Assembly (NCBI RefSeq): GCF_018688455.1
Contig: NZ_CP061319.1
Coordinates: 930,001-994,000, forward strand
Direction: 5' to 3'
DNA: 64,000 bases
DNA from: Polynucleobacter sp. AM-7D1
GTDB taxonomy: Bacteria > Pseudomonadota > Gammaproteobacteria > Burkholderiales > Burkholderiaceae
Below the pieces are notes generated by a model. The model was not told the origin of the DNA. It saw nothing but the letters and a program-made list of their open reading frames with translations, and made no database searches. Shown here piece by piece: positions 1 to 64,000 of the stretch. Each line of letters begins with the position of its first letter. The stretch's first letter is position 1. The position numbers and the translations under genes were made by a program.

Positions 1-955
1 TTGATGGCGGTCTGGTTGCGTCTGCTAATAAATCTGTTTTAAAAACTTGTCTGCAATCTACAGCGTCAAAGCGATAGGTTTTGGAGCAGAAATCACACTC
101 GGTCTCTACAGCACCTTGCTCTGCAAGAATGCTTTCAACTTCCTCTTCGCCCAGCATTCTGAGGACATCAGCCACCTTGGCCCGAGAACAACGGCAACCA
201 AAGCGAACAGGGCGAACTGGGAAGCTCCGAACACCACTTTCTGTAGACTCTTCTAAAAAAAGACGGCGCAAGATGGTTTCGGGTGAAAGAGTCAACAATT
301 CTTCATTAGTGATGGTCTCACCAAGAGTCTGAATTCTGGTCCAACCTTCAGCGGCAAGTTGCGGGTCTAGGTGGGCATGACCTCCGGAGTCAGGCAAGCG
401 CTGCAAAAGTAATCCACCGACATGGGTGTCGTTTGAAACTAGCCAAATACGGGTGTCTAGCTGCTCTGAATTTTGCATGTACAAAGCGATCGCTTCAGCA
501 GCGCTCGTAACAGGCTTAATAACCGTGCCACGATGTTCCTGGAGTGCCACAATGCCTTGATAGGGGGCTTGACCAGGCTGGCGATCAGAAGGGTCAAGAG
601 TAATCACCAGGCGCCCAGTATTGTCAGCATCCAGCAATTCACCTAGAGTGGCGTTGGGATCAATACTCTCCGCCTCTACGGAGAGCTTTACCGTAGCGCG
701 CATAGTCAAATCAGACTTACATTCAACCACGAGAAGTTGAATTGGACCTTTGCTCTGAGCTTGAATAATCAAGGTCCCATCAAATTTAAGGCTGGCGCTT
801 AAGAGGGTTGCCGCACCCACGAAGTCACCTAGCATTCGTCTAATAACAGGTGGATCATTCCGACGCTCCAAAACAGCCTGCCAGGCACTACTTATGGAAA
901 CAATTTCCCCGCGGACTGGGGCGCCATCACACATAAATACAAGTAATTCGTTCAT
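1..955 (-). CDS. hslO: Hsp33 redox-regulated chaperone, C-terminal end cut by window edge
   Basis: Cytoplasmic holdase chaperone activated by oxidation and unfolding. The reading frame starts at an ATG at 955 (MNELLVFMCDGAPVRGEI) and is still open at base 1, so only the last few residues are missing. Near its end it carries the family's zinc-binding cysteines as a CRC pair (CRCSRAKV) and, about 30 residues later, CDFC; these four cysteines form the redox switch in known Hsp33. The N-terminal part shows the usual Hsp33 core (FVGAATLLSASLKF, GTLIIQAQSKGP). It diverges from gltX with 67 bases between them. Identification is firm from motif spacing and overall length of about 318 residues. Confidence 0.95.
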   Translation of the reverse strand, partial: MNELLVFMCDGAPVRGEIVSISSAWQAVLERRNDPPVIRRMLGDFVGAATLLSASLKFDGTLIIQAQSKGPIQLLVVECKSDLTMRATVKLSVEAESIDPNATLGELLDADNTGRLVITLDPSDRQPGQAPYQGIVALQEHRGTVIKPVTSAAEAIALYMQNSEQLDTRIWLVSNDTHVGGLLLQRLPDSGGHAHLDPQLAAEGWTRIQTLGETITNEELLTLSPETILRRLFLEESTESGVRSFPVRPVRFGCRCSRAKVADVLRMLGEEEVESILAEQGAVETECDFCSKTYRFDAVDCRQVFKTDLLADATRPPS

Positions 956-1022
956 AGGTGAAAGTATCCACTTTTTTCAGAATTGAGTCCTAAATGGCAA
1001 ATTTCTAGGCTGACCTGAGATA

Positions 1023-2426
1023 ATGTCTTTTATGCAAATACGTACACGATTCGCCCCTAGTCCAACGGGCTTTATTCACTTGGGCAACCTCCGCAGTGCT
1101 TTGTATCCGTGGGCTTTTGCTCGCCACAACAAAGGTGACTTCATTTTGCGTATTGAGGATACGGATTTAGAGCGATCCACACAGGAAGCAGTCGATGTCA
1201 TTATCGAAGGTATGGCGTGGCTTGGTCTGGATCTAGATGAGGGTCCGATTTATCAAATGCAACGCATTGATCGTTATCGTGAAGTTGTTAAGCAGATGTT
1301 AGAGGCTGGGCTTGCCTATCCTTGCTATATGAGCGAAGAAGAGCTCAATAAACTACGCGATCAACAGATGGCTAATAAAGAAAAGCCTCGCTATAACGGT
1401 CAATGGCGCCCGGAGCCAGGAAAAATCCTGCCAGCAATACCCGAAGGTATTTTGCCGGTGATTCGCTTTAAGAATCCCATAGGTGGATCCGTTATCTGGG
1501 AGGATGCTGTCAAAGGCAAAATCGAAATTAGCAACGATGAGTTAGATGATTTAGTGATAGCCCGACCAGACGGGACACCGACCTATAACTTCTGCGTTGT
1601 TGTAGACGATCTCGATATGAATATCACCCATGTGATTCGTGGTGATGATCACGTCAACAACACACCACGCCAAATTAATATCATGAAGGCGCTGGGCGGA
1701 ACGCCGCCGGTATATGCCCATTTGCCGACAGTTCTCAATGACTCTGGTGAAAAAATGAGTAAGCGTAATGGCGCTATGAGTGTGCGTGATTACCAAAGAG
1801 CAGGGTACTTGCCGGAAGCCATTCTGAATTACCTCGCTAGGTTAGGGTGGTCTCATGGTGATGCGGAGATCTTTACTAAAGAGCAGTTTGTGAATTGGTT
1901 TGATCTAGACAGCCTTGGTCGATCACCCGCACAACATAACCCTGAAAAATTACTTTGGCTTAATCATCAATATATTCAGAATGCTGATCCTACTGTCTTG
2001 GCAGAGGCGACCAAGCCATTCGCCCATGAGTTAGGCATTGATACAGAAAAGGGTCCAGACTTTGTGCAGGTAGTGGGGCTTCTTAAAGATCGCGCGAATA
2101 CGCTCATCGAAATCGCAGAAGGCGCTAAGCTTTTTTACCTGCCTGCACCAGCTCATAGTGCAGAACAAATTGCCGCAAATATCCCTGCTGAAATTATCCC
2201 CGCACTAAAAGATTTGATCGAAGCAGTTAAATCAGCGGAGCACACAAAAGCGGCTTATGGACTGGCTTTTAAAGAAGTTTTAGCTAAACATCAGATCAAA
2301 ATGCCAGCCTTAGCAATGCCTGTCCGCTATGCTTTATTTGCGACAACGCAGACCCCGGCGATTGATTCTGTCATGGTTGTTTTGGGCAAGGATGAGGTAA
2401 TTAAAAGGCTTTCCAAGGTAGTCTAA
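1023..2426 (+). CDS. gltX: Glutamyl-tRNA synthetase
   Basis: Charges tRNA-Glu with glutamate in the cytoplasm; a class I synthetase. The HIGH-type signature is seen as [11 protein letters not shown] at residues 12-22 and the KMSKR loop at about 244-248 (GEKMSKRNG). Its 467 residues match the usual discriminating or non-discriminating GluRS size. A second in-frame ATG lies three codons downstream ([10 protein letters not shown]), and neither start has a strong ribosome site, so the true start may be 1032. A tRNA-Glu gene lies about 200 bases downstream, a suggestive but probably coincidental neighbourhood. Confidence 0.97.
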
Positions 2427-2434
2427 GCAGAATT

Positions 2435-2464
2435 TGCTCCCTCCTACAAAAATAGGATAAAATC
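2435..2464 (+). promoter_or_regulatory. Possible promoter for the tRNA cluster
   Basis: TTGCTC at 2435-2440 and TAAAAT at 2459-2464 are separated by 18 bases and lie about 43 bases ahead of tRNA-Ala. The -10 match is good and the -35 is partial. It is the best candidate in the 80-base gap between gltX and the first tRNA. Confidence 0.35.
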
Positions 2465-2506
2465 TTGGATTGTTTTGAGTGTCTTGTAGATTTTTAGCGA
2501 GATTAC

Positions 2507-2582
<76 letters not shown>

Positions 2583-2622
2583 AGCATTTAAAATAGCAGT
2601 ATTAGTTTTTGTAGTAGTCCAG

Positions 2623-2698
2623 GTCCCCATCGTCTAGAGGCCTAGGACATCACCCTTTCACGGTGAGTACGGGGGTTCGAATCCCCCTGGGGACGCCA
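2623..2698 (+). tRNA. tRNA-Glu (TTC)
   Basis: A 76-base cloverleaf with an encoded CCA. GTCCCCA pairs with TGGGGAC in the acceptor arm; the anticodon arm TCACC / GGTGA encloses CTTTCAC, anticodon TTC for glutamate. The T arm contains GGTTCGAATCC. It lies 40 bases after tRNA-Ala. Confidence 0.97.
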
Positions 2699-2754
2699 AA
2701 TTTTTGGCTAGTTGTGAGTTGTAAGTAGTGACACAAGTAGCAATCGATGTACTT

Positions 2755-2831
2755 GGAGCGGTAGTTCAGTTGGTTAGAATATCGGCCTGTCACGCCGAGG
2801 GTCGCGGGTTCGAGTCCCGTCCGCTCCGCCA
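2755..2831 (+). tRNA. tRNA-Asp (GTC)
   Basis: A 77-base cloverleaf with an encoded CCA. GGAGCGG pairs with CCGCTCC; the anticodon arm CGGCC/CGCCG region encloses CTGTCAC, anticodon GTC for aspartate. Last gene of the tRNA run, followed by a strong terminator. Confidence 0.97.
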
Positions 2832-2840
2832 AGTAAGTTT

Positions 2841-2868
2841 AAAAAGCCCCTGCATAAGGGGCTTTTTT
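2841..2868. terminator. Rho-independent terminator after the tRNA cluster
   Basis: GCCCC at 2846-2850 pairs with GGGGC at 2858-2862, extended by an A run on the left and a T run on the right. It ends the tRNA transcript and, read on the minus strand, can also end the leftward M48 protease gene, whose stop lies ten bases to its right. Confidence 0.85.
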
Positions 2869-2877
2869 CTTTTCTAC

Positions 2878-3711
2878 TCAATCTTTTGATGGTTTCTTTG
2901 GGGGCGGTGGCTTAGGCGCTGCTTTATAGATAGGTTCAACCGCAGGCATTAGAGCTGTCAATTGCTCAATTCGGGTTTCACCAGAAGGGTGGGTGGATAA
3001 AAATTCTGGAGAGTTTTTATCCTTCGTGGCCTTTAGCATCTTTTGCCAAACACTAATCGCACCCATGGGGTTATAGCCTGCTCTTGCAGCAAGCTCTAAT
3101 CCAATAGCATCTGCTTCGGACTCATTTTCTCGTGAGTTGGGTAAAACGATTGCGTAGTGGGCCACTTGATTGGCGGCGCTGACTGCAGAGCCATAGGGGC
3201 CAGCTAGAGCCGTTGCAATATTCACTAATACATTTTGTGCTGCCGCTTGAGATACACGCTCTCTACCGTGCTCCCTTAAGGCATGAGCAATCTCATGACC
3301 CATGATGGCAGCTATTTCATCATCATTTAGATTGAGCTGCTCAATGATGCCTGTGTAAAAGGTAATCTTTCCGCCAGGCGCACAAGTAGCATTGAGTGTT
3401 GGGGCATTAATGAGAGTTAACTGCCAATCCCATTGTCTGGTGTCATCTCTAAATACCTCAGTTTGTGGAATCAGTCTATTCGCAATCAGCTTCAAGCGAT
3501 CGTAAGTAGGTCCTGAGGTGACCAGTATATTTTTTTCTTTTGCTTTTTGGTTTTGCTCACTGTAACTCGCAGCAGAAAGACGATTTACATCTTCTGTTGA
3601 AGCCATCATGAATTGGGATCGGCTAATGCCTACTGCTCCTGGGCGAGTAGTGCTAGCACATGCCGAGAGTAGGGTAACAAGCGCAAGGACCCAATAGATG
3701 CGAATGCTCAA
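2878..3711 (-). CDS. M48 family metallopeptidase lipoprotein
   Basis: A zinc protease anchored in the outer or inner membrane by a lipid. The N-terminus is a lipoprotein signal with lipobox LSAC, cysteine at residue 18. The zinc motif HEIAH is at 139-143 and the downstream glutamate ligand region ESEAD at about 197-201. The 277-residue length and architecture match YcaL/LoiP-like periplasmic M48 proteases, which clean up misfolded envelope proteins. The C-terminus is rich in proline and lysine. Exact substrate cannot be told from sequence. Confidence 0.92.
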   Translation of the reverse strand: MSIRIYWVLALVTLLSACASTTRPGAVGISRSQFMMASTEDVNRLSAASYSEQNQKAKEKNILVTSGPTYDRLKLIANRLIPQTEVFRDDTRQWDWQLTLINAPTLNATCAPGGKITFYTGIIEQLNLNDDEIAAIMGHEIAHALREHGRERVSQAAAQNVLVNIATALAGPYGSAVSAANQVAHYAIVLPNSRENESEADAIGLELAARAGYNPMGAISVWQKMLKATKDKNSPEFLSTHPSGETRIEQLTALMPAVEPIYKAAPKPPPPKKPSKD

Positions 3712-3745
3712 ATGAGATCCCTGCGTTTATTCAATACTGTTTACC

Positions 3746-4345
3746 TTACTTCTTTTTCGGGGTAGTGATAGATGCAGCCATTGCATCAAAATAAATTACC
3801 TTAACTTGCTCGCCAACATTTACGTCGGCCAGCAGCTGCGGGTTCTTTACCGTTACCACGGTAACTTTGCCACTAGGACCCTTAACAGAAACGAGTTTCT
3901 TGGGGCGATCGACGGCAATAATGTCAGCAATGATGGTAGTGGTGTTGGTAATCGTGCGAGTTGGTTTTTCACCTGGCTTAGATGTCACCTCAGATGAGGT
4001 TTCTACTTTGCTACGAATGCCGTCACTCTTAGTCTTGATCAGTTCAATTGCAACAGCGAGTTCATAGGTAACGTTCAGGCGGTCACCTTTTTTGATCTGG
4101 TCAAAGTTTTTAATCTCAGGGCCGGCAACGAACTTTGATTCACCTTCATTATTTTTAAAGAAAATTGTACGAGTCTTCTTATCAATCTTAGTAACAGTAC
4201 CCTCATATAACTGATAAATATTGTCAGTTATGGCTGCATCAACCACAACTGCATTGGGTGCACTTGGGGTTTGAGCCATCGTGAGTGCTGGGCCTGCCAA
4301 AAGAGCAGCGGCTACCAGGGTAATTGGGGCGAATTTGATCTTCAT
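3746..4345 (-). CDS. Exported protein with two similar beta-type repeats, function unknown
   Basis: I do not recognise a named family. A signal peptide covers about residues 1-24 (ends ALTMAQ). The mature part has two similar halves: one around residues 44-110 (YEGTVTKIDKKTRTIFFK ... GDRLNVTYELAVAIEL) and one around 135-195 (ADIIAVDRPKKLVSVKG ... GEQVKVIYFDAMAAS). Each reads like a small beta-barrel unit with a conserved 'G(D/E)xxxVxY' turn, which suggests an internal duplication. It sits 34 bases upstream of the M48 protease on the same strand, so the two may be co-transcribed and both act in the envelope. No catalytic residues or cysteines are visible. Confidence 0.8.
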   Translation of the reverse strand: MKIKFAPITLVAAALLAGPALTMAQTPSAPNAVVVDAAITDNIYQLYEGTVTKIDKKTRTIFFKNNEGESKFVAGPEIKNFDQIKKGDRLNVTYELAVAIELIKTKSDGIRSKVETSSEVTSKPGEKPTRTITNTTTIIADIIAVDRPKKLVSVKGPSGKVTVVTVKNPQLLADVNVGEQVKVIYFDAMAASITTPKKK

Positions 4346-4497
4346 ATCTTTCCTTAATAATGTGTATTTCTATAGTGATATTAGCGTATTTTTACCCTCA
4401 ATTTCACTTAAAGCGCCATCCTATGGTGCTCAAGGAAATTTATAAGCTTCTTTGATAACATCAGTCCTTTCAGAGTGATTCAAGCTAAAGGAACTTC

Positions 4498-5280
4498 ATG
4501 CCCCGATTTGCCGCCAACCTCACTATGCTATTTAATGAAGTGCCGTTCTTGGAGCGTTTTGCGCTCGCCAAAACCGGTGGATTTAAGGCTGTTGAATTTC
4601 TTTTTCCTTACGCCTTTGATGCTCAAGCGATTAAGCTGGCTTTGGATCACAACGCCCTCAAGCTCGCACTACATAACTTACCTGCAGGTGATTGGGATGC
4701 GGGAGAGCGTGGAATTGCTTGCTTACCTGATCGGGTTGCTGAATTTCGTTCTGGTGTTGCAAAAGCAATTGAGTATGCCTCGATTCTCGGTGTACCTCAG
4801 CTCAATTGCCTTGCTGGTAAGGTTCCAGCAGGATCTGATCCAAAGGTGCTGCACGATACCTTTGTCAATAATTTGCAATACGCTGCTGGTGAACTCAAGA
4901 AAGTTGGCTTAAAGCTTTTGATCGAGCCTATTAATACCTTTGATATGCCAGGCTTTTACTTGTCAAAGACAGAGCAGGGCATTGCCATTTTGGATGCCGT
5001 TGGAGCAGATAACGCTTTTTTACAATACGACATCTATCATGCCCAGCGCATGGAAGGTGAGCTTGGAAATACTATTCAAAAATACTTTAGCCGCATTGCC
5101 CACATCCAGTTGGCCGACAACCCGGGTCGCAATGAGCCCGGTACCGGTGAAATCAACTACGACTATCTCTTTGGCTTATTAGATCGTCTTGGATACACCG
5201 GCTATATTGGTTGCGAGTACAAACCTCTCAAATCAACTGAAGCAGGTCTAGGATGGATGGGTCGGTATGAGCAGGAATGA
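4498..5280 (+). CDS. hyi: Hydroxypyruvate isomerase
   Basis: Interconverts hydroxypyruvate and tartronate semialdehyde in the cytoplasm. The 260 residues form a xylose-isomerase-like TIM barrel, close to the E. coli Hyi length of 258. Visible landmarks include MPRFAANLTMLFNEVPFLER at the N-terminus, the metal-ligand region LIEPINTF, QYDIYHAQRMEGE and the C-terminal GCEYKP. A ribosome site (AAAGGAAC) precedes the ATG by five bases. The next gene encodes the matching reductase, so the pair runs the lower glyoxylate/glycerate route. Glyoxylate carboligase is not in the window. Confidence 0.93.
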   Translation: MPRFAANLTMLFNEVPFLERFALAKTGGFKAVEFLFPYAFDAQAIKLALDHNALKLALHNLPAGDWDAGERGIACLPDRVAEFRSGVAKAIEYASILGVPQLNCLAGKVPAGSDPKVLHDTFVNNLQYAAGELKKVGLKLLIEPINTFDMPGFYLSKTEQGIAILDAVGADNAFLQYDIYHAQRMEGELGNTIQKYFSRIAHIQLADNPGRNEPGTGEINYDYLFGLLDRLGYTGYIGCEYKPLKSTEAGLGWMGRYEQE

Positions 5281-5366
5281 TCTAGCTCAGTTACAAATTA
5301 GTGAATCAATAATGAAGTAAAGCGGAAAATCAGTAAGTTAAATAATTAATAAATAAGGATGACATT

Positions 5367-6263
5367 ATGAGTAAGTTAAAGCTAGGTTTTGTTGGTTTGG
5401 GAATTATGGGTGCCCCGATGGCGGGCCATTTAGTAGCTGCTGGTCACGAGGTATTTATCAATACCCGTAGCAAGATTCCGGAAGAGTTAGCCAATAGCGC
5501 TGCAATCCCTTGCTCTAGCCCCGCAGAAGTTGCCAGCAAAGCAGACATCATCATCACCATGGTGCCAGATACTCCTGATGTGGAAAAAGTTCTCTTTGGG
5601 GATCACGGCATTGCCCAAGGATTAACAGCTGGCAAGATCGTCGTTGATATGAGTTCGATTTCTCCGATAGCAACTCAAGAGTTTGCTAAACGTATTAATG
5701 CTTTGGGCTGTGAATATGTCGACGCTCCAGTCTCAGGCGGTCAAGTAGGCGCAAAGGCGGCGAGCCTAACTATCATGGTGGGTGCTAGTGAATCCACCTT
5801 TGCAAAGGTGAAGCCTGTCTTTGAGCTGATGGGCAAGAACATCACCCTTGTTGGTGGCAATGGCGCTGGTCAAATTACAAAAGTAGCCAATCAAATTATT
5901 GTTGCCTTAAACATCGAAGCCGTTGCTGAAGCCTTGGTATTTGCTGCTAAAGCAGGCGCTGATCCTGCTAAGGTCCGTGAGGCACTGATGGGAGGTTTTG
6001 CCAGCTCCAAGATTCTAGAAGTTCATGGTGAACGTATGATCAAACGCACTTTTGATCCTGGCTTCAGAATCGAATTACATCAAAAAGATTTAAGCCTCGC
6101 ACTCAGTAGCGCTAAAGCTTTAGGCGTATCACTACCAAATACTGCTACAGCCCAAGAATTGTTGAACTCTTGCACTGCCCATGGCGGTAAGGCTTGGGAT
6201 CACTCTGCTATGGTCAAGGCACTAGAAAAAATGGCGAACTTTGAAATTGGTCAAAAGGCTTAA
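5367..6263 (+). CDS. glxR: 2-hydroxy-3-oxopropionate (tartronate semialdehyde) reductase
   Basis: Reduces tartronate semialdehyde to D-glycerate with NAD(P)H; a 3-hydroxyisobutyrate dehydrogenase family member. The Rossmann motif GFVGLGIMGAPMAGHL opens the protein, followed by the substrate-binding DAPVSGGQVGA signature and the catalytic lysine region GAGQITKVANQ. The length of 298 residues is typical. A good ribosome site (AAGGATGA) lies just before the ATG. Placement 86 bases after hyi supports the glycerate route; the symbol garR is also used for this enzyme. Other beta-hydroxyacid dehydrogenases share the fold, so substrate assignment leans on context. Confidence 0.9.
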   Translation: MSKLKLGFVGLGIMGAPMAGHLVAAGHEVFINTRSKIPEELANSAAIPCSSPAEVASKADIIITMVPDTPDVEKVLFGDHGIAQGLTAGKIVVDMSSISPIATQEFAKRINALGCEYVDAPVSGGQVGAKAASLTIMVGASESTFAKVKPVFELMGKNITLVGGNGAGQITKVANQIIVALNIEAVAEALVFAAKAGADPAKVREALMGGFASSKILEVHGERMIKRTFDPGFRIELHQKDLSLALSSAKALGVSLPNTATAQELLNSCTAHGGKAWDHSAMVKALEKMANFEIGQKA

Positions 6264-6272
6264 GGCGCGCTG

Positions 6273-6857
6273 ATGAGAACTTTGTTGGTTTACCTTCATG
6301 GCTTTCGTTCCTCACCTAACTCCACCAAGGCAGTTATGACTGGTGAGGCGGTGAGGGCGCTTTCAAATACAGAAAATAGCTATGAATGGTATTGCCCACA
6401 ATTGCTAGCATCACCAAAAGAAAGCATTGATATGGTGATCAAACGCATTGATCAATCTCAAGCTGATCGCATAGTCATTATTGGATCCTCTTTAGGTGGC
6501 TTTTATACAAATTACCTTGCAGAAAAATATCAATGCAAAGCGATTGCATTAAATCCTGCGGTATATGCGGCAAGGGAATTAGGGCCGCATGTGGGCATGA
6601 TGACGGCATATGACAGCGAAGAACCTTTCGATTTTAAGGCTGAATACATTGATCAATTGCGTGCTTTGCAAGTTGAGTCTATTTCCAATCCAGAGCGATA
6701 TTTTTTAATTGCTGCTAAAGGGGATGAGCTGCTCGATTGGAAGGAAATGGTTGCTTTTTACCCAGGTGCTAAACAACTTATTCTTGAGGGAAGTGATCAT
6801 GGGATTGCTGACTATGCCACCCATCTTCCAGCAGTGATCGAATTTATCGAGCATTAA
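6273..6857 (+). CDS. YqiA/YcfP-type alpha/beta-hydrolase esterase
   Basis: A small cytoplasmic esterase of the alpha/beta-hydrolase fold. The nucleophile elbow is GSSLGG in IIGSSLGGFYTNYLAEKY, the oxyanion region is YLHGFRSSPNS near the N-terminus, and a histidine sits in GSDHGI near the end. The 194-residue length equals E. coli YqiA (193), which hydrolyses short acyl esters in vitro; its cellular substrate is unknown. It begins nine bases after glxR and precedes the DUF3108 gene by four, so these genes likely share a transcript. Confidence 0.87.
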   Translation: MRTLLVYLHGFRSSPNSTKAVMTGEAVRALSNTENSYEWYCPQLLASPKESIDMVIKRIDQSQADRIVIIGSSLGGFYTNYLAEKYQCKAIALNPAVYAARELGPHVGMMTAYDSEEPFDFKAEYIDQLRALQVESISNPERYFLIAAKGDELLDWKEMVAFYPGAKQLILEGSDHGIADYATHLPAVIEFIEH

Positions 6858-6861
6858 TGTT

Positions 6862-7866
6862 TTGATTGATTTATTTGGCAATCTGCTTTCATTCTTTCGC
6901 AGAAAATCTCTGTGGATTTTGATTGCCGCAATCTTTTTATCTATTGCTGGCCACCTCATTTTATTTTTTGGACTGCCATTTATTTCTTTCGGCGCACCGC
7001 CGCCTATTGCTGAAGACCTGATTATCAAAACAGATCTTCGTGTTGATCCTCCGAAGAAGATTCAGATGGTCAGTACACCCAAGAAAAAAACTACGCCTAA
7101 GCAAACAAATGCAGTCTCAGCTGACCCATTGTCAGATCAGGGCAAAGGAGAGCAGGGCGCAGTTGGCAACCAATCAGGGCAAGCATTTCGTCTGCCTGAG
7201 TCTGGTACTTATTATTTTGATGCCTACGTTGATGGGCAGCTTTATCAAACAGCACAGCTTGACTGGATAACAGAAGGCAATAACTATCGCCTGTATATCA
7301 ACATACCTTATGCCGTAGTTGGCCCATTTGTTTTTGAATCGCGTGGCTCTGTTGATGCTTATGGAATAGCACCATCCATTTATTGGACCCAGCGCGGCAC
7401 TAAACCACCGCGCTACTCTCGCTTTGATCGTGATCAGAGTGGAGCAGGGAAGATGTACTTCTCTGAAAAGCCCGAGTTCACCCCCGATCTCCTCCCCGGG
7501 ACTCAGGATCGATTTAGCCTCATGTTCCAATTTGCTTCACTTCTAAACGGTAGCGACAAAATCGATGAAGCAGGGAGTATTCGTGCACTTCCTGTAGTTG
7601 ACTACAACACCTTGGAGATGTGGCAATTTAAGAGCTACGGTGAAGTTGAGTCCGAAGACGTTCCGAGTTTGGGTAAATCTATAAATAGGCATTACGCCCT
7701 CATGCAACGCGAGAACGATCCATACAAGCGTCAGGTAGATATTTGGTTGGCGAGGGACCTTGATTGGCTTCCAGGAAGAATGCGCTCCCTAGAGTCCAAT
7801 GGGCGGGTCTTAGAGCTTGTTTTTAAGCAAAGAGAACCAATAGATAAGTCCAAGTTGGTTAATTAA
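6862..7866 (+). CDS. DUF3108 domain protein with N-terminal membrane anchor
   Basis: A conserved protein of unknown function. A TTG start at 6862 is the only reasonable start in frame; the ATG at 6857 is in another frame and stops at once. Residues about 14-35 form a membrane segment (SLWILIAAIFLSIAGHLILF), followed by a low-complexity linker rich in K, P and T and then a beta-rich domain resembling DUF3108 (YYFDAYVDGQLYQTAQLDW, near residue 117). It would face the periplasm. It follows the YqiA-like gene by four bases and converges on the ion channel gene. Confidence 0.78.
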   Translation: MIDLFGNLLSFFRRKSLWILIAAIFLSIAGHLILFFGLPFISFGAPPPIAEDLIIKTDLRVDPPKKIQMVSTPKKKTTPKQTNAVSADPLSDQGKGEQGAVGNQSGQAFRLPESGTYYFDAYVDGQLYQTAQLDWITEGNNYRLYINIPYAVVGPFVFESRGSVDAYGIAPSIYWTQRGTKPPRYSRFDRDQSGAGKMYFSEKPEFTPDLLPGTQDRFSLMFQFASLLNGSDKIDEAGSIRALPVVDYNTLEMWQFKSYGEVESEDVPSLGKSINRHYALMQRENDPYKRQVDIWLARDLDWLPGRMRSLESNGRVLELVFKQREPIDKSKLVN

Positions 7867-7895
7867 ACCAAAAAACCTTCTTTTAAGGACGCCGC

Positions 7896-8435
7896 TTAGA
7901 AACCGGAGCCTGATTTAGGATTTTGATTGGATCTACCTAATAATGCCCCCATCATGGAATACAAGGCGGCTCCAGACATCGAGACGGCAAAGATTCCAGA
8001 GAATGAAATGATGATGGGCAAGATTCTCCATTGCTCAGACAAGTTATAAGTACCAAATCCCACGGTGGTGTACATCTCGCCAGCAAAATAGAAGGTCTGC
8101 GGATTAGTTGGAAACACTTGCAAAGCTACACAGAGATAAGCCCAAGCAACGATTTCTGATAAATGACTGGCAATAATTAACAAAATTGCGATGAAATACG
8201 ACAGGAAGTTGGCGCCATATACCCGTTTATTCTCTAGCTTTTGATCAAGCCAATGGAATGCCCCTGCAATCATCAGAACAGCCACGCCATGAAATGTCAG
8301 CATGAGGCATGCAAGCACCAGCACAAACCAAATCTGGCTGTTTCCCATGTCTGTATTGATCTGGGCGAATAAGGTATTAAAACTCGGTAGATTGTGAAAG
8401 CCGGGGAGTTTGGCTATTTGTTCTAGTAGGTCCAT
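7896..8435 (-). CDS. Small potassium-channel-like membrane protein
   Basis: An inner-membrane protein of 179 residues with hydrophobic segments near 35-60, 77-105 and 135-160. Between the last two lies a pore-type loop with TTVGFGTY (about residues 122-129), similar to the TVGYG selectivity filter of potassium channels. This fits the Ion_trans_2 class, with an extra N-terminal helix and no visible regulatory domain. A near-consensus promoter lies 55 bases upstream, after the ankyrin gene, so it can be transcribed by itself. Ion selectivity is inferred from the filter and not proven. Confidence 0.82.
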   Translation of the reverse strand: MDLLEQIAKLPGFHNLPSFNTLFAQINTDMGNSQIWFVLVLACLMLTFHGVAVLMIAGAFHWLDQKLENKRVYGANFLSYFIAILLIIASHLSEIVAWAYLCVALQVFPTNPQTFYFAGEMYTTVGFGTYNLSEQWRILPIIISFSGIFAVSMSGAALYSMMGALLGRSNQNPKSGSGF

Positions 8436-8489
8436 ATCGTGTTTGCTTCTGTCTTTATTTACTTAAATATCTTATTTGACATAATAATG

Positions 8490-8516
8490 ATTATACGCAG
8501 CAAGTGATAATGTCAA
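8490..8516 (-). promoter_or_regulatory. Consensus-like promoter for the ion channel gene
   Basis: On the minus strand a perfect TTGACA (8516-8511) and a perfect TATAAT (8495-8490) are separated by 15 bases, two fewer than usual. TTGACAT at its left end recurs as an inverted copy at 8476-8482, so the promoter lies within an inverted repeat. It directly abuts the stop codon of the ankyrin gene and is 55 bases from the channel ATG. Confidence 0.65.
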
Positions 8517-9218
8517 TTATGTGGGTGACTTCTTTGGTCCTCCTGGATAAGGCTCTTTATAAAGCTTTACCCACCTTGATTTCAAGCCGTCACGAATGTC
8601 ATCCTTACCAAATAACTGGGCAACATCAATCGCGGTATAGCCTTCATGATTCCTTAAACTCAAGTCGGCGCCATTGTCTAATAAGTATTTAATCAGCTGT
8701 TCGTTACCAGAACCTATAGCCATCATCAGAGGCGTTGTTTCGCTTGGACTAAAGGCATTGACTCTAGCTCCATGAGCCATCAAGAATTCAACAATTTGAA
8801 GATGCCCGTTAGTAGCCGCATAGTGAATTGGAGCCCAGCCTTGCTTGTTTACGGATGCCTTCTTATCTAAAACCAGCATCTTGACTGTTGGGAGATCTCC
8901 ATCGAATGCCGCCATCATCAGTGCATTTTCACCGCTCTTGTTAGCCAAATTCACGTTAGTGGTAGGATTTGCAAGGAGTAAATCCGTCACTTTCTTAGAT
9001 TTATCGCGGATGGCGACTATCAACATTGGATTACCCTTGGGATCTAAGGTATTTGGGCTAATGCCAGCCTTCAAGAGCGATTGAACCTCAGAAACATCAT
9101 CAAACTTAGCGGCCTTAGTAAAGTCATCAATTTGATCGGCCGATTGCGCAAATAAGCTACTGGAAAGGCACAATGTAACTACATTTACAGCGAAAATGAA
9201 TTTAAATGAATCTCTCAT
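8517..9218 (-). CDS. Exported ankyrin-repeat protein
   Basis: A signal peptide (residues 1-24, ending SLFAQ) is followed by about five ankyrin repeats from residue 30 to 210, with typical units such as GENALMMAAFDGDLPTVKML, WAPIHYAATNGHLQIVEFLM and TTPLMMAIGSGNEQLIKYLL. Ankyrin stacks bind other proteins; here the binding would occur in the periplasm. The start overlaps the tatD stop by four bases (ATGA), showing translational coupling. No enzymatic motif is visible and the partner is unknown. The C-terminus ends in a basic tail. Confidence 0.88.
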   Translation of the reverse strand: MRDSFKFIFAVNVVTLCLSSSLFAQSADQIDDFTKAAKFDDVSEVQSLLKAGISPNTLDPKGNPMLIVAIRDKSKKVTDLLLANPTTNVNLANKSGENALMMAAFDGDLPTVKMLVLDKKASVNKQGWAPIHYAATNGHLQIVEFLMAHGARVNAFSPSETTPLMMAIGSGNEQLIKYLLDNGADLSLRNHEGYTAIDVAQLFGKDDIRDGLKSRWVKLYKEPYPGGPKKSPT

Positions 9219-10003
9219 GAAGTTGCTCTATTTATTTGAAAACATTGGAAAAAATTACTAGAAGTTCGCTCGGCTATCTCATCAACAGAGACGCCTTTGA
9301 GATTGGCTACAAATTCACCAACCTTAGAGACCCAGGCAGGCTCATTGGTCTTGCCGCGATAAGGAATTGGGGCTAAATAAGGCGAATCCGTTTCAATCAA
9401 CATACGATCCAGTGGGACATATTTGCAAGTCTCCTGAAGATCTTTGGCGCTCTTAAAAGTCACAATGCCTGAAAACGAGATATAAAAGCCCATATCCATA
9501 GCTGCCTTGGCTACCTCAGTCGTTTCTGTAAAGCAGTGCATAACCCCGCCAATCTGATCAGCGCCCTCTTCTTTTAGGATTTTGAGCGTATCTACTGAAG
9601 AGGAGCGTGTATGGATGATGAGAGGCTTTTTCGAGGCTACGGCAGCTCTGATATGAGTCCTAAATCGATCTCTTTGCCATTCCATGGATTCATAGCTGCG
9701 ATCACCCATGCGGTAATAGTCCAAACCGGTCTCACCTATAGCAACGATTTTGGGGTGTTTAGCCTCTTCAAGCAAAAACTCAAAGCTAGGTTCTGGGGTG
9801 TCTTCGTAGTCTGGATGAACTCCGACAGAGGCATATAAATGAGCATGATCCTCAGCAAGTTTCCGTACTTTGGGGAAATCTGGGATATCAACCGATATAC
9901 AAAGTGCGTGAGTAACCTTGCAGGCAGCCATATTGGCTAAAACCTCAGGAAGTCTGGCTTGAAATTCTGGGAAATCGAGATGGCAGTGTGAGTCTATAAA
10001 CAT
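9215..10003 (-). CDS. tatD: TatD family metal-dependent DNase
   Basis: A cytoplasmic TIM-barrel hydrolase acting on DNA 3' ends. Metal ligands are seen in the N-terminal FIDSHCHLDFPEF, in AIGETGLDYYR, in PLIIHTRSS and VMHCFTE, and in the C-terminal ETDSPYLAP. The 262-residue length matches YcfH/TatD paralogs. In many Proteobacteria this gene follows holB, as it does here with an 11-base gap. It is coupled to the ankyrin gene downstream. The exact paralog name (ycfH or tatD) cannot be fixed. Confidence 0.94.
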   Translation of the reverse strand: MFIDSHCHLDFPEFQARLPEVLANMAACKVTHALCISVDIPDFPKVRKLAEDHAHLYASVGVHPDYEDTPEPSFEFLLEEAKHPKIVAIGETGLDYYRMGDRSYESMEWQRDRFRTHIRAAVASKKPLIIHTRSSSVDTLKILKEEGADQIGGVMHCFTETTEVAKAAMDMGFYISFSGIVTFKSAKDLQETCKYVPLDRMLIETDSPYLAPIPYRGKTNEPAWVSKVGEFVANLKGVSVDEIAERTSSNFFQCFQINRATS

Positions 10004-10014
10004 GACTCACCATT

Positions 10015-11160
10015 TTAATCTTCAAATACCTGCTGGTATTGGGAAAGTAAGGCTTCCAATTGAATGCGTGTAGCCAGGGGGTGATTTTCATGACGCCGCG
10101 CCTGTGTCAAAGATTTCCAGAAACGAAGCAACTTTGGCAGGCGGACTTGTTTGGCTAGGGCTTTAATTGAGTCCCCATGCTTTGGGTAATAACGGGGTGA
10201 GCCCAATTGAGCGCAACTCTGTAGGTCTGCGACCCAGCGCTGCATTGTGGTCAGCAAAACTGAATAGCGTGCCTTTTGCGTCTTGTCGGCAGCATCCAAC
10301 CAATTAATGCGAGCACCCTGCGACATCGCTTGCAATAAATATCGTGATGCCTGGATGGCGATAGTGAGCTCATCTTTTTCATCCTGGTTGTGGCGCGCAA
10401 TTAAGGAATCTAAAACTGCATATGGTGCCCCGCCCTGTTCATCATAGATAGACTCAATATCGGCATCGCTCATTTTTAGGTCGGACACTTTATTGAGCTG
10501 ATTACGCAACCAGCTTAGTCCAGTTAATCGATCTGGTCGTGGTGCAGAAAGCAGGCGACAGCGTGATCGAATCGTCGGCAAAACACGATCTAGGCGATCG
10601 GCAAGCAAAATAAAGATCGTATTTTTGGGCGGCTCTTCGAGAGACTTCAATAAAGTATTCGCAGAGTCCGGTCTCAACATTTCTAGTGGATAAACCAAAA
10701 TTACTCGATTGCCACCACGGTGAGTTCCAATAGATAGCGCTTCAATTGCACTCCGAGCATCTTCAATGGCAATGGTCTTTTTCTCCTTCTTCTCGGGCCC
10801 ATCCCCATCACTGTCAACTTGGGCGGCCTTAGATTTTTTAGGAGAGTCCGCTTCAGAATCAAAATCACCATGAGGCAACAGTTTGCGATGCGTCTCAGGT
10901 ACCAGGGCAACGAAATCGGGGTGGTTACCAGAGTCAAACCACCGGCAAGCCTCGCATTGGTTGCAGGGTTTGACATCAGATGTTGATTCACATAAAAGCG
11001 CTTTAGCTAATTCAATGGAAAACTCAAACTTGCCAATACCTGACTGACCATGAATCAATACCGCGTTTGGAAATACAGTTAGATCAAGGCTAGACCAAAT
11101 GGACTCTAGCCAAGGTGCTATTTTCCTTTCCGACTCGATTGGGAACATCAGGTCGCTCAT
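10015..11160 (-). CDS. holB: DNA polymerase III delta' subunit
   Basis: A clamp-loader subunit of the replicative polymerase. The P-loop region is IHGQSGIGKFEF near residues 36-47; zinc-module cysteines appear in CNQCEACRWF; the SRC motif TIRSRCRLL marks the clamp-loader ATPase family. Between the zinc module and the ATPase core lies a charged insert of about 35 residues (DSEADSPKKSKA and on) that many family members lack. The ATG at 11160 directly abuts the tmk stop, as is common for tmk-holB. Confidence 0.94.
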   Translation of the reverse strand: MSDLMFPIESERKIAPWLESIWSSLDLTVFPNAVLIHGQSGIGKFEFSIELAKALLCESTSDVKPCNQCEACRWFDSGNHPDFVALVPETHRKLLPHGDFDSEADSPKKSKAAQVDSDGDGPEKKEKKTIAIEDARSAIEALSIGTHRGGNRVILVYPLEMLRPDSANTLLKSLEEPPKNTIFILLADRLDRVLPTIRSRCRLLSAPRPDRLTGLSWLRNQLNKVSDLKMSDADIESIYDEQGGAPYAVLDSLIARHNQDEKDELTIAIQASRYLLQAMSQGARINWLDAADKTQKARYSVLLTTMQRWVADLQSCAQLGSPRYYPKHGDSIKALAKQVRLPKLLRFWKSLTQARRHENHPLATRIQLEALLSQYQQVFED

Positions 11161-11799
11161 TTAGAATTTGATCTCGAGTGACTCAAGTTCATTCCAAATT
11201 GCATCTGGTGTTCTAGTGGCATCTACAAGATAAAAGCGTTTAGGATCTGCTTTTGCTCTACGCAAATACTCTTGACGAACCTTCTCAAAAAAATCTAAAT
11301 CCATCTTTTCAAATTTATCAGGCGCCCTCACCTTTGATCTTCTAGTTTCGGCAATTGAGCCGGGCAAATCAAACAGAAAAGTTAGATTCGGTTGAAGTAA
11401 TGTGCCATCTGGACGCCCTTGCACCCAAAGCTCTAAATCATTTAGTTTGCTCAGGCTTAAGCCCCGCCCCCCACCTTGATAAGCAAAGCTAGCATCGGTA
11501 AAGCGATCGGAAATAACAATCTTCCCGGCCTGTAATGCAGGCTCTATTACTTGAGCAATATGTTCTCGACGAGCCGCGAACATCAGCAAAGCTTCCGTTT
11601 CTAGGTTCATGGGGGCATCGAGCAATAAGGCGCGCAGCTGCTCACCTAATTGGGTGCCGCCTGGCTCTCGAGTCATGACAACCTCACGATCTGGATAGCG
11701 CTGTTTTAATAACTGGCTAAAAGACTCGATATGAGTACTCTTGCCGGCACCATCAATACCCTCAAAACTAATGAAATAACCTGGAAATTGAGTCGCCAT
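11161..11799 (-). CDS. tmk: Thymidylate kinase
   Basis: Phosphorylates dTMP to dTDP. The P-loop is [12 protein letters not shown] near residues 12-23, the DRX motif region is [18 protein letters not shown], and the [11 protein letters not shown] segment binds dTMP. The 212-residue length is normal. It lies between mltG and holB on the minus strand, the usual order mltG-tmk-holB, and is separated from mltG by five bases. Confidence 0.97.
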
Positions 11800-11804
11800 A
11801 AGAA

Positions 11805-12881
11805 TTATTGTGAATTTGATTTAGCTGAGGCATTACGTTTGCGTTGAAATTGATCAACAGCACTTTCATGCTCTTTCAATGTTTTGGAAAAATGACTGCT
11901 GCCATCACCACGCGCCACAAAATAGATTGCATCACTCTTTGCCGGATTGATCACAGCCTGGAGAGACTCCTTACTTGGCATTGCTATCGGAGTGGGTGGT
12001 AAACCTTTGCGCATATAAGTATTGTAGGGACTGTCTTTACGTAAATCTGCTTTTCGAAGATTACCGTCAAATTGAGGGCCAATGCCGTAAATTACCGTTG
12101 GATCTGTCTGTAATGGCATATTCAAATTCAGTCGATTGACAAATACTGCGGCAACCAAGGATCGGTCACTAGAGCGCCCAGTCTCCTTTTCCACAATTGA
12201 TCCAAGGATGAGAAGCTCATAAGGGGTTTTAAGTGGCAAGGCCGCATCTTTTTGTCCCCAAACAGCATTAAGCTGCTTTTGCATTGCCTGAGAAGCCCTT
12301 CTGTAAATTGAGATATCTGAGTCATCTGGGTCAAAAATATAGGTATCCGGATAGAAAAGTCCCTCATCTCCTGGATAGAAGAGGCCAAGAGCTTGCAATA
12401 GCTCCTTAGAGCTCATGCCCTTGGTTTGATGAATCAGAGCTGGGTGATTGTCAATTAAAGCTCTCAGCTGCCATATAGTCATGCCAGGAATAATCGCTAT
12501 GCTTTCTCGCACCCGATCACCACGCGCGATTTGTAACAAAATATTGCCTAAGCTAGCGCGAGTAGGAAGTTGGTAGGTTCCCGGCTTTAGCTTTGAGCTC
12601 ACAAATAGGGCTCTTGCGGCAACCTGAAAGGTCAGCACGTTTGACGATATGCCTTGGGCTGCTAACTGCTTTGAAATCGACGATAGGCCAGATTGAGGGG
12701 CAATCTTAATTCTGTAGGCGGAGCCCTCAGGAAAATTGGACGCGGAAGGCACGACAGGCCATAAAAAGATGGCAGCGTATACAAGAATTAGAATGGCAAT
12801 TAGGGACAATCCAAAGGATTTCCAGCCCCCAAACTTGGAATGCTTGATGAAAAGAGTTCTTCTCTGAAATTTTCTGCTCAT
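11805..12881 (-). CDS. mltG: Endolytic peptidoglycan transglycosylase MltG
   Basis: Cuts nascent peptidoglycan strands at the inner membrane. I place the start at the ATG at 12881 ([11 protein letters not shown], 358 residues); the longer open frame reaching 12971 would overlap the divergent ygfZ and adds a sequence unlike the family. A single membrane helix lies near residues 20-42. The YceG domain is seen in [10 protein letters not shown] with the catalytic glutamate, [20 protein letters not shown], and the C-terminal [16 protein letters not shown]. It is upstream of tmk and holB in one leftward unit. Confidence 0.95.
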
Positions 12882-12900
12882 CAAGCTATGATAAAAGCAC

Positions 12901-13908
12901 ATGACCCTCAGCCCTAAAAACCCCCCAATGCCAATGACCTTTTTGAACCATGGATCCAGCCTTCTTCCCAATTGGGGTTTAATTCTGGTTGAGGGTCCTG
13001 ATGCGGCTACCCTTCTTCAAAGTCAGCTCAGTAATTCAGTGTTGGGCTTGAAGCGCACTCTTTCGGGAGAAATGGCGCAAGGACTAAGTTCGGTTCGACT
13101 AGTGGGATATTGCAGTCCTAAAGGACGTCTCTTAGCTAGTGCTTGGCTTGGCTTATTTCCAGAATCTCCCGACTCAGATGATCGCTTTGCACTCTTTGTC
13201 TCCAAAGATATTGCCGCTAGTATTGCCAAACGATTGGCGATGTATGTTCTGCGCTCAAAAGTAAAAGTTGTGGATGCCTCAAATGATTGGGAAATTATTG
13301 GCACATATCGAGATGATCAAAATCTTGAATCAGCCTATCAACTGAATAACTCTCTAGTCTTGCGGATGCCAGATGTTTCAATTTCCAATCACACATTTGA
13401 GCGCCTACTCATTGCCAAAAGAAAATCTGAATCCAGCGAATCGATCATCGAGGTTGATGCTCTAGCGCAATGGGATTGCCTTGAGGTATTGAGTGGAATT
13501 CCTCGGATTGTCTTAGCTACCCAAGAGCAATTTGTCCCGCAAATGGTCAATTTTGAATCTGTAGCAGGCGTTGATTTTAAAAAAGGTTGTTACCCTGGGC
13601 AAGAGATTGTTGCTAGAAGCCAATACCGTGGCGCAGTTAAGCGTAGATTGCAACTTGCCAGTAGTAATTTAAGTGCATCTGCGCTGGATTTTGCGAAACC
13701 AGGTGTAGAGCTATTCCACGAAAGCGATTCCACTCAGCCATGCGGTATGGTGGTACTTGCGGCAACTAAGTCAGAAAATGCAGATCAAGTTGATTTTCAG
13801 ATTGAATGCAAGCTAGACGCTCTTGAGAATGGGGAAATCCATCTAGGCATGCCTACCGGCCCTGTGTTAAAAATAGGCACACTACCCTATCCTTTATTAG
13901 AAATTTAA
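12901..13908 (+). CDS. ygfZ: YgfZ/GcvT-like folate-binding protein
   Basis: A tetrahydrofolate-dependent helper for iron-sulfur enzymes such as MiaB. The diagnostic motif K-G-C-Y-x-G-Q-E is present as KKGCYPGQEIVARSQYRG near residue 225, with the conserved cysteine. The 335-residue length is typical. Another possible start is at 12931 (MTFLNHG), about ten codons in, which would lengthen the gap to mltG. The gene diverges from mltG with 19 bases between them. Confidence 0.92.
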   Translation: MTLSPKNPPMPMTFLNHGSSLLPNWGLILVEGPDAATLLQSQLSNSVLGLKRTLSGEMAQGLSSVRLVGYCSPKGRLLASAWLGLFPESPDSDDRFALFVSKDIAASIAKRLAMYVLRSKVKVVDASNDWEIIGTYRDDQNLESAYQLNNSLVLRMPDVSISNHTFERLLIAKRKSESSESIIEVDALAQWDCLEVLSGIPRIVLATQEQFVPQMVNFESVAGVDFKKGCYPGQEIVARSQYRGAVKRRLQLASSNLSASALDFAKPGVELFHESDSTQPCGMVVLAATKSENADQVDFQIECKLDALENGEIHLGMPTGPVLKIGTLPYPLLEI

Positions 13909-13935
13909 TTTCATTACTACCCCCGCTTATCCCAT

Positions 13936-14793
13936 ATGTGCTTAATTCTCTTTGCCTGGAAATCACATCCAGACTACCCTTTGGTAGTAGCGGCAAATCG
14001 AGATGAGTTTTATGAGCGTGACACTGACCCCCTGGGCTGGTGGGAAGAACATCCTCATGTTTTAGCTGGAAAAGATCGAGCTGACGTATTGGGTAGCCCA
14101 GGAACTTGGCTGGGTTTTACTAAAACAGGTCGCTTTGCTGCGCTAACTAATGTCAGGGCACCTAGTGAAAAAAATCCAGATGCCAGAACACGCGGGGAGC
14201 TCAGCCTTCGCTACCTGACAGGTCAGCATAGGCCACATGCTTATGTTCAAGAAAACGCAAAGCGATTTGATCAATACAACGGCTTTAATCTACTCATGGC
14301 AGATCTCAGTGATCCTGAGAATGCTGAGATGCACTGGGTAAGCAATCGCCTGATGATGGGTCAAAATATTCGTCCAAGAAAAGTGTTTCCTGAGCAAGCT
14401 CTTAGCCCTGGAGTCTATGGTCTATCGAATGCCATGCTCGACACACCATGGCCCAAAGTGAACCATCGAGTTGCAGCATTTGCTCAAACATTGGCAATGG
14501 ATAGCGGCCAACTGAAAAATGCAGATCACTACTTACGCGTATTGGCTGATACCCATGAAGCTAGCCCACAGGAGCTACCTAGTACTGGTGTGAACCCAGA
14601 TTGGGAAAGAGCCCTATCAGCAGCATTTATCAAGACACCTTCTTACGGAACACGTTCAAGCACCATTCTGCGTGTTCGCAATGATGGTCAGTTTGAAATG
14701 GTGGAAAGACGTTTTGATGCCAATGGCACTGTAGGACACGATGTTGTCACTGGAGAGCTCAGCTCTGCCCCTGGATCAAACCTCTCGGTATAG
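13936..14793 (+). CDS. NRDE/TANGO2 family protein
   Basis: The N-terminus MCLILFAW with a cysteine at position 2, followed by the name-giving NRDEF motif (VVAANRDEFYERDTDPLGWW), defines the NRDE family related to eukaryotic TANGO2. Cys2 suggests an N-terminal-nucleophile-type hydrolase fold, though the reaction is not settled; TANGO2 homologs have been linked to haem handling. The 285-residue length is normal. It lies 27 bases after ygfZ and converges on a thioesterase gene. Confidence 0.9.
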   Translation: MCLILFAWKSHPDYPLVVAANRDEFYERDTDPLGWWEEHPHVLAGKDRADVLGSPGTWLGFTKTGRFAALTNVRAPSEKNPDARTRGELSLRYLTGQHRPHAYVQENAKRFDQYNGFNLLMADLSDPENAEMHWVSNRLMMGQNIRPRKVFPEQALSPGVYGLSNAMLDTPWPKVNHRVAAFAQTLAMDSGQLKNADHYLRVLADTHEASPQELPSTGVNPDWERALSAAFIKTPSYGTRSSTILRVRNDGQFEMVERRFDANGTVGHDVVTGELSSAPGSNLSV

Positions 14794-14810
14794 CCTTCCG
14801 ATCAAGGCTA
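14791..14810. terminator. Short hairpin between convergent genes
   Basis: TAGCCTT (14791-14797) pairs with AAGGCTA (14804-14810) around a six-base loop. The left arm includes the NRDE stop codon TAG. There is no strong T run, so it is at most a weak two-way terminator. Confidence 0.4.
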
Positions 14811-14812
14811 AG

Positions 14813-15298
14813 TTATTTCTGCTGACGCGAATCCTCATTGATGACTCGTTCGCCATTTGCATCTTTAGTGGCGAGTCTTTTTAGAAACTGAAAGGTTCCT
14901 GTTGCCATGCAACAGATCTCACCCTGATCGTTATAGAGCTTTGCCTCACAAAAAGCCATTGTGGCAGTTCGTCGAACAGTATCGGCCTTGACGCGCAAGA
15001 TGCCATTGGCTGCCTGCATAAAGTTATTTTTCATCTCCACCGTCACAACGCTGCGATCGCCTGGATCACTGGATCGAGCGGCAACAGCCATAGCAACATC
15101 CATCAGCGTGAGCAATACACCACCATGGGCTACATCCCAGGTATTGGTATGCTCAGGCTTGAGGGCAAGCAGTATTTCACCTTTACCCATTTCAGCGCTG
15201 ATAAGACGAACGCCAAGCAATTTTAAAAAAGGGACGTTGAGCTCTTCTCCCAGATTGGCAAGCTGAGTTGCCGCATTCAGTTGTACTTTATTTGTCAT
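14813..15298 (-). CDS. PaaI-type hotdog-fold thioesterase
   Basis: A cytoplasmic acyl-CoA thioesterase of the hotdog fold. The PaaI-type segment NTWDVAHGGVLLTLMDVAMA (about residues 53-72) contains the conserved HGG turn and the downstream acidic residue. The 161-residue length fits. It has an N-terminal helix longer than minimal members. Substrate cannot be deduced. It converges on the NRDE gene and diverges from selO with a 54-base gap. Confidence 0.88.
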   Translation of the reverse strand: MTNKVQLNAATQLANLGEELNVPFLKLLGVRLISAEMGKGEILLALKPEHTNTWDVAHGGVLLTLMDVAMAVAARSSDPGDRSVVTVEMKNNFMQAANGILRVKADTVRRTATMAFCEAKLYNDQGEICCMATGTFQFLKRLATKDANGERVINEDSRQQK

Positions 15299-15352
15299 AG
15301 GGTCATTTTAGAGGCTTCTGCGGTACTTGTGAATTACCCATAGAATACAAAT

Positions 15353-16819
15353 ATGCCGTTTACCCTCCGTGGCGATGATGTATGCCAAGCAACCCCACCT
15401 ACCCCACTGCCCAATCTCTACTGGGTTGCATTCTCACCAGCTGTCGCAAAGCTGATCGATTTGGAGCTTGGAAATGATGGTTTGCCTAAAGATCCTGAAT
15501 GGCTGGAGGTACTGGGGGGAAATCAGCTGAATGTAGGTGCGCATAGATTTTCTAATCCTATTTCAACGGCTTATAGCGGACATCAATTTGGATCATGGGC
15601 CGGACAATTAGGTGATGGTCGCGCAATCCTACTGGGTGATATCAATCATCTAGAGCTACAGTTAAAAGGTGCCGGTAGAACGCACTACTCCAGAATGGGT
15701 GACGGAAGAGCAGTCTTAAGATCGTCTATTCGAGAATTTCTGTGCAGCGAAGCAATGCATGCGCTTGGTATACCTACTAGCCGCGCTCTTTCCGTAGTGG
15801 GATCTAAACAGGCAGTTAGACGTGAAACCATGGAAACAGCTGCGGTATGTTCGCGCATTGCTCCAAGCTTTATTCGTATTGGGCACTTTGAACACTTTGC
15901 TTCACTTCAAAACATCGTGCGCCTGAAGGAATTGGCAGATCTGCTGATTGCAGAATTTTATCCAGAGTGTGTATCCACACAGGATCCCTATTTAAACTTA
16001 TTTAAAGAGATTAGCGCCCGGAATGCAAAGTTAGTCGCGCAGTGGCAATCGGTGGGATTTTGTCATGGCGTTTTAAATAGTGACAACATTAGCGCTCTAG
16101 GTCTAACTATTGACTATGGCCCTTTTGGATTTTTAGATCATTTTGAAATCGACCATATCTGCAATCATAGTGATCATGGAGGTAGATATGCATATCATCG
16201 TCAGCCCCAAATCATGCATTGGAATATGGCCTGTCTTGCCAGTGCAATGCTTCCCCTGTTAGAGCTAGAGCATTCTGCGGAAGAGTCTCAAGACCTCTTG
16301 CGCTCCGCCCTAGAAGACTTTCCATTGATATACGCAAAAGAGTGGCAACAAGCATTTCGACTAAAACTAGGATTGCAATCAGAACAGGATGGCGACATAG
16401 AGCTAATTGAACGTCTACTCCAGGCCATGCATGATTCAAAAGTGGATTTCACGAACTTCTTTCGAAATCTAAGTAATCTCAAAAAAGAATCCAAGCTAAC
16501 AGAGATCTTGCAAAGGGATGAATTTGTTGACCGTAAAAATATTGATCAATGGTTTCCAGACTACATCAATAGGCTCCAATCCGAGACTGCATCTGATGAT
16601 GATAGAAAAAAATTGATGGATACAGTCAACCCCAAATATATTTTGAGAAATCACTTAGCTCAAGCCGCAATTGAAAAAGCACAGCAGGATGATTTTTCTG
16701 AAGTAGATGTCTTATTTAGAATATTGAGTAAGCCATTCGATGAGCAGTTAGCATTGCATCATTATTCAAAACCACCGCCACTAGATATGCAACGAGTTGC
16801 AGTCAGTTGCTCTTCTTAA
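15353..16819 (+). CDS. selO: SelO (YdiU) protein adenylyltransferase
   Basis: A pseudokinase-fold enzyme that AMPylates proteins, linked to redox stress. Conserved blocks include YSGHQFGSWAGQLGDGRA, LQLKGAGRTHYSRMGDGRAV, and the catalytic HGVLNSDNISALGLTIDYGP with the metal-binding N and D. The 488-residue length is close to E. coli YdiU (478). No selenocysteine position is evident. msrB follows by 18 bases, an apt partner for oxidative-stress roles. Confidence 0.95.
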   Translation: MPFTLRGDDVCQATPPTPLPNLYWVAFSPAVAKLIDLELGNDGLPKDPEWLEVLGGNQLNVGAHRFSNPISTAYSGHQFGSWAGQLGDGRAILLGDINHLELQLKGAGRTHYSRMGDGRAVLRSSIREFLCSEAMHALGIPTSRALSVVGSKQAVRRETMETAAVCSRIAPSFIRIGHFEHFASLQNIVRLKELADLLIAEFYPECVSTQDPYLNLFKEISARNAKLVAQWQSVGFCHGVLNSDNISALGLTIDYGPFGFLDHFEIDHICNHSDHGGRYAYHRQPQIMHWNMACLASAMLPLLELEHSAEESQDLLRSALEDFPLIYAKEWQQAFRLKLGLQSEQDGDIELIERLLQAMHDSKVDFTNFFRNLSNLKKESKLTEILQRDEFVDRKNIDQWFPDYINRLQSETASDDDRKKLMDTVNPKYILRNHLAQAAIEKAQQDDFSEVDVLFRILSKPFDEQLALHHYSKPPPLDMQRVAVSCSS

Positions 16820-16837
16820 TCAAATACATTCATTGCC

Positions 16838-17251
16838 ATGACAAAGAAAATGGATCAGGAATACAGAAATACATTGAGTGATACTCAATACCGGGTAACG
16901 CGTGAGGCTGCAACAGAGAGGCCTTTTACCGGTAAGTATTGGGATCACTGGGAAAATGGTCAATATCGCTGCATTTGCTGCGATACCCCACTATTTCAAT
17001 CATCGACCAAGTTCGATGCAGGTTGCGGTTGGCCTAGCTATAACGCGCCTGAGAATACTGCAGCGATTACCGAAGTTAAGGATATGTCCCATGGGATGAT
17101 TCGCACTGAGGTCCGCTGCACCCATTGTGATGCACATTTGGGGCATGTATTTGAAGATGGACCTCAGCCTACAGGGCTTCGTTACTGTATTAACTCGGCA
17201 TCCTTAAGATTTGAACCTTCCGAGAATGCCGCTGCCACGAAAACTGAATAA
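16838..17251 (+). CDS. msrB: Peptide-methionine (R)-S-oxide reductase
   Basis: Repairs oxidised methionine (R form) in proteins. Two zinc CxxC pairs are seen (CICC near residue 45; CTHC near 94), with the catalytic cysteine in [13 protein letters not shown] near residue 117 and the CGWPSYNAP block. The 137-residue length is typical of a cytoplasmic single-domain MsrB. An alternative start four codons later (MDQEY) is possible, as no clear ribosome site distinguishes the two. It follows selO and precedes yciB. Confidence 0.96.
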
Positions 17252-17277
17252 TTCTGAAATAGCTGGATAATCAACGC

Positions 17278-17826
17278 ATGAAATTTCTATTTGACCTCTT
17301 TCCGATCATCCTCTTTTTTATTGCATTTAAATTTGCAGACATTTACACCGCAACTATCGTAGCTATGGTTGCCACCATTGGGCAAATCCTCTGGGTTTAC
17401 TATCGACATCGTAAGATCGATGCGATGCAATGGGTCAGCCTGGTCATGATTCTGGTTTTTGGTAGCCTGACTATATTCCTGCACGATAAGACTTTTATTC
17501 AACTTAAACCAACTGCTTTGTATTGGCTATTCGCAGGCGCTTTATTTATTAGCGCTCAGTTTTTTCAAAAGAACTGGATACAAGTTTTGATGGGCAAACA
17601 AATCACCCTAAAAGAGCACAGCTCTAAATCGGTTTGGCATCAAGTAAACATGGCCTGGGCATTCTTTTTCTTCTTGATGGGTGCGCTCAATCTTTATATT
17701 GCTTTTGAGTTCTCTGAAGAAACGTGGGTTAACTTCAAGTTATTTGGTAGTACAGCTCTGCTTGTAGCCTTCGTCATTGCTCAAGGCATTTGGCTCAGTC
17801 GCCACATGGAGCATCCTGCAGAATGA
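17278..17826 (+). CDS. yciB: Inner membrane septation protein YciB/IspZ
   Basis: A small polytopic inner-membrane protein involved in cell-envelope and division integrity. It starts MKFLFDLFPIILFFIAFKF, the family hallmark, and shows about five membrane segments over 182 residues, with the conserved FQKNWIQVLMGKQITL and VNMAWAFFFFLMGALN segments. The stop overlaps the bolA start as ATGA. The biochemical role remains unclear in the family. Confidence 0.95.
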   Translation: MKFLFDLFPIILFFIAFKFADIYTATIVAMVATIGQILWVYYRHRKIDAMQWVSLVMILVFGSLTIFLHDKTFIQLKPTALYWLFAGALFISAQFFQKNWIQVLMGKQITLKEHSSKSVWHQVNMAWAFFFFLMGALNLYIAFEFSEETWVNFKLFGSTALLVAFVIAQGIWLSRHMEHPAE

Positions 17827-18107
17827 GTATTAATCAAGATCGCATTGCCTTATTTGAGTCCGACTTAAGAGCTACATTTCAGGCAAGCCATTTAATAATC
17901 GAAGATGAAAGCCACCTTCATGCGGGGCATGCTGGAGCAGCTTCTGGCGGCGGGCACTTCAAGCTCACAATCGTAGCCCCAGAATTTGAGGGTATGAACA
18001 AGGTGGCTAGGCACAGAGCTGTTTATGCTGCCCTCAACAAGCATTTTCCTGATGCTATCCATGCCCTCACCATTCTGGCCTTCACCCCTAGTGAAAGCAC
18101 TAATTAG
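17823..18107 (+). CDS. bolA: BolA family protein
   Basis: A 94-residue BolA-fold protein that usually partners monothiol glutaredoxins in iron-sulfur handling. I start it at the ATG at 17823 (MSINQDRIALFE), coupled to the yciB stop; a longer open frame from 17790 would overlap yciB. The conserved stretch GHAGAASGGGHFKLTIVAPEF and the C-terminal helix-strand are seen, including a histidine in HKxFPDAIHALTI-type context. Confidence 0.92.
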   Translation: MSINQDRIALFESDLRATFQASHLIIEDESHLHAGHAGAASGGGHFKLTIVAPEFEGMNKVARHRAVYAALNKHFPDAIHALTILAFTPSESTN

Positions 18108-18158
18108 TCGCAGATTGCTTTAAGATTCTCTTTTATCTCTATTTATATTTTCTAGCCC

Positions 18159-18953
18159 ATGTTGAACATACGCCCAATTTTGACCATTAGTGCTATTAGC
18201 TTTGCACTTCTCTCTTCGGCAGCTCATGCACAAAATGCTGCCATCGTGAATGGCAAGGCCATTCCTAAAGCGCAATTAGACAAATTAATTCAAAAATCAA
18301 ATCAGCCAGATAGCCCTCAAGTTCGCGATCAAGGTAGAGAAATGCTGGTGACGCGTGAACTGATCTTGCAAGAGGCAAATAATCGCGGCATCACGCAGAA
18401 GGAGTCTGTTCGTGAACAATTAGAGCAGTCTAAGATGGGGGTGTTAATTGCAGCTGTATTTGAGGACTTCGTTGAAAGAGAAGGTGTCACTGAGGCCGAG
18501 CTAAAAGCTGCTTATGAGCAAGTTAAGGGACAGTACACCGGCACGGAATATCACGTTGAACATATTCTTGTTGAAAAAGAAGCTGACGCAAAAGCGATTA
18601 CCGCGCAAATTAAGGCTGGCGGTAACTTTGAACAAATTGCCAAAGAAAAGTCTAAAGATCCTGGCTCTGCACCAAATGGTGGAGATCTTGGCTGGGTAAG
18701 TGACAAATCACTCGTACCGGAGTTCTCCAAAGCAATGGTGCAGCTCAAAAAAGGTCAGGTTACCGATAAGCCGGTAAAAACTCAGTATGGCTGGCATATC
18801 ATCAAGTTGGATGATGTACGTGATGTCAAAGCACCTAGCATGGAAGAAATCAAAGACCAGCTAAAGCAGATGATCACAGCAGACCAGAACTGGCAAAAAG
18901 CGAAGTTCTCTGAATTAATGCAAAAGCTGCGCGCTAAGGCAAAGATTCAATAA
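18159..18953 (+). CDS. Exported parvulin-type peptidyl-prolyl isomerase
   Basis: A periplasmic foldase. A signal peptide occupies residues 1-24 (ends SAAHAQ). An N-terminal SurA-like chaperone region (about 25-125) is followed by a single PpiC domain (about 130-225) with YHVEHILVEKEADAKAI, SKDPGSAPNGGDLGWV and the C-terminal TQYGWHIIKLDDVR. The 264-residue length fits single-domain SurA/PrsA relatives of betaproteobacteria. A terminator follows 25 bases after the stop. Confidence 0.93.
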   Translation: MLNIRPILTISAISFALLSSAAHAQNAAIVNGKAIPKAQLDKLIQKSNQPDSPQVRDQGREMLVTRELILQEANNRGITQKESVREQLEQSKMGVLIAAVFEDFVEREGVTEAELKAAYEQVKGQYTGTEYHVEHILVEKEADAKAITAQIKAGGNFEQIAKEKSKDPGSAPNGGDLGWVSDKSLVPEFSKAMVQLKKGQVTDKPVKTQYGWHIIKLDDVRDVKAPSMEEIKDQLKQMITADQNWQKAKFSELMQKLRAKAKIQ

Positions 18954-18977
18954 GATCTGACTGCCCCAACCCATAAG

Positions 18978-19002
18978 CCCAGGCTAATTCCCTGGGTTTT
19001 TT
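18978..19002 (+). terminator. Rho-independent terminator after the parvulin gene
   Basis: CCCAGG (18978-18983) pairs with CCTGGG (18991-18996) around a seven-base loop, followed by six T residues. It is well placed to end the bolA/parvulin transcript before gloA. Confidence 0.85.
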
Positions 19003-19043
19003 CTTGCTCAACAGAAAACGACATTTAGCTTTATATTTAAACA

Positions 19044-19430
19044 ATGATGATCCTACATACCATGCTGAGAGTCGGCAATATGACTCGCTCAATTGATTTC
19101 TATACAAAAGTTCTAGGTATGAACTTGCTTCGCACAACCGAACGTCCAGATCAAAAATATTCACTGGCATTTGTAGGTTTCGGAAAAGGGAATGTAGACG
19201 GACAATCTGAGATTGAGCTTACCTACAACCACGGTGTTGATAAATACAATCTAGGCGATGCCTATGGGCATATTGCCATCAGCGTTCCTGATGCCTATGC
19301 AGCCTGTGAAAAAATCAAAGCCGCTGGTGGCAATGTCACTCGTGAAGCCGGCCCTGTAATGGGTGGGGACACCATCATTGCATTTGTTACGGATCCTGAT
19401 GGCTACAAGATTGAGTTAATTCAACACTGA
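19044..19430 (+). CDS. gloA: Lactoylglutathione lyase (glyoxalase I)
   Basis: Converts the methylglyoxal-glutathione adduct to S-lactoylglutathione. The first metal histidine is in [28 protein letters not shown] is the typical block, metal ligands follow in EIELTYNHG and GHIAISVPD, and the last glutamate is in GYKIELIQH. The 128-residue length is that of small nickel-type GloA. Adjacent methionines (19044 and 19047) leave the start ambiguous by one codon. Confidence 0.96.
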
Positions 19431-19444
19431 ATCCTGTACCTTAG

Positions 19445-20617
19445 TTGAAACAGGAAGCTATCCAACTTCGCATCATCGACGCCCTTTCAGATGTTCCTGA
19501 GAGTGACTGGAACACCCTGCTGGCGCCTGATTCTGGCCCCTTCCTCAAGTACGCCTTTCTTAATGCACTAGAAAAAACTGGCTGTGTAGGCGGCAATACT
19601 GGGTGGCAAGTTGCCCACCTCATAGTTGAGGACTCTAACTCTAGATTGCTTGGTGCAATGCCGCTTTATCTCAAGCAACACTCCTACGGGGAGTTTGTCT
19701 TTGATTGGGCATGGGCTCAGGCATATGAGCAGAATGGAATGCCTTACTATCCAAAGGCACTATCTGCCATTCCATTTACTCCCGTTCGTGGTCCAAGGCT
19801 ACTCGTATCCCCCCAAGCGGATAAAGGGGCAATACAAGAAATCCTTGTCTCTGGTTTAAAAACGCTGGTAACTCAAAACGGGCTTTCCTCTGCCCACGTA
19901 CTCTTTCCAGAAAATGATGAATTAGGTGTACTCAAGCAACAAGGTTTTATGCTGCGCGACTCAGTACAGTTTCATTGGCATAACCAGGGCTATCAAGATT
20001 TTGAACATTATCTTGCCAACTTAACGATGAAGCGTCGCAAGAATATTCGTCGAGAGCGCGCTGCCGTGGAAAGTCAAATCATCAGCTACAGACATATTCC
20101 AGGTGAGATTGCTACGGCAAGTGATTGGAACTTCTTTTATCGTTGCTATGAAAACACCTATATAGAGCACCGCTCTTCACCTTATTTAACTGAGGATTGC
20201 ATTCAATTACTTGGCAGCAGCATGCCTGAGAATTTTCATCTGATTATTGCGACACAGAATGAGAGGCCGATAGCCTCATCTTTGCTCGTAGTTGATAAAC
20301 CAAATGCAACAGCATATGGACGCTATTGGGGTGCTATTGAACATATTCCTTGTTTACATTTTGAGCTGGCTTACTACCAAGCAATTGAGTATTGCATCAA
20401 GGAGGGTATTCAAGTGTTTGAGGGTGGCGCTCAAGGCGAGCACAAAATGGCCCGGGGATTTATACCAACCACTCTGCAGTCCGCTCACTGGATTGAAGAT
20501 GCAGGCTTTGCAAATGCAGTGAAACGATTCTTAGATCGCGAGCACGAAGGTATGGCAGCTTATGTTGATGAGCTCGAGCAACACATTCCCCTGAAATCGT
20601 CTAAAGTACTGTCATGA
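19445..20617 (+). CDS. GNAT/FemAB-like acyltransferase (PF04339-type)
   Basis: A 390-residue protein of the family once called peptidoglycan biosynthesis/DUF482. Typical features are FLKYAFLNALEKTGCVGG near the N-terminus, the middle MKRRKNIRRERAAV and the C-terminal FEGGAQGEHKMARGFIP, which form two linked GNAT-like folds. The start is TTG at 19445, since no ATG is suitably placed; it lies 14 bases after gloA. The acyl donor and acceptor are not known for the family. It overlaps the next gene by four bases. Confidence 0.86.
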   Translation: MKQEAIQLRIIDALSDVPESDWNTLLAPDSGPFLKYAFLNALEKTGCVGGNTGWQVAHLIVEDSNSRLLGAMPLYLKQHSYGEFVFDWAWAQAYEQNGMPYYPKALSAIPFTPVRGPRLLVSPQADKGAIQEILVSGLKTLVTQNGLSSAHVLFPENDELGVLKQQGFMLRDSVQFHWHNQGYQDFEHYLANLTMKRRKNIRRERAAVESQIISYRHIPGEIATASDWNFFYRCYENTYIEHRSSPYLTEDCIQLLGSSMPENFHLIIATQNERPIASSLLVVDKPNATAYGRYWGAIEHIPCLHFELAYYQAIEYCIKEGIQVFEGGAQGEHKMARGFIPTTLQSAHWIEDAGFANAVKRFLDREHEGMAAYVDELEQHIPLKSSKVLS

Positions 20618-20868
20618 CTTCTTCCGATAACCTACCAGAGCAAGTTGGAGCCAATTCTTTAGGGGTTGGTGATGATGCTTCTGACTCACCCTGTATCGGA
20701 GTCTGCACCACCCTCTATGACGAAATCTGCCAGGGATGTGGTCGTACTCTAGGCGAGGTTAGTAATTGGGTCTTCTTTAGTCAGGAAGAAAAGGATGCTG
20801 TATGGAAACGCATCCGCGCCGATGGCACCGCAATGCGATTCCAACGTCAATCCAAAGAAAATACTTAA
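20614..20868 (+). CDS. DUF1289 small protein
   Basis: An 84-residue protein with the cysteine pattern of DUF1289: [20 protein letters not shown], that is four cysteines likely to bind a metal, followed by a helical region with a tryptophan ([11 protein letters not shown]). Its ATG overlaps the stop of the acyltransferase gene (ATGA). Function is unknown in the family. It converges on, and overlaps by a few bases, the ABC-F gene. Confidence 0.88.
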
Positions 20869-22472
20869 CCAGCTAAAGCTTGGCTACGTAAATATTCTTC
20901 GTAGGTTCCAGAGTAATCCACTACGGTACCGTCCATCTTGACTTCTAAGATACGGTTAGCCAAAGCAGAAACAAACTCGCGGTCATGAGAAACAAATATC
21001 AAAGTGCCGTCAAATTTCTCAAGCGCAATCTGTAGACTCTCAATAGATTCCATATCCATATGATTGGTTGGCTCATCCATTGCAAGGACGTTATATTTTT
21101 GAAGCATTAATTTGCCCCAAATCATTCTGCCCTTCTCGCCGCCAGATAATACTTTGACAGACTTACCAATATCATCGCCTGAGAATAGTAAGCGGCCCAA
21201 TGTGCCACGAATCACTTGATCATCGTCGCCTGTATTGCGCCAGTTGTTCATCCAATCCATGAGCAATTCGTCTTTTGCGAACATCTCGGTATTGTCTTGA
21301 GGCATCACGCCCACGTTGGCGTTTTCAGCCCATTTCACATCACCACTATCCGCAGGAATTCCTTCAAAGCGTTTGCTTAAGATGGTTTTTAATAATGTTG
21401 TCTTACCTGCACCATTTTGACCAATGATGGCGATCTTCTCCCCAGCACGAATACCAATCTTGAAGTTCTTAAAAATTGGACGGTCGTAAGCTTTAGTTAG
21501 TGCATTGCACTCAACAGCCATGTTGTGAAGTTTTTTCTCAGCGTCAAAACGAATAAAAGGATTCTGACGTGAAGAAGGTTTCACTTCAACAATCTCAATC
21601 TTCTCCAACTGACGTTGACGTGAAGTAGCCTGACGTGCCTTCGATGCATTGGCTGAGAATCGGGCCACGAAGGCCGCTAATTCAGCGATTTTTTCTTTGG
21701 CTTTGACGTTATTGCTCAGTTGTTGCGATCTTGCCTGTACTGAAGCCAGCATGTAAGAGTCGTAGTTGCCTGGATAGACCTTGAGTGTTCCATAGTCCAT
21801 GTCTGCCATATGCGTGCACACTTCATTGAGGAAGTGGCGATCGTGGGAAATAATGACAATCGTGCTCTTAATCTGATTGAGAATATCTTCAAGCCAATGA
21901 ATGGAATGGATATCTAAGTTATTGGTTGGCTCATCGAGTAAGAGAACATCTGGATCGGAGAACAAAGCTTGCGCTAGTAATACGCGCAACTTCCAGCCTG
22001 GAGCCACATTGCTCATTGGGCCATTGTGCTGCTCAATAGGAATACCGATACCTAACAACAACTCCCCTGCTTTTGCCTCTGCGGTATAGCCGCCGTACTC
22101 GGCATACTTGCCCTCGAGCTCAGCAGCCTTCATGTAATCTTCGTCAGTAGCATCTGGGTTAGCGTAGATGGCATCCCGTTCGGCTGCAGCCTTCCACATC
22201 TCCTCGTGACCCATCATCACTACATCAAGTACGCGCACATCTTCATACGCAAACTGGTCTTGACGCAACTTACCTAAGCGAATGCCCGGATCTAAGCTTA
22301 CATTTCCGCTAGTAGGCTCTAACTCCCCACCTAGAATCTTCATAAAGGTAGATTTACCGCAACCGTTGGCACCAATCAGGCCATAGCGATTACCGCCACC
22401 AAATTTAACGGAAATATTTTCAAACAGGGGTTTTGCCCCAAACTGCATAGTGATATTAGATGCGGACAGCAC
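20865..22472 (-). CDS. ABC-F family ATPase, YbiT type
   Basis: A cytoplasmic ribosome-associated ABC-F protein with two ATPase domains. First P-loop GANGCGKST, second GQNGAGKTT, signature LSGGEKGRM in the second half and DEPTN Walker B in both. The sequence is YbiT-like ([20 protein letters not shown]). I choose the GTG at 22472 because it brings the start into register with YbiT (then [11 protein letters not shown]), giving 535 residues. An upstream in-frame ATG at 22529 would add 19 unmatched residues over a hairpin-rich leader. ABC-F proteins rescue or tune stalled ribosomes. Confidence 0.9.
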
Positions 22473-22513
22473 GGATGTGTTCTTACTTTCTGATAGGTCA
22501 ATACTAGGGTGCA

Positions 22514-22570
22514 GATGCAAGTTTTGCATCAAAGACCGTTATTTTAACGGCTTGCGCTCAAAAAAGCCGT
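22514..22570 (-). promoter_or_regulatory. Hairpin-rich leader ahead of the ABC-F gene
   Basis: Read on the minus strand, ACGGCTT (22570-22564) can pair with AAGCCGT (22553-22547), and the overlapping CCGTTA (22550-22545) can pair with TAACGG (22541-22536), so the two hairpins exclude each other. A third perfect hairpin (7-base arms, 3-base loop) is at 22514-22530. This is an attenuator-like arrangement; whether it regulates is untested. Confidence 0.45.
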
Positions 22571-22573
22571 AAT

Positions 22574-23284
22574 TTAGACTTTCAGCTTAAATGGCGTGAA
22601 ATTCGTATGAATATCGAAGTGGTCTTGGTTTTCCTTGCGTTTCAGAAAACCAACCACCCAGTAGGTTAAAGGTGTTGCCAGAACCTCCCAGGCGGTCTTC
22701 AGAACGTATTGAGAGATCGCGACAGCCAAGACCTCATTTAGAGGCCAGAGGCCGTAAAAAGCCAGCATATAGAACAAGGAGGAGTCCACCAACTCCCCGC
22801 AAGCTGTAGAGCCTATCGTGCGCATCCAAAGATGACGACCCTGCGTCAAGATCTTCATTTTGGCCAAGGTATAACTATTAACAAAACTGCCGCACCAAAA
22901 TGCGACCATAGAGGCAAGAGCAACCCTCCAAGAATTGCCAAATACCGTCTCCATACCTTGCTGGTAGTTAGCCATATAAGAGCCTGGGGCAACTGGCAAA
23001 GCAATTACCGCTTGAGCCATGATGGCGGCAAAAGCTAGAGCCGTAAAACCAGCCCACACCGCCCGGCGATCATAGGCATAGCCATAGACCTCGGTGAGTA
23101 TGTCGCCAAAAAAATAAGCAATCGGAAAAAATAGGATCCCCGCCCCAAATGTCACATTACCGAAATACGGCAGATCCAATGTAGCAGCCTTCCCTGCACC
23201 AATAAAGTTGGAGCACAGCAGGACTACGACAAAGGCTGTCAGTATGAGGTCGTAGTAGCGGTGGTGGCGTCTGGGTGCGTCCAT
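22574..23284 (-). CDS. yhhQ: Queuosine precursor transporter (YhhQ/VUT family)
   Basis: An inner-membrane importer for 7-cyano- or 7-aminomethyl-7-deazaguanine. The start at 23284 ([15 protein letters not shown]) is preferred over the upstream frame at 23326, which adds unlike sequence and overlaps more of the divergent region. Six or so membrane segments are seen over 236 residues, with the conserved [20 protein letters not shown] and [14 protein letters not shown] blocks. Direction is the same as the ABC-F gene, 101 bases away. Confidence 0.93.
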
Positions 23285-23318
23285 CAAACAAGAAAAAAAT
23301 GGATAATGGAAAGAGAAT

Positions 23319-23351
23319 ATCTGCAATCAAGGAATTTCACAGAGTGCAGAT
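23319..23351. promoter_or_regulatory. Inverted repeat between yhhQ and gcdH
   Basis: ATCTGCA (23319-23325) and TGCAGAT (23345-23351) form a perfect 7-base inverted repeat with a 19-base gap, 30 bases ahead of the gcdH start. It may be an operator or an mRNA hairpin; no matching copy was found elsewhere in the window. Confidence 0.3.
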
Positions 23352-23380
23352 TAAAAACCAAGATAGGACAACAAAGAACC

Positions 23381-24559
23381 ATGAGCAAAGCTAGTTTTAA
23401 TTGGGCAGACCCCCTACTCCTCGATACACAATTAAGCGAAGATGAGCGCATGGTGCGTGACGCTGCTGCTGAATATGCTCAGGGTCGTTTAATGCCGCGT
23501 ATTCATGATGCCTATCGTAATGAAACTACTGATCCAGCCATCTTCCGTGAAATGGGTGAGCTTGGTCTTTTAGGCATCACCATTCCCGAAGAATATGGTG
23601 GCGCAAATCTCAATTACGTTTCTTATGGATTGATCGCGCGTGAAATTGAGCGTGTGGACTCTGGATATCGTTCCATGATGAGCGTGCAATCATCCTTGGT
23701 CATGGTTCCTATTAATGAGTTTGGTAGTGAGGCTCAAAAGCAAAAATATTTGCCCAAGCTCGCAACTGGTGAATGGATTGGTTGCTTTGGATTAACTGAG
23801 CCAAATTTTGGCTCGGATGCGGGCGGCATGATCACGAGAGCTAAGAAAGTTCCTGGGGGCTTCTCACTTACTGGCTCCAAGATGTGGATTTCTAACTCCC
23901 CTATTGCAGATGTATTTGTGGTGTGGGCTAAAAATGATGAAGGCTTGATTAGAGGCTTCATTTTAGAAAAAGGCATGAAGGGTTTATCTGCCCCGAAGAT
24001 CAGCGGCAAGATGGGTCTACGCGCTTCTATTACCGGCGAAATCGTGATGGATGAAGTATTCGTACCGGCTGAAAATGAATTCCCAGAAATTACTGGCCTC
24101 AAGGGCCCATTTACCTGCCTGAACTCAGCACGTTACGGCATTGCTTGGGGCACTCTTGGCGCTGCTGAGTGGTGTTGGTATGCCGCACGCCAATACACTA
24201 TGGATCGCAAACAGTTTGATCGCCCACTTGCAGCCAATCAGCTCATTCAAAAGAAACTGGCCGACATGCAAACTGAAATCACGCTCGCTCTTCAAGGTTG
24301 CTTACGCTTAGGTCGCATGAAAGATGAAGGTATTGCGGCTCCAGAAATCACCTCCATGATGAAACGTAATTCCTGCGGTAAATCTTTAGATGTAGCTCGC
24401 TTAGCTAGAGATATGCATGGTGGAAACGGCATCTCAGATGAGTATGGCGTAGTGCGTCATATGCTGAATCTGGAGGTCGTCAATACCTATGAAGGTACGC
24501 ACGATATTCACGCCCTTATCTTGGGTCGTGCACAAACCGGAATTCAGGCTTTTAGTTAA
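23381..24559 (+). CDS. gcdH: Glutaryl-CoA dehydrogenase
   Basis: A flavin acyl-CoA dehydrogenase that oxidises and decarboxylates glutaryl-CoA to crotonyl-CoA in lysine and tryptophan breakdown. The start at 23381 ([15 protein letters not shown]) gives 392 residues; a longer frame from 23261 overlaps yhhQ. GcdH-like features are [15 protein letters not shown], the substrate arginine region, and the catalytic glutamate in [17 protein letters not shown] near the end. No other genes of the route are adjacent. Confidence 0.95.
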
Positions 24560-25629
24560 AGGCCAGTCTTGGTGATGAGGTCTTTTGCAGTTTTTGTAAA
24601 GGCTTCATCACTGTCATTTCCAAGCTCTACGAAATGATCTTCGCGATAGCTTGGAAAGTTACGAACAATAGAAGATTGGTAGGATGGGTCGTAATGCATC
24701 ACCAATAATTCTTCCACCAGACTCTCAAAATCTCCTGTATCAATTGCCTCATGCCATTTGGTAATTTGATCCTTGCCATAACGCGATGTCAGTAAGCCCA
24801 GTTTTTGCTTAAAGCTTTCGGGATTGGATAAAAAATGTCGGTACTCACGTAGAAGCCAAGAAACGCGCGTAGCAGTACTTGAGCGAAGCTCAATACATTT
24901 GCCTGCACGGATGCGCTCCATCAATGGATCCGGAATATGTAAGCCACCCACCTTTTTGCTTTCTGACTCAACAAAAACAATCTTGGATGGATCCAGTGAA
25001 TTAAATGCATTCCACAGATTCGTCTCAAAGCCTTTTTGAGATGGCTGATCAATATTCGGCTCATTACCCAATACTGAGCCACGATGAATAGCTAAGCCCT
25101 CAAGGTCAACTATCTGCTGACCCAGCAAGCCAATCTCCTGAAGAATGCGAGTCTTGCCGCTACCAGTCATACCAGCAATCACCTGAAAAGAAAAATCTTT
25201 AGCAGCTTGATCTAAACCATCAATCACAACACGCCGAAAGCCTTGATAGCCATTCTGTAATTGCAAAGCTTTCCAGCCAATACGATTGAGGATATGGGTG
25301 AAGGCACCACTGCGCTCACCACCCCGCCAGCAATAAATTAAAGGACGCCATTCTCTTGGAAAGTCGATGAGAGAGTGTTCTAAATGATTGGCAATATTAC
25401 GTGAGACATAGGCAGCACCTAATTTCTTTGCAGCAAAAGGTGATACTTGCTTATACAAGGTGCCGATCTCAATGCGCTCATCATTACTTAAGACCGGAAG
25501 ATTAATAGCGCCAGGAATATGATCCAAAGCAAATTCAGCTGGAGACCTGACATCAATGATGGCATCAAATTGATTTAAAGATGACGCCAGCTTTTCAATG
25601 CTAAAAATATGTGGATTGCTGGGTTGCAA
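24556..25629 (-). CDS. mnmH: tRNA 2-selenouridine synthase
   Basis: Replaces sulfur by selenium in 2-thiouridine at the tRNA wobble base (also known as SelU or YbbB). An N-terminal rhodanese domain has the active cysteine in [15 protein letters not shown] (near residue 96), followed by a P-loop domain with [11 protein letters not shown] near residue 155. The 357-residue length is typical. Its activity implies selenophosphate synthase elsewhere in the genome. It converges on gcdH with a four-base overlap and follows the thioesterase gene by eight bases. Confidence 0.95.
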
Positions 25630-25637
25630 ACAATATC

Positions 25638-26057
25638 CTATCGTAGCTTACTGATCACATCATCAGGCCAAGGCGCGGATTTACCAGACTTTAGATCGAC
25701 CCACACCATGGTTGCTCCGCCGACTGCAGCCATCCTATCTGGATGCGTAGTTAAAGCCATCGTAGTAAAGACATCTAAACTGGAACGACCGATATTTCCG
25801 ATATAGGTTTTTAAAATCAAATCGCCTGGGTAGGAAAGCTGTTGATAGAAGTTGCAAAAGCCATTCATCATCAGCATAGACTCGTCACCAGGCGCGACGT
25901 TGTAACCAAGAGAAGTAATCCACTCTACCCTAGCCTGTTCCATGTAACGAAAGTACACCGTATTGTTGACATGGCCATATGCATCCATATCACCCCAACG
26001 AATCGGCATATTCATCTCATGAACAAACTTCTTCTCCTCTGGGATCTCTATGCGCAT
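25638..26057 (-). CDS. Acyl-CoA thioesterase, 4HBT hotdog family
   Basis: A 139-residue hotdog-fold protein with the 4-hydroxybenzoyl-CoA thioesterase signature: PIRWGDMDAYGHVNNTVYFR near residues 19-38, including the catalytic aspartate. This matches YbgC/FadM-like enzymes. It follows the DUF442 gene by 27 bases and precedes mnmH by eight, so it may be the tail of the sulfur operon or a separate housekeeping unit. Substrate unknown. Confidence 0.9.
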   Translation of the reverse strand: MRIEIPEEKKFVHEMNMPIRWGDMDAYGHVNNTVYFRYMEQARVEWITSLGYNVAPGDESMLMMNGFCNFYQQLSYPGDLILKTYIGNIGRSSLDVFTTMALTTHPDRMAAVGGATMVWVDLKSGKSAPWPDDVISKLR

Positions 26058-26084
26058 GAATTCTCGCTGGCAATCAAAGGTGAA

Positions 26085-26429
26085 TCAACGAACTTGCAAC
26101 GCCATTTGGTACAGATTCGTAGAGCGAGCACCAGAACGGCAAAATGCCAATATGGGACCAGGCATTGTTTTGAGTAAACGTGCCATTTCAATAACTTGAT
26201 CCTGCGTAAACGCACCAGGGATGACAGGCAAAAAGGCATAGTTCAAGCCTAAAGCTTCAGCTTGAGCTTGAATTTGAGCATTCGTGGGTTGATCGGGCCC
26301 ACCTTCAAAATCTGGACGATTGTTGATTACGCTTTTGTAACCCTGCTTAACAATTTCGGCTAAGTGGCTGGGATCAATCTGACCGAGTGTTCCGAACTGA
26401 TCGGTGTGGCAGGAAATAGGAAGGCTCAT
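26085..26429 (-). CDS. TIGR01244/DUF442-type sulfur transferase or phosphatase
   Basis: A 114-residue protein of the Blh-like DUF442 family, a phosphatase fold relative often linked to rhodanese and sulfide genes. The active-site loop is CRSGARSTNL near residue 96, after ILAF. The N-terminal SLPISCHTDQFGTLGQI and the VINNRPDFEGGPDQP block are typical. It lies 63 bases after a YeeE/YedE gene at the end of the sox region, which fits a role in sulfur handling. The reaction is not established from sequence. Confidence 0.85.
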   Translation of the reverse strand: MSLPISCHTDQFGTLGQIDPSHLAEIVKQGYKSVINNRPDFEGGPDQPTNAQIQAQAEALGLNYAFLPVIPGAFTQDQVIEMARLLKTMPGPILAFCRSGARSTNLYQMALQVR

Positions 26430-26492
26430 CTAAACCTCAAAAAATAGATAAAAGTGTATAAAAAAACGAATTATCCAGATTTTAAATCAGAC

Positions 26493-26924
26493 TTACTTCT
26501 TGTGACCCGTAAAGAATCGATTGCATATCCACATACCAGCAAGCATTGCCACTAGGAAGACAAAAGCCTTGAGATGACCTGCTCCGAGGGCAACGATTGC
26601 AGGACCCGGGCAGAAGCCTGCAATACCCCACCCCGCTCCAAAAATCAGACTACCAATCACAAGTGGCTGAGAGATATCCCTTCTGGTAGGAATATGAAGA
26701 GCGCCACCGAAAAAAGCCTCAGTACGCTTGGAGACTAAATAAAAGCCACCCAAACCAACAAGAATTGCCCCACCCATTACAAACATCAGGGATGGATCCC
26801 AGTTACCAGCAAGATCCAGAAAATTGAGAATCTTTTGAGGATTGCTCATACCGGAAATGATTAAACCAATTCCGAATAAAACACCGATCAAATACTGGCT
26901 ATAAAAATTGAAATGTCTTCTCAT
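26493..26924 (-). CDS. YeeE/YedE-type sulfur-compound transporter half (DUF6691-like)
   Basis: A 143-residue membrane protein with about four helices and the paired-subunit signature WGIAGFCPGPAIVALGAG (near residue 99), whose cysteine is the likely sulfur relay point. Such halves pair with the gene next upstream; together they resemble a split TsuA/PmpAB importer for thiosulfate or sulfane sulfur. It begins three bases after the partner's stop, so the two are coupled. It sits at the end of the sox-linked transporter set. Confidence 0.88.
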   Translation of the reverse strand: MRRHFNFYSQYLIGVLFGIGLIISGMSNPQKILNFLDLAGNWDPSLMFVMGGAILVGLGGFYLVSKRTEAFFGGALHIPTRRDISQPLVIGSLIFGAGWGIAGFCPGPAIVALGAGHLKAFVFLVAMLAGMWICNRFFTGHKK

Positions 26925-26927
26925 GAT

Positions 26928-27365
26928 TTATAGGCCTAACAGATGGCGAATAACAAAAACAGTCAAAAACCCAGCACTCATAAAAGATAAAGTCGCAACC
27001 AAAGATCTTGGTGACAGGCGAGATAAGCCGCAAACACCATGGCCACTGGTACAGCCCGAGCCATAACTAGAACCAAAACCGACTAACAAACCAGCAATAA
27101 TGATTGCAATCCAATCTGCATCTATCACTGTAATTGTGTGAAGATCAAAAAATACACTCCCTAAAAATGGTGCGCTCAATAAGCCTAAAACAAGGCTTAA
27201 GCGCCAAATAACATCACCATTTTTAGGAGTGAGTAAACCGGAAACAATACCGCTAATGCCCAGAATACGACCATGCAGAATTACATACAAAGCAGCTGAA
27301 ACCCCCAATAAGATTCCACCTAAAAAAGCAGGTACGGGAGAAAAACCTAACCAATCTATTTGCAT
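26928..27365 (-). CDS. YeeE/YedE-type sulfur-compound transporter half
   Basis: A 145-residue membrane protein with about four helices. The hallmark GSSYGSGCTSGHGVCGLSRL (near residues 97-116) carries two cysteines of the conserved pore path. It is the partner of the next gene downstream and follows the full-length YeeE/YedE gene by 23 bases. The family imports thiosulfate in well studied members; the substrate here is inferred from the sox context. Confidence 0.9.
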   Translation of the reverse strand: MQIDWLGFSPVPAFLGGILLGVSAALYVILHGRILGISGIVSGLLTPKNGDVIWRLSLVLGLLSAPFLGSVFFDLHTITVIDADWIAIIIAGLLVGFGSSYGSGCTSGHGVCGLSRLSPRSLVATLSFMSAGFLTVFVIRHLLGL

Positions 27366-27388
27366 ATTATTTAATCTAAGTCTATGAA

Positions 27389-28510
27389 TTAACTACAAGG
27401 ATTGGGTGCATTACGCGACTCTAAATAACGCAGAGCGATGTAAGCACCAAAGATAAAACCTGGCAAGGCAAGTATGGAGCCCAAAGCTAAAGTAGAGATG
27501 CCACTCAAGCCCTGACCTACAGTACAACCCAGTGCAGTTACACCACCGAAGCCCATCAAAGTCGCACCAACTAAGTGATTAGCGGTATCTTCAGTATTAC
27601 GGAAACTCTCCCAGCGAAATGACTTAGTAATCAGCGACACGCAAGCAGACCCAGAAATCATTCCTGCAACGGCAGCGATACCAACTGTAATGATTTTTGA
27701 GGTATCGCTATACAGCATTAACCAATCCAATGAGAATGCATAAGGTGCAACAAAGGAGAGACTTTCCATGCGCCCAGAGTTGGTCACTAAGAAAACCTCT
27801 TCCAAAGTATTGGGGTCCTCAGCAAGGTAACCCAAGTTTCCCGAGATAAACCACACTGCACAAATAGCAAGACCAACAAATATTCCGGCAAATAGATTCT
27901 CTGCCGTCCAGAAGGCCTTATTTGCAAGAGCATATGCAATGAAAGCAAAGCCAATAATCAAACCCAGGGCAAGATGTAAATTATTTCTGGCAATGCCGGT
28001 AACAGAGCTCAAAATACTTGGCAAATCCTGAGGTGTATTTAGGGTGATAAATACCGAGTCCAAGGTATTAATGCGAATAACACCAAGAAAGCCCCTCATA
28101 GTCATGTAGGCAGTTAAACCAAGAACAATAAACACAATGATGGACTTAAGATTGCCACCGCCAATGCGAACCAGAGTCTTGCTTCCGCAACCTGATGCAA
28201 GCACCATACCGAATCCAAATAGCGTACTACCTACGATGGTTGAGAGCCATAGAAGCTTACTGCCGGTATATATGCTCTTGAGTGGATCAATAAGACCTAG
28301 GTAGGACATGAAGGCAAATCCAACAATCGCTACGCCAATGGCCAGAAACCATTGCTTTAGACGACCCCAGCTAGACATAATATAAATATCTGAAACTGCA
28401 CCCATGCTGCAAAAGCCGGTTTTTTGCATTACGGCACCAAGCAAAAAAGTAATGGCAAAAGTCGACCAAAGAACTACCTTACTGATACTGCTGATATCTA
28501 CTGCTTCCAT
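27389..28510 (-). CDS. Full-length YeeE/YedE transporter, TsuA-like
   Basis: A 373-residue inner-membrane protein with two homologous halves and about nine to ten helices. Cysteine landmarks lie in QKTGFCSMGAVSD (near residue 31), LASGCGSKTL (near 108), a central GSACVSL, and GCTVGQGLSG (near 330). This matches single-chain TsuA-like thiosulfate transporters, sometimes called SoxT in sox clusters. It follows the small cytochrome gene by 16 bases. Transport direction and substrate are inferred. Confidence 0.88.
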   Translation of the reverse strand: MEAVDISSISKVVLWSTFAITFLLGAVMQKTGFCSMGAVSDIYIMSSWGRLKQWFLAIGVAIVGFAFMSYLGLIDPLKSIYTGSKLLWLSTIVGSTLFGFGMVLASGCGSKTLVRIGGGNLKSIIVFIVLGLTAYMTMRGFLGVIRINTLDSVFITLNTPQDLPSILSSVTGIARNNLHLALGLIIGFAFIAYALANKAFWTAENLFAGIFVGLAICAVWFISGNLGYLAEDPNTLEEVFLVTNSGRMESLSFVAPYAFSLDWLMLYSDTSKIITVGIAAVAGMISGSACVSLITKSFRWESFRNTEDTANHLVGATLMGFGGVTALGCTVGQGLSGISTLALGSILALPGFIFGAYIALRYLESRNAPNPCS

Positions 28511-28526
28511 ATTGAAAATTCTTTAA

Positions 28527-28841
28527 TTATTTTTTGAATTTATAAAACTGTTTATTGAGGAAGGCGGTGACATCAGCTTCATCCTCAGGAAAAAGATCGA
28601 GACGCAGCTCTGTATTACACATGGCGACCATCGACTTTAAATTCTGCAGACTTTTAACCTTGCTATCGCTACGGGTGTAGATCATATCGCCATTACCAAA
28701 GCCGGATTTCTTGGCATGACATGCGTAGCATTTTTGTTCATCAATCTTCTTGCCGTTAGCGATATCTGGGCTGGCATTTGCTGACAACATCCCAAAGGCG
28801 AAAAAGAGGGTAACTACAGGCTTTAATATTGGCAATTTCAT
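28527..28841 (-). CDS. Small periplasmic c-type cytochrome
   Basis: A signal peptide (residues 1-23, ending ANA) is followed by a single haem motif CYACH near residue 38, in KIDEQKCYACHAKK. The 104-residue length suits a diffusible monohaem cytochrome. Its place within the sox cluster suggests it accepts electrons from SoxAX or SoxCD, or serves a neighbouring enzyme. The methionine ligand cannot be assigned with certainty. There is a 60-base gap to the MBL gene upstream. Confidence 0.87.
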   Translation of the reverse strand: MKLPILKPVVTLFFAFGMLSANASPDIANGKKIDEQKCYACHAKKSGFGNGDMIYTRSDSKVKSLQNLKSMVAMCNTELRLDLFPEDEADVTAFLNKQFYKFKK

Positions 28842-28901
28842 TTGAAATCAGTCATTTAGCGAAGTAAACGACTATTTTAAAGCCCAGACGACAAATCTGT
28901 C

Positions 28902-29879
28902 TTATTCCGCCTGAATTGAGAGGTAGACGTTATAGGCATTCATGCGGTTTGCAGCCCTAAATAAGGGCATTCCGTCGTATTCTGACCAATCCGTCTTGGC
29001 ATAAGCCTCCTCGAAAGGATCCAGGTTGAGGGCTGATGGCTCCATAGATTCCCGTAAATAGCGCAAATAATCCCTAGTAAAGCGGATATCTTCTATTGGA
29101 TTAATGGATTGAGGCCCATGACCGGGTATTACTACCTTAGGATTGAATTTCTCAAACTCATCTAAAGCTTTCAACCAGCCTTTGCTATCAGCATTACCCA
29201 CAAAAGGAATTCTTCCGCGGAAAACGAGATCCCCCGCAAAAAGCACGCCTTCAGACGGAATATAGACCAATAGATCCTCAGGAGCATGGGCTGGGCCAAC
29301 CCGGCTAATTAAAAACTCCACTCCGCCAATATTCAACTTTAATTGCTTATCAATCCAAGTATCTGCAGCAATTAGTTTGGTTTGCTCATTAACCCACGGT
29401 GCAAAATCAACCCTAGATGCAATAAGCCGCTGCTTTGCTGTTTCTGAGGAAATGTAGCTTCTACCCTCCCCTTGAGCATAGATCTTTGCGCCAATTTTCT
29501 TAAACTCTTGAAGTCCGTATACATGATCTGCGTGATAGTGAGTTACCACAACAGCAATAATTTTTTGCTTAGTAACTTTTGAAATCTCTTTAATTAACTT
29601 TTGCGCAAGGGTTGGAGAACCCAAGGCGTCAATGACAACGACCCCCTTGGGAGTTACAACAAAACCTGCATTAGAGATAAAGTTTTGATTCTCGCTGCTA
29701 CCTAATTCCGCCCTACCTTGAACGAAGTAAGTATGCGGCGCAACTTTAATGGGATTTAGCAATATACCTGCCGGATCATTTTTGGCTGGACTGCTTTGAG
29801 CAAAGCAAAAGCCAAAAAAAATAGCATTAATCAATAATGCTATTTTTAGATGGTGAATACCGCGCAGGAGCATGTTCAC
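28902..29879 (-). CDS. Exported MBL-fold metallohydrolase, SoxH-like
   Basis: A periplasmic metallo-beta-lactamase-fold protein. Signal peptide at about residues 1-28 (ends FCFAQ). The metal site is THYHADHVYG near residue 112, with further ligands at VGPAHAPEDLLVYIP and the C-terminal VVIPGHGPQS. Such proteins occur in sox clusters as SoxH and in quinoprotein systems; their reaction is uncertain. The start is GTG at 29879, with an ATG two codons in. Codons about 11-21 form a striking hairpin noted separately. Confidence 0.88.
   Translation of the reverse strand: MNMLLRGIHHLKIALLINAIFFGFCFAQSSPAKNDPAGILLNPIKVAPHTYFVQGRAELGSSENQNFISNAGFVVTPKGVVVIDALGSPTLAQKLIKEISKVTKQKIIAVVVTHYHADHVYGLQEFKKIGAKIYAQGEGRSYISSETAKQRLIASRVDFAPWVNEQTKLIAADTWIDKQLKLNIGGVEFLISRVGPAHAPEDLLVYIPSEGVLFAGDLVFRGRIPFVGNADSKGWLKALDEFEKFNPKVVIPGHGPQSINPIEDIRFTRDYLRYLRESMEPSALNLDPFEEAYAKTDWSEYDGMPLFRAANRMNAYNVYLSIQAE
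29817..29847. repeat. Perfect 13-base inverted repeat within the MBL signal-peptide codons
   Basis: AAAAATAGCATTA (29817-29829) and TAATGCTATTTTT (29835-29847) are perfect inverted copies around a five-base loop. Read in the gene's direction the stem is followed by eight T residues in total, so it looks like an AT-rich terminator inside the 5' coding region. Confidence 0.6.
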
Positions 29880-29888
29880 CGAATGAGA

Positions 29889-30323
29889 TTATGGCTTGAT
29901 GTAAGCAAAATGATCTTTAAATTGAAGATCGCCAATTCTTGCTACGCCAGACGGTGTGAAGTCGGTATCCAGAATAAACTGATCCTTCTTTAGATTCCTA
30001 TTTTTTAAAGTAATCTCACAAACCTCAAAGCGAACACCACGTGACTTCAGGGCCCCAACTAAAGGAGCATATTCAATATTGTTCTTCTTATCCTTCGCGC
30101 CTTCCATCATGATGTCAACCCCATTGGCGTGGGTGACAACGATGATTTTGGTTTCTGGTGCTACATCCATATGATTGCGCACATTTCTCAAACCCTTAAT
30201 ACCTTGTGCTTCTGCATCATCAATGTGATACACAACGCTGGAGCCAGCAGCTGTAGCATGCTGAGCAATTAATGCGGTACTAGCAATAATCAAAGATGCG
30301 ACTAGTGATAAATATTTTTTCAT
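29889..30323 (-). CDS. Exported DsrE family protein
   Basis: A DsrE-fold protein sent to the periplasm. The start at 30323 gives a clean signal peptide (MKKYLSLVASLIIASTALIA, cleavage near HATA-A); the longer frame from 30395 overlaps soxB and is rejected. The DsrE-type pattern is visible in VVYHIDDAEAQGIKGLRNVR and IVVTHANGVDIMMEGA, with a cysteine in FEVCEITLKN near residue 109. DsrE proteins carry or sense sulfane sulfur. It starts 13 bases after soxB and is surely in the sox transcript. Confidence 0.88.
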   Translation of the reverse strand: MKKYLSLVASLIIASTALIAQHATAAGSSVVYHIDDAEAQGIKGLRNVRNHMDVAPETKIIVVTHANGVDIMMEGAKDKKNNIEYAPLVGALKSRGVRFEVCEITLKNRNLKKDQFILDTDFTPSGVARIGDLQFKDHFAYIKP

Positions 30324-30336
30324 GTGCGTCTCTCTC

Positions 30337-32073
30337 TTATGATTTAAGTGCAACCATGCCTGGATTATTCTTAACACCCTTAATAATTGGCTCATTGAGT
30401 TGGACTGCCTTCACTACTTTGACATCACGTAGGTGGCGCTCAATAACATCCCAAATTGCCTCGCCGCCAGCATTTTTAGCTTCTTCGCTTACAGGAGCCC
30501 AACCAGCTACTTTGTAGGTCTTGTTTGGCTCAATTGCCTTGCCATTTAGGCGCATATCGGTAATACGCTTGCCAGCAGTTTCAGCAGGATCAATCGTGTA
30601 TTGCAAGCCACCAACGCGAACCATGTCACCACCCTGTTGATAGTATGGATCAGGGTTAAAGAGGTTATCCGCAACGTCCTCAAGAATCGTTTTGATCATC
30701 TCACCATTCATATTCGTTACTGTTGTGTACGGATAGGTAATCGCTGTTTGATCAAGGAGATTTTCACGAGTAATTGCTTGTCCTGGCAATAAGCTAGTTC
30801 CCCAACGGAAACCTGGTGAGAATGCAATCTCCGCATTCTTCTGAGCCATGAGGCCATCCAAGATCAGTTGGTCAAAGCTACCATTAAAGTTTCCACGGCG
30901 ATACAAGAGACCTTCTGTTGTGGCCAATTTTTCGTTGAGCTTAGCTTCGTATGGCGCTCTAATTTTTTGAATCAGCTTATTCATTGCAGGATCAGCTGGG
31001 ATCATATTGGAGAAGATTGGGAAGAGTTTGTAACGGAAATCAACCGGTTTGCCGCCCTTCACATCAAAGTCCAATACGCCTAAGAATTTAGTATTCGAAC
31101 CAGCATTGGTAACTAAAGTTACGCCACCAGAATTCTTGACCTTGACTGGAATTGGAACACCATCGTGAGTATGACCACCCATAATCGCATCTAAACCAGT
31201 AACGCGGGATGCCATTTTTAAGTCGACGTCCATGCCATTATGAGAGAGCAATACAACCACTTTTGCTCCCTTAGCCTTCACTTCATTAATAGTCTTTTGC
31301 AGATTTTCTTCTTGGATACCAAATGTCCAATCAGGTGTGAAGTAACGTGGGTTAGCAATTGGGGTGTATGGGAAGGCTTGACCAATCACCGCTACCTGAA
31401 TGCCATTTTGAACCTTCATGACGTAAGGATTAAATACTGAATCACCGAAGTCTGCAGTCTTAATATTTTGGGCTACAAAGGACACTTTGCCTTTGAAGTC
31501 GCCGTTCACAATCTCCATAACGCGCTTCTCACCAAGAGTCATTTCCCAGTGTGGAGTCATGACGTCAACGCCTAAGAGGAGCGCCGCATCAACCATGTCC
31601 TGGCCGTTAGTCCATAGAGAAGTACCTGAGCCTTGCCAAGTATCGCCACCGTCTAACAAGAGTGCCCCTGGGCGACTTGCTTTGATTTGCTTGATCAGGG
31701 TTGCCATGTGTGCAAAGCCACCAACCTTGCCGTAGTTTTGAGCCGCCGCTACGTAATCAAGATATGTGAATGCATGTGCATCACGTGTTCCTGGCTTAAT
31801 GCCATTCGCCTTTAAAAAATATTCGCCGACCAAATGAGGAGTTTTGCCTTCTTGAGCGCCAATACCAAGATTCACATTAGGCTCGCGGAAATAGATTGGC
31901 AGAAGTTGTGCGTGACAGTCAGTGAAGTGCAGGAAATGAACATTACCAAACTTCGGCAAATCATAGAATTTTTGCGCAGTAGTTTGCGCGTTTGCAAAAT
32001 TAGATTGCAAACTCATGCCGCCAGCTGAGGCGATGGCTAATGCTTGCAAAAACTCACGACGATTTAAAGACAT
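30337..32073 (-). CDS. soxB: SoxB thiosulfohydrolase
   Basis: A periplasmic dimanganese enzyme that releases sulfate from SoxY-bound thiosulfonate. A Tat signal begins NRREFLQALAIASAGG. Metal ligands are seen in HFTDCHAQLLP (D52, H54), LLDGGDTWQGSG, LLSHNGMDV and GGHTHDG. The 578-residue length matches SoxB. It is last of the core sox genes and is separated from soxX by 45 bases holding a stable hairpin. Assignment is firm. Confidence 0.97.
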   Translation of the reverse strand: MSLNRREFLQALAIASAGGMSLQSNFANAQTTAQKFYDLPKFGNVHFLHFTDCHAQLLPIYFREPNVNLGIGAQEGKTPHLVGEYFLKANGIKPGTRDAHAFTYLDYVAAAQNYGKVGGFAHMATLIKQIKASRPGALLLDGGDTWQGSGTSLWTNGQDMVDAALLLGVDVMTPHWEMTLGEKRVMEIVNGDFKGKVSFVAQNIKTADFGDSVFNPYVMKVQNGIQVAVIGQAFPYTPIANPRYFTPDWTFGIQEENLQKTINEVKAKGAKVVVLLSHNGMDVDLKMASRVTGLDAIMGGHTHDGVPIPVKVKNSGGVTLVTNAGSNTKFLGVLDFDVKGGKPVDFRYKLFPIFSNMIPADPAMNKLIQKIRAPYEAKLNEKLATTEGLLYRRGNFNGSFDQLILDGLMAQKNAEIAFSPGFRWGTSLLPGQAITRENLLDQTAITYPYTTVTNMNGEMIKTILEDVADNLFNPDPYYQQGGDMVRVGGLQYTIDPAETAGKRITDMRLNGKAIEPNKTYKVAGWAPVSEEAKNAGGEAIWDVIERHLRDVKVVKAVQLNEPIIKGVKNNPGMVALKS

Positions 32074-32089
32074 AGTATTTTCCTAAAGA

Positions 32090-32111
32090 AAACAGGCCTT
32101 TCGGCCTGTTT
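32090..32111. promoter_or_regulatory. Stable hairpin between soxX and soxB
   Basis: AAACAGGCC (32090-32098) pairs perfectly with GGCCTGTTT (32103-32111). Read in the direction of transcription the loop is GAAA, a stable tetraloop, and the stem is followed by TTTTCTTT, then AGGA and the soxB ATG. It may stop part of the transcription, protect the upstream mRNA end or influence soxB translation. Confidence 0.6.
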
Positions 32112-32118
32112 ATTTTTA

Positions 32119-32724
32119 TTACTTGTTAACAGGCGACTCTGGATCTAGGAGCAATGCCATGACATCCTGCATTTGCTTCTCATTTAAGAGCTTGAAGTGA
32201 CCGAAGCGAGGCATATTGCTACACACGTTGTAGGCTTTCGAATTATTAATTCGGTTCCAGGTGTACTCCACTACCTCTTTGGAGTAACCACGTAACTTTC
32301 CGTAGTTCCAAAGTGATGGGCCAATATTTCCGTAAGAGACTTCTTTAATGTTAATTTGATGACAGTTATAGCAACCACCACCATTTGCTGATCCAGCTTT
32401 ATCAGACCAGGTAGCGCCTCGACCACTTTGCGCAATCTTCTCACCATTCTTCCAGTCGCCAATATATTTACCATCAGAAGGCTGCTTGATGGTTTTCATA
32501 TTTTCATTCTGGATTTTTTCGCGCATCTTGACATCACCGCCACCATCTAAATTTACAAGATTTGAGCAAAACTTTTGAGCCGCATCTTGATCTAAACGAT
32601 CTAATCCAGCCTGACCTTTAGCCTCAAAACTAGAGGACATCATCTTTTCAAATGGAGTAGCAGCACTGACAGTACCTGCTGCAGCTAGTAGCGTAAACGC
32701 CAAAATTGATAATTTGTTTTTCAT
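32119..32724 (-). CDS. soxX: SoxX cytochrome subunit of the SoxAX complex
   Basis: The small c-type cytochrome partner of SoxA, which joins thiosulfate to the SoxY cysteine. Signal peptide at residues 1-21 (ends VSAA). The haem motif CYNCH is at 118-122, followed by NIGPSLWNYGKLRG and the axial methionine region NMPRFGHF near the end. The 201-residue length is at the long end for SoxX, with an N-terminal helical extension. It follows soxA by 18 bases. Confidence 0.95.
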   Translation of the reverse strand: MKNKLSILAFTLLAAAGTVSAATPFEKMMSSSFEAKGQAGLDRLDQDAAQKFCSNLVNLDGGGDVKMREKIQNENMKTIKQPSDGKYIGDWKNGEKIAQSGRGATWSDKAGSANGGGCYNCHQINIKEVSYGNIGPSLWNYGKLRGYSKEVVEYTWNRINNSKAYNVCSNMPRFGHFKLLNEKQMQDVMALLLDPESPVNK

Positions 32725-32742
32725 ATTATTTATCTCCAGCGA

Positions 32743-33585
32743 TTAACGCTTCAGTCCTGGTGCATTCATGGTTCCGCCCTTAGCATTTACAGCCATATAC
32801 ATGGAGACTGCAATGGTATTTTCGGAAATATAGATTGGCTCTGGGAAACGTTGCTGACGGTAGCAGTCGTTCAGACGACGTTGCATGGTCCAGAAAGTAC
32901 CGCTAGAAACGCGGTATGCGGGCCAGTAACCCCAGCCTAAAGCAGCACCTTTTTGCTCGGTGATGTTAGGCAAATCTTGGAGACGAATTCGTTTGCCATT
33001 GGATGCGTGACATGATGCACAGGAGAAGTCCATTGGGCCACCCTGATAAAAGAATGACTGTTTGCCCATTGCGTATGCCTGCTTTTCCTTAGGATGCTTG
33101 GCCACAACATTAATGGGCATGCCCTTAGATTCTGCTACTACATAGGCAACTACAGCCTCTAGATCTTTACGTTTGCCTTTGCTAAATCCTGCCTTAACGA
33201 TCTCATTTGCATCATATCCTTGCAACTTAGACATACAGGTAACAAGGCGAGATTCTAGATCTTGAACTTGGTTGGTGTCTTTGAAGTATTTTGGCAATTG
33301 TGTATAGGCACCCTTTACAACCCCAGGCCCCATACCCAAATCGCATTTTTCAAGTGATACATTCTTTGGGCCCATTGGCTTTTTCCAAAGATCTTCACCG
33401 GCCGCTTCATACAAATCAGCAGGGTTACCATCGGCAATCATTGCACGATATTTTTCAATTTCGTCAGTTGGAGCACCCCCAGTAGGAGTAGCGGCTGTAG
33501 AAGCCTCATTTTTTGCAGGGCTTGAACAGCCTTGCAATACTGCAAATAAGCCAATAATGACGCCATATAAAATGCGTGTTTTCAT
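32743..33585 (-). CDS. soxA: SoxA, monohaem type, lipoprotein signal
   Basis: The catalytic cytochrome of SoxAX. One haem motif only, CASCH at 189-193, and the distal cysteine ligand that forms a persulfide in the family in NDCYRQQRF (C241). C81 and C117 sit where monohaem SoxA proteins hold a disulfide in place of a second haem. The N-terminus has a lipobox, LQGC with cysteine 20, followed by a linker rich in A, T and P, so this SoxA may be membrane-anchored. Length 280. Confidence 0.95.
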   Translation of the reverse strand: MKTRILYGVIIGLFAVLQGCSSPAKNEASTAATPTGGAPTDEIEKYRAMIADGNPADLYEAAGEDLWKKPMGPKNVSLEKCDLGMGPGVVKGAYTQLPKYFKDTNQVQDLESRLVTCMSKLQGYDANEIVKAGFSKGKRKDLEAVVAYVVAESKGMPINVVAKHPKEKQAYAMGKQSFFYQGGPMDFSCASCHASNGKRIRLQDLPNITEQKGAALGWGYWPAYRVSSGTFWTMQRRLNDCYRQQRFPEPIYISENTIAVSMYMAVNAKGGTMNAPGLKR

Positions 33586-33622
33586 GGTAACCCTTTTATA
33601 GTTTTAATTATGCGTATTGATA

Positions 33623-33931
33623 TTAAGAAACAGTTGCTTCATCAGTACGTTTGTCGCCTTTGTTGTCGTTCCAAGTCACAACAATTTTGTCGCCTTTAGC
33701 GCCTTTGTATTTAAAGTTCAAAAATGGATCCTTAGAAACTGCAGGACCAAATTCGCCTGTAAATACTTTCTTACCATTGGCGGTAACATTAATTGTGCTG
33801 ATAAACCACTGAGGAATAGTTTTACCGGACGCGTCTTTACGCTGACCAGACTCCATATCGTGTTTCATCAAAATTTTTACATCTACAGTACCGCCGTTTT
33901 CAGCAGCTCTTACGCGCATTGGATCAGCCAT
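33623..33931 (-). CDS. soxZ: SoxZ sulfur-carrier subunit
   Basis: The beta-sandwich partner of SoxY, 102 residues, with the family start ADPMRVRAAENGGTVDVKIL and the internal TINVTANGKKVFTGEFGP. It has no signal peptide and is carried out by the Tat signal of SoxY in known systems. It follows soxY by 54 bases and precedes soxA by 37 bases. Assignment is secure. Confidence 0.96.
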   Translation of the reverse strand: MADPMRVRAAENGGTVDVKILMKHDMESGQRKDASGKTIPQWFISTINVTANGKKVFTGEFGPAVSKDPFLNFKYKGAKGDKIVVTWNDNKGDKRTDEATVS

Positions 33932-33985
33932 TTTGGTTCCTCTTTTATTCTATGTGTGAATTGTGTCTATGAATTTGCTTCGGGA

Positions 33986-34438
33986 TTAACCGCCGCAACC
34001 ACCAAGCGTTACTTTGACTTCTTTAACAGTCATAAGCCACTTACCATCAGCCTTGGCTAAGCCATAAACATTGGATGTTTGACCCATTTTGATACGGGTT
34101 GTAACAAACGCATCAGTGCCTGCAGGAATAAAGAATTGGGCAGCTAAAGCGCTAGGGTTCTTTTCAACCAAGATCGCCAACTGCTCAGCCTTAAGGGTAG
34201 TAGTAATTCCAACAGGAACTACCGCGCCATTTTCAGCAATATCAGGAGCGTTCAGAGTAACGGCAGAAGATTTGTCCGGGCTACCAGCACCTAAAATTTT
34301 AAAAACGTCATCCAAGCTCTTGCCTTCAAAAGCGGCTTTATTCCACTCCTGTGCTTGGGCAGTACTAATAAGGCCTGAAGAAGCCATCAGACCAAATACT
34401 GCTGAATACTTCATTAAACTGCGTCGCTGCTGATTCAT
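33986..34438 (-). CDS. soxY: SoxY sulfur-carrier subunit
   Basis: Carries sulfur intermediates on the cysteine of a flexible C-terminal arm. The protein ends in VKVTLGGCGG, the diagnostic swinging arm. I start it at the ATG at 34438 (MNQQRRSLMKYSAVFG), which has a strong ribosome site (AAAGGAG) and a Tat-like twin arginine; the frame opens upstream at 34471 without such support. Length 150. It lies between soxD and soxZ. Confidence 0.96.
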   Translation of the reverse strand: MNQQRRSLMKYSAVFGLMASSGLISTAQAQEWNKAAFEGKSLDDVFKILGAGSPDKSSAVTLNAPDIAENGAVVPVGITTTLKAEQLAILVEKNPSALAAQFFIPAGTDAFVTTRIKMGQTSNVYGLAKADGKWLMTVKEVKVTLGGCGG

Positions 34439-34523
34439 AAAAACTCCTTTATTAATCTTAACTTCTATCAATTTATTGCTTATTTTGCATTAAAACATTC
34501 AGGTTACTACCTAATTGGCCGTT

Positions 34524-35603
34524 TTATTTGCCACCAGAGAGCATCCAAGTCACTAAAGTCTTGCGATCTTCATCAGAAAGCTGAGCTTGCGGTGGCATTG
34601 GAATAGAACCCCAAACTCCCGCTCCACCCATCTTGACCTTGGTCATTAGCTTCTCAAGCGCACCACTCTGACCCTCATACTTCTTAGCAACATCAGCAAT
34701 TGATGGGCCAACTAGCTTAGCGTTAGGTGCATGGCAAGCAGAGCAATTTTCGCTCTGGAATAAAGCAGCCGGGCCTTTTTTGGCTGATGAATGCGTATCC
34801 TTAGCATGGGCTAAGCCTTCACCAGAAGCGCCAGGCAATTTAGCTAACGGTGGTTTAGTTGAATCTGCACCACGATATGGGCCGTACATACGGTTTTGCT
34901 CTGCAATGTTCTCGTGTGCATTTCGAGCGAAATCAGGCAAGGTTGAGCCGATTTGAACGAATTGAACACAATTTTTCATACATGAGCTGCCATTGACATC
35001 AGGCTTACCGCTAACGCTCCAGAAACCATGCTTAGTCGTCATGCCATTGCGGTTCGGCATTTTGACTTCAGCAATATTCTTATCGCTCAGCACATAATCA
35101 TCCGGAACAATCTCGCCTAGACTCAAAATAAATGCAACAAGGGCGTAGGTATCGTCAGGCGTTAGAGATCTTGGGGCATTCCACGGCATTGCGCGGTAGA
35201 TATAGTCCCACAATGTAGATACTGTTGGTACCTTCATTAAGGTTGTTCTTTGGGGTTGCTTCATATCAATTAATGAAGCTACGCGACCTGTCTTTACATC
35301 ATCCTTGGTGGTGCCACCAGCAATAGGTGTAAAGATTTCGTTTGACTCACCGAAGGTGCCGTGACAACTTGCACACTTGGCTTCCCAAATTTCCTGACCT
35401 TTTTGAACTGAGCCAGATCCCTTTGGGAGACCCTTGAAATCTGGACGAACATCAATATCCCAAGCTGCTACTTCAGCCATCGTTGCATGACGACCAATAC
35501 CTGGATATTTAGCAGAATCCGATTGTGCAACCGCACTGTGAGCACCTAAAACTAAAAGCGCCGCAAAACCAATACGAGCAGTTAATTTATCCAACTTGTA
35601 CAT
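34524..35603 (-). CDS. soxD: SoxD dihaem cytochrome subunit of sulfur dehydrogenase
   Basis: Partner of SoxC; passes electrons from the sulfane dehydrogenase. Two haem motifs are seen, CASCHGTFG near residue 78 and CSACHAPNA near 292. A signal peptide follows the start (cleavage near SAVAQ). The ATG at 35603 (MYKLDKL) has a GAGGT ribosome site eight bases upstream and overlaps the soxC end by 17 bases; an ATG five codons earlier lacks such a site. Length 359, in keeping with SoxD. Confidence 0.94.
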   Translation of the reverse strand: MYKLDKLTARIGFAALLVLGAHSAVAQSDSAKYPGIGRHATMAEVAAWDIDVRPDFKGLPKGSGSVQKGQEIWEAKCASCHGTFGESNEIFTPIAGGTTKDDVKTGRVASLIDMKQPQRTTLMKVPTVSTLWDYIYRAMPWNAPRSLTPDDTYALVAFILSLGEIVPDDYVLSDKNIAEVKMPNRNGMTTKHGFWSVSGKPDVNGSSCMKNCVQFVQIGSTLPDFARNAHENIAEQNRMYGPYRGADSTKPPLAKLPGASGEGLAHAKDTHSSAKKGPAALFQSENCSACHAPNAKLVGPSIADVAKKYEGQSGALEKLMTKVKMGGAGVWGSIPMPPQAQLSDEDRKTLVTWMLSGGK

Positions 35604-36987
35604 TGCTGACCTCGCCATTTGAATCTAATTTCCAGGATTGAATTGCATTGTTGTGATAGATCGATCTTGTACCGCGAACATCACGCAATTTTTTAATGGT
35701 TGGCTGAATATAGCCTGTATCGTCCATCGCTCTCGACTGCAAAATAGCAGGTGAGCCATCCCACACCCAGTCGATATTAAAGCGGGTAATAGATTTATCT
35801 AGGATTGGTGTTTCTAGACGAGCAGTGCGCCAGTTATTTCCACCATCGAACGAAACATCAACACGCCGGATCTTGCCGCGACCAGACCAAGCCATACCGC
35901 TGACGTTGTAGAAACCTTTGTCAAGTAACTGCTGACCACCAGATGGAGTTGTGATTACAGATTTACATTCTTGAATCGATGCGTACTGACGATGTGTACC
36001 GTCTGGCATGAGTTCAATGTAGTGAACCGCTTCATCTTTTGCATTCCATGGCATGTCACCCACTTCAAGGCGGCGCAACCATTTCACCCAACTAACACCC
36101 TGAACACCTGGCACTACCAAGCGTAATGGGAAACCATTTTCAGGGCGCAACATCTCACCGTTCATACCCCAAGCTACGATGGTGTCATTCAAGCAACTCT
36201 CAAGATTAATGGTGCGAGTCATACCTGAACCATCACCACCTTCAGCAAGCATGAACTTGCCTTTTTTGAGGTCAGCGCCACATTCTTCAAGCAATACCTT
36301 CAAAGGAACGCCAGTGAACTCACAGCAAGAAAGCATGCCGTGCGTGTACTGAACAGTAGGTACAGCAACGTTACCCCACTCAAGACCAGTATTAGCGCCG
36401 CACTCAATAAAGTGAGTACGAGAAACTGATGGCAATCTCATCAAATCATTCATTGTGAAAACGCGTGGGTTTTTCACTAAGCCATTAACCATCAGGCGAT
36501 GAGTCTCAGGATTGAGGTTGTACCAACCTTGATGGTGACGCTCAAAATGCAATCCGTTAGGAGTGATTGTTCCAAACAAACCTTGAAGCGGAGTAAAGGC
36601 AACTGAGGCTGCTGATACTCGAGTTAAGCCTGGAGACTCTCGACGAATCAAGTTTGACTCGTAAATAGATGGCATACCGTAAGGCATAGTTGCCACATTC
36701 TTACCGAGGGTAGTTTGCCATTCTTGCTTCTCCAGAATCGCAGGATCGCCCTCACCTGCAGCCATCGCTAGCGGAGCTGTTAGCCCTGCCGCCGCGCCAC
36801 CTAAAGCAGACATGAAACCCTTGCGCAAGAAGCCGCGACGGTTTTCATCCAAGCCATTGGCGTTGATGTCAGCAATCAGTTCCTGAGAAATAAAATGCTC
36901 AGGAGCCTTAACCAGACGAGCACGGTTAGTCGGCTTTTCGATAGCGCTGATATCTTGCGCACTGATCTCTATTTGTTTTTTGGTCAT
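35587..36987 (-). CDS. soxC: SoxC molybdenum sulfane dehydrogenase subunit
   Basis: A periplasmic sulfite-oxidase-fold enzyme that oxidises the outer sulfane sulfur on SoxY with release of six electrons. The Tat motif is NRRGFLRKG, arginines at 50-51, ending near LAMAA. The molybdenum-binding cysteine is C196 in THFIECGANTG. The C-terminal dimerisation domain is present. Length 466. It is the first sox structural gene after arsR (37 bases apart) and is translationally overlapped with soxD. Having SoxCD means the cell can avoid sulfur globules. Confidence 0.96.
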   Translation of the reverse strand: MTKKQIEISAQDISAIEKPTNRARLVKAPEHFISQELIADINANGLDENRRGFLRKGFMSALGGAAAGLTAPLAMAAGEGDPAILEKQEWQTTLGKNVATMPYGMPSIYESNLIRRESPGLTRVSAASVAFTPLQGLFGTITPNGLHFERHHQGWYNLNPETHRLMVNGLVKNPRVFTMNDLMRLPSVSRTHFIECGANTGLEWGNVAVPTVQYTHGMLSCCEFTGVPLKVLLEECGADLKKGKFMLAEGGDGSGMTRTINLESCLNDTIVAWGMNGEMLRPENGFPLRLVVPGVQGVSWVKWLRRLEVGDMPWNAKDEAVHYIELMPDGTHRQYASIQECKSVITTPSGGQQLLDKGFYNVSGMAWSGRGKIRRVDVSFDGGNNWRTARLETPILDKSITRFNIDWVWDGSPAILQSRAMDDTGYIQPTIKKLRDVRGTRSIYHNNAIQSWKLDSNGEVSNVQVG

Positions 36988-37024
36988 GTGTTCTCTACTT
37001 TGATGAATAGATTCTTAAAAAAAA

Positions 37025-37366
37025 TTAATGCAAACTCTCGGCAATTTTTGCGCAGACTGTCTGACACATTTCAACGGTTGCGTTATCAGCGATAGAGTAA
37101 AAAACGGTTGTACCTTCTTTACGCCTAAGTAAAATTCCGGCTTTATGTAGGGCTGCAAGATGACGAGAGACATTGGCCTGACTGGAGCCGCACAACTCAA
37201 CAACCTCAGAAACAGACTTTTCGCCACTGCAAACTGCATACATGATGCGCAGGCGTGATGGCTCCGAAAGAACGCTGAAATATTCAGCAACATTAGCAAA
37301 TACCTTTTCCATGGCTTGTGGAGAAAGGTCTTTGGTGGCTTTTTTAACTTTTACTTTGATATTCAC
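37025..37366 (-). CDS. ArsR-family repressor, likely sulfur-responsive
   Basis: A 113-residue winged-helix regulator (helix-turn-helix in SVSEVVELCGSSQANVSRHL, wing in RRKEGTTVFYSIAD). It has four cysteines, C46, C59, C101 and C105. Sulfide or persulfide sensors of this family (BigR, SqrR, SoxR-type) use cysteine pairs, but the first pair here does not align simply with SqrR. The start is a GTG at 37366. It heads the sox cluster and faces an inverted repeat that I predict to be its operator. Role as the sox repressor is inferred from context. Confidence 0.85.
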   Translation of the reverse strand: MNIKVKVKKATKDLSPQAMEKVFANVAEYFSVLSEPSRLRIMYAVCSGEKSVSEVVELCGSSQANVSRHLAALHKAGILLRRKEGTTVFYSIADNATVEMCQTVCAKIAESLH

Positions 37367-37374
37367 AGGCTAAG

Positions 37375-37405
37375 ATTATATATGCGTATACATGCATATT
37401 GGACA
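37375..37405. promoter_or_regulatory. Predicted ArsR operator and sox/mod promoter region
   Basis: An inverted repeat ATATGC-8-GCATAT lies at 37380-37399. On the minus strand a perfect TATAAT (37380-37375) touches its left edge, so a bound repressor would block arsR-sox transcription. On the plus strand TGGACA (37400-37405) and TATATA (37423-37428) could form the modB promoter. A matching repeat is found at 43310-43329. Confidence 0.65.
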
Positions 37406-37467
37406 CCGAAGCGGCAAACACTTATATAGTGGGATACCCTAGCCTCAAAGGCAATACAATCAAAAAA

Positions 37468-38118
37468 ATGGATATTGATGCAATTCTGCTATCCCTAAAG
37501 CTTGCTTTTTGGACTATGGCTCTAATTCTTCCCTTTGGGATCTGGGTTGCCCATAGGCTGCTTAAGCTCAATAAAAGTCGGCCATGGATTGAGGCTGCCC
37601 TAGCACTTCCATTAGTCCTGCCGCCCACTGTTTTAGGTTATTACTTTCTGGTTTCTTTTGGTAATACCAGTATTTTTGGCTCCCCAATAGTATTTTCATT
37701 CACAGGCATTCTGATTTCCTCATTAATTGTCAATATCCCCTTCGCCATTCAGCCTATCCAGAGAGCATTTGAGGCTATTAATCCTGAAATCAGAGAAGCT
37801 GCTCAGGTGAGCGGTCTGAGTGATTGGCAAATCTTTCGGTTGATCGAGTTGCCGCTATCTTGGCGAGGTATTACCGGTGCCGCCGCCCTTACCTTTGCCC
37901 ACACCCTTGGTGAATTCGGCGTTGTCCTCATGGTTGGCGGAGCCATACCCGGGGAGACCAAAACGGCCTCCATTGCTATTTATGACAAGGTTCAGAGCTT
38001 TGATACTGCTGGTGCTGGCGCTATCGCGCTTGTGCTCCTTGGTACATCTCTTGTTTGTATAGCGCTTTCATATGGGGTATTTGGGCAGAATCGCGGTCGC
38101 CGCGGGAGCTTGAGCTAA
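37468..38118 (+). CDS. modB: Molybdate-type ABC transporter permease
   Basis: The membrane channel of a molybdate or related oxyanion importer. The ATG at 37468 (MDIDAILLSLKL) gives 216 residues with about five helices and the EAA loop EAAQVSGLSDWQIFRLIELP; a TTG-initiated frame from 37399 would start within the operator. The block LPLVLPPTVLGYYFL is typical of ModB. It diverges from arsR-sox, and SoxC needs molybdenum, which supports molybdate. No modA is present here. Confidence 0.88.
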   Translation: MDIDAILLSLKLAFWTMALILPFGIWVAHRLLKLNKSRPWIEAALALPLVLPPTVLGYYFLVSFGNTSIFGSPIVFSFTGILISSLIVNIPFAIQPIQRAFEAINPEIREAAQVSGLSDWQIFRLIELPLSWRGITGAAALTFAHTLGEFGVVLMVGGAIPGETKTASIAIYDKVQSFDTAGAGAIALVLLGTSLVCIALSYGVFGQNRGRRGSLS

Positions 38119-39227
38119 TGCTAAAAATCAAGATTAGCCAAACCTACCCGAATCCACTGCAAATCAATCTTGAATGTGCGCCAGGTGAGTTGCATGCTTT
38201 AGTTGGCCCCTCCGGGAGCGGCAAAACTTCAGTTCTCAGAACCATTGCCGGCCTAAACAAGCCTGCTACCGGAGTTATTCAGTGTGAAGGGATGATCTGG
38301 TTTGAAGGTAACGACCTGAATCCTAAAGCGCTTCACCTAGCGCCCGCACAACGGTCATGTGGATTCTTATTTCAACAATATGCCCTATTTCCACATTTGA
38401 ATGCCTTAGACAACGTATCGATTCCATTACAAAACTCTGGCCTTTCCACAAGTAAACGCAAGACTATCAGTATGGATTTATTAGATCGAATGGGCATTTC
38501 TAATTTGGCCGAGCGAATGCCGCATCAACTTTCTGGCGGTCAACAACAACGGGTAGCACTCGCCAGAGCTCTAGCACGCCAACCAAAAGTATTGCTGCTG
38601 GATGAGCCCTTCTCAGCTATCGATGCCCCAACCCGCCAGGGTTTGTATAAAACTCTGGCAGATCTTAGAAAAGATCTGAATATCCCAATTCTATTGGTCA
38701 CTCATGATTTACGTGAAGCAGACTTACTTGCAGACCAGATTACCGTTATAGACAAAGGCATTAGCCTGCAAACTGCAGCGCCGCAGGTCTTATTTCAAAG
38801 GCCAAGAAATTCTCGCGTTGCTGAATTAGTTGGTATTAGCAATATGTTTCATGGTGTGTTCGATTCGGGTAACTTAAGTTGGGATGGTTGCAATCAACTC
38901 TTTAGGGTTGCCGACAAAGGCAAAATTCCACCTAAAGTGCGTGTGGCTTGGGTTATCCCCCAGAGCGGCCTCAGCGTTCACGTCACCCCAACCATGACTA
39001 GCGTACCGACAGTAGTGGAGAAGATGAGCAGCCTTGGTCAGATCGCCGTAATTCAGTTGCGTATTGAAGGTAGCGAAAATACCGTTGAATGGGAGGCATC
39101 TTCTGCAGAAGTGAGAAGGCTATCTATGGTGGTCGGCAGTCAAATGCATCTCGAGCTTGATGGCAATCAGATCCACATCATGCCATTGCGACCCATCAAT
39201 GATCCGCGACGCTTTATTGATCATTAG
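38118..39227 (+). CDS. modC: Molybdate-type ABC transporter ATP-binding protein
   Basis: Energises the ModB permease. The P-loop is GPSGSGKTS, the signature LSGGQQQRVALARALA, and Walker B LLLDEPFSAID. A C-terminal domain from about residue 235 resembles the TOBE/Mop region of ModC. The ATG at 38118 overlaps the modB stop by one base (TAATG); a longer frame from 38055 lies inside modB and is rejected. Length 369. The likely substrate is molybdate, though sulfate transport proteins are similar. Confidence 0.87.
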   Translation: MLKIKISQTYPNPLQINLECAPGELHALVGPSGSGKTSVLRTIAGLNKPATGVIQCEGMIWFEGNDLNPKALHLAPAQRSCGFLFQQYALFPHLNALDNVSIPLQNSGLSTSKRKTISMDLLDRMGISNLAERMPHQLSGGQQQRVALARALARQPKVLLLDEPFSAIDAPTRQGLYKTLADLRKDLNIPILLVTHDLREADLLADQITVIDKGISLQTAAPQVLFQRPRNSRVAELVGISNMFHGVFDSGNLSWDGCNQLFRVADKGKIPPKVRVAWVIPQSGLSVHVTPTMTSVPTVVEKMSSLGQIAVIQLRIEGSENTVEWEASSAEVRRLSMVVGSQMHLELDGNQIHIMPLRPINDPRRFIDH

Positions 39228-39245
39228 ATCTCCGCTTTATTAAAG

Positions 39246-39282
39246 ACAAAAACGCTTGCTAGACTTTGATCTAACAAGCGTT
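39246..39282 (-). terminator. Terminator of the DUF2892 operon
   Basis: AACGCTTG (39251-39258) pairs with CAAGCGTT (39275-39282), with four more pairs inside one mismatch and a six-base loop. On the minus strand it is followed by TTTTTG. It would end the leftward operon of 39298-42532; in the other direction it may also mark the modC end. Confidence 0.7.
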
Positions 39283-39297
39283 CTAGTTAAAACAGTA

Positions 39298-39513
39298 TTA
39301 CTTGCTGGAACTGCTATCGCTACATGAATCTTTAGCACCAGTATTAATACCCAATAATGGATAGGCTGGGCAAAATTTAAAGGCTCCAGTGGCTAGTGGA
39401 ATAACACCAATCCAAGCCCAGGCCCCAGTTGTTCCTGTGACAGCCAAACCAATCAATACTAGGCCAGCAACAATACGTAAGATACGGTCGATACCACCAA
39501 CATTGCATTTCAT
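39298..39513 (-). CDS. DUF2892 (YgaP-like) small membrane protein
   Basis: A 71-residue inner-membrane protein with two helices, starting MKCNVGGIDRILRIVAGLVL and containing FKFCPAYPLLGI, the pattern of the membrane domain of rhodanese YgaP. Cysteines at position 3 and near 48 are conserved in this family. Alone it has no rhodanese domain, but a rhodanese gene lies directly upstream (46 bases), so together they may resemble a split YgaP-like pair. Role unknown. Confidence 0.88.
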   Translation of the reverse strand: MKCNVGGIDRILRIVAGLVLIGLAVTGTTGAWAWIGVIPLATGAFKFCPAYPLLGINTGAKDSCSDSSSSK

Positions 39514-39559
39514 ATTACATCCTTGTTTAAATTTATTACTGAAAAAAGTGAACTACTAT

Positions 39560-40537
39560 TTAATTAAGTGGAACACCAACCAGTGGGCGACCTTCAAGAG
39601 TCCAGAGGTATAAAGAGCCGTCATAAAGCTTGGTTGATTTATTGCCGACTAATTCAGACATAACAAACCAACCGCCTGCAGCTAAGTGACCGCTATTGCA
39701 ATAGCTAATTGCCGGCGTCTTTGGGTTGATTCCGTTTGAAGTGAATAATGCGTTGTAAGTATTCTTATCCCAGAAATACAGAGCCCCTTTTGTAGGCTTT
39801 GCTAATAACTCAGGAGCCAATTCCTTTGCACCCGCAATGTGACCGTAAGCACCTACATAGTCACGCTTATTTAAACCAAAAAACTGAACAGGTTGACGTG
39901 CGTCGATCAAAGTAGTTTTACCTGTTTTAGAAGCTAATGCAACCTGCTCAGAGTTAGCAATCAACTCTTTACGCTCAGCTTTACCAACCCATGTTCCATT
40001 GGTTTTAATTGATGGGGCAACAGAAAAATCGCGTCCTTCAGAAAGCCAGCCTGCCATGCCACCATCTAATACGGCGATATTGTCCTCACCATAAACCTTA
40101 AATTGCCAATACGCGCGCAAAGCTTCATCAATATCAGAAATATCTTGGGCAATAGGAACTAAAACAATTGGCTTGTCAGAATTGATGCCCACCGACTGAA
40201 TAATTTTTTCAAAGTCTGCTTTTTCAGGAATCAGATACTTGATCTTTTTCCCGTCAATCATGCGATCAACCCTTACCTTTTTAAAGTCAAGCAATGTGGA
40301 CTCTGGAATATGGCCGCCTACCTCAACTAAAAACTTCTTCCCTGTTTTTTTATCAATTTCAAATTCAGGGGCACGGGTATAGCTGGCTACATCGCCGCGA
40401 ACCTCTAAGATCTGAACCTCTGATTGATTGGCAGCAAGCCATTCAGCGCTAACTAATGGGCCCGGCAAACTTACCGCGTGCACTAATCCAATAAAACTTG
40501 TAATCGCAACGACTAGTCCTATTTGAATCTTTTTCAT
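39560..40537 (-). CDS. Exported two-domain rhodanese sulfurtransferase
   Basis: A periplasmic thiosulfate or mercaptopyruvate sulfurtransferase of 325 residues. A signal peptide (cleavage near VHAVS) precedes two rhodanese domains, about 25-160 and 195-320. The second has the active cysteine in AISYCNSGHLAAGGWF; the first lacks one at the matching loop, as usual in tandem rhodaneses. It lies between the unknown gene (13 bases upstream) and DUF2892 in the second sulfur operon, fitting periplasmic sulfane transfer. Confidence 0.9.
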   Translation of the reverse strand: MKKIQIGLVVAITSFIGLVHAVSLPGPLVSAEWLAANQSEVQILEVRGDVASYTRAPEFEIDKKTGKKFLVEVGGHIPESTLLDFKKVRVDRMIDGKKIKYLIPEKADFEKIIQSVGINSDKPIVLVPIAQDISDIDEALRAYWQFKVYGEDNIAVLDGGMAGWLSEGRDFSVAPSIKTNGTWVGKAERKELIANSEQVALASKTGKTTLIDARQPVQFFGLNKRDYVGAYGHIAGAKELAPELLAKPTKGALYFWDKNTYNALFTSNGINPKTPAISYCNSGHLAAGGWFVMSELVGNKSTKLYDGSLYLWTLEGRPLVGVPLN

Positions 40538-40550
40538 TTGAACTCCTTGA

Positions 40551-41174
40551 TTAATTTGCAGGTAATAAATATTGCGAAAGTCGATCTAATAAATCAATCT
40601 TGCTTTCAGTTAATACGTGGTGCTCCCTTGAATTGAGAGCCGACTTCAAGTCACCACGGTCAATTTCTAGTTGAGTAATTTTGTGATCCCTTTCAACTAT
40701 TAATACTTTCATATCGGTAAAAAATAGCTTAGTAAGTGCACTAACCCAACGGGACACCGGACCCAAGCGACCCTTGGTTGCCATATCAAAGTTACGCAAT
40801 TCATCCAGCACCAGATCTGCGGAGATTAACTTCTCCCCAGTAACCCACTGGTTTGTAGTGAATAAACGTACTGGCAAGCCTTGCTGATTTAATGCGATGC
40901 CAATGAGGTGATGGAATTCCACTCCATTACGCTTGAATAAATGGAAGTGACCGTGCTCACCATCTTGCATCTCATCAGCTGTATGTGCATGGTAGTAAAA
41001 CTCATATCCACTATCGGGATCTGAGAGATCATTTTTGGGATAGTGATTCCACTCAATAAACTCTCGCGCGCCGCACAACGCTGCTTGGCTTAAAGTCAAA
41101 CCTTTTTTTGCGTAACGCGTTTGGATGCTAGCTATTTCTTGAGCAGCCAAACAGAGAGTAGATTGAATGAGCAC
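40551..41174 (-). CDS. Conserved protein of unknown function (DUF6969-like)
   Basis: A 207-residue soluble protein without signal peptide or membrane segment. I think it resembles DUF6969, but this is from memory of the pattern SGYEFYYHAHTADEMQDGEH and GHFHLFKR near residues 70-95, which is rich in histidine and acidic residues and could bind a metal. Further on is VEFHHLIGIALNQQGLPVRL. It follows the NPCGP-repeat gene by nine bases and precedes the exported rhodanese, so it belongs to the sulfur operon. No known catalytic signature is seen. Confidence 0.72.
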   Translation of the reverse strand: MLIQSTLCLAAQEIASIQTRYAKKGLTLSQAALCGAREFIEWNHYPKNDLSDPDSGYEFYYHAHTADEMQDGEHGHFHLFKRNGVEFHHLIGIALNQQGLPVRLFTTNQWVTGEKLISADLVLDELRNFDMATKGRLGPVSRWVSALTKLFFTDMKVLIVERDHKITQLEIDRGDLKSALNSREHHVLTESKIDLLDRLSQYLLPAN

Positions 41175-41183
41175 GGTAGTAAA

Positions 41184-41417
41184 TTAATCAGCAGATTTAC
41201 GTTTTTTAGGGCCACAAGGATTTGCTGGACCACATGGGTTGGCTGCTTTTTTCTTAGCCGGGCCACATGGATTGCTTGATTCCTTCTTGGGTCCGCATGG
41301 GTTCTTTTGTTCGGCACCAGCTGGAGTTGCTGGAGCATCTGCAGCATTAGCCATAGGGGCCGCTGCCAATCCAGCTAAAGCTAAAGCAAGCGCAGCTACT
41401 GTTGATTTTTTAGACAT
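41184..41417 (-). CDS. Small exported protein with four NPCGP repeats
   Basis: A 77-residue protein with a signal peptide (MSKKSTVAALALALAGLAAA, cleavage near ANAAD). The mature part of about 50 residues has four NPCGP units spaced by short lysine-rich or alanine-rich linkers, with one cysteine each and no other cysteines. The frame opens earlier at 41516 but that part overlaps the YeeE gene and is unlike a signal. Its only recognisable feature is the repeat; a role in binding metal or sulfur is a guess from the four cysteines and the neighbours. Confidence 0.82.
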   Translation of the reverse strand: MSKKSTVAALALALAGLAAAPMANAADAPATPAGAEQKNPCGPKKESSNPCGPAKKKAANPCGPANPCGPKKRKSAD

Positions 41418-41436
41418 TATTTTTCCTTTTGAAGTA

Positions 41437-42006
41437 TTAGATTTCTTGAGAACTGACAGGGCCCGTGGATTTCTTCTCCATCCATGCGCCCAAGATAAAT
41501 ACACCAATTGCAGCAAGCACCATGATGAGGTCTATAGAAATGCTTGAGACGTTGAAAAGCTCCGGTAATGAATCTGCATTTGCTATCTCACCCAAAGTCG
41601 TAAGAGATTCAATGCTTGGATAGATGCCTGCAAATAGGATTGTTCCCAGTAGCAAACCAATCAGAAAGATTCCGGCATCAATGCGACCTGACATCAGACC
41701 AACTACTGAAGTGCCAGGACAATAGCCACCAATAGCGAAACCGGCACCGACAAATGCACCACCCAAAGCTGCCGCACCTAAAAATGATGGGGGAACGAAA
41801 AGGCTGCCACTCTCCACGAAACCAGTCTTTTCCAGAATGAAAAGTCCGACCGCTGCAAAAACGATTGCAGTAAACATGACTTTAAATACCGACCAATCTG
41901 TTAAGCGAAATTGGCCTGTTAATTTGTTGGGATTGCCAAAACCAGCCCGCTCGAGCACAAATCCAAATGCTCCACCTATCAATAAACCCGAAAGAATTGT
42001 TCCCAT
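41437..42006 (-). CDS. YeeE/YedE-type transporter half (DUF6691-like)
   Basis: A 189-residue membrane protein with about five helices. The hallmark GFAIGGYCPGTSVVGLMSGR is near residues 93-112, with the conserved cysteine. The N-terminus LSGLLIGGAFGFVLERAGFG is typical of the family. It pairs with the gene next upstream, one base apart. It would take part in import of a sulfur compound; this pair is distinct from the transporters next to soxB. Confidence 0.88.
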   Translation of the reverse strand: MGTILSGLLIGGAFGFVLERAGFGNPNKLTGQFRLTDWSVFKVMFTAIVFAAVGLFILEKTGFVESGSLFVPPSFLGAAALGGAFVGAGFAIGGYCPGTSVVGLMSGRIDAGIFLIGLLLGTILFAGIYPSIESLTTLGEIANADSLPELFNVSSISIDLIMVLAAIGVFILGAWMEKKSTGPVSSQEI

Positions 42007-42007
42007 C

Positions 42008-42532
42008 TTATTTCTCCTCTTTCATTAGGCGGCTAGCAAGTAATCCAACCGCGAAGAATGTACCTAAAAATGTAAATCCAGCCAAACTCAGAACAGCCGC
42101 GCCAGATAAACCGAGACCACTAGTACAGCCTGCAGCAATGCGAGCGCCAAAGCCAGCCAAGATTCCGCCAAATAAGGCAGTTAGAGGTCGCTTAGAGCCT
42201 CCTAAGAATTTCTGACCATCTAACTTGATTGCAATTCTTCCTGCAAAAAATGCCGAGATGAGAGCGCCTAGAGCAACCCCAATTACCTGCCAAGTGATCC
42301 ATGCATCCAAGGGCTTGCCCTCTTCAACCATTCCTCCGAGATATTCATTGGCATTAGTGGCTGCTGGCAGAAGGTACATTCCAAACCATGCTGTTAGGCG
42401 CGTTGTAAATCCTGTAGCACCCAAACCATGTCCGGTAAAAGCAAATGTGGATAACAGAACAATCCCGAGCAAGATGCCCGCAAGCAAGGGATTCCAGTAT
42501 GGAGCTGGTTGACCCAGTTTTTCTTTATTCAT
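42008..42532 (-). CDS. YeeE/YedE-type transporter half
   Basis: A 174-residue membrane protein, partner of the gene at 41437-42006. Its signature is RIAAGCTSGLGLSGAAVL near residue 129. The ribosome site GAGGTGATC before the ATG is unusually strong. It is the first gene of a six-gene leftward operon (two transporter halves, NPCGP protein, unknown protein, rhodanese, DUF2892). An AT-rich imperfect palindrome lies just upstream. Confidence 0.88.
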   Translation of the reverse strand: MNKEKLGQPAPYWNPLLAGILLGIVLLSTFAFTGHGLGATGFTTRLTAWFGMYLLPAATNANEYLGGMVEEGKPLDAWITWQVIGVALGALISAFFAGRIAIKLDGQKFLGGSKRPLTALFGGILAGFGARIAAGCTSGLGLSGAAVLSLAGFTFLGTFFAVGLLASRLMKEEK

Positions 42533-42550
42533 TTTTGATCACCTCAATTA

Positions 42551-42587
42551 AGGTATTAATAATATATTAATTTATATAATATTACCT
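42551..42587. promoter_or_regulatory. AT-rich imperfect palindrome upstream of the YeeE operon
   Basis: AGGTATTAAT at the left (42551) mirrors ATTACCT at the right (to 42587), with an AT-only centre holding several possible -10 boxes. It lies 20 bases ahead of the first gene. It differs from the ATGC-8-GCAT operator, so any regulator may differ. Confidence 0.35.
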
Positions 42588-42636
42588 AGGATCAACACAG
42601 TCAAGATGAAATAAGCGAATCATTTTGATGTAGATC

Positions 42637-42660
42637 AAAAAAAGGGGGGCAAAGCCCCCC
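42637..42660 (-). terminator. Terminator of the single rhodanese gene
   Basis: GGGGGGC (42644-42650) and GCCCCCC (42654-42660) pair around a three-base loop; on the minus strand seven T residues follow. It ends the leftward gene at 42685-43269 and insulates the YeeE operon. Confidence 0.9.
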
Positions 42661-42684
42661 GTAAAAGAACGAACAAGAAAATAT

Positions 42685-43269
42685 TTAAAATTCGCCCTTA
42701 ACCGTAGTTAAACCTAAGGCATCCCAATCCAGCATGCCGCCGCGATAGTAGTAAATCTTGCTGGCTGGAAAACCATCACGTGTCATTGCTGCCATAGCCA
42801 TAGGGCTTTGTGGGCAAACAGGACCATTGCAAAAGGCATAGACCTTTTTAGCCTTAGAGCAATCCCATTTAGTGGAGCCGGCAGATGGCTTCTTGCAACC
42901 GAGTTCATCCATGCGCATCGCAACCTCGGTATACGGAATGCCAACAGAACCAGGAATTGTGCCCTTTACACGATCATCAACAACACGCATATCAACAACA
43001 ATTGCGTCTTTATCATTTAATGCATTCAACACGTCAATCTCATCTACAGGAACAACACCCTTAATTGGGATTAATGGCTGTAACCAGCCTTTATTCTTGG
43101 CGCAAGAGGTCATCACTCGGGTGATTTCAACGGGCCCCTTGGATGTATTAACAACAAACTTGGTTGATTTATCAATAATTTGGAGTAATTCTGGATTGGA
43201 AGATGGTGCAGACTGCGCCAAAACAAAGCCCGAAACAAGGGTTAGGCAGCAAACTAATAATTTCTTCAT
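42685..43269 (-). CDS. Exported single-domain rhodanese
   Basis: A periplasmic sulfurtransferase of 194 residues. The start at 43269 gives a signal peptide (MKKLLVCCLTLVSGFVLAQ); an earlier frame opening at 43335 runs through the operator and is rejected. The rhodanese active loop is FCNGPVCPQSPM, with two cysteines. An N-terminal segment of about 70 residues precedes the rhodanese fold. A predicted operator identical in form to that of the sox cluster lies 41-60 bases upstream, so it may be under the same regulator. It has its own terminator. Confidence 0.88.
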   Translation of the reverse strand: MKKLLVCCLTLVSGFVLAQSAPSSNPELLQIIDKSTKFVVNTSKGPVEITRVMTSCAKNKGWLQPLIPIKGVVPVDEIDVLNALNDKDAIVVDMRVVDDRVKGTIPGSVGIPYTEVAMRMDELGCKKPSAGSTKWDCSKAKKVYAFCNGPVCPQSPMAMAAMTRDGFPASKIYYYRGGMLDWDALGLTTVKGEF

Positions 43270-43309
43270 AAAGTCTCTTTTCAGTAATGGGATGCAGAAA
43301 TGGCGTTTT

Positions 43310-43329
43310 AAATGCATATATACGCATTT
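43310..43329. promoter_or_regulatory. Second predicted ArsR operator
   Basis: AAATGC-8-GCATTT, an inverted repeat of the same 6-8-6 form as the one at 37380-37399. Read on the minus strand the spacer GTATATAT differs from the first site's GTATACAT by one base, while the arm changes are matched on both sides. A further ATGCAT lies at 43329-43334. Confidence 0.65.
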
Positions 43330-43470
43330 ATGCATAGATTTGTAGTTTCGCCCTAAGTCACGGGTAAATTAATACAGAGAAACCCCTATTGATGGCGAAT
43401 TTAGCAGTATTATCATGCCAGGAAGCTAGCGGTAATTGCTACCCACGATCCCTTTAATAATGGAGTTTCA

Positions 43471-43779
43471 ATGAAAAATAGTCGTCGCCAATTCATGATT
43501 TTGTCTGCAGCTGGTGCCTGCACAATCGCTTTGAACGGTAAAGTTCAAGCTCAAGCAATGGTTTCTGAAACTGATCCACAAGCTGCTGCTTTGGGTTACA
43601 AGGCAGTTGCAACAACTGTTGATAAAGCAAAATATCCAAAATATGCAGCTGGTCAAGAGTGCGATAACTGCGCATTATGGCAAGCAAAAGGTTCAGCTAC
43701 ACAGGGTGGCTGCTCATTATTTGGCACAAAACAAGTTGCCGCCAAAGGCTGGTGCTCTGCTTACGCTAAGAAAGCCTAA
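43471..43779 (+). CDS. High-potential iron-sulfur protein (HiPIP)
   Basis: A periplasmic electron carrier with one 4Fe-4S cluster. A Tat signal (NSRRQFMILSAAGA) covers about residues 1-29. The four cluster cysteines are C64, C67, C81 and C95, in ECDNCALW, GGCSLFG and GWCSAY. The 102-residue length is typical. Located at the edge of the sulfur island, it could take electrons from SoxAX or SoxCD, as known in some thiosulfate oxidisers. A terminator follows. Confidence 0.95.
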   Translation: MKNSRRQFMILSAAGACTIALNGKVQAQAMVSETDPQAAALGYKAVATTVDKAKYPKYAAGQECDNCALWQAKGSATQGGCSLFGTKQVAAKGWCSAYAKKA

Positions 43780-43801
43780 TGCTTCCCTAGTAGCACATCA
43801 T

Positions 43802-43828
43802 AAAAAGCTGCTTCGGCAGCTTTTTTCT
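43802..43828. terminator. Bidirectional terminator between HiPIP and the FNR-like gene
   Basis: AAAAAGCTGC (43802-43811) and GCAGCTTTTT (43816-43825) form a perfect stem with a TTCG loop, followed by T residues. It serves the HiPIP gene on the plus strand and, through the A run, the convergent regulator gene. Confidence 0.9.
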
Positions 43829-43839
43829 TGTCTACAGAT

Positions 43840-44556
43840 TTACGAGCTGGCTTGTGAGAAGGCTTTTAGCTTCTCAAGACTAGGTATTTGAATGCTAAGG
43901 CGGGTGACATTTGAAATAACCCCTTGATCGGCCATAGATGCAAGCGCCCTACTGATGGTCTCGAATTTCACATCCATCATTAAACCCATATCTTCCCTCT
44001 TAAATAATGGGGCAACTGCCATATCACCAGAAACCTTAGCGGTCCTGAGAAAGAAACGCGCAAGACGTACTTCAATCCTACCCGTATTAATTTCAGAAAA
44101 CCAAGACTCCGATTGGGCAAGCGCTTCGCCCCACTTCTTAACAATCTGACGATGCAATCGAGGTGACTCTTCGCCTAAAGAAGAGATGATTTTTTTAGGG
44201 ATACGGCAGAGATGGATATTGGATAGTGCGGCTGCTGAATGGGCATAACTGTCACCTAAGAGCGCCTCCATACCAAATAGATCTCCAGGAACTACTAAGC
44301 GGACAATTCTTCCAGATCCATCTGAATTAATATGAAGTAACTTGATATACCCATCCCTCAAGGTGTACAGGAAATCAGCAGCTTCGCCCTGGTTGTAAAT
44401 TCCCGAATGCGACTCAAATCGAAGGTCATCAATTGGCTCATGTATTTTGGAAAAATCATCTTCATTTAATTCAGCAAAGAGTGCAGAGCTTCTGATAGAG
44501 CAAGCATTACAGTCGCTGTTGCCTTGCCAAGCACTTTTGATCTCGATGGTTTTCAT
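43840..44556 (-). CDS. Crp/FNR-family regulator with an incomplete FNR cysteine set
   Basis: A 238-residue transcription regulator: cyclic-nucleotide-type domain at about 28-145 and a winged helix with MMDVKFETISRALASMADQG near 205. C16 and C19 (DCNACSIR) and C117 (NIHLCRIP) match three of the four cluster cysteines of E. coli FNR (C20, C23, C122), but the position matching C29 is A25. So it is FNR-like but may not bind a normal 4Fe-4S cluster. The start overlaps the methyltransferase stop (ATGA). Confidence 0.9.
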   Translation of the reverse strand: MKTIEIKSAWQGNSDCNACSIRSSALFAELNEDDFSKIHEPIDDLRFESHSGIYNQGEAADFLYTLRDGYIKLLHINSDGSGRIVRLVVPGDLFGMEALLGDSYAHSAAALSNIHLCRIPKKIISSLGEESPRLHRQIVKKWGEALAQSESWFSEINTGRIEVRLARFFLRTAKVSGDMAVAPLFKREDMGLMMDVKFETISRALASMADQGVISNVTRLSIQIPSLEKLKAFSQASS

Positions 44557-45176
44557 GCGATTTTTTTGGCAACCATGCCGAGTAAAGCTGACATGCCAGT
44601 ATGTCTAGCACCTTCAGATAATTCTTTTTCGTAGCACTGAAGATCTAGGATTTCAAAGTCGTAGCTAAGTTTACGAATCATCTCTTCGGTATAGAGGTGC
44701 TCGATTAAAGATGGGCCACCAGTCTTGTACTCCAGCTGCTTGGGCGTGTAGCCCTGGAGAATAAATATACCGCCGGGTTTCAAAGTCTGATGTACTTGCT
44801 TAAAAATCCTAACTCGCATTTCTGGATCAGCAAATTGTATAAAGATAGCAATGATTGCATCATAGGAATTAGTTTTCCAGTCAAACCCATCCGTATCGCA
44901 AAGACTATATTCAATATTGACTTCGTTGTCTTTAGCAAACTGTTTCGCCTTAACAAGCGCAATATCAGAAACATCAAAACCAGTAACACGCATCCCTTGC
45001 TTGGCGAGCCAAACTCCATTACGCCCTTCTCCATCGGCGATGCAGAGCACAGAAGCATTCGGTTTTAGGTATCGAGATGTTTGCTCAACAAGATATTCAT
45101 TTGGCTCTTTGCCAAAGATAAACTCTTCTCGATTAAAACGTTCATTCCAAAACTGAGTGGCATCTGTAAAACTCAT
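44553..45176 (-). CDS. Class I SAM-dependent methyltransferase (TehB-like)
   Basis: A 207-residue methyltransferase. The SAM site is seen in ASVLCIADGEGRNGVWLAKQ and VTGFDVSDIALVKAK. The N-terminal WNERFNREEFIFGKEPNEYL and overall size recall the tellurite/thiol methyltransferase group. It overlaps the FNR-like gene by four bases. Substrate unknown; no tellurite genes are nearby. Confidence 0.87.
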   Translation of the reverse strand: MSFTDATQFWNERFNREEFIFGKEPNEYLVEQTSRYLKPNASVLCIADGEGRNGVWLAKQGMRVTGFDVSDIALVKAKQFAKDNEVNIEYSLCDTDGFDWKTNSYDAIIAIFIQFADPEMRVRIFKQVHQTLKPGGIFILQGYTPKQLEYKTGGPSLIEHLYTEEMIRKLSYDFEILDLQCYEKELSEGARHTGMSALLGMVAKKIA

Positions 45177-45210
45177 GGATCTCCTAATCTGCGATTAAAT
45201 AAATCTAAAG

Positions 45211-46419
45211 TTACTTCTTCAATCCACCAATAAGATCATTCTTCAAATCAATCACATTCTCAAGACCAACAGCAATTCGGACGAGTCCATCAGTTATACC
45301 TGCCGCCTTGCGGGCTTCTGGACTAACGCGGCAATGTGTTGTTGTTGCAGGGTGTGTAATGGTTGTACGTGTATCACCTAAGTTTGCGGTAATGGAGCAA
45401 AGCTTGGTTTGATTAATCAATTTGAAGGCGGCCTTTTTGCCACCCCTAAGAGTGAAGGACAAGATAGCGCCACCTGCTTTTTGTTGACGCTTAGCCAGTG
45501 CATGTTGCGGATGAGATTTCAGACCAGGGTGATAAACGCGCTCTACCCCAGGCTGTTTCTCTAGCCATTGAGCAATTTCCAAGGCATTTTGACTTTGCTG
45601 CTTCATGCGCAATTCGAGCGTCTCAAGACCTTTTAAAAATACCCAGGCATTAAACGCAGAGAGTGTTGGGCCAGCAGTTCTAACATACGGAAATACTTTA
45701 CCCATAATGAAATCATTGCTGCCAACAATGGCGCCACCCACTACGCGGCCCTGACCATCCAAATACTTCGTTGCCGAATGGATGACTATATCGGCACCCA
45801 ATGAGAGAGGCTTTTGTAACGCGGGCGTGCAGAAACAGTTATCTACTGCAAAGAGAGCTTTTGCCTTCTTGGCAATCTTAGAAATTGCCTTAATGTCTGC
45901 AATCTCAGTTAAAGGATTGGAAGGTGTTTCCAAATAAAAAAGTTTGGTGTTTTCTTGGACGGCATTCTGCCAAGCCTTGGTATCTGACAAATCCACATAA
46001 GTAGTTGTAATACCAAAACGACCCAAAATATTACTAAACAATTGAATGGTTGCACCAAATACCGAGCGAGAGCACACCACATGGTCACCCGCTTGCAGAT
46101 GGGACATGGCCATTGTCAAAATAGCAGCCATTCCTGAGGAGGTTGCAATGCAAGCCTCACCACCCTCTAACGCAGCCAATCGATCCTGGAACATGCTGAC
46201 GGTAGGATTGGTAAATCGTGAGTAAATAAAGCCTTGGTCTGCATGCGCAAAACCATCTGCAGCCAACTCTGCACTATCAAAGCAAAAGCTGGAAGTGAGA
46301 AACATCGCCTCTGAATGCTCTTGGTATTCAGCTGTGCGGCGAGTACCAGCGCGAACCGCAAGGGTCTCTAGCGCAAGTTTTGAGAAATCGGGTTTTTTGC
46401 GGGTAGTTTTGCTCTTCAT
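45211..46419 (-). CDS. metZ: O-succinylhomoserine sulfhydrylase
   Basis: A PLP enzyme that makes homocysteine directly from O-succinyl- or O-acetylhomoserine and sulfide. The PLP lysine is in SATKYLDGQGRVVGGAIVG, and the Cys/Met enzyme family patterns ATSSGMAAI and TITHPATTTHCRV are seen. The 402-residue length and position after purF, as in many Beta- and Gammaproteobacteria, support MetZ over cystathionine gamma-lyase. It follows purF by 69 bases that hold a hairpin. Confidence 0.93.
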   Translation of the reverse strand: MKSKTTRKKPDFSKLALETLAVRAGTRRTAEYQEHSEAMFLTSSFCFDSAELAADGFAHADQGFIYSRFTNPTVSMFQDRLAALEGGEACIATSSGMAAILTMAMSHLQAGDHVVCSRSVFGATIQLFSNILGRFGITTTYVDLSDTKAWQNAVQENTKLFYLETPSNPLTEIADIKAISKIAKKAKALFAVDNCFCTPALQKPLSLGADIVIHSATKYLDGQGRVVGGAIVGSNDFIMGKVFPYVRTAGPTLSAFNAWVFLKGLETLELRMKQQSQNALEIAQWLEKQPGVERVYHPGLKSHPQHALAKRQQKAGGAILSFTLRGGKKAAFKLINQTKLCSITANLGDTRTTITHPATTTHCRVSPEARKAAGITDGLVRIAVGLENVIDLKNDLIGGLKK

Positions 46420-46450
46420 ACCGCTATTTTGACACCGAATTGCAGATTTG

Positions 46451-46472
46451 CCTCAGACAGTAGTATCTGAGG
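46451..46472. other. Hairpin between purF and metZ
   Basis: CCTCAGA (46451-46457) and TCTGAGG (46466-46472) form a perfect 7-base stem with an eight-base loop. No T run follows in the direction of transcription, so it is not a classical terminator. It may be an mRNA processing or leader element for metZ. Confidence 0.4.
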
Positions 46473-46488
46473 AATTCTGTCGTTGTTT

Positions 46489-48027
46489 TTAGTCTTCGGT
46501 AGCCAAATGCAGGTGAAGTTGTGAGCGTGCAAAATCGCTTGAATCGCGTTGACGATCAGCCTTAGCCTCAGAGGTATTACGAGCTGCCTCTAACGCATCT
46601 AAATAAGATTCATTGATGTCGCCAGTTATATAGTGCCCATCAAAACAAGAGGCTTCGAAGTGTTGGATATTGGGATTGATATCTTTAACTGCCTGCTTCA
46701 TATCCTCAACACTTTGGTAAATCAGTTGATCTGCGCCAATCATCTTATTAATCTCTTCGTCGGTGCGACCGTAGGCAACCAGCTCACTCCGAGTTGGCAT
46801 ATCAATTCCGTAGACATTCGGGAAGCGGACAGGAGGCGCGGCAGAAGCAAAGATCACTTTCTTAGCACCAGACTCCCGCGCCATCTGCACTATCTCAAAT
46901 GAGGTGGTGCCACGAACGATTGAGTCATCCACAATCAACACGGTTTTATCTTTAAATTCAATCCGCATTGCATTTAGTTTTTGGCGAACCGATTTCTTGC
47001 GAACCGCTTGACCTGGCATGATGAAGGTTCTACCAATGTAACGATTCTTAAAGAATCCTTCGCGGTAATCAACACCCAGGCGTTTAGCAACTTGCATTGC
47101 CGCCGGACGACTAGAGTCTGGAATCGGCATGACAACATCAATCTCACCCGGAATAGTTTCTTTACGAATCTTTTCGGCAAGATAGTCGCCCATGCGCATA
47201 CGTACGTTATAAACAGTAACGCCATCAATCGTTGAGTCTGGACGCGCCATATAGACATACTCGAAAATACAAGGTGTCAAAACTGCGTCAGCAACACATT
47301 GACGGGAATAGAAATTGCCATCTAAATCAATATAGATTGCTTCACCTGGATTGACGTCACGTACAAAAGTAAAGCCAAGACCATCAAGAGCAACAGACTC
47401 AGAAGCAATCATCCACTCTGGACCCTTAGGCGTATCAATGCGACCAATACACAATGGACGAATGCCAAATGGATCCCGAAACGCTAATAAGCCATAGCCA
47501 GCAATCAAAGAAACAACCGCATAAGAGCCCTTAACGCGCTTAGTTACCTCAGTAATCGCATTAAACATTGCACCTTCGTCCAGCGCTACGCTATTAGTCT
47601 CTTTTTGAAGTTCGTCAGCCAAAACGTTTAGCAGCACTTCAGTATCAGAACTGGTATTGATATGGCGACGATCACGATAAGCCATCTCTACACGAAGGCT
47701 AGCCGCATTGGTGAGATTGCCGTTGTGAGCCAAGATAATTCCATATGGCGCGCTAACGTAAAAAGGTTGTGCCTCTTCTTCGCTACTAGCGGAGCCAGCG
47801 GTTGGATAGCGAACTTGGCCGATGCCAGCATTACCAACTAAGCTACGCATATTGCGAGTTCTAAATACATCCCGAACTAAACCATTTGCTTTATGCATCG
47901 TGAATGAGTTGCCATTCATCGTTGCCATACCTGCAGCATCTTGACCGCGATGTTGCAAGAGCAACAAAGCATCGTATATCAGCTGATTAACTGGGGAGTG
48001 GGAAACTGTTCCAACAACGCCGCACAT
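46489..48027 (-). CDS. purF: Amidophosphoribosyltransferase
   Basis: First step of purine synthesis: PRPP and glutamine to phosphoribosylamine. The N-terminal nucleophile is Cys2 in MCGVVGTVSH, processed from Met. The glutaminase domain (about 1-240) includes LLLQHRGQDAAGM and GQVRYPTAG; the PRPP loop is VLIVDDSIVRGTTS near residue 370. Length 512. It directly follows cvpA (four bases), the classical pairing. Confidence 0.97.
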   Translation of the reverse strand: MCGVVGTVSHSPVNQLIYDALLLLQHRGQDAAGMATMNGNSFTMHKANGLVRDVFRTRNMRSLVGNAGIGQVRYPTAGSASSEEEAQPFYVSAPYGIILAHNGNLTNAASLRVEMAYRDRRHINTSSDTEVLLNVLADELQKETNSVALDEGAMFNAITEVTKRVKGSYAVVSLIAGYGLLAFRDPFGIRPLCIGRIDTPKGPEWMIASESVALDGLGFTFVRDVNPGEAIYIDLDGNFYSRQCVADAVLTPCIFEYVYMARPDSTIDGVTVYNVRMRMGDYLAEKIRKETIPGEIDVVMPIPDSSRPAAMQVAKRLGVDYREGFFKNRYIGRTFIMPGQAVRKKSVRQKLNAMRIEFKDKTVLIVDDSIVRGTTSFEIVQMARESGAKKVIFASAAPPVRFPNVYGIDMPTRSELVAYGRTDEEINKMIGADQLIYQSVEDMKQAVKDINPNIQHFEASCFDGHYITGDINESYLDALEAARNTSEAKADRQRDSSDFARSQLHLHLATED

Positions 48028-48031
48028 AAGC

Positions 48032-48598
48032 CTAGATCCCTATGGTTAAAGATGGTGTAACGGTGGGTGTAATTTTAGGCATAGAACTGCCCAATTGTTT
48101 TGCCCAGTCGGATGGTAACCAGCCTTTTATTAAACTGGTAGCCATATCGATAGCTGGTCGAGTAATTGCTTTCTGCCAAGCTACGCTTTGAGGTATTGGT
48201 GTTAAAGCCGCTAAGGTTGCCAACACAACCACAACCACAGCACCACGTGCTAAACCAAACACCAGCCCAAGAAAACGGTCCGTCATGCTCAATCCAGCAG
48301 ACAAGATAATCTTTTGAATCACATTACCGACTAAGCCACACACAATCAAAGTCAGAATAAATAGAATAAGGAAGCTCACACCCAAACTAAGTAGTTCATC
48401 CATATGAAAAGTGGATAACCATTCAACAGAAAGATAATTGGTGTAGTGATAGGCTACCCAGGCTGCAACAAACCAAGATGCCAAGGCTAAAACTTCTTTA
48501 AATAAGCCACGTGAAATCCCCACCAATGCAGAGACTAGCAGCACAACCAGGGTGAAGTAATCCACCGTAGTTAACTTTAAGGTGGATAAATATTCCAT
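48032..48598 (-). CDS. cvpA: CvpA family membrane protein
   Basis: A 188-residue inner-membrane protein with four helices, beginning with TVDYFTLVVLLVSALVGISRGL and containing VSFLILFILTLIVCGLVG. CvpA is needed for colicin V production in E. coli and envelope stress resistance; its biochemical role is unclear. It overlaps the SPOR gene stop by one base and precedes purF by four. Confidence 0.95.
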   Translation of the reverse strand: MEYLSTLKLTTVDYFTLVVLLVSALVGISRGLFKEVLALASWFVAAWVAYHYTNYLSVEWLSTFHMDELLSLGVSFLILFILTLIVCGLVGNVIQKIILSAGLSMTDRFLGLVFGLARGAVVVVVLATLAALTPIPQSVAWQKAITRPAIDMATSLIKGWLPSDWAKQLGSSMPKITPTVTPSLTIGI

Positions 48599-49392
48599 TA
48601 AGGCGCTCCGACCTCAACTAGCCTTGGAGATAGGCCCATAGATTTAACTTTCTTCTCTGCAGCTTCAGCTGCATCCTTATCAGTAAAAGGACCCGCTCTG
48701 AGAACATAAAGCTTCACACCATCTGCACCGGTTTTATTAATGACGTAATTGGGGATCTTTTGATCCTTCATCTTAGTAATCCAGCCATTTGCACGCTCTT
48801 CAGAAGCAAAGGCGCCAATCTGAATAACGTACTTACCGGCCCCAGCTTTTTTCGGAAATTCTTCGGCTTTTGACTTGGTAGCGGTACTTGGGGCTACAAC
48901 CACTTCTTCCCCAGCAGCCAAACCAATTGAGTTAGCCTTGCTCGTGGATGGCGCCTTGGCATCTGGCTTCACTTGAGTTGAAGTTGTTGCCACCGGCTCC
49001 TTGACTGGAATAACTTCTTTTTCTTTTACTGGTGCTTCAATCGCTGGTACTGCTGCCTTTACCTTTTCATCGCTAGCAGGCATTGCAGCATTGGGGGCAG
49101 GCAAACTAGTCACGATATTCACAGCAATATCGTTATTCACAGACTTGGGTTTGTTATCTAGGATGCGAGGCAGACCAACCACTGCGATCAGGACTAGAAC
49201 AGATGCACCAATCAGGCGATGGCGAGCACGTTGTTGTTCGGGATCTTCGGTAAGGGCAAGCTCTTCATTTTCTTGAGCACGCTGAAAACTGCGGGGGGCT
49301 GATGTATTGATGGTGCGGCGACCCCTTGCTGAACCTCGATCAAGGTCTTCAGTCTCAGAGTTTCGCTTAAAAAGCTTCGGTAAACGAATCAT
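48598..49392 (-). CDS. SPOR domain protein (DedD-like)
   Basis: A 264-residue inner-membrane protein. A helix near residues 60-78 (LIGASVLVLIAVVGLPRIL) is preceded by a charged cytoplasmic part and followed by a linker rich in alanine, proline and lysine. A SPOR domain at about 185-262 (GKYVIQIGAFASEERANGWI, YVLRAGPFTDKDAAEAA) binds denuded septal peptidoglycan. Position between folC and cvpA equals dedD in E. coli. Confidence 0.92.
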   Translation of the reverse strand: MIRLPKLFKRNSETEDLDRGSARGRRTINTSAPRSFQRAQENEELALTEDPEQQRARHRLIGASVLVLIAVVGLPRILDNKPKSVNNDIAVNIVTSLPAPNAAMPASDEKVKAAVPAIEAPVKEKEVIPVKEPVATTSTQVKPDAKAPSTSKANSIGLAAGEEVVVAPSTATKSKAEEFPKKAGAGKYVIQIGAFASEERANGWITKMKDQKIPNYVINKTGADGVKLYVLRAGPFTDKDAAEAAEKKVKSMGLSPRLVEVGAP

Positions 49393-49395
49393 GGA

Positions 49396-50721
49396 TCAAT
49401 GGGCCTGGTTATTTCGATATGCCATTACGCCGGCAACGGTATAGAAGGATCCGAAGATGACAATTCTATCACCCTCACCTGCCTTAGAAAGCGCTTTTTG
49501 ATACGCTGCAGCAGGGTCTGGGAAACACTCAATTCCGCCATCTGCCCCATTTTTAACTGCTACACCCAGTTCAACCAGCTTCTCAGATAAGGCTGAAGCG
49601 CTAGCAGCACGAGGGGTTGGCAAATCCGTGCAGAACCAGAAGTCCACACTGCTGAGCAAAGGCTTGATCACGCCGGCAATATCCTTATCCGCCATTGCAC
49701 CAAAAATGGCATAGGTATAGGGGTGATAGCCCATCTTATCGAGGCCTTGCCCTAAAGTGGCTGCCGCATGGGGATTATGAGCGACATCCAAAACTACAGT
49801 TGGCTGGCCTGGAAGTACCTGGAAACGACCGGGTAGTTCTACTAGAGCAAATCCATTCCGGATATCTTGAGCACTCACCGGTAAACGTAGATGTAAGGCC
49901 ATCAAGGCGGCAATCACAGCAGAGGCATTGAGGATTTGATTGGCGCCTCGCAAAGCGGGATAGCCTAAACCGCTAAAGCGTTTTTGACGCCCTGCCCAAC
50001 CCCACTGTTGCTTATCGCCCTGAAAATTGTAATCACGACCCTGAAGCCATAAATCGCAGCCGAGTTTTTCAGCATAATCAATCAAGGATTGAGGGGGTAC
50101 AGGATCACCACAGACTGCAATTGCTCCTGCACGGAAAACACCAGCCTTCTCAAGGCCAATTGCCTCACGTGTACCGCCTAAAAAATCAGCGTGATCAATA
50201 TCAATACTAGTGACGATCGCGCAATCTGCATCCACAATATTTACGGCATCTAAACGACCACCCATGCCAACCTCAAGAACAACAGCATCTAAATTTGCCT
50301 TAGAAAATAAATGCATGATTGCCAAGGTAGTGAATTCAAAATACGTTAGCGTTGGAGCATTCACTAAGCTGACGCGCGCTTTCTCAACGGCGGCAAAATG
50401 CTCTAGCAAGAGATCATCTTTAACCTCCTCACCATTGACTCGAGCGCGCTCGTTAAAGACCAGTAAGTGAGGAGACATATGGCAACCCACTCTATAGCCA
50501 GAGGCCAGCAAGATACTCTCAAGATAGGCGCAAGTTGAGCCCTTGCCGTTTGTCCCAGCAACAGTGATCACAGGACAATCAAAGTGCAAGCCCAAAGCTT
50601 CTTTAACTCGATTAATCCGATCTAGACCCATGTCGATACCGACTGGGTGGGCTGTTTCGAGGTGACTAAGCCAAGCCGTTAGGCTAGAAAACAGAATGGG
50701 GGATTGGTGTGCTGAACTCAA
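49396..50721 (-). CDS. folC: Bifunctional dihydrofolate / folylpolyglutamate synthase
   Basis: Adds glutamate to dihydropteroate and folates. The P-loop is VAGTNGKGSTCAYLES near residue 55, with the C-terminal Mur-type domain containing LDVAHNPHAAATL. Length 441. It follows accD by five bases and is three bases before the SPOR gene, the usual accD-folC-dedD-cvpA-purF order. Confidence 0.96.
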   Translation of the reverse strand: MSSAHQSPILFSSLTAWLSHLETAHPVGIDMGLDRINRVKEALGLHFDCPVITVAGTNGKGSTCAYLESILLASGYRVGCHMSPHLLVFNERARVNGEEVKDDLLLEHFAAVEKARVSLVNAPTLTYFEFTTLAIMHLFSKANLDAVVLEVGMGGRLDAVNIVDADCAIVTSIDIDHADFLGGTREAIGLEKAGVFRAGAIAVCGDPVPPQSLIDYAEKLGCDLWLQGRDYNFQGDKQQWGWAGRQKRFSGLGYPALRGANQILNASAVIAALMALHLRLPVSAQDIRNGFALVELPGRFQVLPGQPTVVLDVAHNPHAAATLGQGLDKMGYHPYTYAIFGAMADKDIAGVIKPLLSSVDFWFCTDLPTPRAASASALSEKLVELGVAVKNGADGGIECFPDPAAAYQKALSKAGEGDRIVIFGSFYTVAGVMAYRNNQAH

Positions 50722-50726
50722 GCGCT

Positions 50727-51614
50727 TTATACAGCTGCGCTACCCGCAATCGCAGGCTCAGGAAGCTGCTGGAGCAATGCCAAGAGACGAGCGATTTCAC
50801 CGCGCATTTGGCGACGATCGACAATCATGTCAATGCCACCCTTTTGCAATAAGAACTCAGAACGCTGAAAGCCTTCTGGTAATTTTTCACGAACAGTTTG
50901 TTCAATAACACGCGGACCTGCAAACCCAATCAAGGCTTTGGGCTCAGCCATCACTACGTCACCCATAAAGGCGAAGCTAGCAGAGATTCCGCCCATAGTT
51001 GGATCTGTCAAAACGCTGATGTAAGGCAAACCTTTTTTAGAAAGTAAGGTCAACATGGAGTTGGTCTTAGCCATCTGAAAAAGAGAGAGCAAACTTTCCT
51101 GCATACGCGCACCACCGGTAGCTGTTATGCAGATAAATGCACACTTTTTAGCGATGGCTTCTTGCACGCCACGGGCAAAACGCTCACCAACAACTGAACC
51201 CATCGAGCCACCCATATATTGAAACTCAAAGCATGCAGCTACAACTGGAATACTTTCAATTTTGCCGCCAAGCACAATCAAGGCCTCGGACTCACCGGAG
51301 GCGTCACTTGCCTCTTTTAGGCGATCTGGGTATTTTTTAGAATCTTTAAATTTAAGCGGATCGGTTGGGTAAATGTCAGCACCAATCTCATAGCGTCCTT
51401 TTGGATCCAAAAGACTATCAAGGCGCTGACGCGCGCCGATGCGCATGTGATGACTACATTTTGGGCAAACCGATAAATTAGCTTCAATATCTGTGCTGTA
51501 AAGGACAGTTTCGCAGCTGGGGCACTTAACCCAAAGTCCTTCAGGAACAGATTTGCGATTTGCAGGATCCGTATGTTGGATTTGTGGGGGTAGTAATTTA
51601 TCGATCCAGCTCAT
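50727..51614 (-). CDS. accD: Acetyl-CoA carboxylase carboxyltransferase beta subunit
   Basis: Part of the carboxyltransferase that makes malonyl-CoA. The N-terminal zinc ribbon is seen as CPSC (near residue 34) and CPKC (near 53), followed by the crotonase-type domain with [16 protein letters not shown] and [20 protein letters not shown]. Length 295. It lies after trpA by 22 bases. Confidence 0.97.
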
Positions 51615-51636
51615 CAGTTTTTAACTATCCAGTGCA

Positions 51637-52434
51637 TTAACTATCTAAAGCGACGCGAATTTCACGTATGAATGTTTCGAGTGATTGTACCGCTTGGCCG
51701 GGGGCAGAATCCTCTAAAAGCCGAATAATTCGACTTCCAATAACCACTGCATCTGCTGTTTTTGACACTGCGCGGGCACTTTCAGCGTCATTGATACCAA
51801 AACCTACCGCAATCGGAATGGAAGTGGCTTCACGGATTTTGGGAATAATACTGGCCACATCTTGGGTATTGAGGTGGGACGCGCCTGTAACACCCCGCAT
51901 GGATACGTAATAGATATAACCAGAAGCTATTTTGGCGGCATCCTTTATTCGTTCTGGTGATGATGTTGGAGCCAATAGAAAGATGGGGTCAACTCCTGCT
52001 ACTTTCATGCTGGCAGCAAAATCAACGCACTCTTCAGGTGGGTAATCCACAACCAAGACACCATCAACACCAGCAGATTTCGCCTCCGCTGCAAATCGCT
52101 CCGAACCCATTTGCTCCACTGGATTGGCATAGCCCATCAACACCACTGGAGTATTGGTATCAAGCTTACGAAATTCTTTCACCATTTCTAAGCAACCATG
52201 CAAAGTGACGCCTTGAGTAAGCGCTCTTTCAGACGAGCGCTGAATCACTGGACCATCCGCCATTGGATCGGAAAAGGGAACGCCGAGTTCAATCACATCA
52301 GCACCACCACGAACTAATGCATGCATCAAGTCAACAGTAAGTTTTGGGTCAGGGTCGCCTGCTGTAATAAAAGGAATCAGCCCTTTTTTTCCAGTAGCTT
52401 TTAGTTCGTTAAAGAGAGCGGAAATTTTTGACAT
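51637..52434 (-). CDS. trpA: Tryptophan synthase alpha subunit
   Basis: Cleaves indole-glycerol phosphate to indole. TIM barrel of 265 residues with the catalytic glutamate in [18 protein letters not shown] and the catalytic aspartate in [13 protein letters not shown]; the phosphate site is IAVGFGIND. It follows trpB by 47 bases in the trpFBA unit. Confidence 0.97.
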
Positions 52435-52481
52435 GACAATTCGTGTTTATTATTTTTATAGGTGATCGTAATGGATTTATA

Positions 52482-53675
52482 CTAACCCTCAGAGCCGGTA
52501 GCTTGTGCAACGGTATGCATGTCTTTATCACCACGACCAGATAAGTTCACTAGGATCGTTTTATCTTTAGATAAAGTTGGCGCCAGCTTGCATGCATAAG
52601 CAATAGCATGAGAGGACTCTAAAGCAGGAATGATGCCTTCGATGCGACAGCAATCATGAAATGCTTTCAAGGCTTCTTCATCGGTCACTGCCACGTAGTC
52701 AGCACGACCAGAATCTTTTAACCAGGCATGCTCTGGACCAACACCGGGATAATCCATACCAGCAGAAACTGAATGGGTTTCAGAAATCTGACCATTCTCA
52801 TCTTGCAGTAGGTATGTACGATTGCCATGCAATACACCTGGCTTACCCACGCAAAGTGCTGCAGAGTGAAGGCCGCTATTTAAGCCATGGCCCGCCGCTT
52901 CTACACCAACTAGCTTCACTTCTGGGTAGTCAATATAGGGATAGAAAATACCCATGGCATTGGAGCCACCACCAACACATGCCATGACATAGTCAGGCTG
53001 ACGCCCAGTCATTTCAGGCATCTGCACCTTGCACTCTTCACCAATCACACTCTGAAAATCTCTGACCATCATCGGATAAGGATGAGGCCCAGCAACAGTA
53101 CCAATGATGTAGAAGGTATCTTCTACATTTGTCACCCAATCTCGCATCGCTTCATTCAGCGCATCTTTGAGTGTCTTTGTTCCAGATTCAACAGGCACAA
53201 CTTTTGCGCCTAGCAACTTCATACGAAATACGTTTTGAGCTTGACGAGCGACGTCCACGGATCCTTGATACACAGTGCAATCCAAACCAAAGCGCGCACA
53301 AATCGTTGCAGTTGCGACACCGTGCTGCCCCGCTCCCGTTTCCGCAATAATGCGTGGCTTACCCATACGCTTGGCTAGCATGGCTTGGCCAATCACATTA
53401 TTAATTTTGTGAGCGCCAGTGTGATTAAGATCCTCGCGCTTCAGATAAATCTGCGCACCACCCAACATTTCGCTCCAACGCTTAGCGTGATAGACCGGTG
53501 AAGGACGCCCTACAAAATGCTTGAGCTCGTAATGAAACTCTTCTAAGAATTCAGGATCATTTTGATATTTAGCATATGCCGCCTTAAGTTCATCCAAAGC
53601 AAACATCAGCGTCTCAGAAACAAATACGCCACCGTAAGGACCGAAGTGTCCACGTGCATCTGGCTTATCGTACAT
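52482..53675 (-). CDS. trpB: Tryptophan synthase beta subunit
   Basis: Joins indole and serine to tryptophan with PLP. The PLP lysine is in [18 protein letters not shown] near residue 87, the glutamate in [13 protein letters not shown], and the phosphate cup in [14 protein letters not shown]. Length 397. Typical TrpB1. Partner TrpA follows. Confidence 0.98.
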
Positions 53676-53707
53676 AAATACCTCTTTTGATTAGTTACAG
53701 CAAATAG

Positions 53708-54382
53708 TTAGGGCAATGTGCTTGCGTCTGCCGCTCGCACTGCCTCGATAAACTCTTTCATCAAGGCGTGATCTTTTACACCCTTGCTGATTTCAACGCC
53801 GCTAGAGACGTCAACCGCGCAAGGATGAAGACGAGCAATAGCTTCGCCCACGTTGTGAACGTTCAATCCACCACTCAAAACGACCTGAGGCGCGTTTGCG
53901 CTTATCCATGCTTGCGGAATTCCTGACCAATCAAAAGGAACGCCTCCTCCTCCATAGCCCTCAACGAGCGCATCGAGCAAAAAGGCATTTGCTTGCCTAT
54001 ATTGTAGGGAAAAATTATCAAATGCGAAGCCAGCTCCAACGCGCGCAGCCTTCATCCAGGGTTGGCCTGCTGCTAGGCGCTGACACTCCTGCGGAGACTC
54101 ATCCCCATGAAACTGCCATAAAGTGATGGGGGCAGCGGCCCTAATAGCCTCAAATTCGGCATCTGAGGCATTTACGACTAATCCGACAGCATCAACCCCA
54201 GCTGGAAGCCTGGAAATTAATGCAGCAGCAATATTGGGGGTAACGGCTCTTGGACTGGGCGGGTAAAAAACAAAGCCGACAGCGTCTACACCAGCAACAA
54301 CAGCAGCATCGACATCCGAAGGCGTCTTTAAACCGCAGATTTTGACTCTAGTGCGTCCGGGAGAGTTAGTGAGTAAGCCCAT
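53708..54382 (-). CDS. trpF: Phosphoribosylanthranilate isomerase
   Basis: Third step of tryptophan synthesis. A 224-residue TIM barrel with the catalytic cysteine in RVKICGLKTPSD, AVGFVFYPPSPR, and the C-terminal VDVSSGVE. It precedes trpB by 32 bases; trpF-trpB-trpA with accD-folC is the widely shared proteobacterial arrangement. Confidence 0.96.
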   Translation of the reverse strand: MGLLTNSPGRTRVKICGLKTPSDVDAAVVAGVDAVGFVFYPPSPRAVTPNIAAALISRLPAGVDAVGLVVNASDAEFEAIRAAAPITLWQFHGDESPQECQRLAAGQPWMKAARVGAGFAFDNFSLQYRQANAFLLDALVEGYGGGGVPFDWSGIPQAWISANAPQVVLSGGLNVHNVGEAIARLHPCAVDVSSGVEISKGVKDHALMKEFIEAVRAADASTLP

Positions 54383-54420
54383 ATGGGAAATGATAAGGCC
54401 TTGAGTAAATAATGACCTGC

Positions 54421-55251
54421 TTAAGCATAAACCGCCTTAGGCAACCAAGAATTAGCCAGCCAAGGCTTAGGAATCTGAAACTCATCGGGGTAGGCAATTT
54501 GAGTCAAATAGAGTCCAGCTGGAGAAAACGTAGGCGCCGCAATACTGCGGTCTTTTGCCTCTAGAACTTCTGCCATCCACCCTGCTTTTTGCTTACCAAC
54601 GCCGATTTGAACAAAGCTACCAACTAAATTACGCACCATGTGATGCAAGAAAGCATTTCCTTTGATCTTGAAATAGAGCCAAGGTTCATTCGAAAAGATT
54701 TCGATGGAATACATGGTCTTTACTGGGGTCTTACTTTGGCACTCTGAAGAGCGAAATGAGGTGAAGTCATGCTCACCTATTAAACACTCACCAGCCAGCT
54801 TCATGGCCTCAACATCAAACCAGCGATCCGGGGGCAACATGACATAACCAGCCCGATCTGCCGCCATTGGAGATCGACATGGTCCAGCATGCAATGCATA
54901 AATATAGGTTCGCTCATGTGCAGAATAACGAGCACTGAATTCTTCAGTGACAACTTGAGCCCAATTGACCACAATCGATGCAGGCAGGAAGGTATTTACC
55001 CCCCTCACCCACGACCAGTTTTCTCGCTCCACCTCAACATCAAAGTGCACCACCTGACCTAAGGCATGAACGCCAGCATCTGTTCTGCCCGCCGTAATTA
55101 CACGAATAGGATTGGATTTCGATGCATCTATCCCAACAAATGCAGAAATCGCCTTTTCTAATTCATCTTGAATTGTATTCTGACCTACTTGTGACTGCCA
55201 ACCTGAATAAGGGCTGCCGTCATACTGAAGTCCGAGGGCAATACGCATCAA
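54421..55251 (-). CDS. truA: tRNA pseudouridine(38-40) synthase
   Basis: Makes pseudouridine in the anticodon arm of tRNAs. The catalytic aspartate is in [18 protein letters not shown] near residue 60, with [14 protein letters not shown] near 205. Length 276. It lies between fimV and trpF, as in many Proteobacteria. Five bases separate it from fimV. Confidence 0.97.
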
Positions 55252-55256
55252 AGAAT

Positions 55257-56642
55257 TTAGCTATTACTATTTGAAATCTCGACCAACATACCCTTGGCTT
55301 CAACCACAATTTCAGGGTCGATTGAAGTGCCAATACGAACAATCTCTTCTAGAGATTTCTTGGCGGCTGAAAAATCCTCAATAGTGATGTAAGCACGGGC
55401 AAGATTCAAACGTACCCTCAGTTCATCAGGCGTTAAATCTGAGGTAGTAGGTTTAGCGACAGGTAGATCTAGGTTAATACTTCCAAAGAGCGCCTTAGCT
55501 TTATCAGACATGCCCTCATGATGATGCTCATGAGGGGTATGTTCAGTTTTATGATGAACTGGCAGTATGGATTCTGTCTGCTCGCTTTCATAGGGGTACT
55601 CACGAGCTGGAATTCCAGGTGAAGCATTTTTACGTGACTGGCTCATAAAGAACCAAATAAAGAGAGCGGCCGCTAGAACTAGGCCAATGAGACCCAGAAC
55701 AGCTGCTTTGACATTAAATCCACTTTTTTTAACCTCAATAACTTCCGTAGCGCCCTGAGATTGATCTAATAATTTCTTTAAGTCAGCAATATTTTTCTCT
55801 AACTCCACTACTCTAGCGTTAGTTTGTTCCAAGATTTTTTCTTGGGCTACTATTTCTTCAGTGATGCGCTTGGCATCAGCATCGGCATCGCCACTAGAGC
55901 CAATCTTTAAACGATTAGCCGGATTAACCGCCTCATCCGCGCTCACTTCAACACTGGCTGAATCATTCTTTTTCTCAGACCATTGTTGAGCAGCAGAATC
56001 AACAAACTTTTGAGCCTCCTTTGAATCAATCGCCTGCACCGTCTCGGGATTAGGAATCAGGAGCTCAGAACCAGCGCGTAAACGATTAATATTACCGCCA
56101 GCAAATGCATCTGGATTGGCTTGATATAAAGCCATCATTTTTTGATCAAGCGTAAATTCCGGCCGATCTGGATCCATCTGTGAGGCGATGGAAGAAAGTG
56201 TTTGTCCCGGCTCAACAATGAACTTAGGAATAGTTCCATTTACAAACGTGAATATTCTGGTGATCGATCCTGACGACCAATTTAAGGTCAGCAATAAATC
56301 AACAAAGATATCTTCAGTAACAGGCACTGGTTTAACTGTTTCAACCAGAACCATCAAACGCTCGTCTTTTGATCGATAGACCATGACTTGAGCATTGAAG
56401 TCTAAAATTTTGGATGAAATACCCAGTCGCTCATAAGCACTTACAGGCGGTATAGAGGCTGATAAAGTCGATAAGAGATTTTGCTCGTCGGGCGCCAACT
56501 CGATTGGCACCTCAATACGAAGGGTTTGGCCAGGGCTAGATACTAAATTAGCTTTGCCTAATGAAATAGCAAAGGCACTAGTGGAAAGCGCAATGCCAAT
56601 AAATCCAGCAAAGAGAAGTTTGAGCATCTGAGCCTTAAGCAT
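55257..56642 (-). CDS. fimV: FimV-like envelope protein
   Basis: An inner-membrane hub protein for polar and type IV pilus functions in relatives. Signal peptide at about 1-25 (cleavage near AFA), the FimV N-terminal domain ([20 protein letters not shown]), a LysM-like segment near 145-205, a coiled coil at about 265-300, one membrane helix at about 310-330, a histidine-rich linker ([15 protein letters not shown]) and a C-terminal TPR-like domain. At 461 residues it is a short form. It overlaps asd by eight bases. Confidence 0.9.
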
Positions 56643-57798
56643 TGTTATCCAATAGAATTCTTAACATCCGACGTAATGGCTCAGCGGCGCCCCATAAGAG
56701 TTGATCGCCAACTGTAAAAGCACCAAGATACTCTGGACCCATTGCCATCTTATGCAAGCGGCCAATAGGAACTGTCAAGGTACCGCTAATTGCTGCTGGA
56801 GATAATTCACGCTCAGTAGTCTCGCGGTCGTTTGGAATTACCTTAACCCATTGATTATCGTTAGCTAAGATAGCTTCGATTTCCTTTAAGGGAATATCTT
56901 TTTTAAGTTTGACAGTGAGACCTTGGGAGTGGCAACGCATAGCGCCAACACGAACACATAAACCGTCAATTGGAATGCTTCCAGGAGATCTAAATGCAGG
57001 TCGGCCCAGGATCTTATTAAACTCAGCGCCGCCCTTCCACTCTTCTTTAGTTTGACCATTCTCTACCGGGACATCAATCCAGGGAATCAAGCTACCGGCT
57101 AGAGGCGTATTGCGGAAGTTTTTCTTCGGAAAATCCGGAGATCGCAAAGTATCGGTAACTTTGCGATCAATATCTAAGATCCACGAAGACGGATCAGCTA
57201 ATTCAGTTGCTACGCTGTCGCGTAAGGCGCCCATTTGCAACAACAACTCACGCATGTTTTGAGCGCCAGCACCAGAAGCCGCCTGATATGTCATAGCGCT
57301 AATCCACTCAACCATATCGGCCTTCACCAAGCCACCCATCGCCATCATCATTAAGCTAACTGTGCAGTTACTACCAATCCAATTTTTTCCGCCAGCAGCC
57401 AATGCTTTATCAATTACAGGTCGATTCACAGGATCCAAAATTAAGACTGCATCGTCTTTCATGCGCAATGCGCTAGCTGCATCAATCCAGTGGCCTTGCC
57501 AACCGGCAGCACGTAGCTGAGGAAAAATTTCATTGGTGTAGTCACCGCCCTGGCAAGTCAAAATGATGTCGCAACGAGAAAGTGCTTTGATGTCATTTGC
57601 GTTGAGCAACACATTCTCGCTCTTGGTCACCTTCTGACCATTCAAGAGCGGTACTTCACCGCCTGCCTGACTAGTACTGAAAAATACAGGTTCAATCAGA
57701 TCAAAATCTTTTTCAGCCAGCATTCTCTCCATAAGGACGCTACCGACCATACCGCGCCAGCCTACTAAGCCTACTAATGGTGTTTTTGTATTTGCCAT
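56635..57798 (-). CDS. asd: Aspartate-semialdehyde dehydrogenase
   Basis: Reduces aspartyl phosphate to the semialdehyde for Lys, Met and Thr synthesis and cell wall. Rossmann motif [15 protein letters not shown], catalytic cysteine in [18 protein letters not shown] near residue 138, and [12 protein letters not shown] near 285. Length 387 is the gram-negative long form. It follows leuB by 40 bases. Confidence 0.97.
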
Positions 57799-57838
57799 GA
57801 TGAATGATCTATTGAATGTATATGTAATGTGACAATGA

Positions 57839-58909
57839 TTATGAAAGAGCGGCTACAACCGCATCGCCCATTTCCACAGTGGATACCTTTTTTGTACCTT
57901 CTGTAAAAATGTCAGCAGTTCGCAATCCCAGTGATAAAACCTTTTGTACTGCCGCTTCGATACGATCAGCTTCGGATGGCATACCCAGGGAGTAGCGCAG
58001 CATCATCGCAGCAGACAGAATTGTTGCCAATGGATTAGCAATCCCTTTGCCGGCAATATCTGGCGCTGAGCCATGGCTAGGCTCATACAGGCCTTTATTA
58101 TTTTTATCTAATGAAGCTGATGGCAACATCCCAATCGAGCCGGTTAACATCGAAGCTTCGTCAGAGAGAATGTCGCCAAACAAGTTGCCCGTAACGACTA
58201 CGTCAAACGCTTTGGGTGCCTTGACTAACTGCATTGCTGCGTTATCAACATACATGTGTGATAACTCTACATCTGGATATTCTTTGCCAACACGAATCAT
58301 GACATCCCGCCAGAGCTGTGATGTCTCAAGAACATTCGCCTTATCAACGCTACATACTTTTTTACCGCGTTTACGTGCAGCCTCAAAAGCAACTCGACCA
58401 ATACGCTCCACTTCTGGCTCGCTGTAATGCATCATGTCGTAACCTTCACGTGCACCCTTAAATAAAGGAAGCTCAGAAGTGCGAATGCCGCGAGGCTGAC
58501 CAAAGTAGATATCACCATTGAGCTCACGAATAATCAAGATATCGAGGCCGCTCACAATTTCAGGCTTAAGACTGGAGGCAGCAGTTAGCTCCTTGTAACA
58601 AATAGCTGGCCTGAAATTGGCAAACAACTCTAAATGCTTACGCAATCCGAGGATTGCTTGCTCTGGACGCAGTTCGCGAGCCAGCGTGTCGTATTTCCAG
58701 TCACCAACAGCACCAAACAAAATAGCGTCTGCTTTTTTAGCAAGCTCTAAAGTTGCGGGAGGGAGTGGATGACCGGCCAGATCATATGCGGCGCCGCCAA
58801 CGGGGGCCGTCTCGAGGTCGAATTTAGGACCAAGCGCGTTTAAAACCTTAACGGCTTCAGCAACAATTTCCGGGCCGATACCATCGCCCGGTAGGACTGC
58901 AATTTTCAT
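57839..58909 (-). CDS. leuB: 3-isopropylmalate dehydrogenase
   Basis: Third step of leucine synthesis. N-terminus [18 protein letters not shown], substrate motif REQ-like [14 protein letters not shown], and the metal and NAD site region [19 protein letters not shown]. Length 356. It sits in the run leuC, small lipoprotein, leuD, leuB. leuA is not in the window. Confidence 0.98.
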
Positions 58910-58933
58910 GAAAGGCCTTTAACTGAATAAAAA

Positions 58934-59581
58934 CTACGGCAGTTGCGTCGCAAGCCAAGGCATTTTCAGGATGCGCTCAGCCTCGTAAGCCTTGATTTTA
59001 TCTGCATGTTGAAGGGTTAAGCCAATATCGTCTAAGCCGTTCAGAAGGCAATGCTTCCTGAATGGGGCTACATCAAAGCTATAGGCAGTGCCATCGGGCG
59101 CAATTACTTGCTGAGCATCTAAATCAATAGTGAGCTGATAACCAGCAAAAGCAAGTGTTTCATTAAATAGATGATCAACCTGGAGCTCTGTAAGCACTAT
59201 TGGCAAAAGACCATTTTTAAAGCAATTATTGTAGAAAATATCCGCAAAGCTAGGGGCAATCACCGCTCTGAAGCCATACTGGCCCAGAGCCCAAGGTGCA
59301 TGCTCGCGAGAGCTGCCACAGCCGAAATTCTTGCGGGCCAGTAAAATTCCGGCATCTTTATAGCGCGGCTGGTTTAGAACAAAATCTGGATTAATCGGGC
59401 GTGTGCTACAATCTTGTCCAGGTTCACCATGGTCTAAATAGCGCCACTCATCAAATAGGTTCTGACCAAAGCCCGTTTTCTTAATCGACTTTAAGAACTG
59501 CTTAGGGATGATGGCATCGGTATCGACATTCTCGCGATTGAGCGGAGCAACCAAGCCTTTATATACCGTAAATTTTTCCAT
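58934..59581 (-). CDS. leuD: 3-isopropylmalate dehydratase small subunit
   Basis: The swivel domain of isopropylmalate isomerase. Contains [16 protein letters not shown] and the substrate loop [20 protein letters not shown] near residue 80. Length 215. It works with LeuC; the two genes are separated by the small lipoprotein gene. Confidence 0.98.
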
Positions 59582-59612
59582 AATGATCTTTTGCTAAATA
59601 TCGACTGCGCGC

Positions 59613-59798
59613 TTACTTGACTGGCGTCACAACAACATCTTTCCCCTGAGTTTGGGACTGATTGGATGTGTTGGAATTTTTGCTCCCACCCATGGAGTTG
59701 CCCATAGTTTGCAAATCTTTACCAACACCCTCCATCGTATTTGCACAAGCAGAAAGAATGATTCCCGCAATAGCAACGATAGTTAACTTTTTAATCAT
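59613..59798 (-). CDS. Entericidin-type small lipoprotein
   Basis: A 61-residue lipoprotein. The start at 59798 (MIKKLTIVAIAGIILSACAN) gives a clean signal with lipobox LSAC and the cysteine at residue 18, followed by NTMEGVGKDLQTMGN, the pattern of entericidin A/B. A longer frame from 59822 is less likely. Placed between leuC and leuD. Entericidins are antidote/toxin lipoproteins in E. coli; here a role is not clear. Confidence 0.88.
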   Translation of the reverse strand: MIKKLTIVAIAGIILSACANTMEGVGKDLQTMGNSMGGSKNSNTSNQSQTQGKDVVVTPVK

Positions 59799-59831
59799 TG
59801 TGAAAGAAGACCATTTAAACACTGTATTTCC

Positions 59832-61241
59832 TTAAGAAATTTTACGAACATCAACGAAGTGGCCTTCAATAGCAGCAGCAGCAGCCATTGCAGGACTAAC
59901 TAAATGGGTTCTACCGCCATTGCCCTGGCGACCTTCAAAATTTCGATTAGAGGTTGAGGCGCAACGCTCACCTGGCTCCAAACGATCAGCATTCATTGCC
60001 AAGCACATAGAGCAACCTGGCTCACGCCACTCAAAGCCCGCAGCTTTAAAAACCCGATCTAAGCCTTCACGCTCAGCCTGAGCCTTTACTAAGCCAGAAC
60101 CAGGAACGACCAAGGCTAATTTGACATTAGCAGCTACTTTCTTCCCAAGGCGATCAACTACCTTGGCCGCGGCACGGATATCTTCAATACGACTGTTGGT
60201 GCAAGACCCGATAAAAACTTTATCAATTGAAATATTGCTAAGCGGAGTATTTGGAACAAGACCCATGTACTCCAGCGCACGTTCCATTGCAGAACGCTTG
60301 TTTGCGTCACGCTCTTTTTCCGGATCAGGAACTCGATCGCTAATAGCTAGAACCATTTCTGGCGAAGTGCCCCAAGTGACTTGAGGAGCAATTTCTTCTG
60401 CGCGTAACTCCACTACTGCATCAAATTTGGCGTCCGCATCTGAATGTAAGGTACGCCAATATTGCAAGGCATGACGTAGAGCCTCACCTTTAGGGGCATA
60501 AGGTCTACCTTGAATATATTCAATAGTAGTTTCATCTACTGCCACCAGTCCAGCACGAGCACCAGCCTCAATTGCCATATTGCAGAGGGTCATACGACCT
60601 TCCATAGACAAATTGCGGATAGCTTCACCTGCAAACTCAATCGTGTAACCAGTGCCGCCAGCAGTGCCAATCTTGCCGATCACAGCTAGCACGATATCTT
60701 TCGCAGTGGAACCAGGTTGGAGGCGTCCATCCACCTTGACCAGCATGTTCTTACTCTTTTTCATGAGCAAGGTTTGCGTTGCTAATACATGCTCCACTTC
60801 TGATGTACCAATACCAAATGCCAATGCACCAAATGCACCATGCGTACTTGTATGAGAATCACCGCAGACAACTGTCATTCCGGGCAGAGTTGCACCCTGC
60901 TCTGGCCCAATCACGTGAACAATCCCTTGGCGCAGATCATTCATCTTGTATTGAGTAATACCAAAGGCATCACAGTTTTGATCCAGCGTATCTACTTGTA
61001 ACTTCGATATTGGATCTGTAATGCCCTCAGAGCGGTCCGTTGTTGGAACATTGTGATCTGAAACCGCCAGATTGGCAGAGATGCGCCACACTGGTCGGCC
61101 TGCAAGATTTAACCCCTCAAAAGCTTGAGGACTTGTCACCTCGTGCAATAACTGACGATCTATATAAATTGTGGCCGTGCCATCCTCTTCGGAATAGACG
61201 ACATGGTCATCCCACAATTTGTCGTAAAGCGTACGTGACAT
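59832..61241 (-). CDS. leuC: 3-isopropylmalate dehydratase large subunit
   Basis: The aconitase-like catalytic subunit with a 4Fe-4S cluster. Cluster cysteines are visible in [16 protein letters not shown] near residue 347 and the pair GCSMC near 410. Other blocks are [20 protein letters not shown] and NRNFEGRQG. Length 469. It begins 18 bases after the gltA stop. Confidence 0.98.
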
Positions 61242-61259
61242 GTAAACCCTCTAAAGCTT

Positions 61260-62573
61260 TTATTTACGCACAGTAATGTTAGGAACTTTACGTGAAGTTT
61301 CCCCAACATATAACTGACGTGGACGGCCAATCTTGTACTCAGGATCAGTAATCATTTCTTCCCACTGTGCAATCCAACCCACTGTTCTTGCTAAGGCAAA
61401 AATACAGGTGAACATTTCAGTTGGCACGCCTAGTGCGCGCTGAACAATTCCAGAGTAAAAGTCAACGTTTGGATAGAGCTTACGGCTTACGAAGTATTCG
61501 TCTTCCAGGGCAATCTTCTCAAGCGTCATGGCTAACTTGAACAATGGATCATTCTCAAGACCCATTTCTTTTAATACCTCATGGCAAGTTTCACGCATAA
61601 GTTTTGCGCGTGGGTCAAAGTTTTTATAAACGCGATGACCAAAGCCCATCAAACGAACGCTTGAGTTCTTATCTTTTACTTGAGCAATAAATTCATGAAT
61701 ATTATCTACGCCACCATTAGCCTGAATTTCATTCAACATCTGCAAGCAAGCTTCATTGGCTCCACCGTGGGCAGGACCCCACAAACAAGCGATACCTGCA
61801 GAGATAGCAGCAAATGGATTTGTGCCAGACGATCCACATAAGCGCACTGTTGATGTAGAAGCGTTTTGCTCATGGTCAGCATGCAATGTGAAGATGCGAT
61901 CTAAAGCGCGCACCAAGACTGGATTGACTTTGTACTCTTCACACGGTGTTGCAAACATCATGCGCATGAAGTTTGCTGTGTAGGATAAGGAATTATCAGG
62001 ATAGATAAAAGGTTGGCCTACAGAGTATTTATAAGCCATTGCAACCAGTGTTGGCATCTTCGCAATTAAGCGAATTTGAGCAACTTCACGAGCATGTGGA
62101 TCGCTGTAATCAATCTCATCATGATAAAAGGCAGCCATTGCACCAACCAAGCCAGTTAAGACGGACATGGGATGGGCATCGCGACGGAAGCCGCGCAAGA
62201 AAAATTGCATTTGCTCATGAACCATCGTGTGATGCATGACCATCTCTTCAAAATCTTTTTTCTGTTTAGCGTTTGGTAGCTCACCGTTTAACAGTAGATA
62301 ACAAACCTCTAAGAAGTCGCAGTTATGCGCAAGATCTTCGATTGGATAACCACGGTAAAGCAGTTCACCCTTATCGCCATCGATATAAGTGATTTTGCTA
62401 TTACAAGAAGCTGTGGATAAAAAACCTGAATCGTAGGTGAACTTTCCGGTTTGACCGTAAAGCTTACGAATATCAATTACATCAGGACCAATCGTGCCTT
62501 TATAAATTGGCAAGTCGATATCTGGTGTACCGTCTGAAAAAGATAATTTTGCCTTGATGTCCGATTCAATCAT
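61260..62573 (-). CDS. gltA: Citrate synthase, type II
   Basis: Enters acetyl-CoA into the TCA cycle. The catalytic histidine block is [13 protein letters not shown] near residue 265, the second histidine in [16 protein letters not shown] near 308, and the aspartate in [14 protein letters not shown] near 365. Length 437 is the hexameric type II form. The sdhA-sdhB-sdhE-gltA order is typical for Betaproteobacteria. An 82-base gap separates it from sdhE. Confidence 0.98.
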
Positions 62574-62655
62574 TTCTAATCCTTAGTCATTCAAATTGAT
62601 GATTAATACACTATTGATCATGCGTCTTTACTACTGTTGCAAGCAAAAGCCTAAA

Positions 62656-62925
62656 TTACTTCTGTCTCAGCTTTTGTAAAACAGCCTTAAAGGCTGCTTC
62701 TTGTGATTCTTTTTCCAATGAAGCTACTGAATCCTTGCGACCGATTAGTAAATCCATCAGGTCATTGTCTTCTAGAGCTAGCAACTGGCTTAATACTTTT
62801 CCATCTTCCGCATTGAGTTGAGAGCCGTGGCGCTCAAAAAAACGCTGCAGAATTAAATCGTTTTCAAGCAAACCCCTGCGGGCATCACTCTTTAAGCGAT
62901 ATAACTCTGCATTAGTGAGGGTCAT
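62656..62925 (-). CDS. sdhE: SdhE flavinylation factor
   Basis: Helps attach FAD to SdhA. The 89-residue DUF339 fold has the conserved RG-E motif in [19 protein letters not shown]. It overlaps the sdhB stop by four bases (ATGA), and it lies in the sdh operon, which fits its role. Confidence 0.95.
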
Positions 62926-63626
62926 ACCGCCCTACGCACCATCAGTTCCTTAATCTTTCCAATTGCTTTGGTCGGATTCAAATGCTTAGGACAAACGTCC
63001 ACGCAGTTCATGATGGTATGGCAACGGAACAGGCGATACGGATCTTCCAGGTTATCCAAGCGCGCTGCAGTATCTTCATCACGACTATCGGCAATGAAAC
63101 GATATGCCTGCAACAAACCTGCTGGGCCAACGAACTTATCTGGATTCCACCAGAAAGATGGGCATGAGGTTGAGCATGATGCGCACAAGATGCACTCATA
63201 CAAACCATTCAATTCTTCACGCTCTTCAGGACTCTGGAGGCGCTCTTTCTCAGGGAATGGATTGTCATTTACCAAGTAAGGCTTGATAGATAGATACTGC
63301 TTGAAGAACAAGGTCATATCCACAATCAAATCACGCACGACTGGTAAGCCAGGTAATGGGCGCAATGTGATGACTTTAGGCAAGGTCAACATATTGGTTA
63401 AGCAAGCCAAACCATTCTTACCGTTAATGTTCATCGCATCAGAGCCACAAACACCTTCACGGCATGAACGACGATAAGAAATTGTTTCGTCTTGTTTCTT
63501 GAGAGAAATCAAAGCGTCTAACAACATACGCTCACCAGTCAATTCAAGCTCATAACGTTCCATGCGAGGAGCTGCATCGACATCTGGATCGTAGCGGTAA
63601 ATTTCAAATATACGAATATCACTCAT
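62922..63626 (-). CDS. sdhB: Succinate dehydrogenase iron-sulfur subunit
   Basis: Carries the three iron-sulfur clusters of complex II. Cysteines appear in [19 protein letters not shown] (2Fe-2S), [16 protein letters not shown] (4Fe-4S) and [17 protein letters not shown] (3Fe-4S). Length 234. It lies 17 bases after sdhA and is coupled to sdhE. Confidence 0.98.
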
Positions 63627-63643
63627 TTTTAATTTCTCTTCGC

Positions 63644-64000
63644 TTAGAAAGTACGTTCTTTAGGTGGGAAAGACTCAACAGTCAATGGCTTCAGAACAAC
63701 CGGCTTGTAATCCAAGCGATTGCCTTCGCTATACCAAAGCGTGTGCTTCATCCAGTTCGCATCATCGCGCTCTTGATGATCATCATGCGAGTGCGCACCG
63801 CGACTTTCAGTACGAGCAGCTGCTGAGATCATGGTTGCGTTTGCAGCTTCAATTAAGTTAGCAACTTCCAAAGCTTCGATACGTGCCGTATTGAAAATCT
63901 CTGACTTGTCTTTGAGCCACAAGTGTTTAGCGCGCTCAGTCAGTTTCGCCATTTGACGAACACCTTCGTCCATCAATTCCTGATTGCGGAATACACCAGC
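63644..64000 (-). CDS. sdhA: Succinate dehydrogenase flavoprotein subunit, C-terminal part
   Basis: Only the last 118 or so codons are in the window; the frame is open at the right edge. It shows the SdhA C-terminal helical domain with [20 protein letters not shown], the [19 protein letters not shown] block, and the end [16 protein letters not shown] methionine at 63976 is an internal residue and not a start. It heads the visible sdhA-sdhB-sdhE-gltA series. Confidence 0.97.

Follow-up and report, generated by a model that had tools for sequence, protein, structure and literature searches.

Putative operators of a sox-linked ArsR repressor ahead of the sox and rhodanese genes of Polynucleobacter

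Results

The sox locus and its two palindromes

The window, a 64,000-nucleotide stretch of the genome of the freshwater bacterium Polynucleobacter sp. AM-7D1 (contig NZ_CP061319.1, positions 930,001 to 994,000), contains a sox gene cluster preceded by an arsR gene, a modBC pair on the opposite strand and a rhodanese gene, with the following features (positions are those of the window):

30337 to 36987, minus strand: soxCDYZAXB, downstream of arsR and in the same direction; soxC, soxY, soxA, soxX and soxB score over NCBIfam cut-offs, soxD and soxZ are named from sequence and place only
37025 to 37366, minus strand: arsR, predicted ArsR/SmtB-family repressor of 113 amino acids with Cys46, Cys59, Cys101 and Cys105 (PF01022, 50.8 bits over 22; NF033788, 79 bits over a cut-off of 55)
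37375 to 37380, minus strand: TATAAT, a -10-like element on the arsR side, promoter-like only, overlapping operator 1 by one base
37380 to 37399, no strand assigned: putative operator 1, ATATGC-GTATACAT-GCATAT, in the arsR/modB gap (full 20-mer ATATGCGTATACATGCATAT)
37400 to 37430, plus strand: promoter-like pair TGGACA / TATAGT with a 19-base spacer on the modB side, abutting operator 1
37468 to 38118, plus strand: modB, molybdate permease (TIGR02141, 196.7 bits over a cut-off of 182.6)
38118 to 39227, plus strand: modC, ABC ATPase (name based on ORF sequence and position)
42685 to 43269, minus strand: exported single-domain rhodanese (PF00581, 34.3 bits over 22.2), 40 bases from operator 2 to its ATG
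43310 to 43329, minus strand: putative operator 2, AAATGC-GTATATAT-GCATTT, upstream of the exported rhodanese (minus-strand 20-mer AAATGCGTATATATGCATTT)
43330 to 43336, minus strand: extra half-site TATGCAT adjoining operator 2, giving three half-sites in 8-base steps

Both 6-8-6 inverted repeats that had been read from the sequence in a first-pass annotation were found. The accompanying statement that their outer arm bases change together holds for this pair of sites, where arm position 2 changes from T/A to A/T, as a single symmetric difference and not as repeated covariation. The 16-mer common to both palindromes (ATGCGTATAYATGCAT) occurs as an exact match at these two sites only in the 1,934,975 bases of the genome, and exact AWATGC-N8-GCATWT also occurs twice, compared with no occurrence of a reversed-pattern control. 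The looser WWATGC-N8-GCATWW matches exactly at four places: both sites, and two positions within ORFs whose starts resemble rpoN and mobA by eye. The window contains three copies of bare ATGC-N8-GCAT where chance predicts 2.8, so that the significance of the sites rests on the 6-bp arms, the common centre and, above all, conservation. Purines and pyrimidines alternate over the whole of the first site and the inner 16 bases of the second. The half-site TATGCAT flanks the rhodanese palindrome in 17 of the 33 rows of the rhodanese-gap comparison.

Conservation within the genus

In the 60 relatives fetched from the genus, and in 16 of 20 loci from other genera, soxC follows arsR directly on the same strand, a gene order that supports the annotated control of sox by the ArsR protein. 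The gene company of arsR consists of sox, rhodanese and YeeE-like transporter genes within the genus and of sox in other genera. Of 61 genus loci, which are related and hence non-independent, 60 have at least 10 of the 12 arm bases of ATATGC-N8-GCATAT upstream of the sox-linked arsR, 38 of them all 12; the exception (L073) has 9. When 628 stretches of 150 bases in front of other neighbouring genes are scored, 23 reach the same threshold and just one of these reaches 11; among 3050 random windows of 170 nt, 2.2% reach the threshold. In a named collection of 80 loci, which overlaps the genus set, 77 have at least 10 and the other three have 9. Among 13 additional arsR loci the dyad is plain in eight, reaches 9/12 in G055 and is absent from the arsR fragments of G103 and G054; two MAGs (G066 and G045) carry the arms 16 apart instead of 8.

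Each arm column is identical in 53-61 of the 61 genus loci, compared with 30-46 for five of the eight centre columns, and 30 different 8-base centres occur. The remaining three centre columns are well conserved (52-58 of 61), so the centre is not free within the genus. A matrix derived from the sites ahead of arsR was run on the fetched neighbourhoods, 61 of about 20 kb, while whole genomes were searched by pattern; besides the arsR/modB gap, which it matches by construction, the matrix hits the rhodanese gap and two places within ORFs. Genomes are poorly separated by the pattern alone, AWATGC-N8-GCATWT having one or more occurrences in 84 of 95 genomes with arsR and in 29 of 56 without; the extra places are mostly within ORFs (12 of 14 inspected). 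In the genomes G110 and G109 a perfect dyad lies behind a transporter pair and away from any arsR.

The palindrome ahead of the rhodanese gene has at least 10/12 arm bases in 24 of 27 arsR-bearing genomes versus one of six without arsR. A score of 11/12 was obtained in G006 despite no arsR being found in that draft genome; the site reaches 9/12 in G004 and G082 and is cut in G019. A palindrome common to arsR and the rhodanese gene and retained together with arsR in relatives suggests that the rhodanese gene is also controlled by ArsR, as had been predicted. By the terms set beforehand, the prediction was to be rejected if relatives lacked the repeats ahead of arsR and of the rhodanese gene; both repeats are conserved.

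Other genera and loci without the regulator

TATATGC-N8-GCATATA was found just upstream of arsR in all 16 sox-linked cases from other genera, at 47-58% protein identity. In 432 kb covering 29 loci outside the genus (some strains counted twice), each locus has one place with at least 11/12 arm bases, always ahead of arsR. Outside the genus, Pandoraea included, the arms are constant and the centre need not alternate (e.g., GTCATTGG or CCAATGAC). The palindrome is lacking in four out of four arsR relatives without sox linkage and in all 10 soxC loci without a sox-type arsR, where about 1.5 kb upstream was covered, and at the sox locus of G001, where a BigR-type regulator occupies the place of arsR, there is no dyad either. 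A class-wide search matched 105 of 369 genomes, mostly through generic ArsR proteins; eight of these loci were inspected and had no sox genes in the fetched flanks, with a best dyad of 10/12 in one and at most 9 in seven. With the exceptions listed above, the dyad was present with the regulator and missing without it.

Promoter-like elements and modBC

The perfect TATAAT annotated as touching the first repeat on the sox side is present. The GTG start of arsR follows after only eight bases, so the arsR transcript may be leaderless. The best of 17 offsets over the 61 loci matches TATAAT at all six bases in five loci, at five in 44, at four in 11 and at three in one; about 5% of random places match at five or more. 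A sigma-70 promoter scan gave no pair at threshold at the arsR side of operator 1. In 45 of the 61 loci the top-scoring pair on the modB side, the best of many offsets and taken without a control, begins 0 or 2 bases away from operator 1.

The likelier start of modB is the ATG at 37468 rather than the TTG at 37399, judging by homologues. Control of modBC by ArsR had also been predicted and is possible through adjacency; the case is weak: where modBC sits apart from arsR (G004 and G098), the 260 bases upstream of the mapped modB start score 8/12 at most. The modA gene lies apart from modBC at 647.6 kb, and the exact 16-mer is not found there.

The ArsR protein

A winged-helix HTH domain and a score over the curated cut-off place the protein in the ArsR/SmtB family. 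The fold predicted from a 43-sequence input has a pLDDT of 91.9 (58 from the single sequence), and the metal sensors CzrA and SmtB rank among its best matches by structure. C46, C101 and C105 are invariant in 61/61 genus loci and in 43/43 sequences of a second alignment. They align with Ala, Val and Tyr of SqrR, and the position of the SqrR helix-2 Cys is occupied by Tyr; the SqrR helix-5 Cys lies beyond the aligned stretch, its position being judged by eye via the BigR-type protein encoded elsewhere in the same genome at 335 kb. The cysteine pair of SqrR, BigR and SoxR (helix 2 and helix 5) is thus not found at its expected positions, nor is the operator ATTC-N8-GAAT, the arms here being ATGC/GCAT at equal spacing; linkage to sulfur-oxidation genes is shared. 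The BigR model NF040642 gives 47.1 bits against a cut-off of 155, and the BigR-type protein at 335 kb, with 103.7 bits, is likewise below it. From the proposal of a BigR/SqrR-group ArsR with 4-8-4 geometry, the spacing therefore stands and the group placement does not: judged by these comparisons, the sox ArsR is not a canonical SqrR/BigR/SoxR protein.

Discussion

The sites, their conservation, specificity and co-occurrence with arsR, the gene order, the predicted fold and the conservation of the cysteines were computed here. Conservation linked to arsR, co-occurrence with it and absence where it is absent argue that the palindrome is the operator of the sox ArsR, and on this sequence evidence both palindromes are almost certainly docking sites of a repressor that switches sox. 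The putative operator covers the arsR-soxCDYZAXB promoter region and the rhodanese gene, a small predicted regulon.

Binding, repression, promoter positions, ligand, bridge chemistry and the modBC link are our interpretation of these data. A winged-helix ArsR dimer would read both 6-base arms, with the 8-base centre serving mostly as a spacer. At 37380-37399 the dimer would cover the arsR promoter region, and so arsR-soxCDYZAXB, and touch the -35-like element of modBC; at 43310-43329 it would block the exported rhodanese. Oxidisable sulfur arriving as sulfane sulfur would bridge the thiol of C46, where helix 2 ends, to those of C101/C105 on helix 5, on which the dimer would leave the DNA and sox and the rhodanese gene would be turned on; molybdate uptake would, by proximity, be induced alongside for the molybdenum enzyme SoxC. 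We infer that the sox ArsR senses sulfur, and consider the explanation as a whole, from ArsR operator through sulfane-sulfur release to induction of sox, rhodanese and modBC, to be probable.

The part most open to another reading is the signal. C46, C101 and C105 might sense a thiophilic metal or metalloid or a redox signal at a correctly assigned operator: three invariant thiols match the count of a metal site, none is at an SqrR position, and CzrA and SmtB are among the best matches of the modelled fold. The neighbours, however, are sox, rhodanese and YeeE-like transporter genes in the genus and sox in other genera, and no metal-resistance genes were recognised among the neighbours examined by profile search in part of the window, which makes such a signal unlikely.

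Two alternatives concern the sites. They might belong to another regulator, most plausibly the BigR/SqrR-type ArsR at 335 kb, with the proximity of the sox arsR due to chance; that protein is closer to the canonical sulfur-sensor type according to the BigR model, and SqrR sites share the 4-8-4 spacing. Yet the dyad accompanies the sox arsR across genera and is missing at the G001 locus, precisely where a BigR-type regulator replaces it; moreover, no WWATGC-N8-GCATWW place is listed near the organism's own BigR-type operon, which has an AT-only dyad like that ahead of the sulfur-transporter pair (42557-42584). We consider this assignment improbable. Even less credible is an origin without a binding protein, the palindromes being either alternating purine-pyrimidine tracts maintained for their DNA structure or microsatellites that arose by chance. 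The alternation in both sites, similar tracts elsewhere (G110 and G109) and the conserved centre columns would fit such an origin, but the fixed arms with non-alternating centres outside the genus, and arm columns more constant than five of the eight columns of a centre with 30 variants within it, speak against it.

Among known systems, the ArsR-type SoxR of Hyphomicrobium denitrificans is described in the available text of PMC10451225 as repressing sox and releasing DNA on polysulfide, and SoxR of Hyphomicrobium denitrificans/Pseudaminobacter as also affecting genes outside sox. The survey of sox-linked soxR in Proteobacteria in the same text lists Sox systems for the Burkholderiaceae, and the Polynucleobacter-type protein may be included in its counts. 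Both SoxR and the sox ArsR appear as single ArsR-family repressors linked to a sox cluster, a likeness of protein and gene context. SoxR keeps the SqrR/BigR cysteine pair (Cys50/Cys116; PMC10451225, available text). The sox ArsR does not, its thiols being displaced by about one helical turn on both helices, those of helix 5 forming a CxxxC. From SqrR (Rhodobacter capsulatus), BigR and YgaV the sox ArsR differs in cysteine positions and BigR-model score (47 bits versus 155), and by one base pair per half-site, ATGC/GCAT instead of ATTC/GAAT; in the accessible part of PMC9774250 the SqrR consensus is ATTC-N8-GAAT, from which one YgaV site deviates. The metal sensors CzrA, SmtB and CadC are set apart here by the sulfur-oxidation context. 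TTHA1953 of Thermus, according to the available text of PMC10318464 a CsoR-family regulator of sox with the operator TACNNTACNNNNGTANNGTA, is alike as a member of a thiol-type repressor family controlling sox but unlike in protein family and operator. For C. metallidurans, the text available from PMC2864759 reports a sox cluster without soxCD and does not mention a sox-linked ArsR. No description of the operator was found in the open-access literature searched, nor any account of how sox is controlled in Polynucleobacter, Pandoraea or Cupriavidus.

A broader proposal, to which we give slightly less than an even chance, is that the protein represents a separate sulfur-sensing ArsR branch for the complete Sox system in Burkholderiaceae, with its own ATATGC-N8-GCATAT code one base pair per half-site from SqrR, a dithiol shifted one turn on both helices and a third thiol. 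In Polynucleobacter this branch would coexist with a BigR-type regulator and its AT-only operator, lineages would swap regulator-operator pairs at the sox locus, and molybdate uptake would be tied to the molybdenum enzyme SoxC. The shifted cysteines raise the question of whether sulfane-sulfur sensing in the ArsR fold has arisen more than once. The system offers a precise operator, a regulator and a small regulon, and genomes without the regulator, or with a swapped one, provide natural negative controls.

Gene setting and the two palindromes

The minus strand of the window carries the gene order arsR-soxC-soxD-soxY-soxZ-soxA-soxX-soxB, with modBC in the opposite direction, and 2-6 kb beyond modBC lie genes for a YgaP-type membrane protein, a larger rhodanese, DUF6969, a split YeeE-like transporter pair, an exported rhodanese and a HiPIP. 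The features analyzed are:

37025-37366 (-), arsR, sox-linked ArsR repressor gene
37380-37399, operator 1, ATATGC-N8-GCATAT, arsR/modB gap
42685-43269 (-), exported rhodanese gene
43310-43329 (-), operator 2, AAATGC-N8-GCATTT, ahead of the rhodanese gene

The sequences of both palindromes are exactly as written in the first-pass annotation, and the 16-mer common to them has no further copy in the 1.93-Mb contig containing the window. The 4-8-4 geometry invoked there is too weak an argument on its own, since this form occurs three times in the 64-kb window (2.8 expected for its composition); the operator claim is carried by conservation.

Conservation upstream of arsR

An arsR match was found in 95 of the 151 genomes of the genus, and arsR lies immediately ahead of soxC in all 60 fetched, hand-chosen genus neighbourhoods. 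The best 20-mer upstream of arsR was scored by its matches to the 12 arm bases of ATATGC-N8-GCATAT. Among 61 genus loci (window included) the score was 12 in 38, 11 in 19, 10 in three and 9 in one, so that the palindrome is conserved at 10/12 or better in 60 of 61. Scores of at least 10 were reached in 2.2% of random 170-nt windows of the same loci and in 23 of 628 150-base stretches upstream of other neighbouring genes (11 in one). The arm columns are identical in 53-61 of the 61 loci, five centre columns in 30-46 and three in 52-58. The named collection, where the close relatives of ArsR are Polynucleobacter strains and freshwater MAGs, gave scores of 12, 11, 10 and 9 in 51, 19, 7 and 3 of 80 loci.

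Among 13 further arsR loci the dyad is plain in eight (G098, G003, G140, G097, G025, G019, G084, G128) and is absent next to arsR in G103 and G054, where the gene is a fragment. Locus L153 (G103), with only a partial arsR match and no full soxC match, is apparently a decaying sox locus. The dyad scores 9/12 in G055 (L286), and in G066 and G045 (L150, L151) the arms stand 16 rather than 8 bases apart, as if two sites overlapped.

In other genera, TATATGC-N8-GCATATA is present at 16 of 16 sox-linked arsR copies, despite differing flanks and a regulator identity of only 47-58%, and absent at all four arsR relatives without sox linkage. The dyad precedes the aligned stretch by 14-49 bases, and the alignments begin at query residue 14-19. 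A scan of 432 kb in 29 loci (Pandoraea, Cupriavidus and further genera, some strains counted twice) found exactly one place of at least 11/12 per locus, always ahead of arsR. This conservation makes the palindrome very likely the operator of the sox ArsR.

The rhodanese site and loss of arsR

The rhodanese was found in 33 of 151 genomes. A matrix built without any rhodanese site detected the sites, and AAATGC-N8-GCATTT is conserved at 10/12 or better in 24 of the 27 arsR-bearing genomes; the misses are G004 (spacer deletion), G082 (score 9) and G019 (start cut). The dyad is present in one of six arsR-less genomes (G006, a draft), and it is absent from the single-contig genome G088, which has sox genes and a rhodanese of 87% identity but no arsR match. 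Of 33 rows, 17 show a third half-site adjoining the dyad.

Ten of 16 hand-picked genomes contain soxC without a sox-type arsR, and ATGC-N8-GCAT is absent from all ten fetched loci. In G001 (L180) a BigR/SqrR-type ArsR gene between modB and soxC replaces the usual regulator; the soxC match at this locus contains two in-frame stops. Sulfide:quinone reductase-like and persulfide dioxygenase-like genes, judged by eye, occupy this position in G088, G026 and G033. In G027, G057 and G029 (L184, L185, L186) modBC directly faces soxC without arsR, and the gap holds a different common palindrome around GTTGAAAAGATATTCAAC, a candidate operator for a further regulator. Across loci, the presence of the operator follows that of the regulator.

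Proposed regulon and mechanism

The first-pass annotation proposed control of sox, modBC and the rhodanese; a regulon comprising arsR-sox and the rhodanese gene is likely. In G004 and G098 modBC is separate from arsR, and the best match in the 260 bases upstream of modB is only 8/12; ArsR and modBC are therefore linked by adjacency at best, and modBC is a possible member. Its control would provide molybdate for SoxC, a molybdenum enzyme.

Eight bases separate the arsR start codon from a TATAAT-like box that overlaps operator 1; the box matches at 5 or 6 of 6 bases in 49 of 61 loci, a level reached at about 5% of random places. The operator also abuts a -35-like box of modB, so a bound ArsR dimer should block both promoters, which are putative because a sigma-70 scan found no pair above threshold. 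Downstream of the -35-like box lies TATAGTGGGATACCC (37425-37439); ATACCC occurs within 70 bases of the operator site in 48 of 61 loci.

A response to sulfane sulfur, which would free ArsR from its operator, is plausible by analogy with Hyphomicrobium SoxR (PMC10451225, PMC12423496). In Hyphomicrobium a YeeE-like protein, SoxT1B, conveys the signal inward (PMC11582611), and the split YeeE-like pair of the window could act in the same way. The sox ArsR would work like SoxR/SqrR; judged by its cysteines and operator arms it is not a member of that group, and the earlier BigR/SqrR assignment is not supported. The SqrR consensus ATTC-N8-GAAT (PMC9774250) has the same spacing but differs in one base pair per half-site.

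Neighbouring elements

Ahead of the YeeE-like pair, an AT-only dyad (42557-42584; both halves kept in 21 of 24 loci) resembles one ahead of the same genome's BigR-type operon at 334.5 kb; such dyads likely mark a second sulfur regulon. The same transporter operon is preceded by an FNR/CRP-like palindrome, TTTTGATGTAGATCAAAA (42623-42640), with TTGAT-N4-RTCAA in 6 of 24 loci; positions 43840-44556 encode a CRP/FNR-type regulator. Between rhodanese and HiPIP, CAATAGGGGTTTCTCTGTATTAA (43369-43391, minus strand), whose form is kept in 19 of 21 loci, is possibly a promoter of unfamiliar type. G110 and G109 (L351, L353) each have a perfect ATATGCGTATATACGCATAT behind a YeeE-like transporter pair and not near arsR; one of these copies adjoins other alternating tracts.
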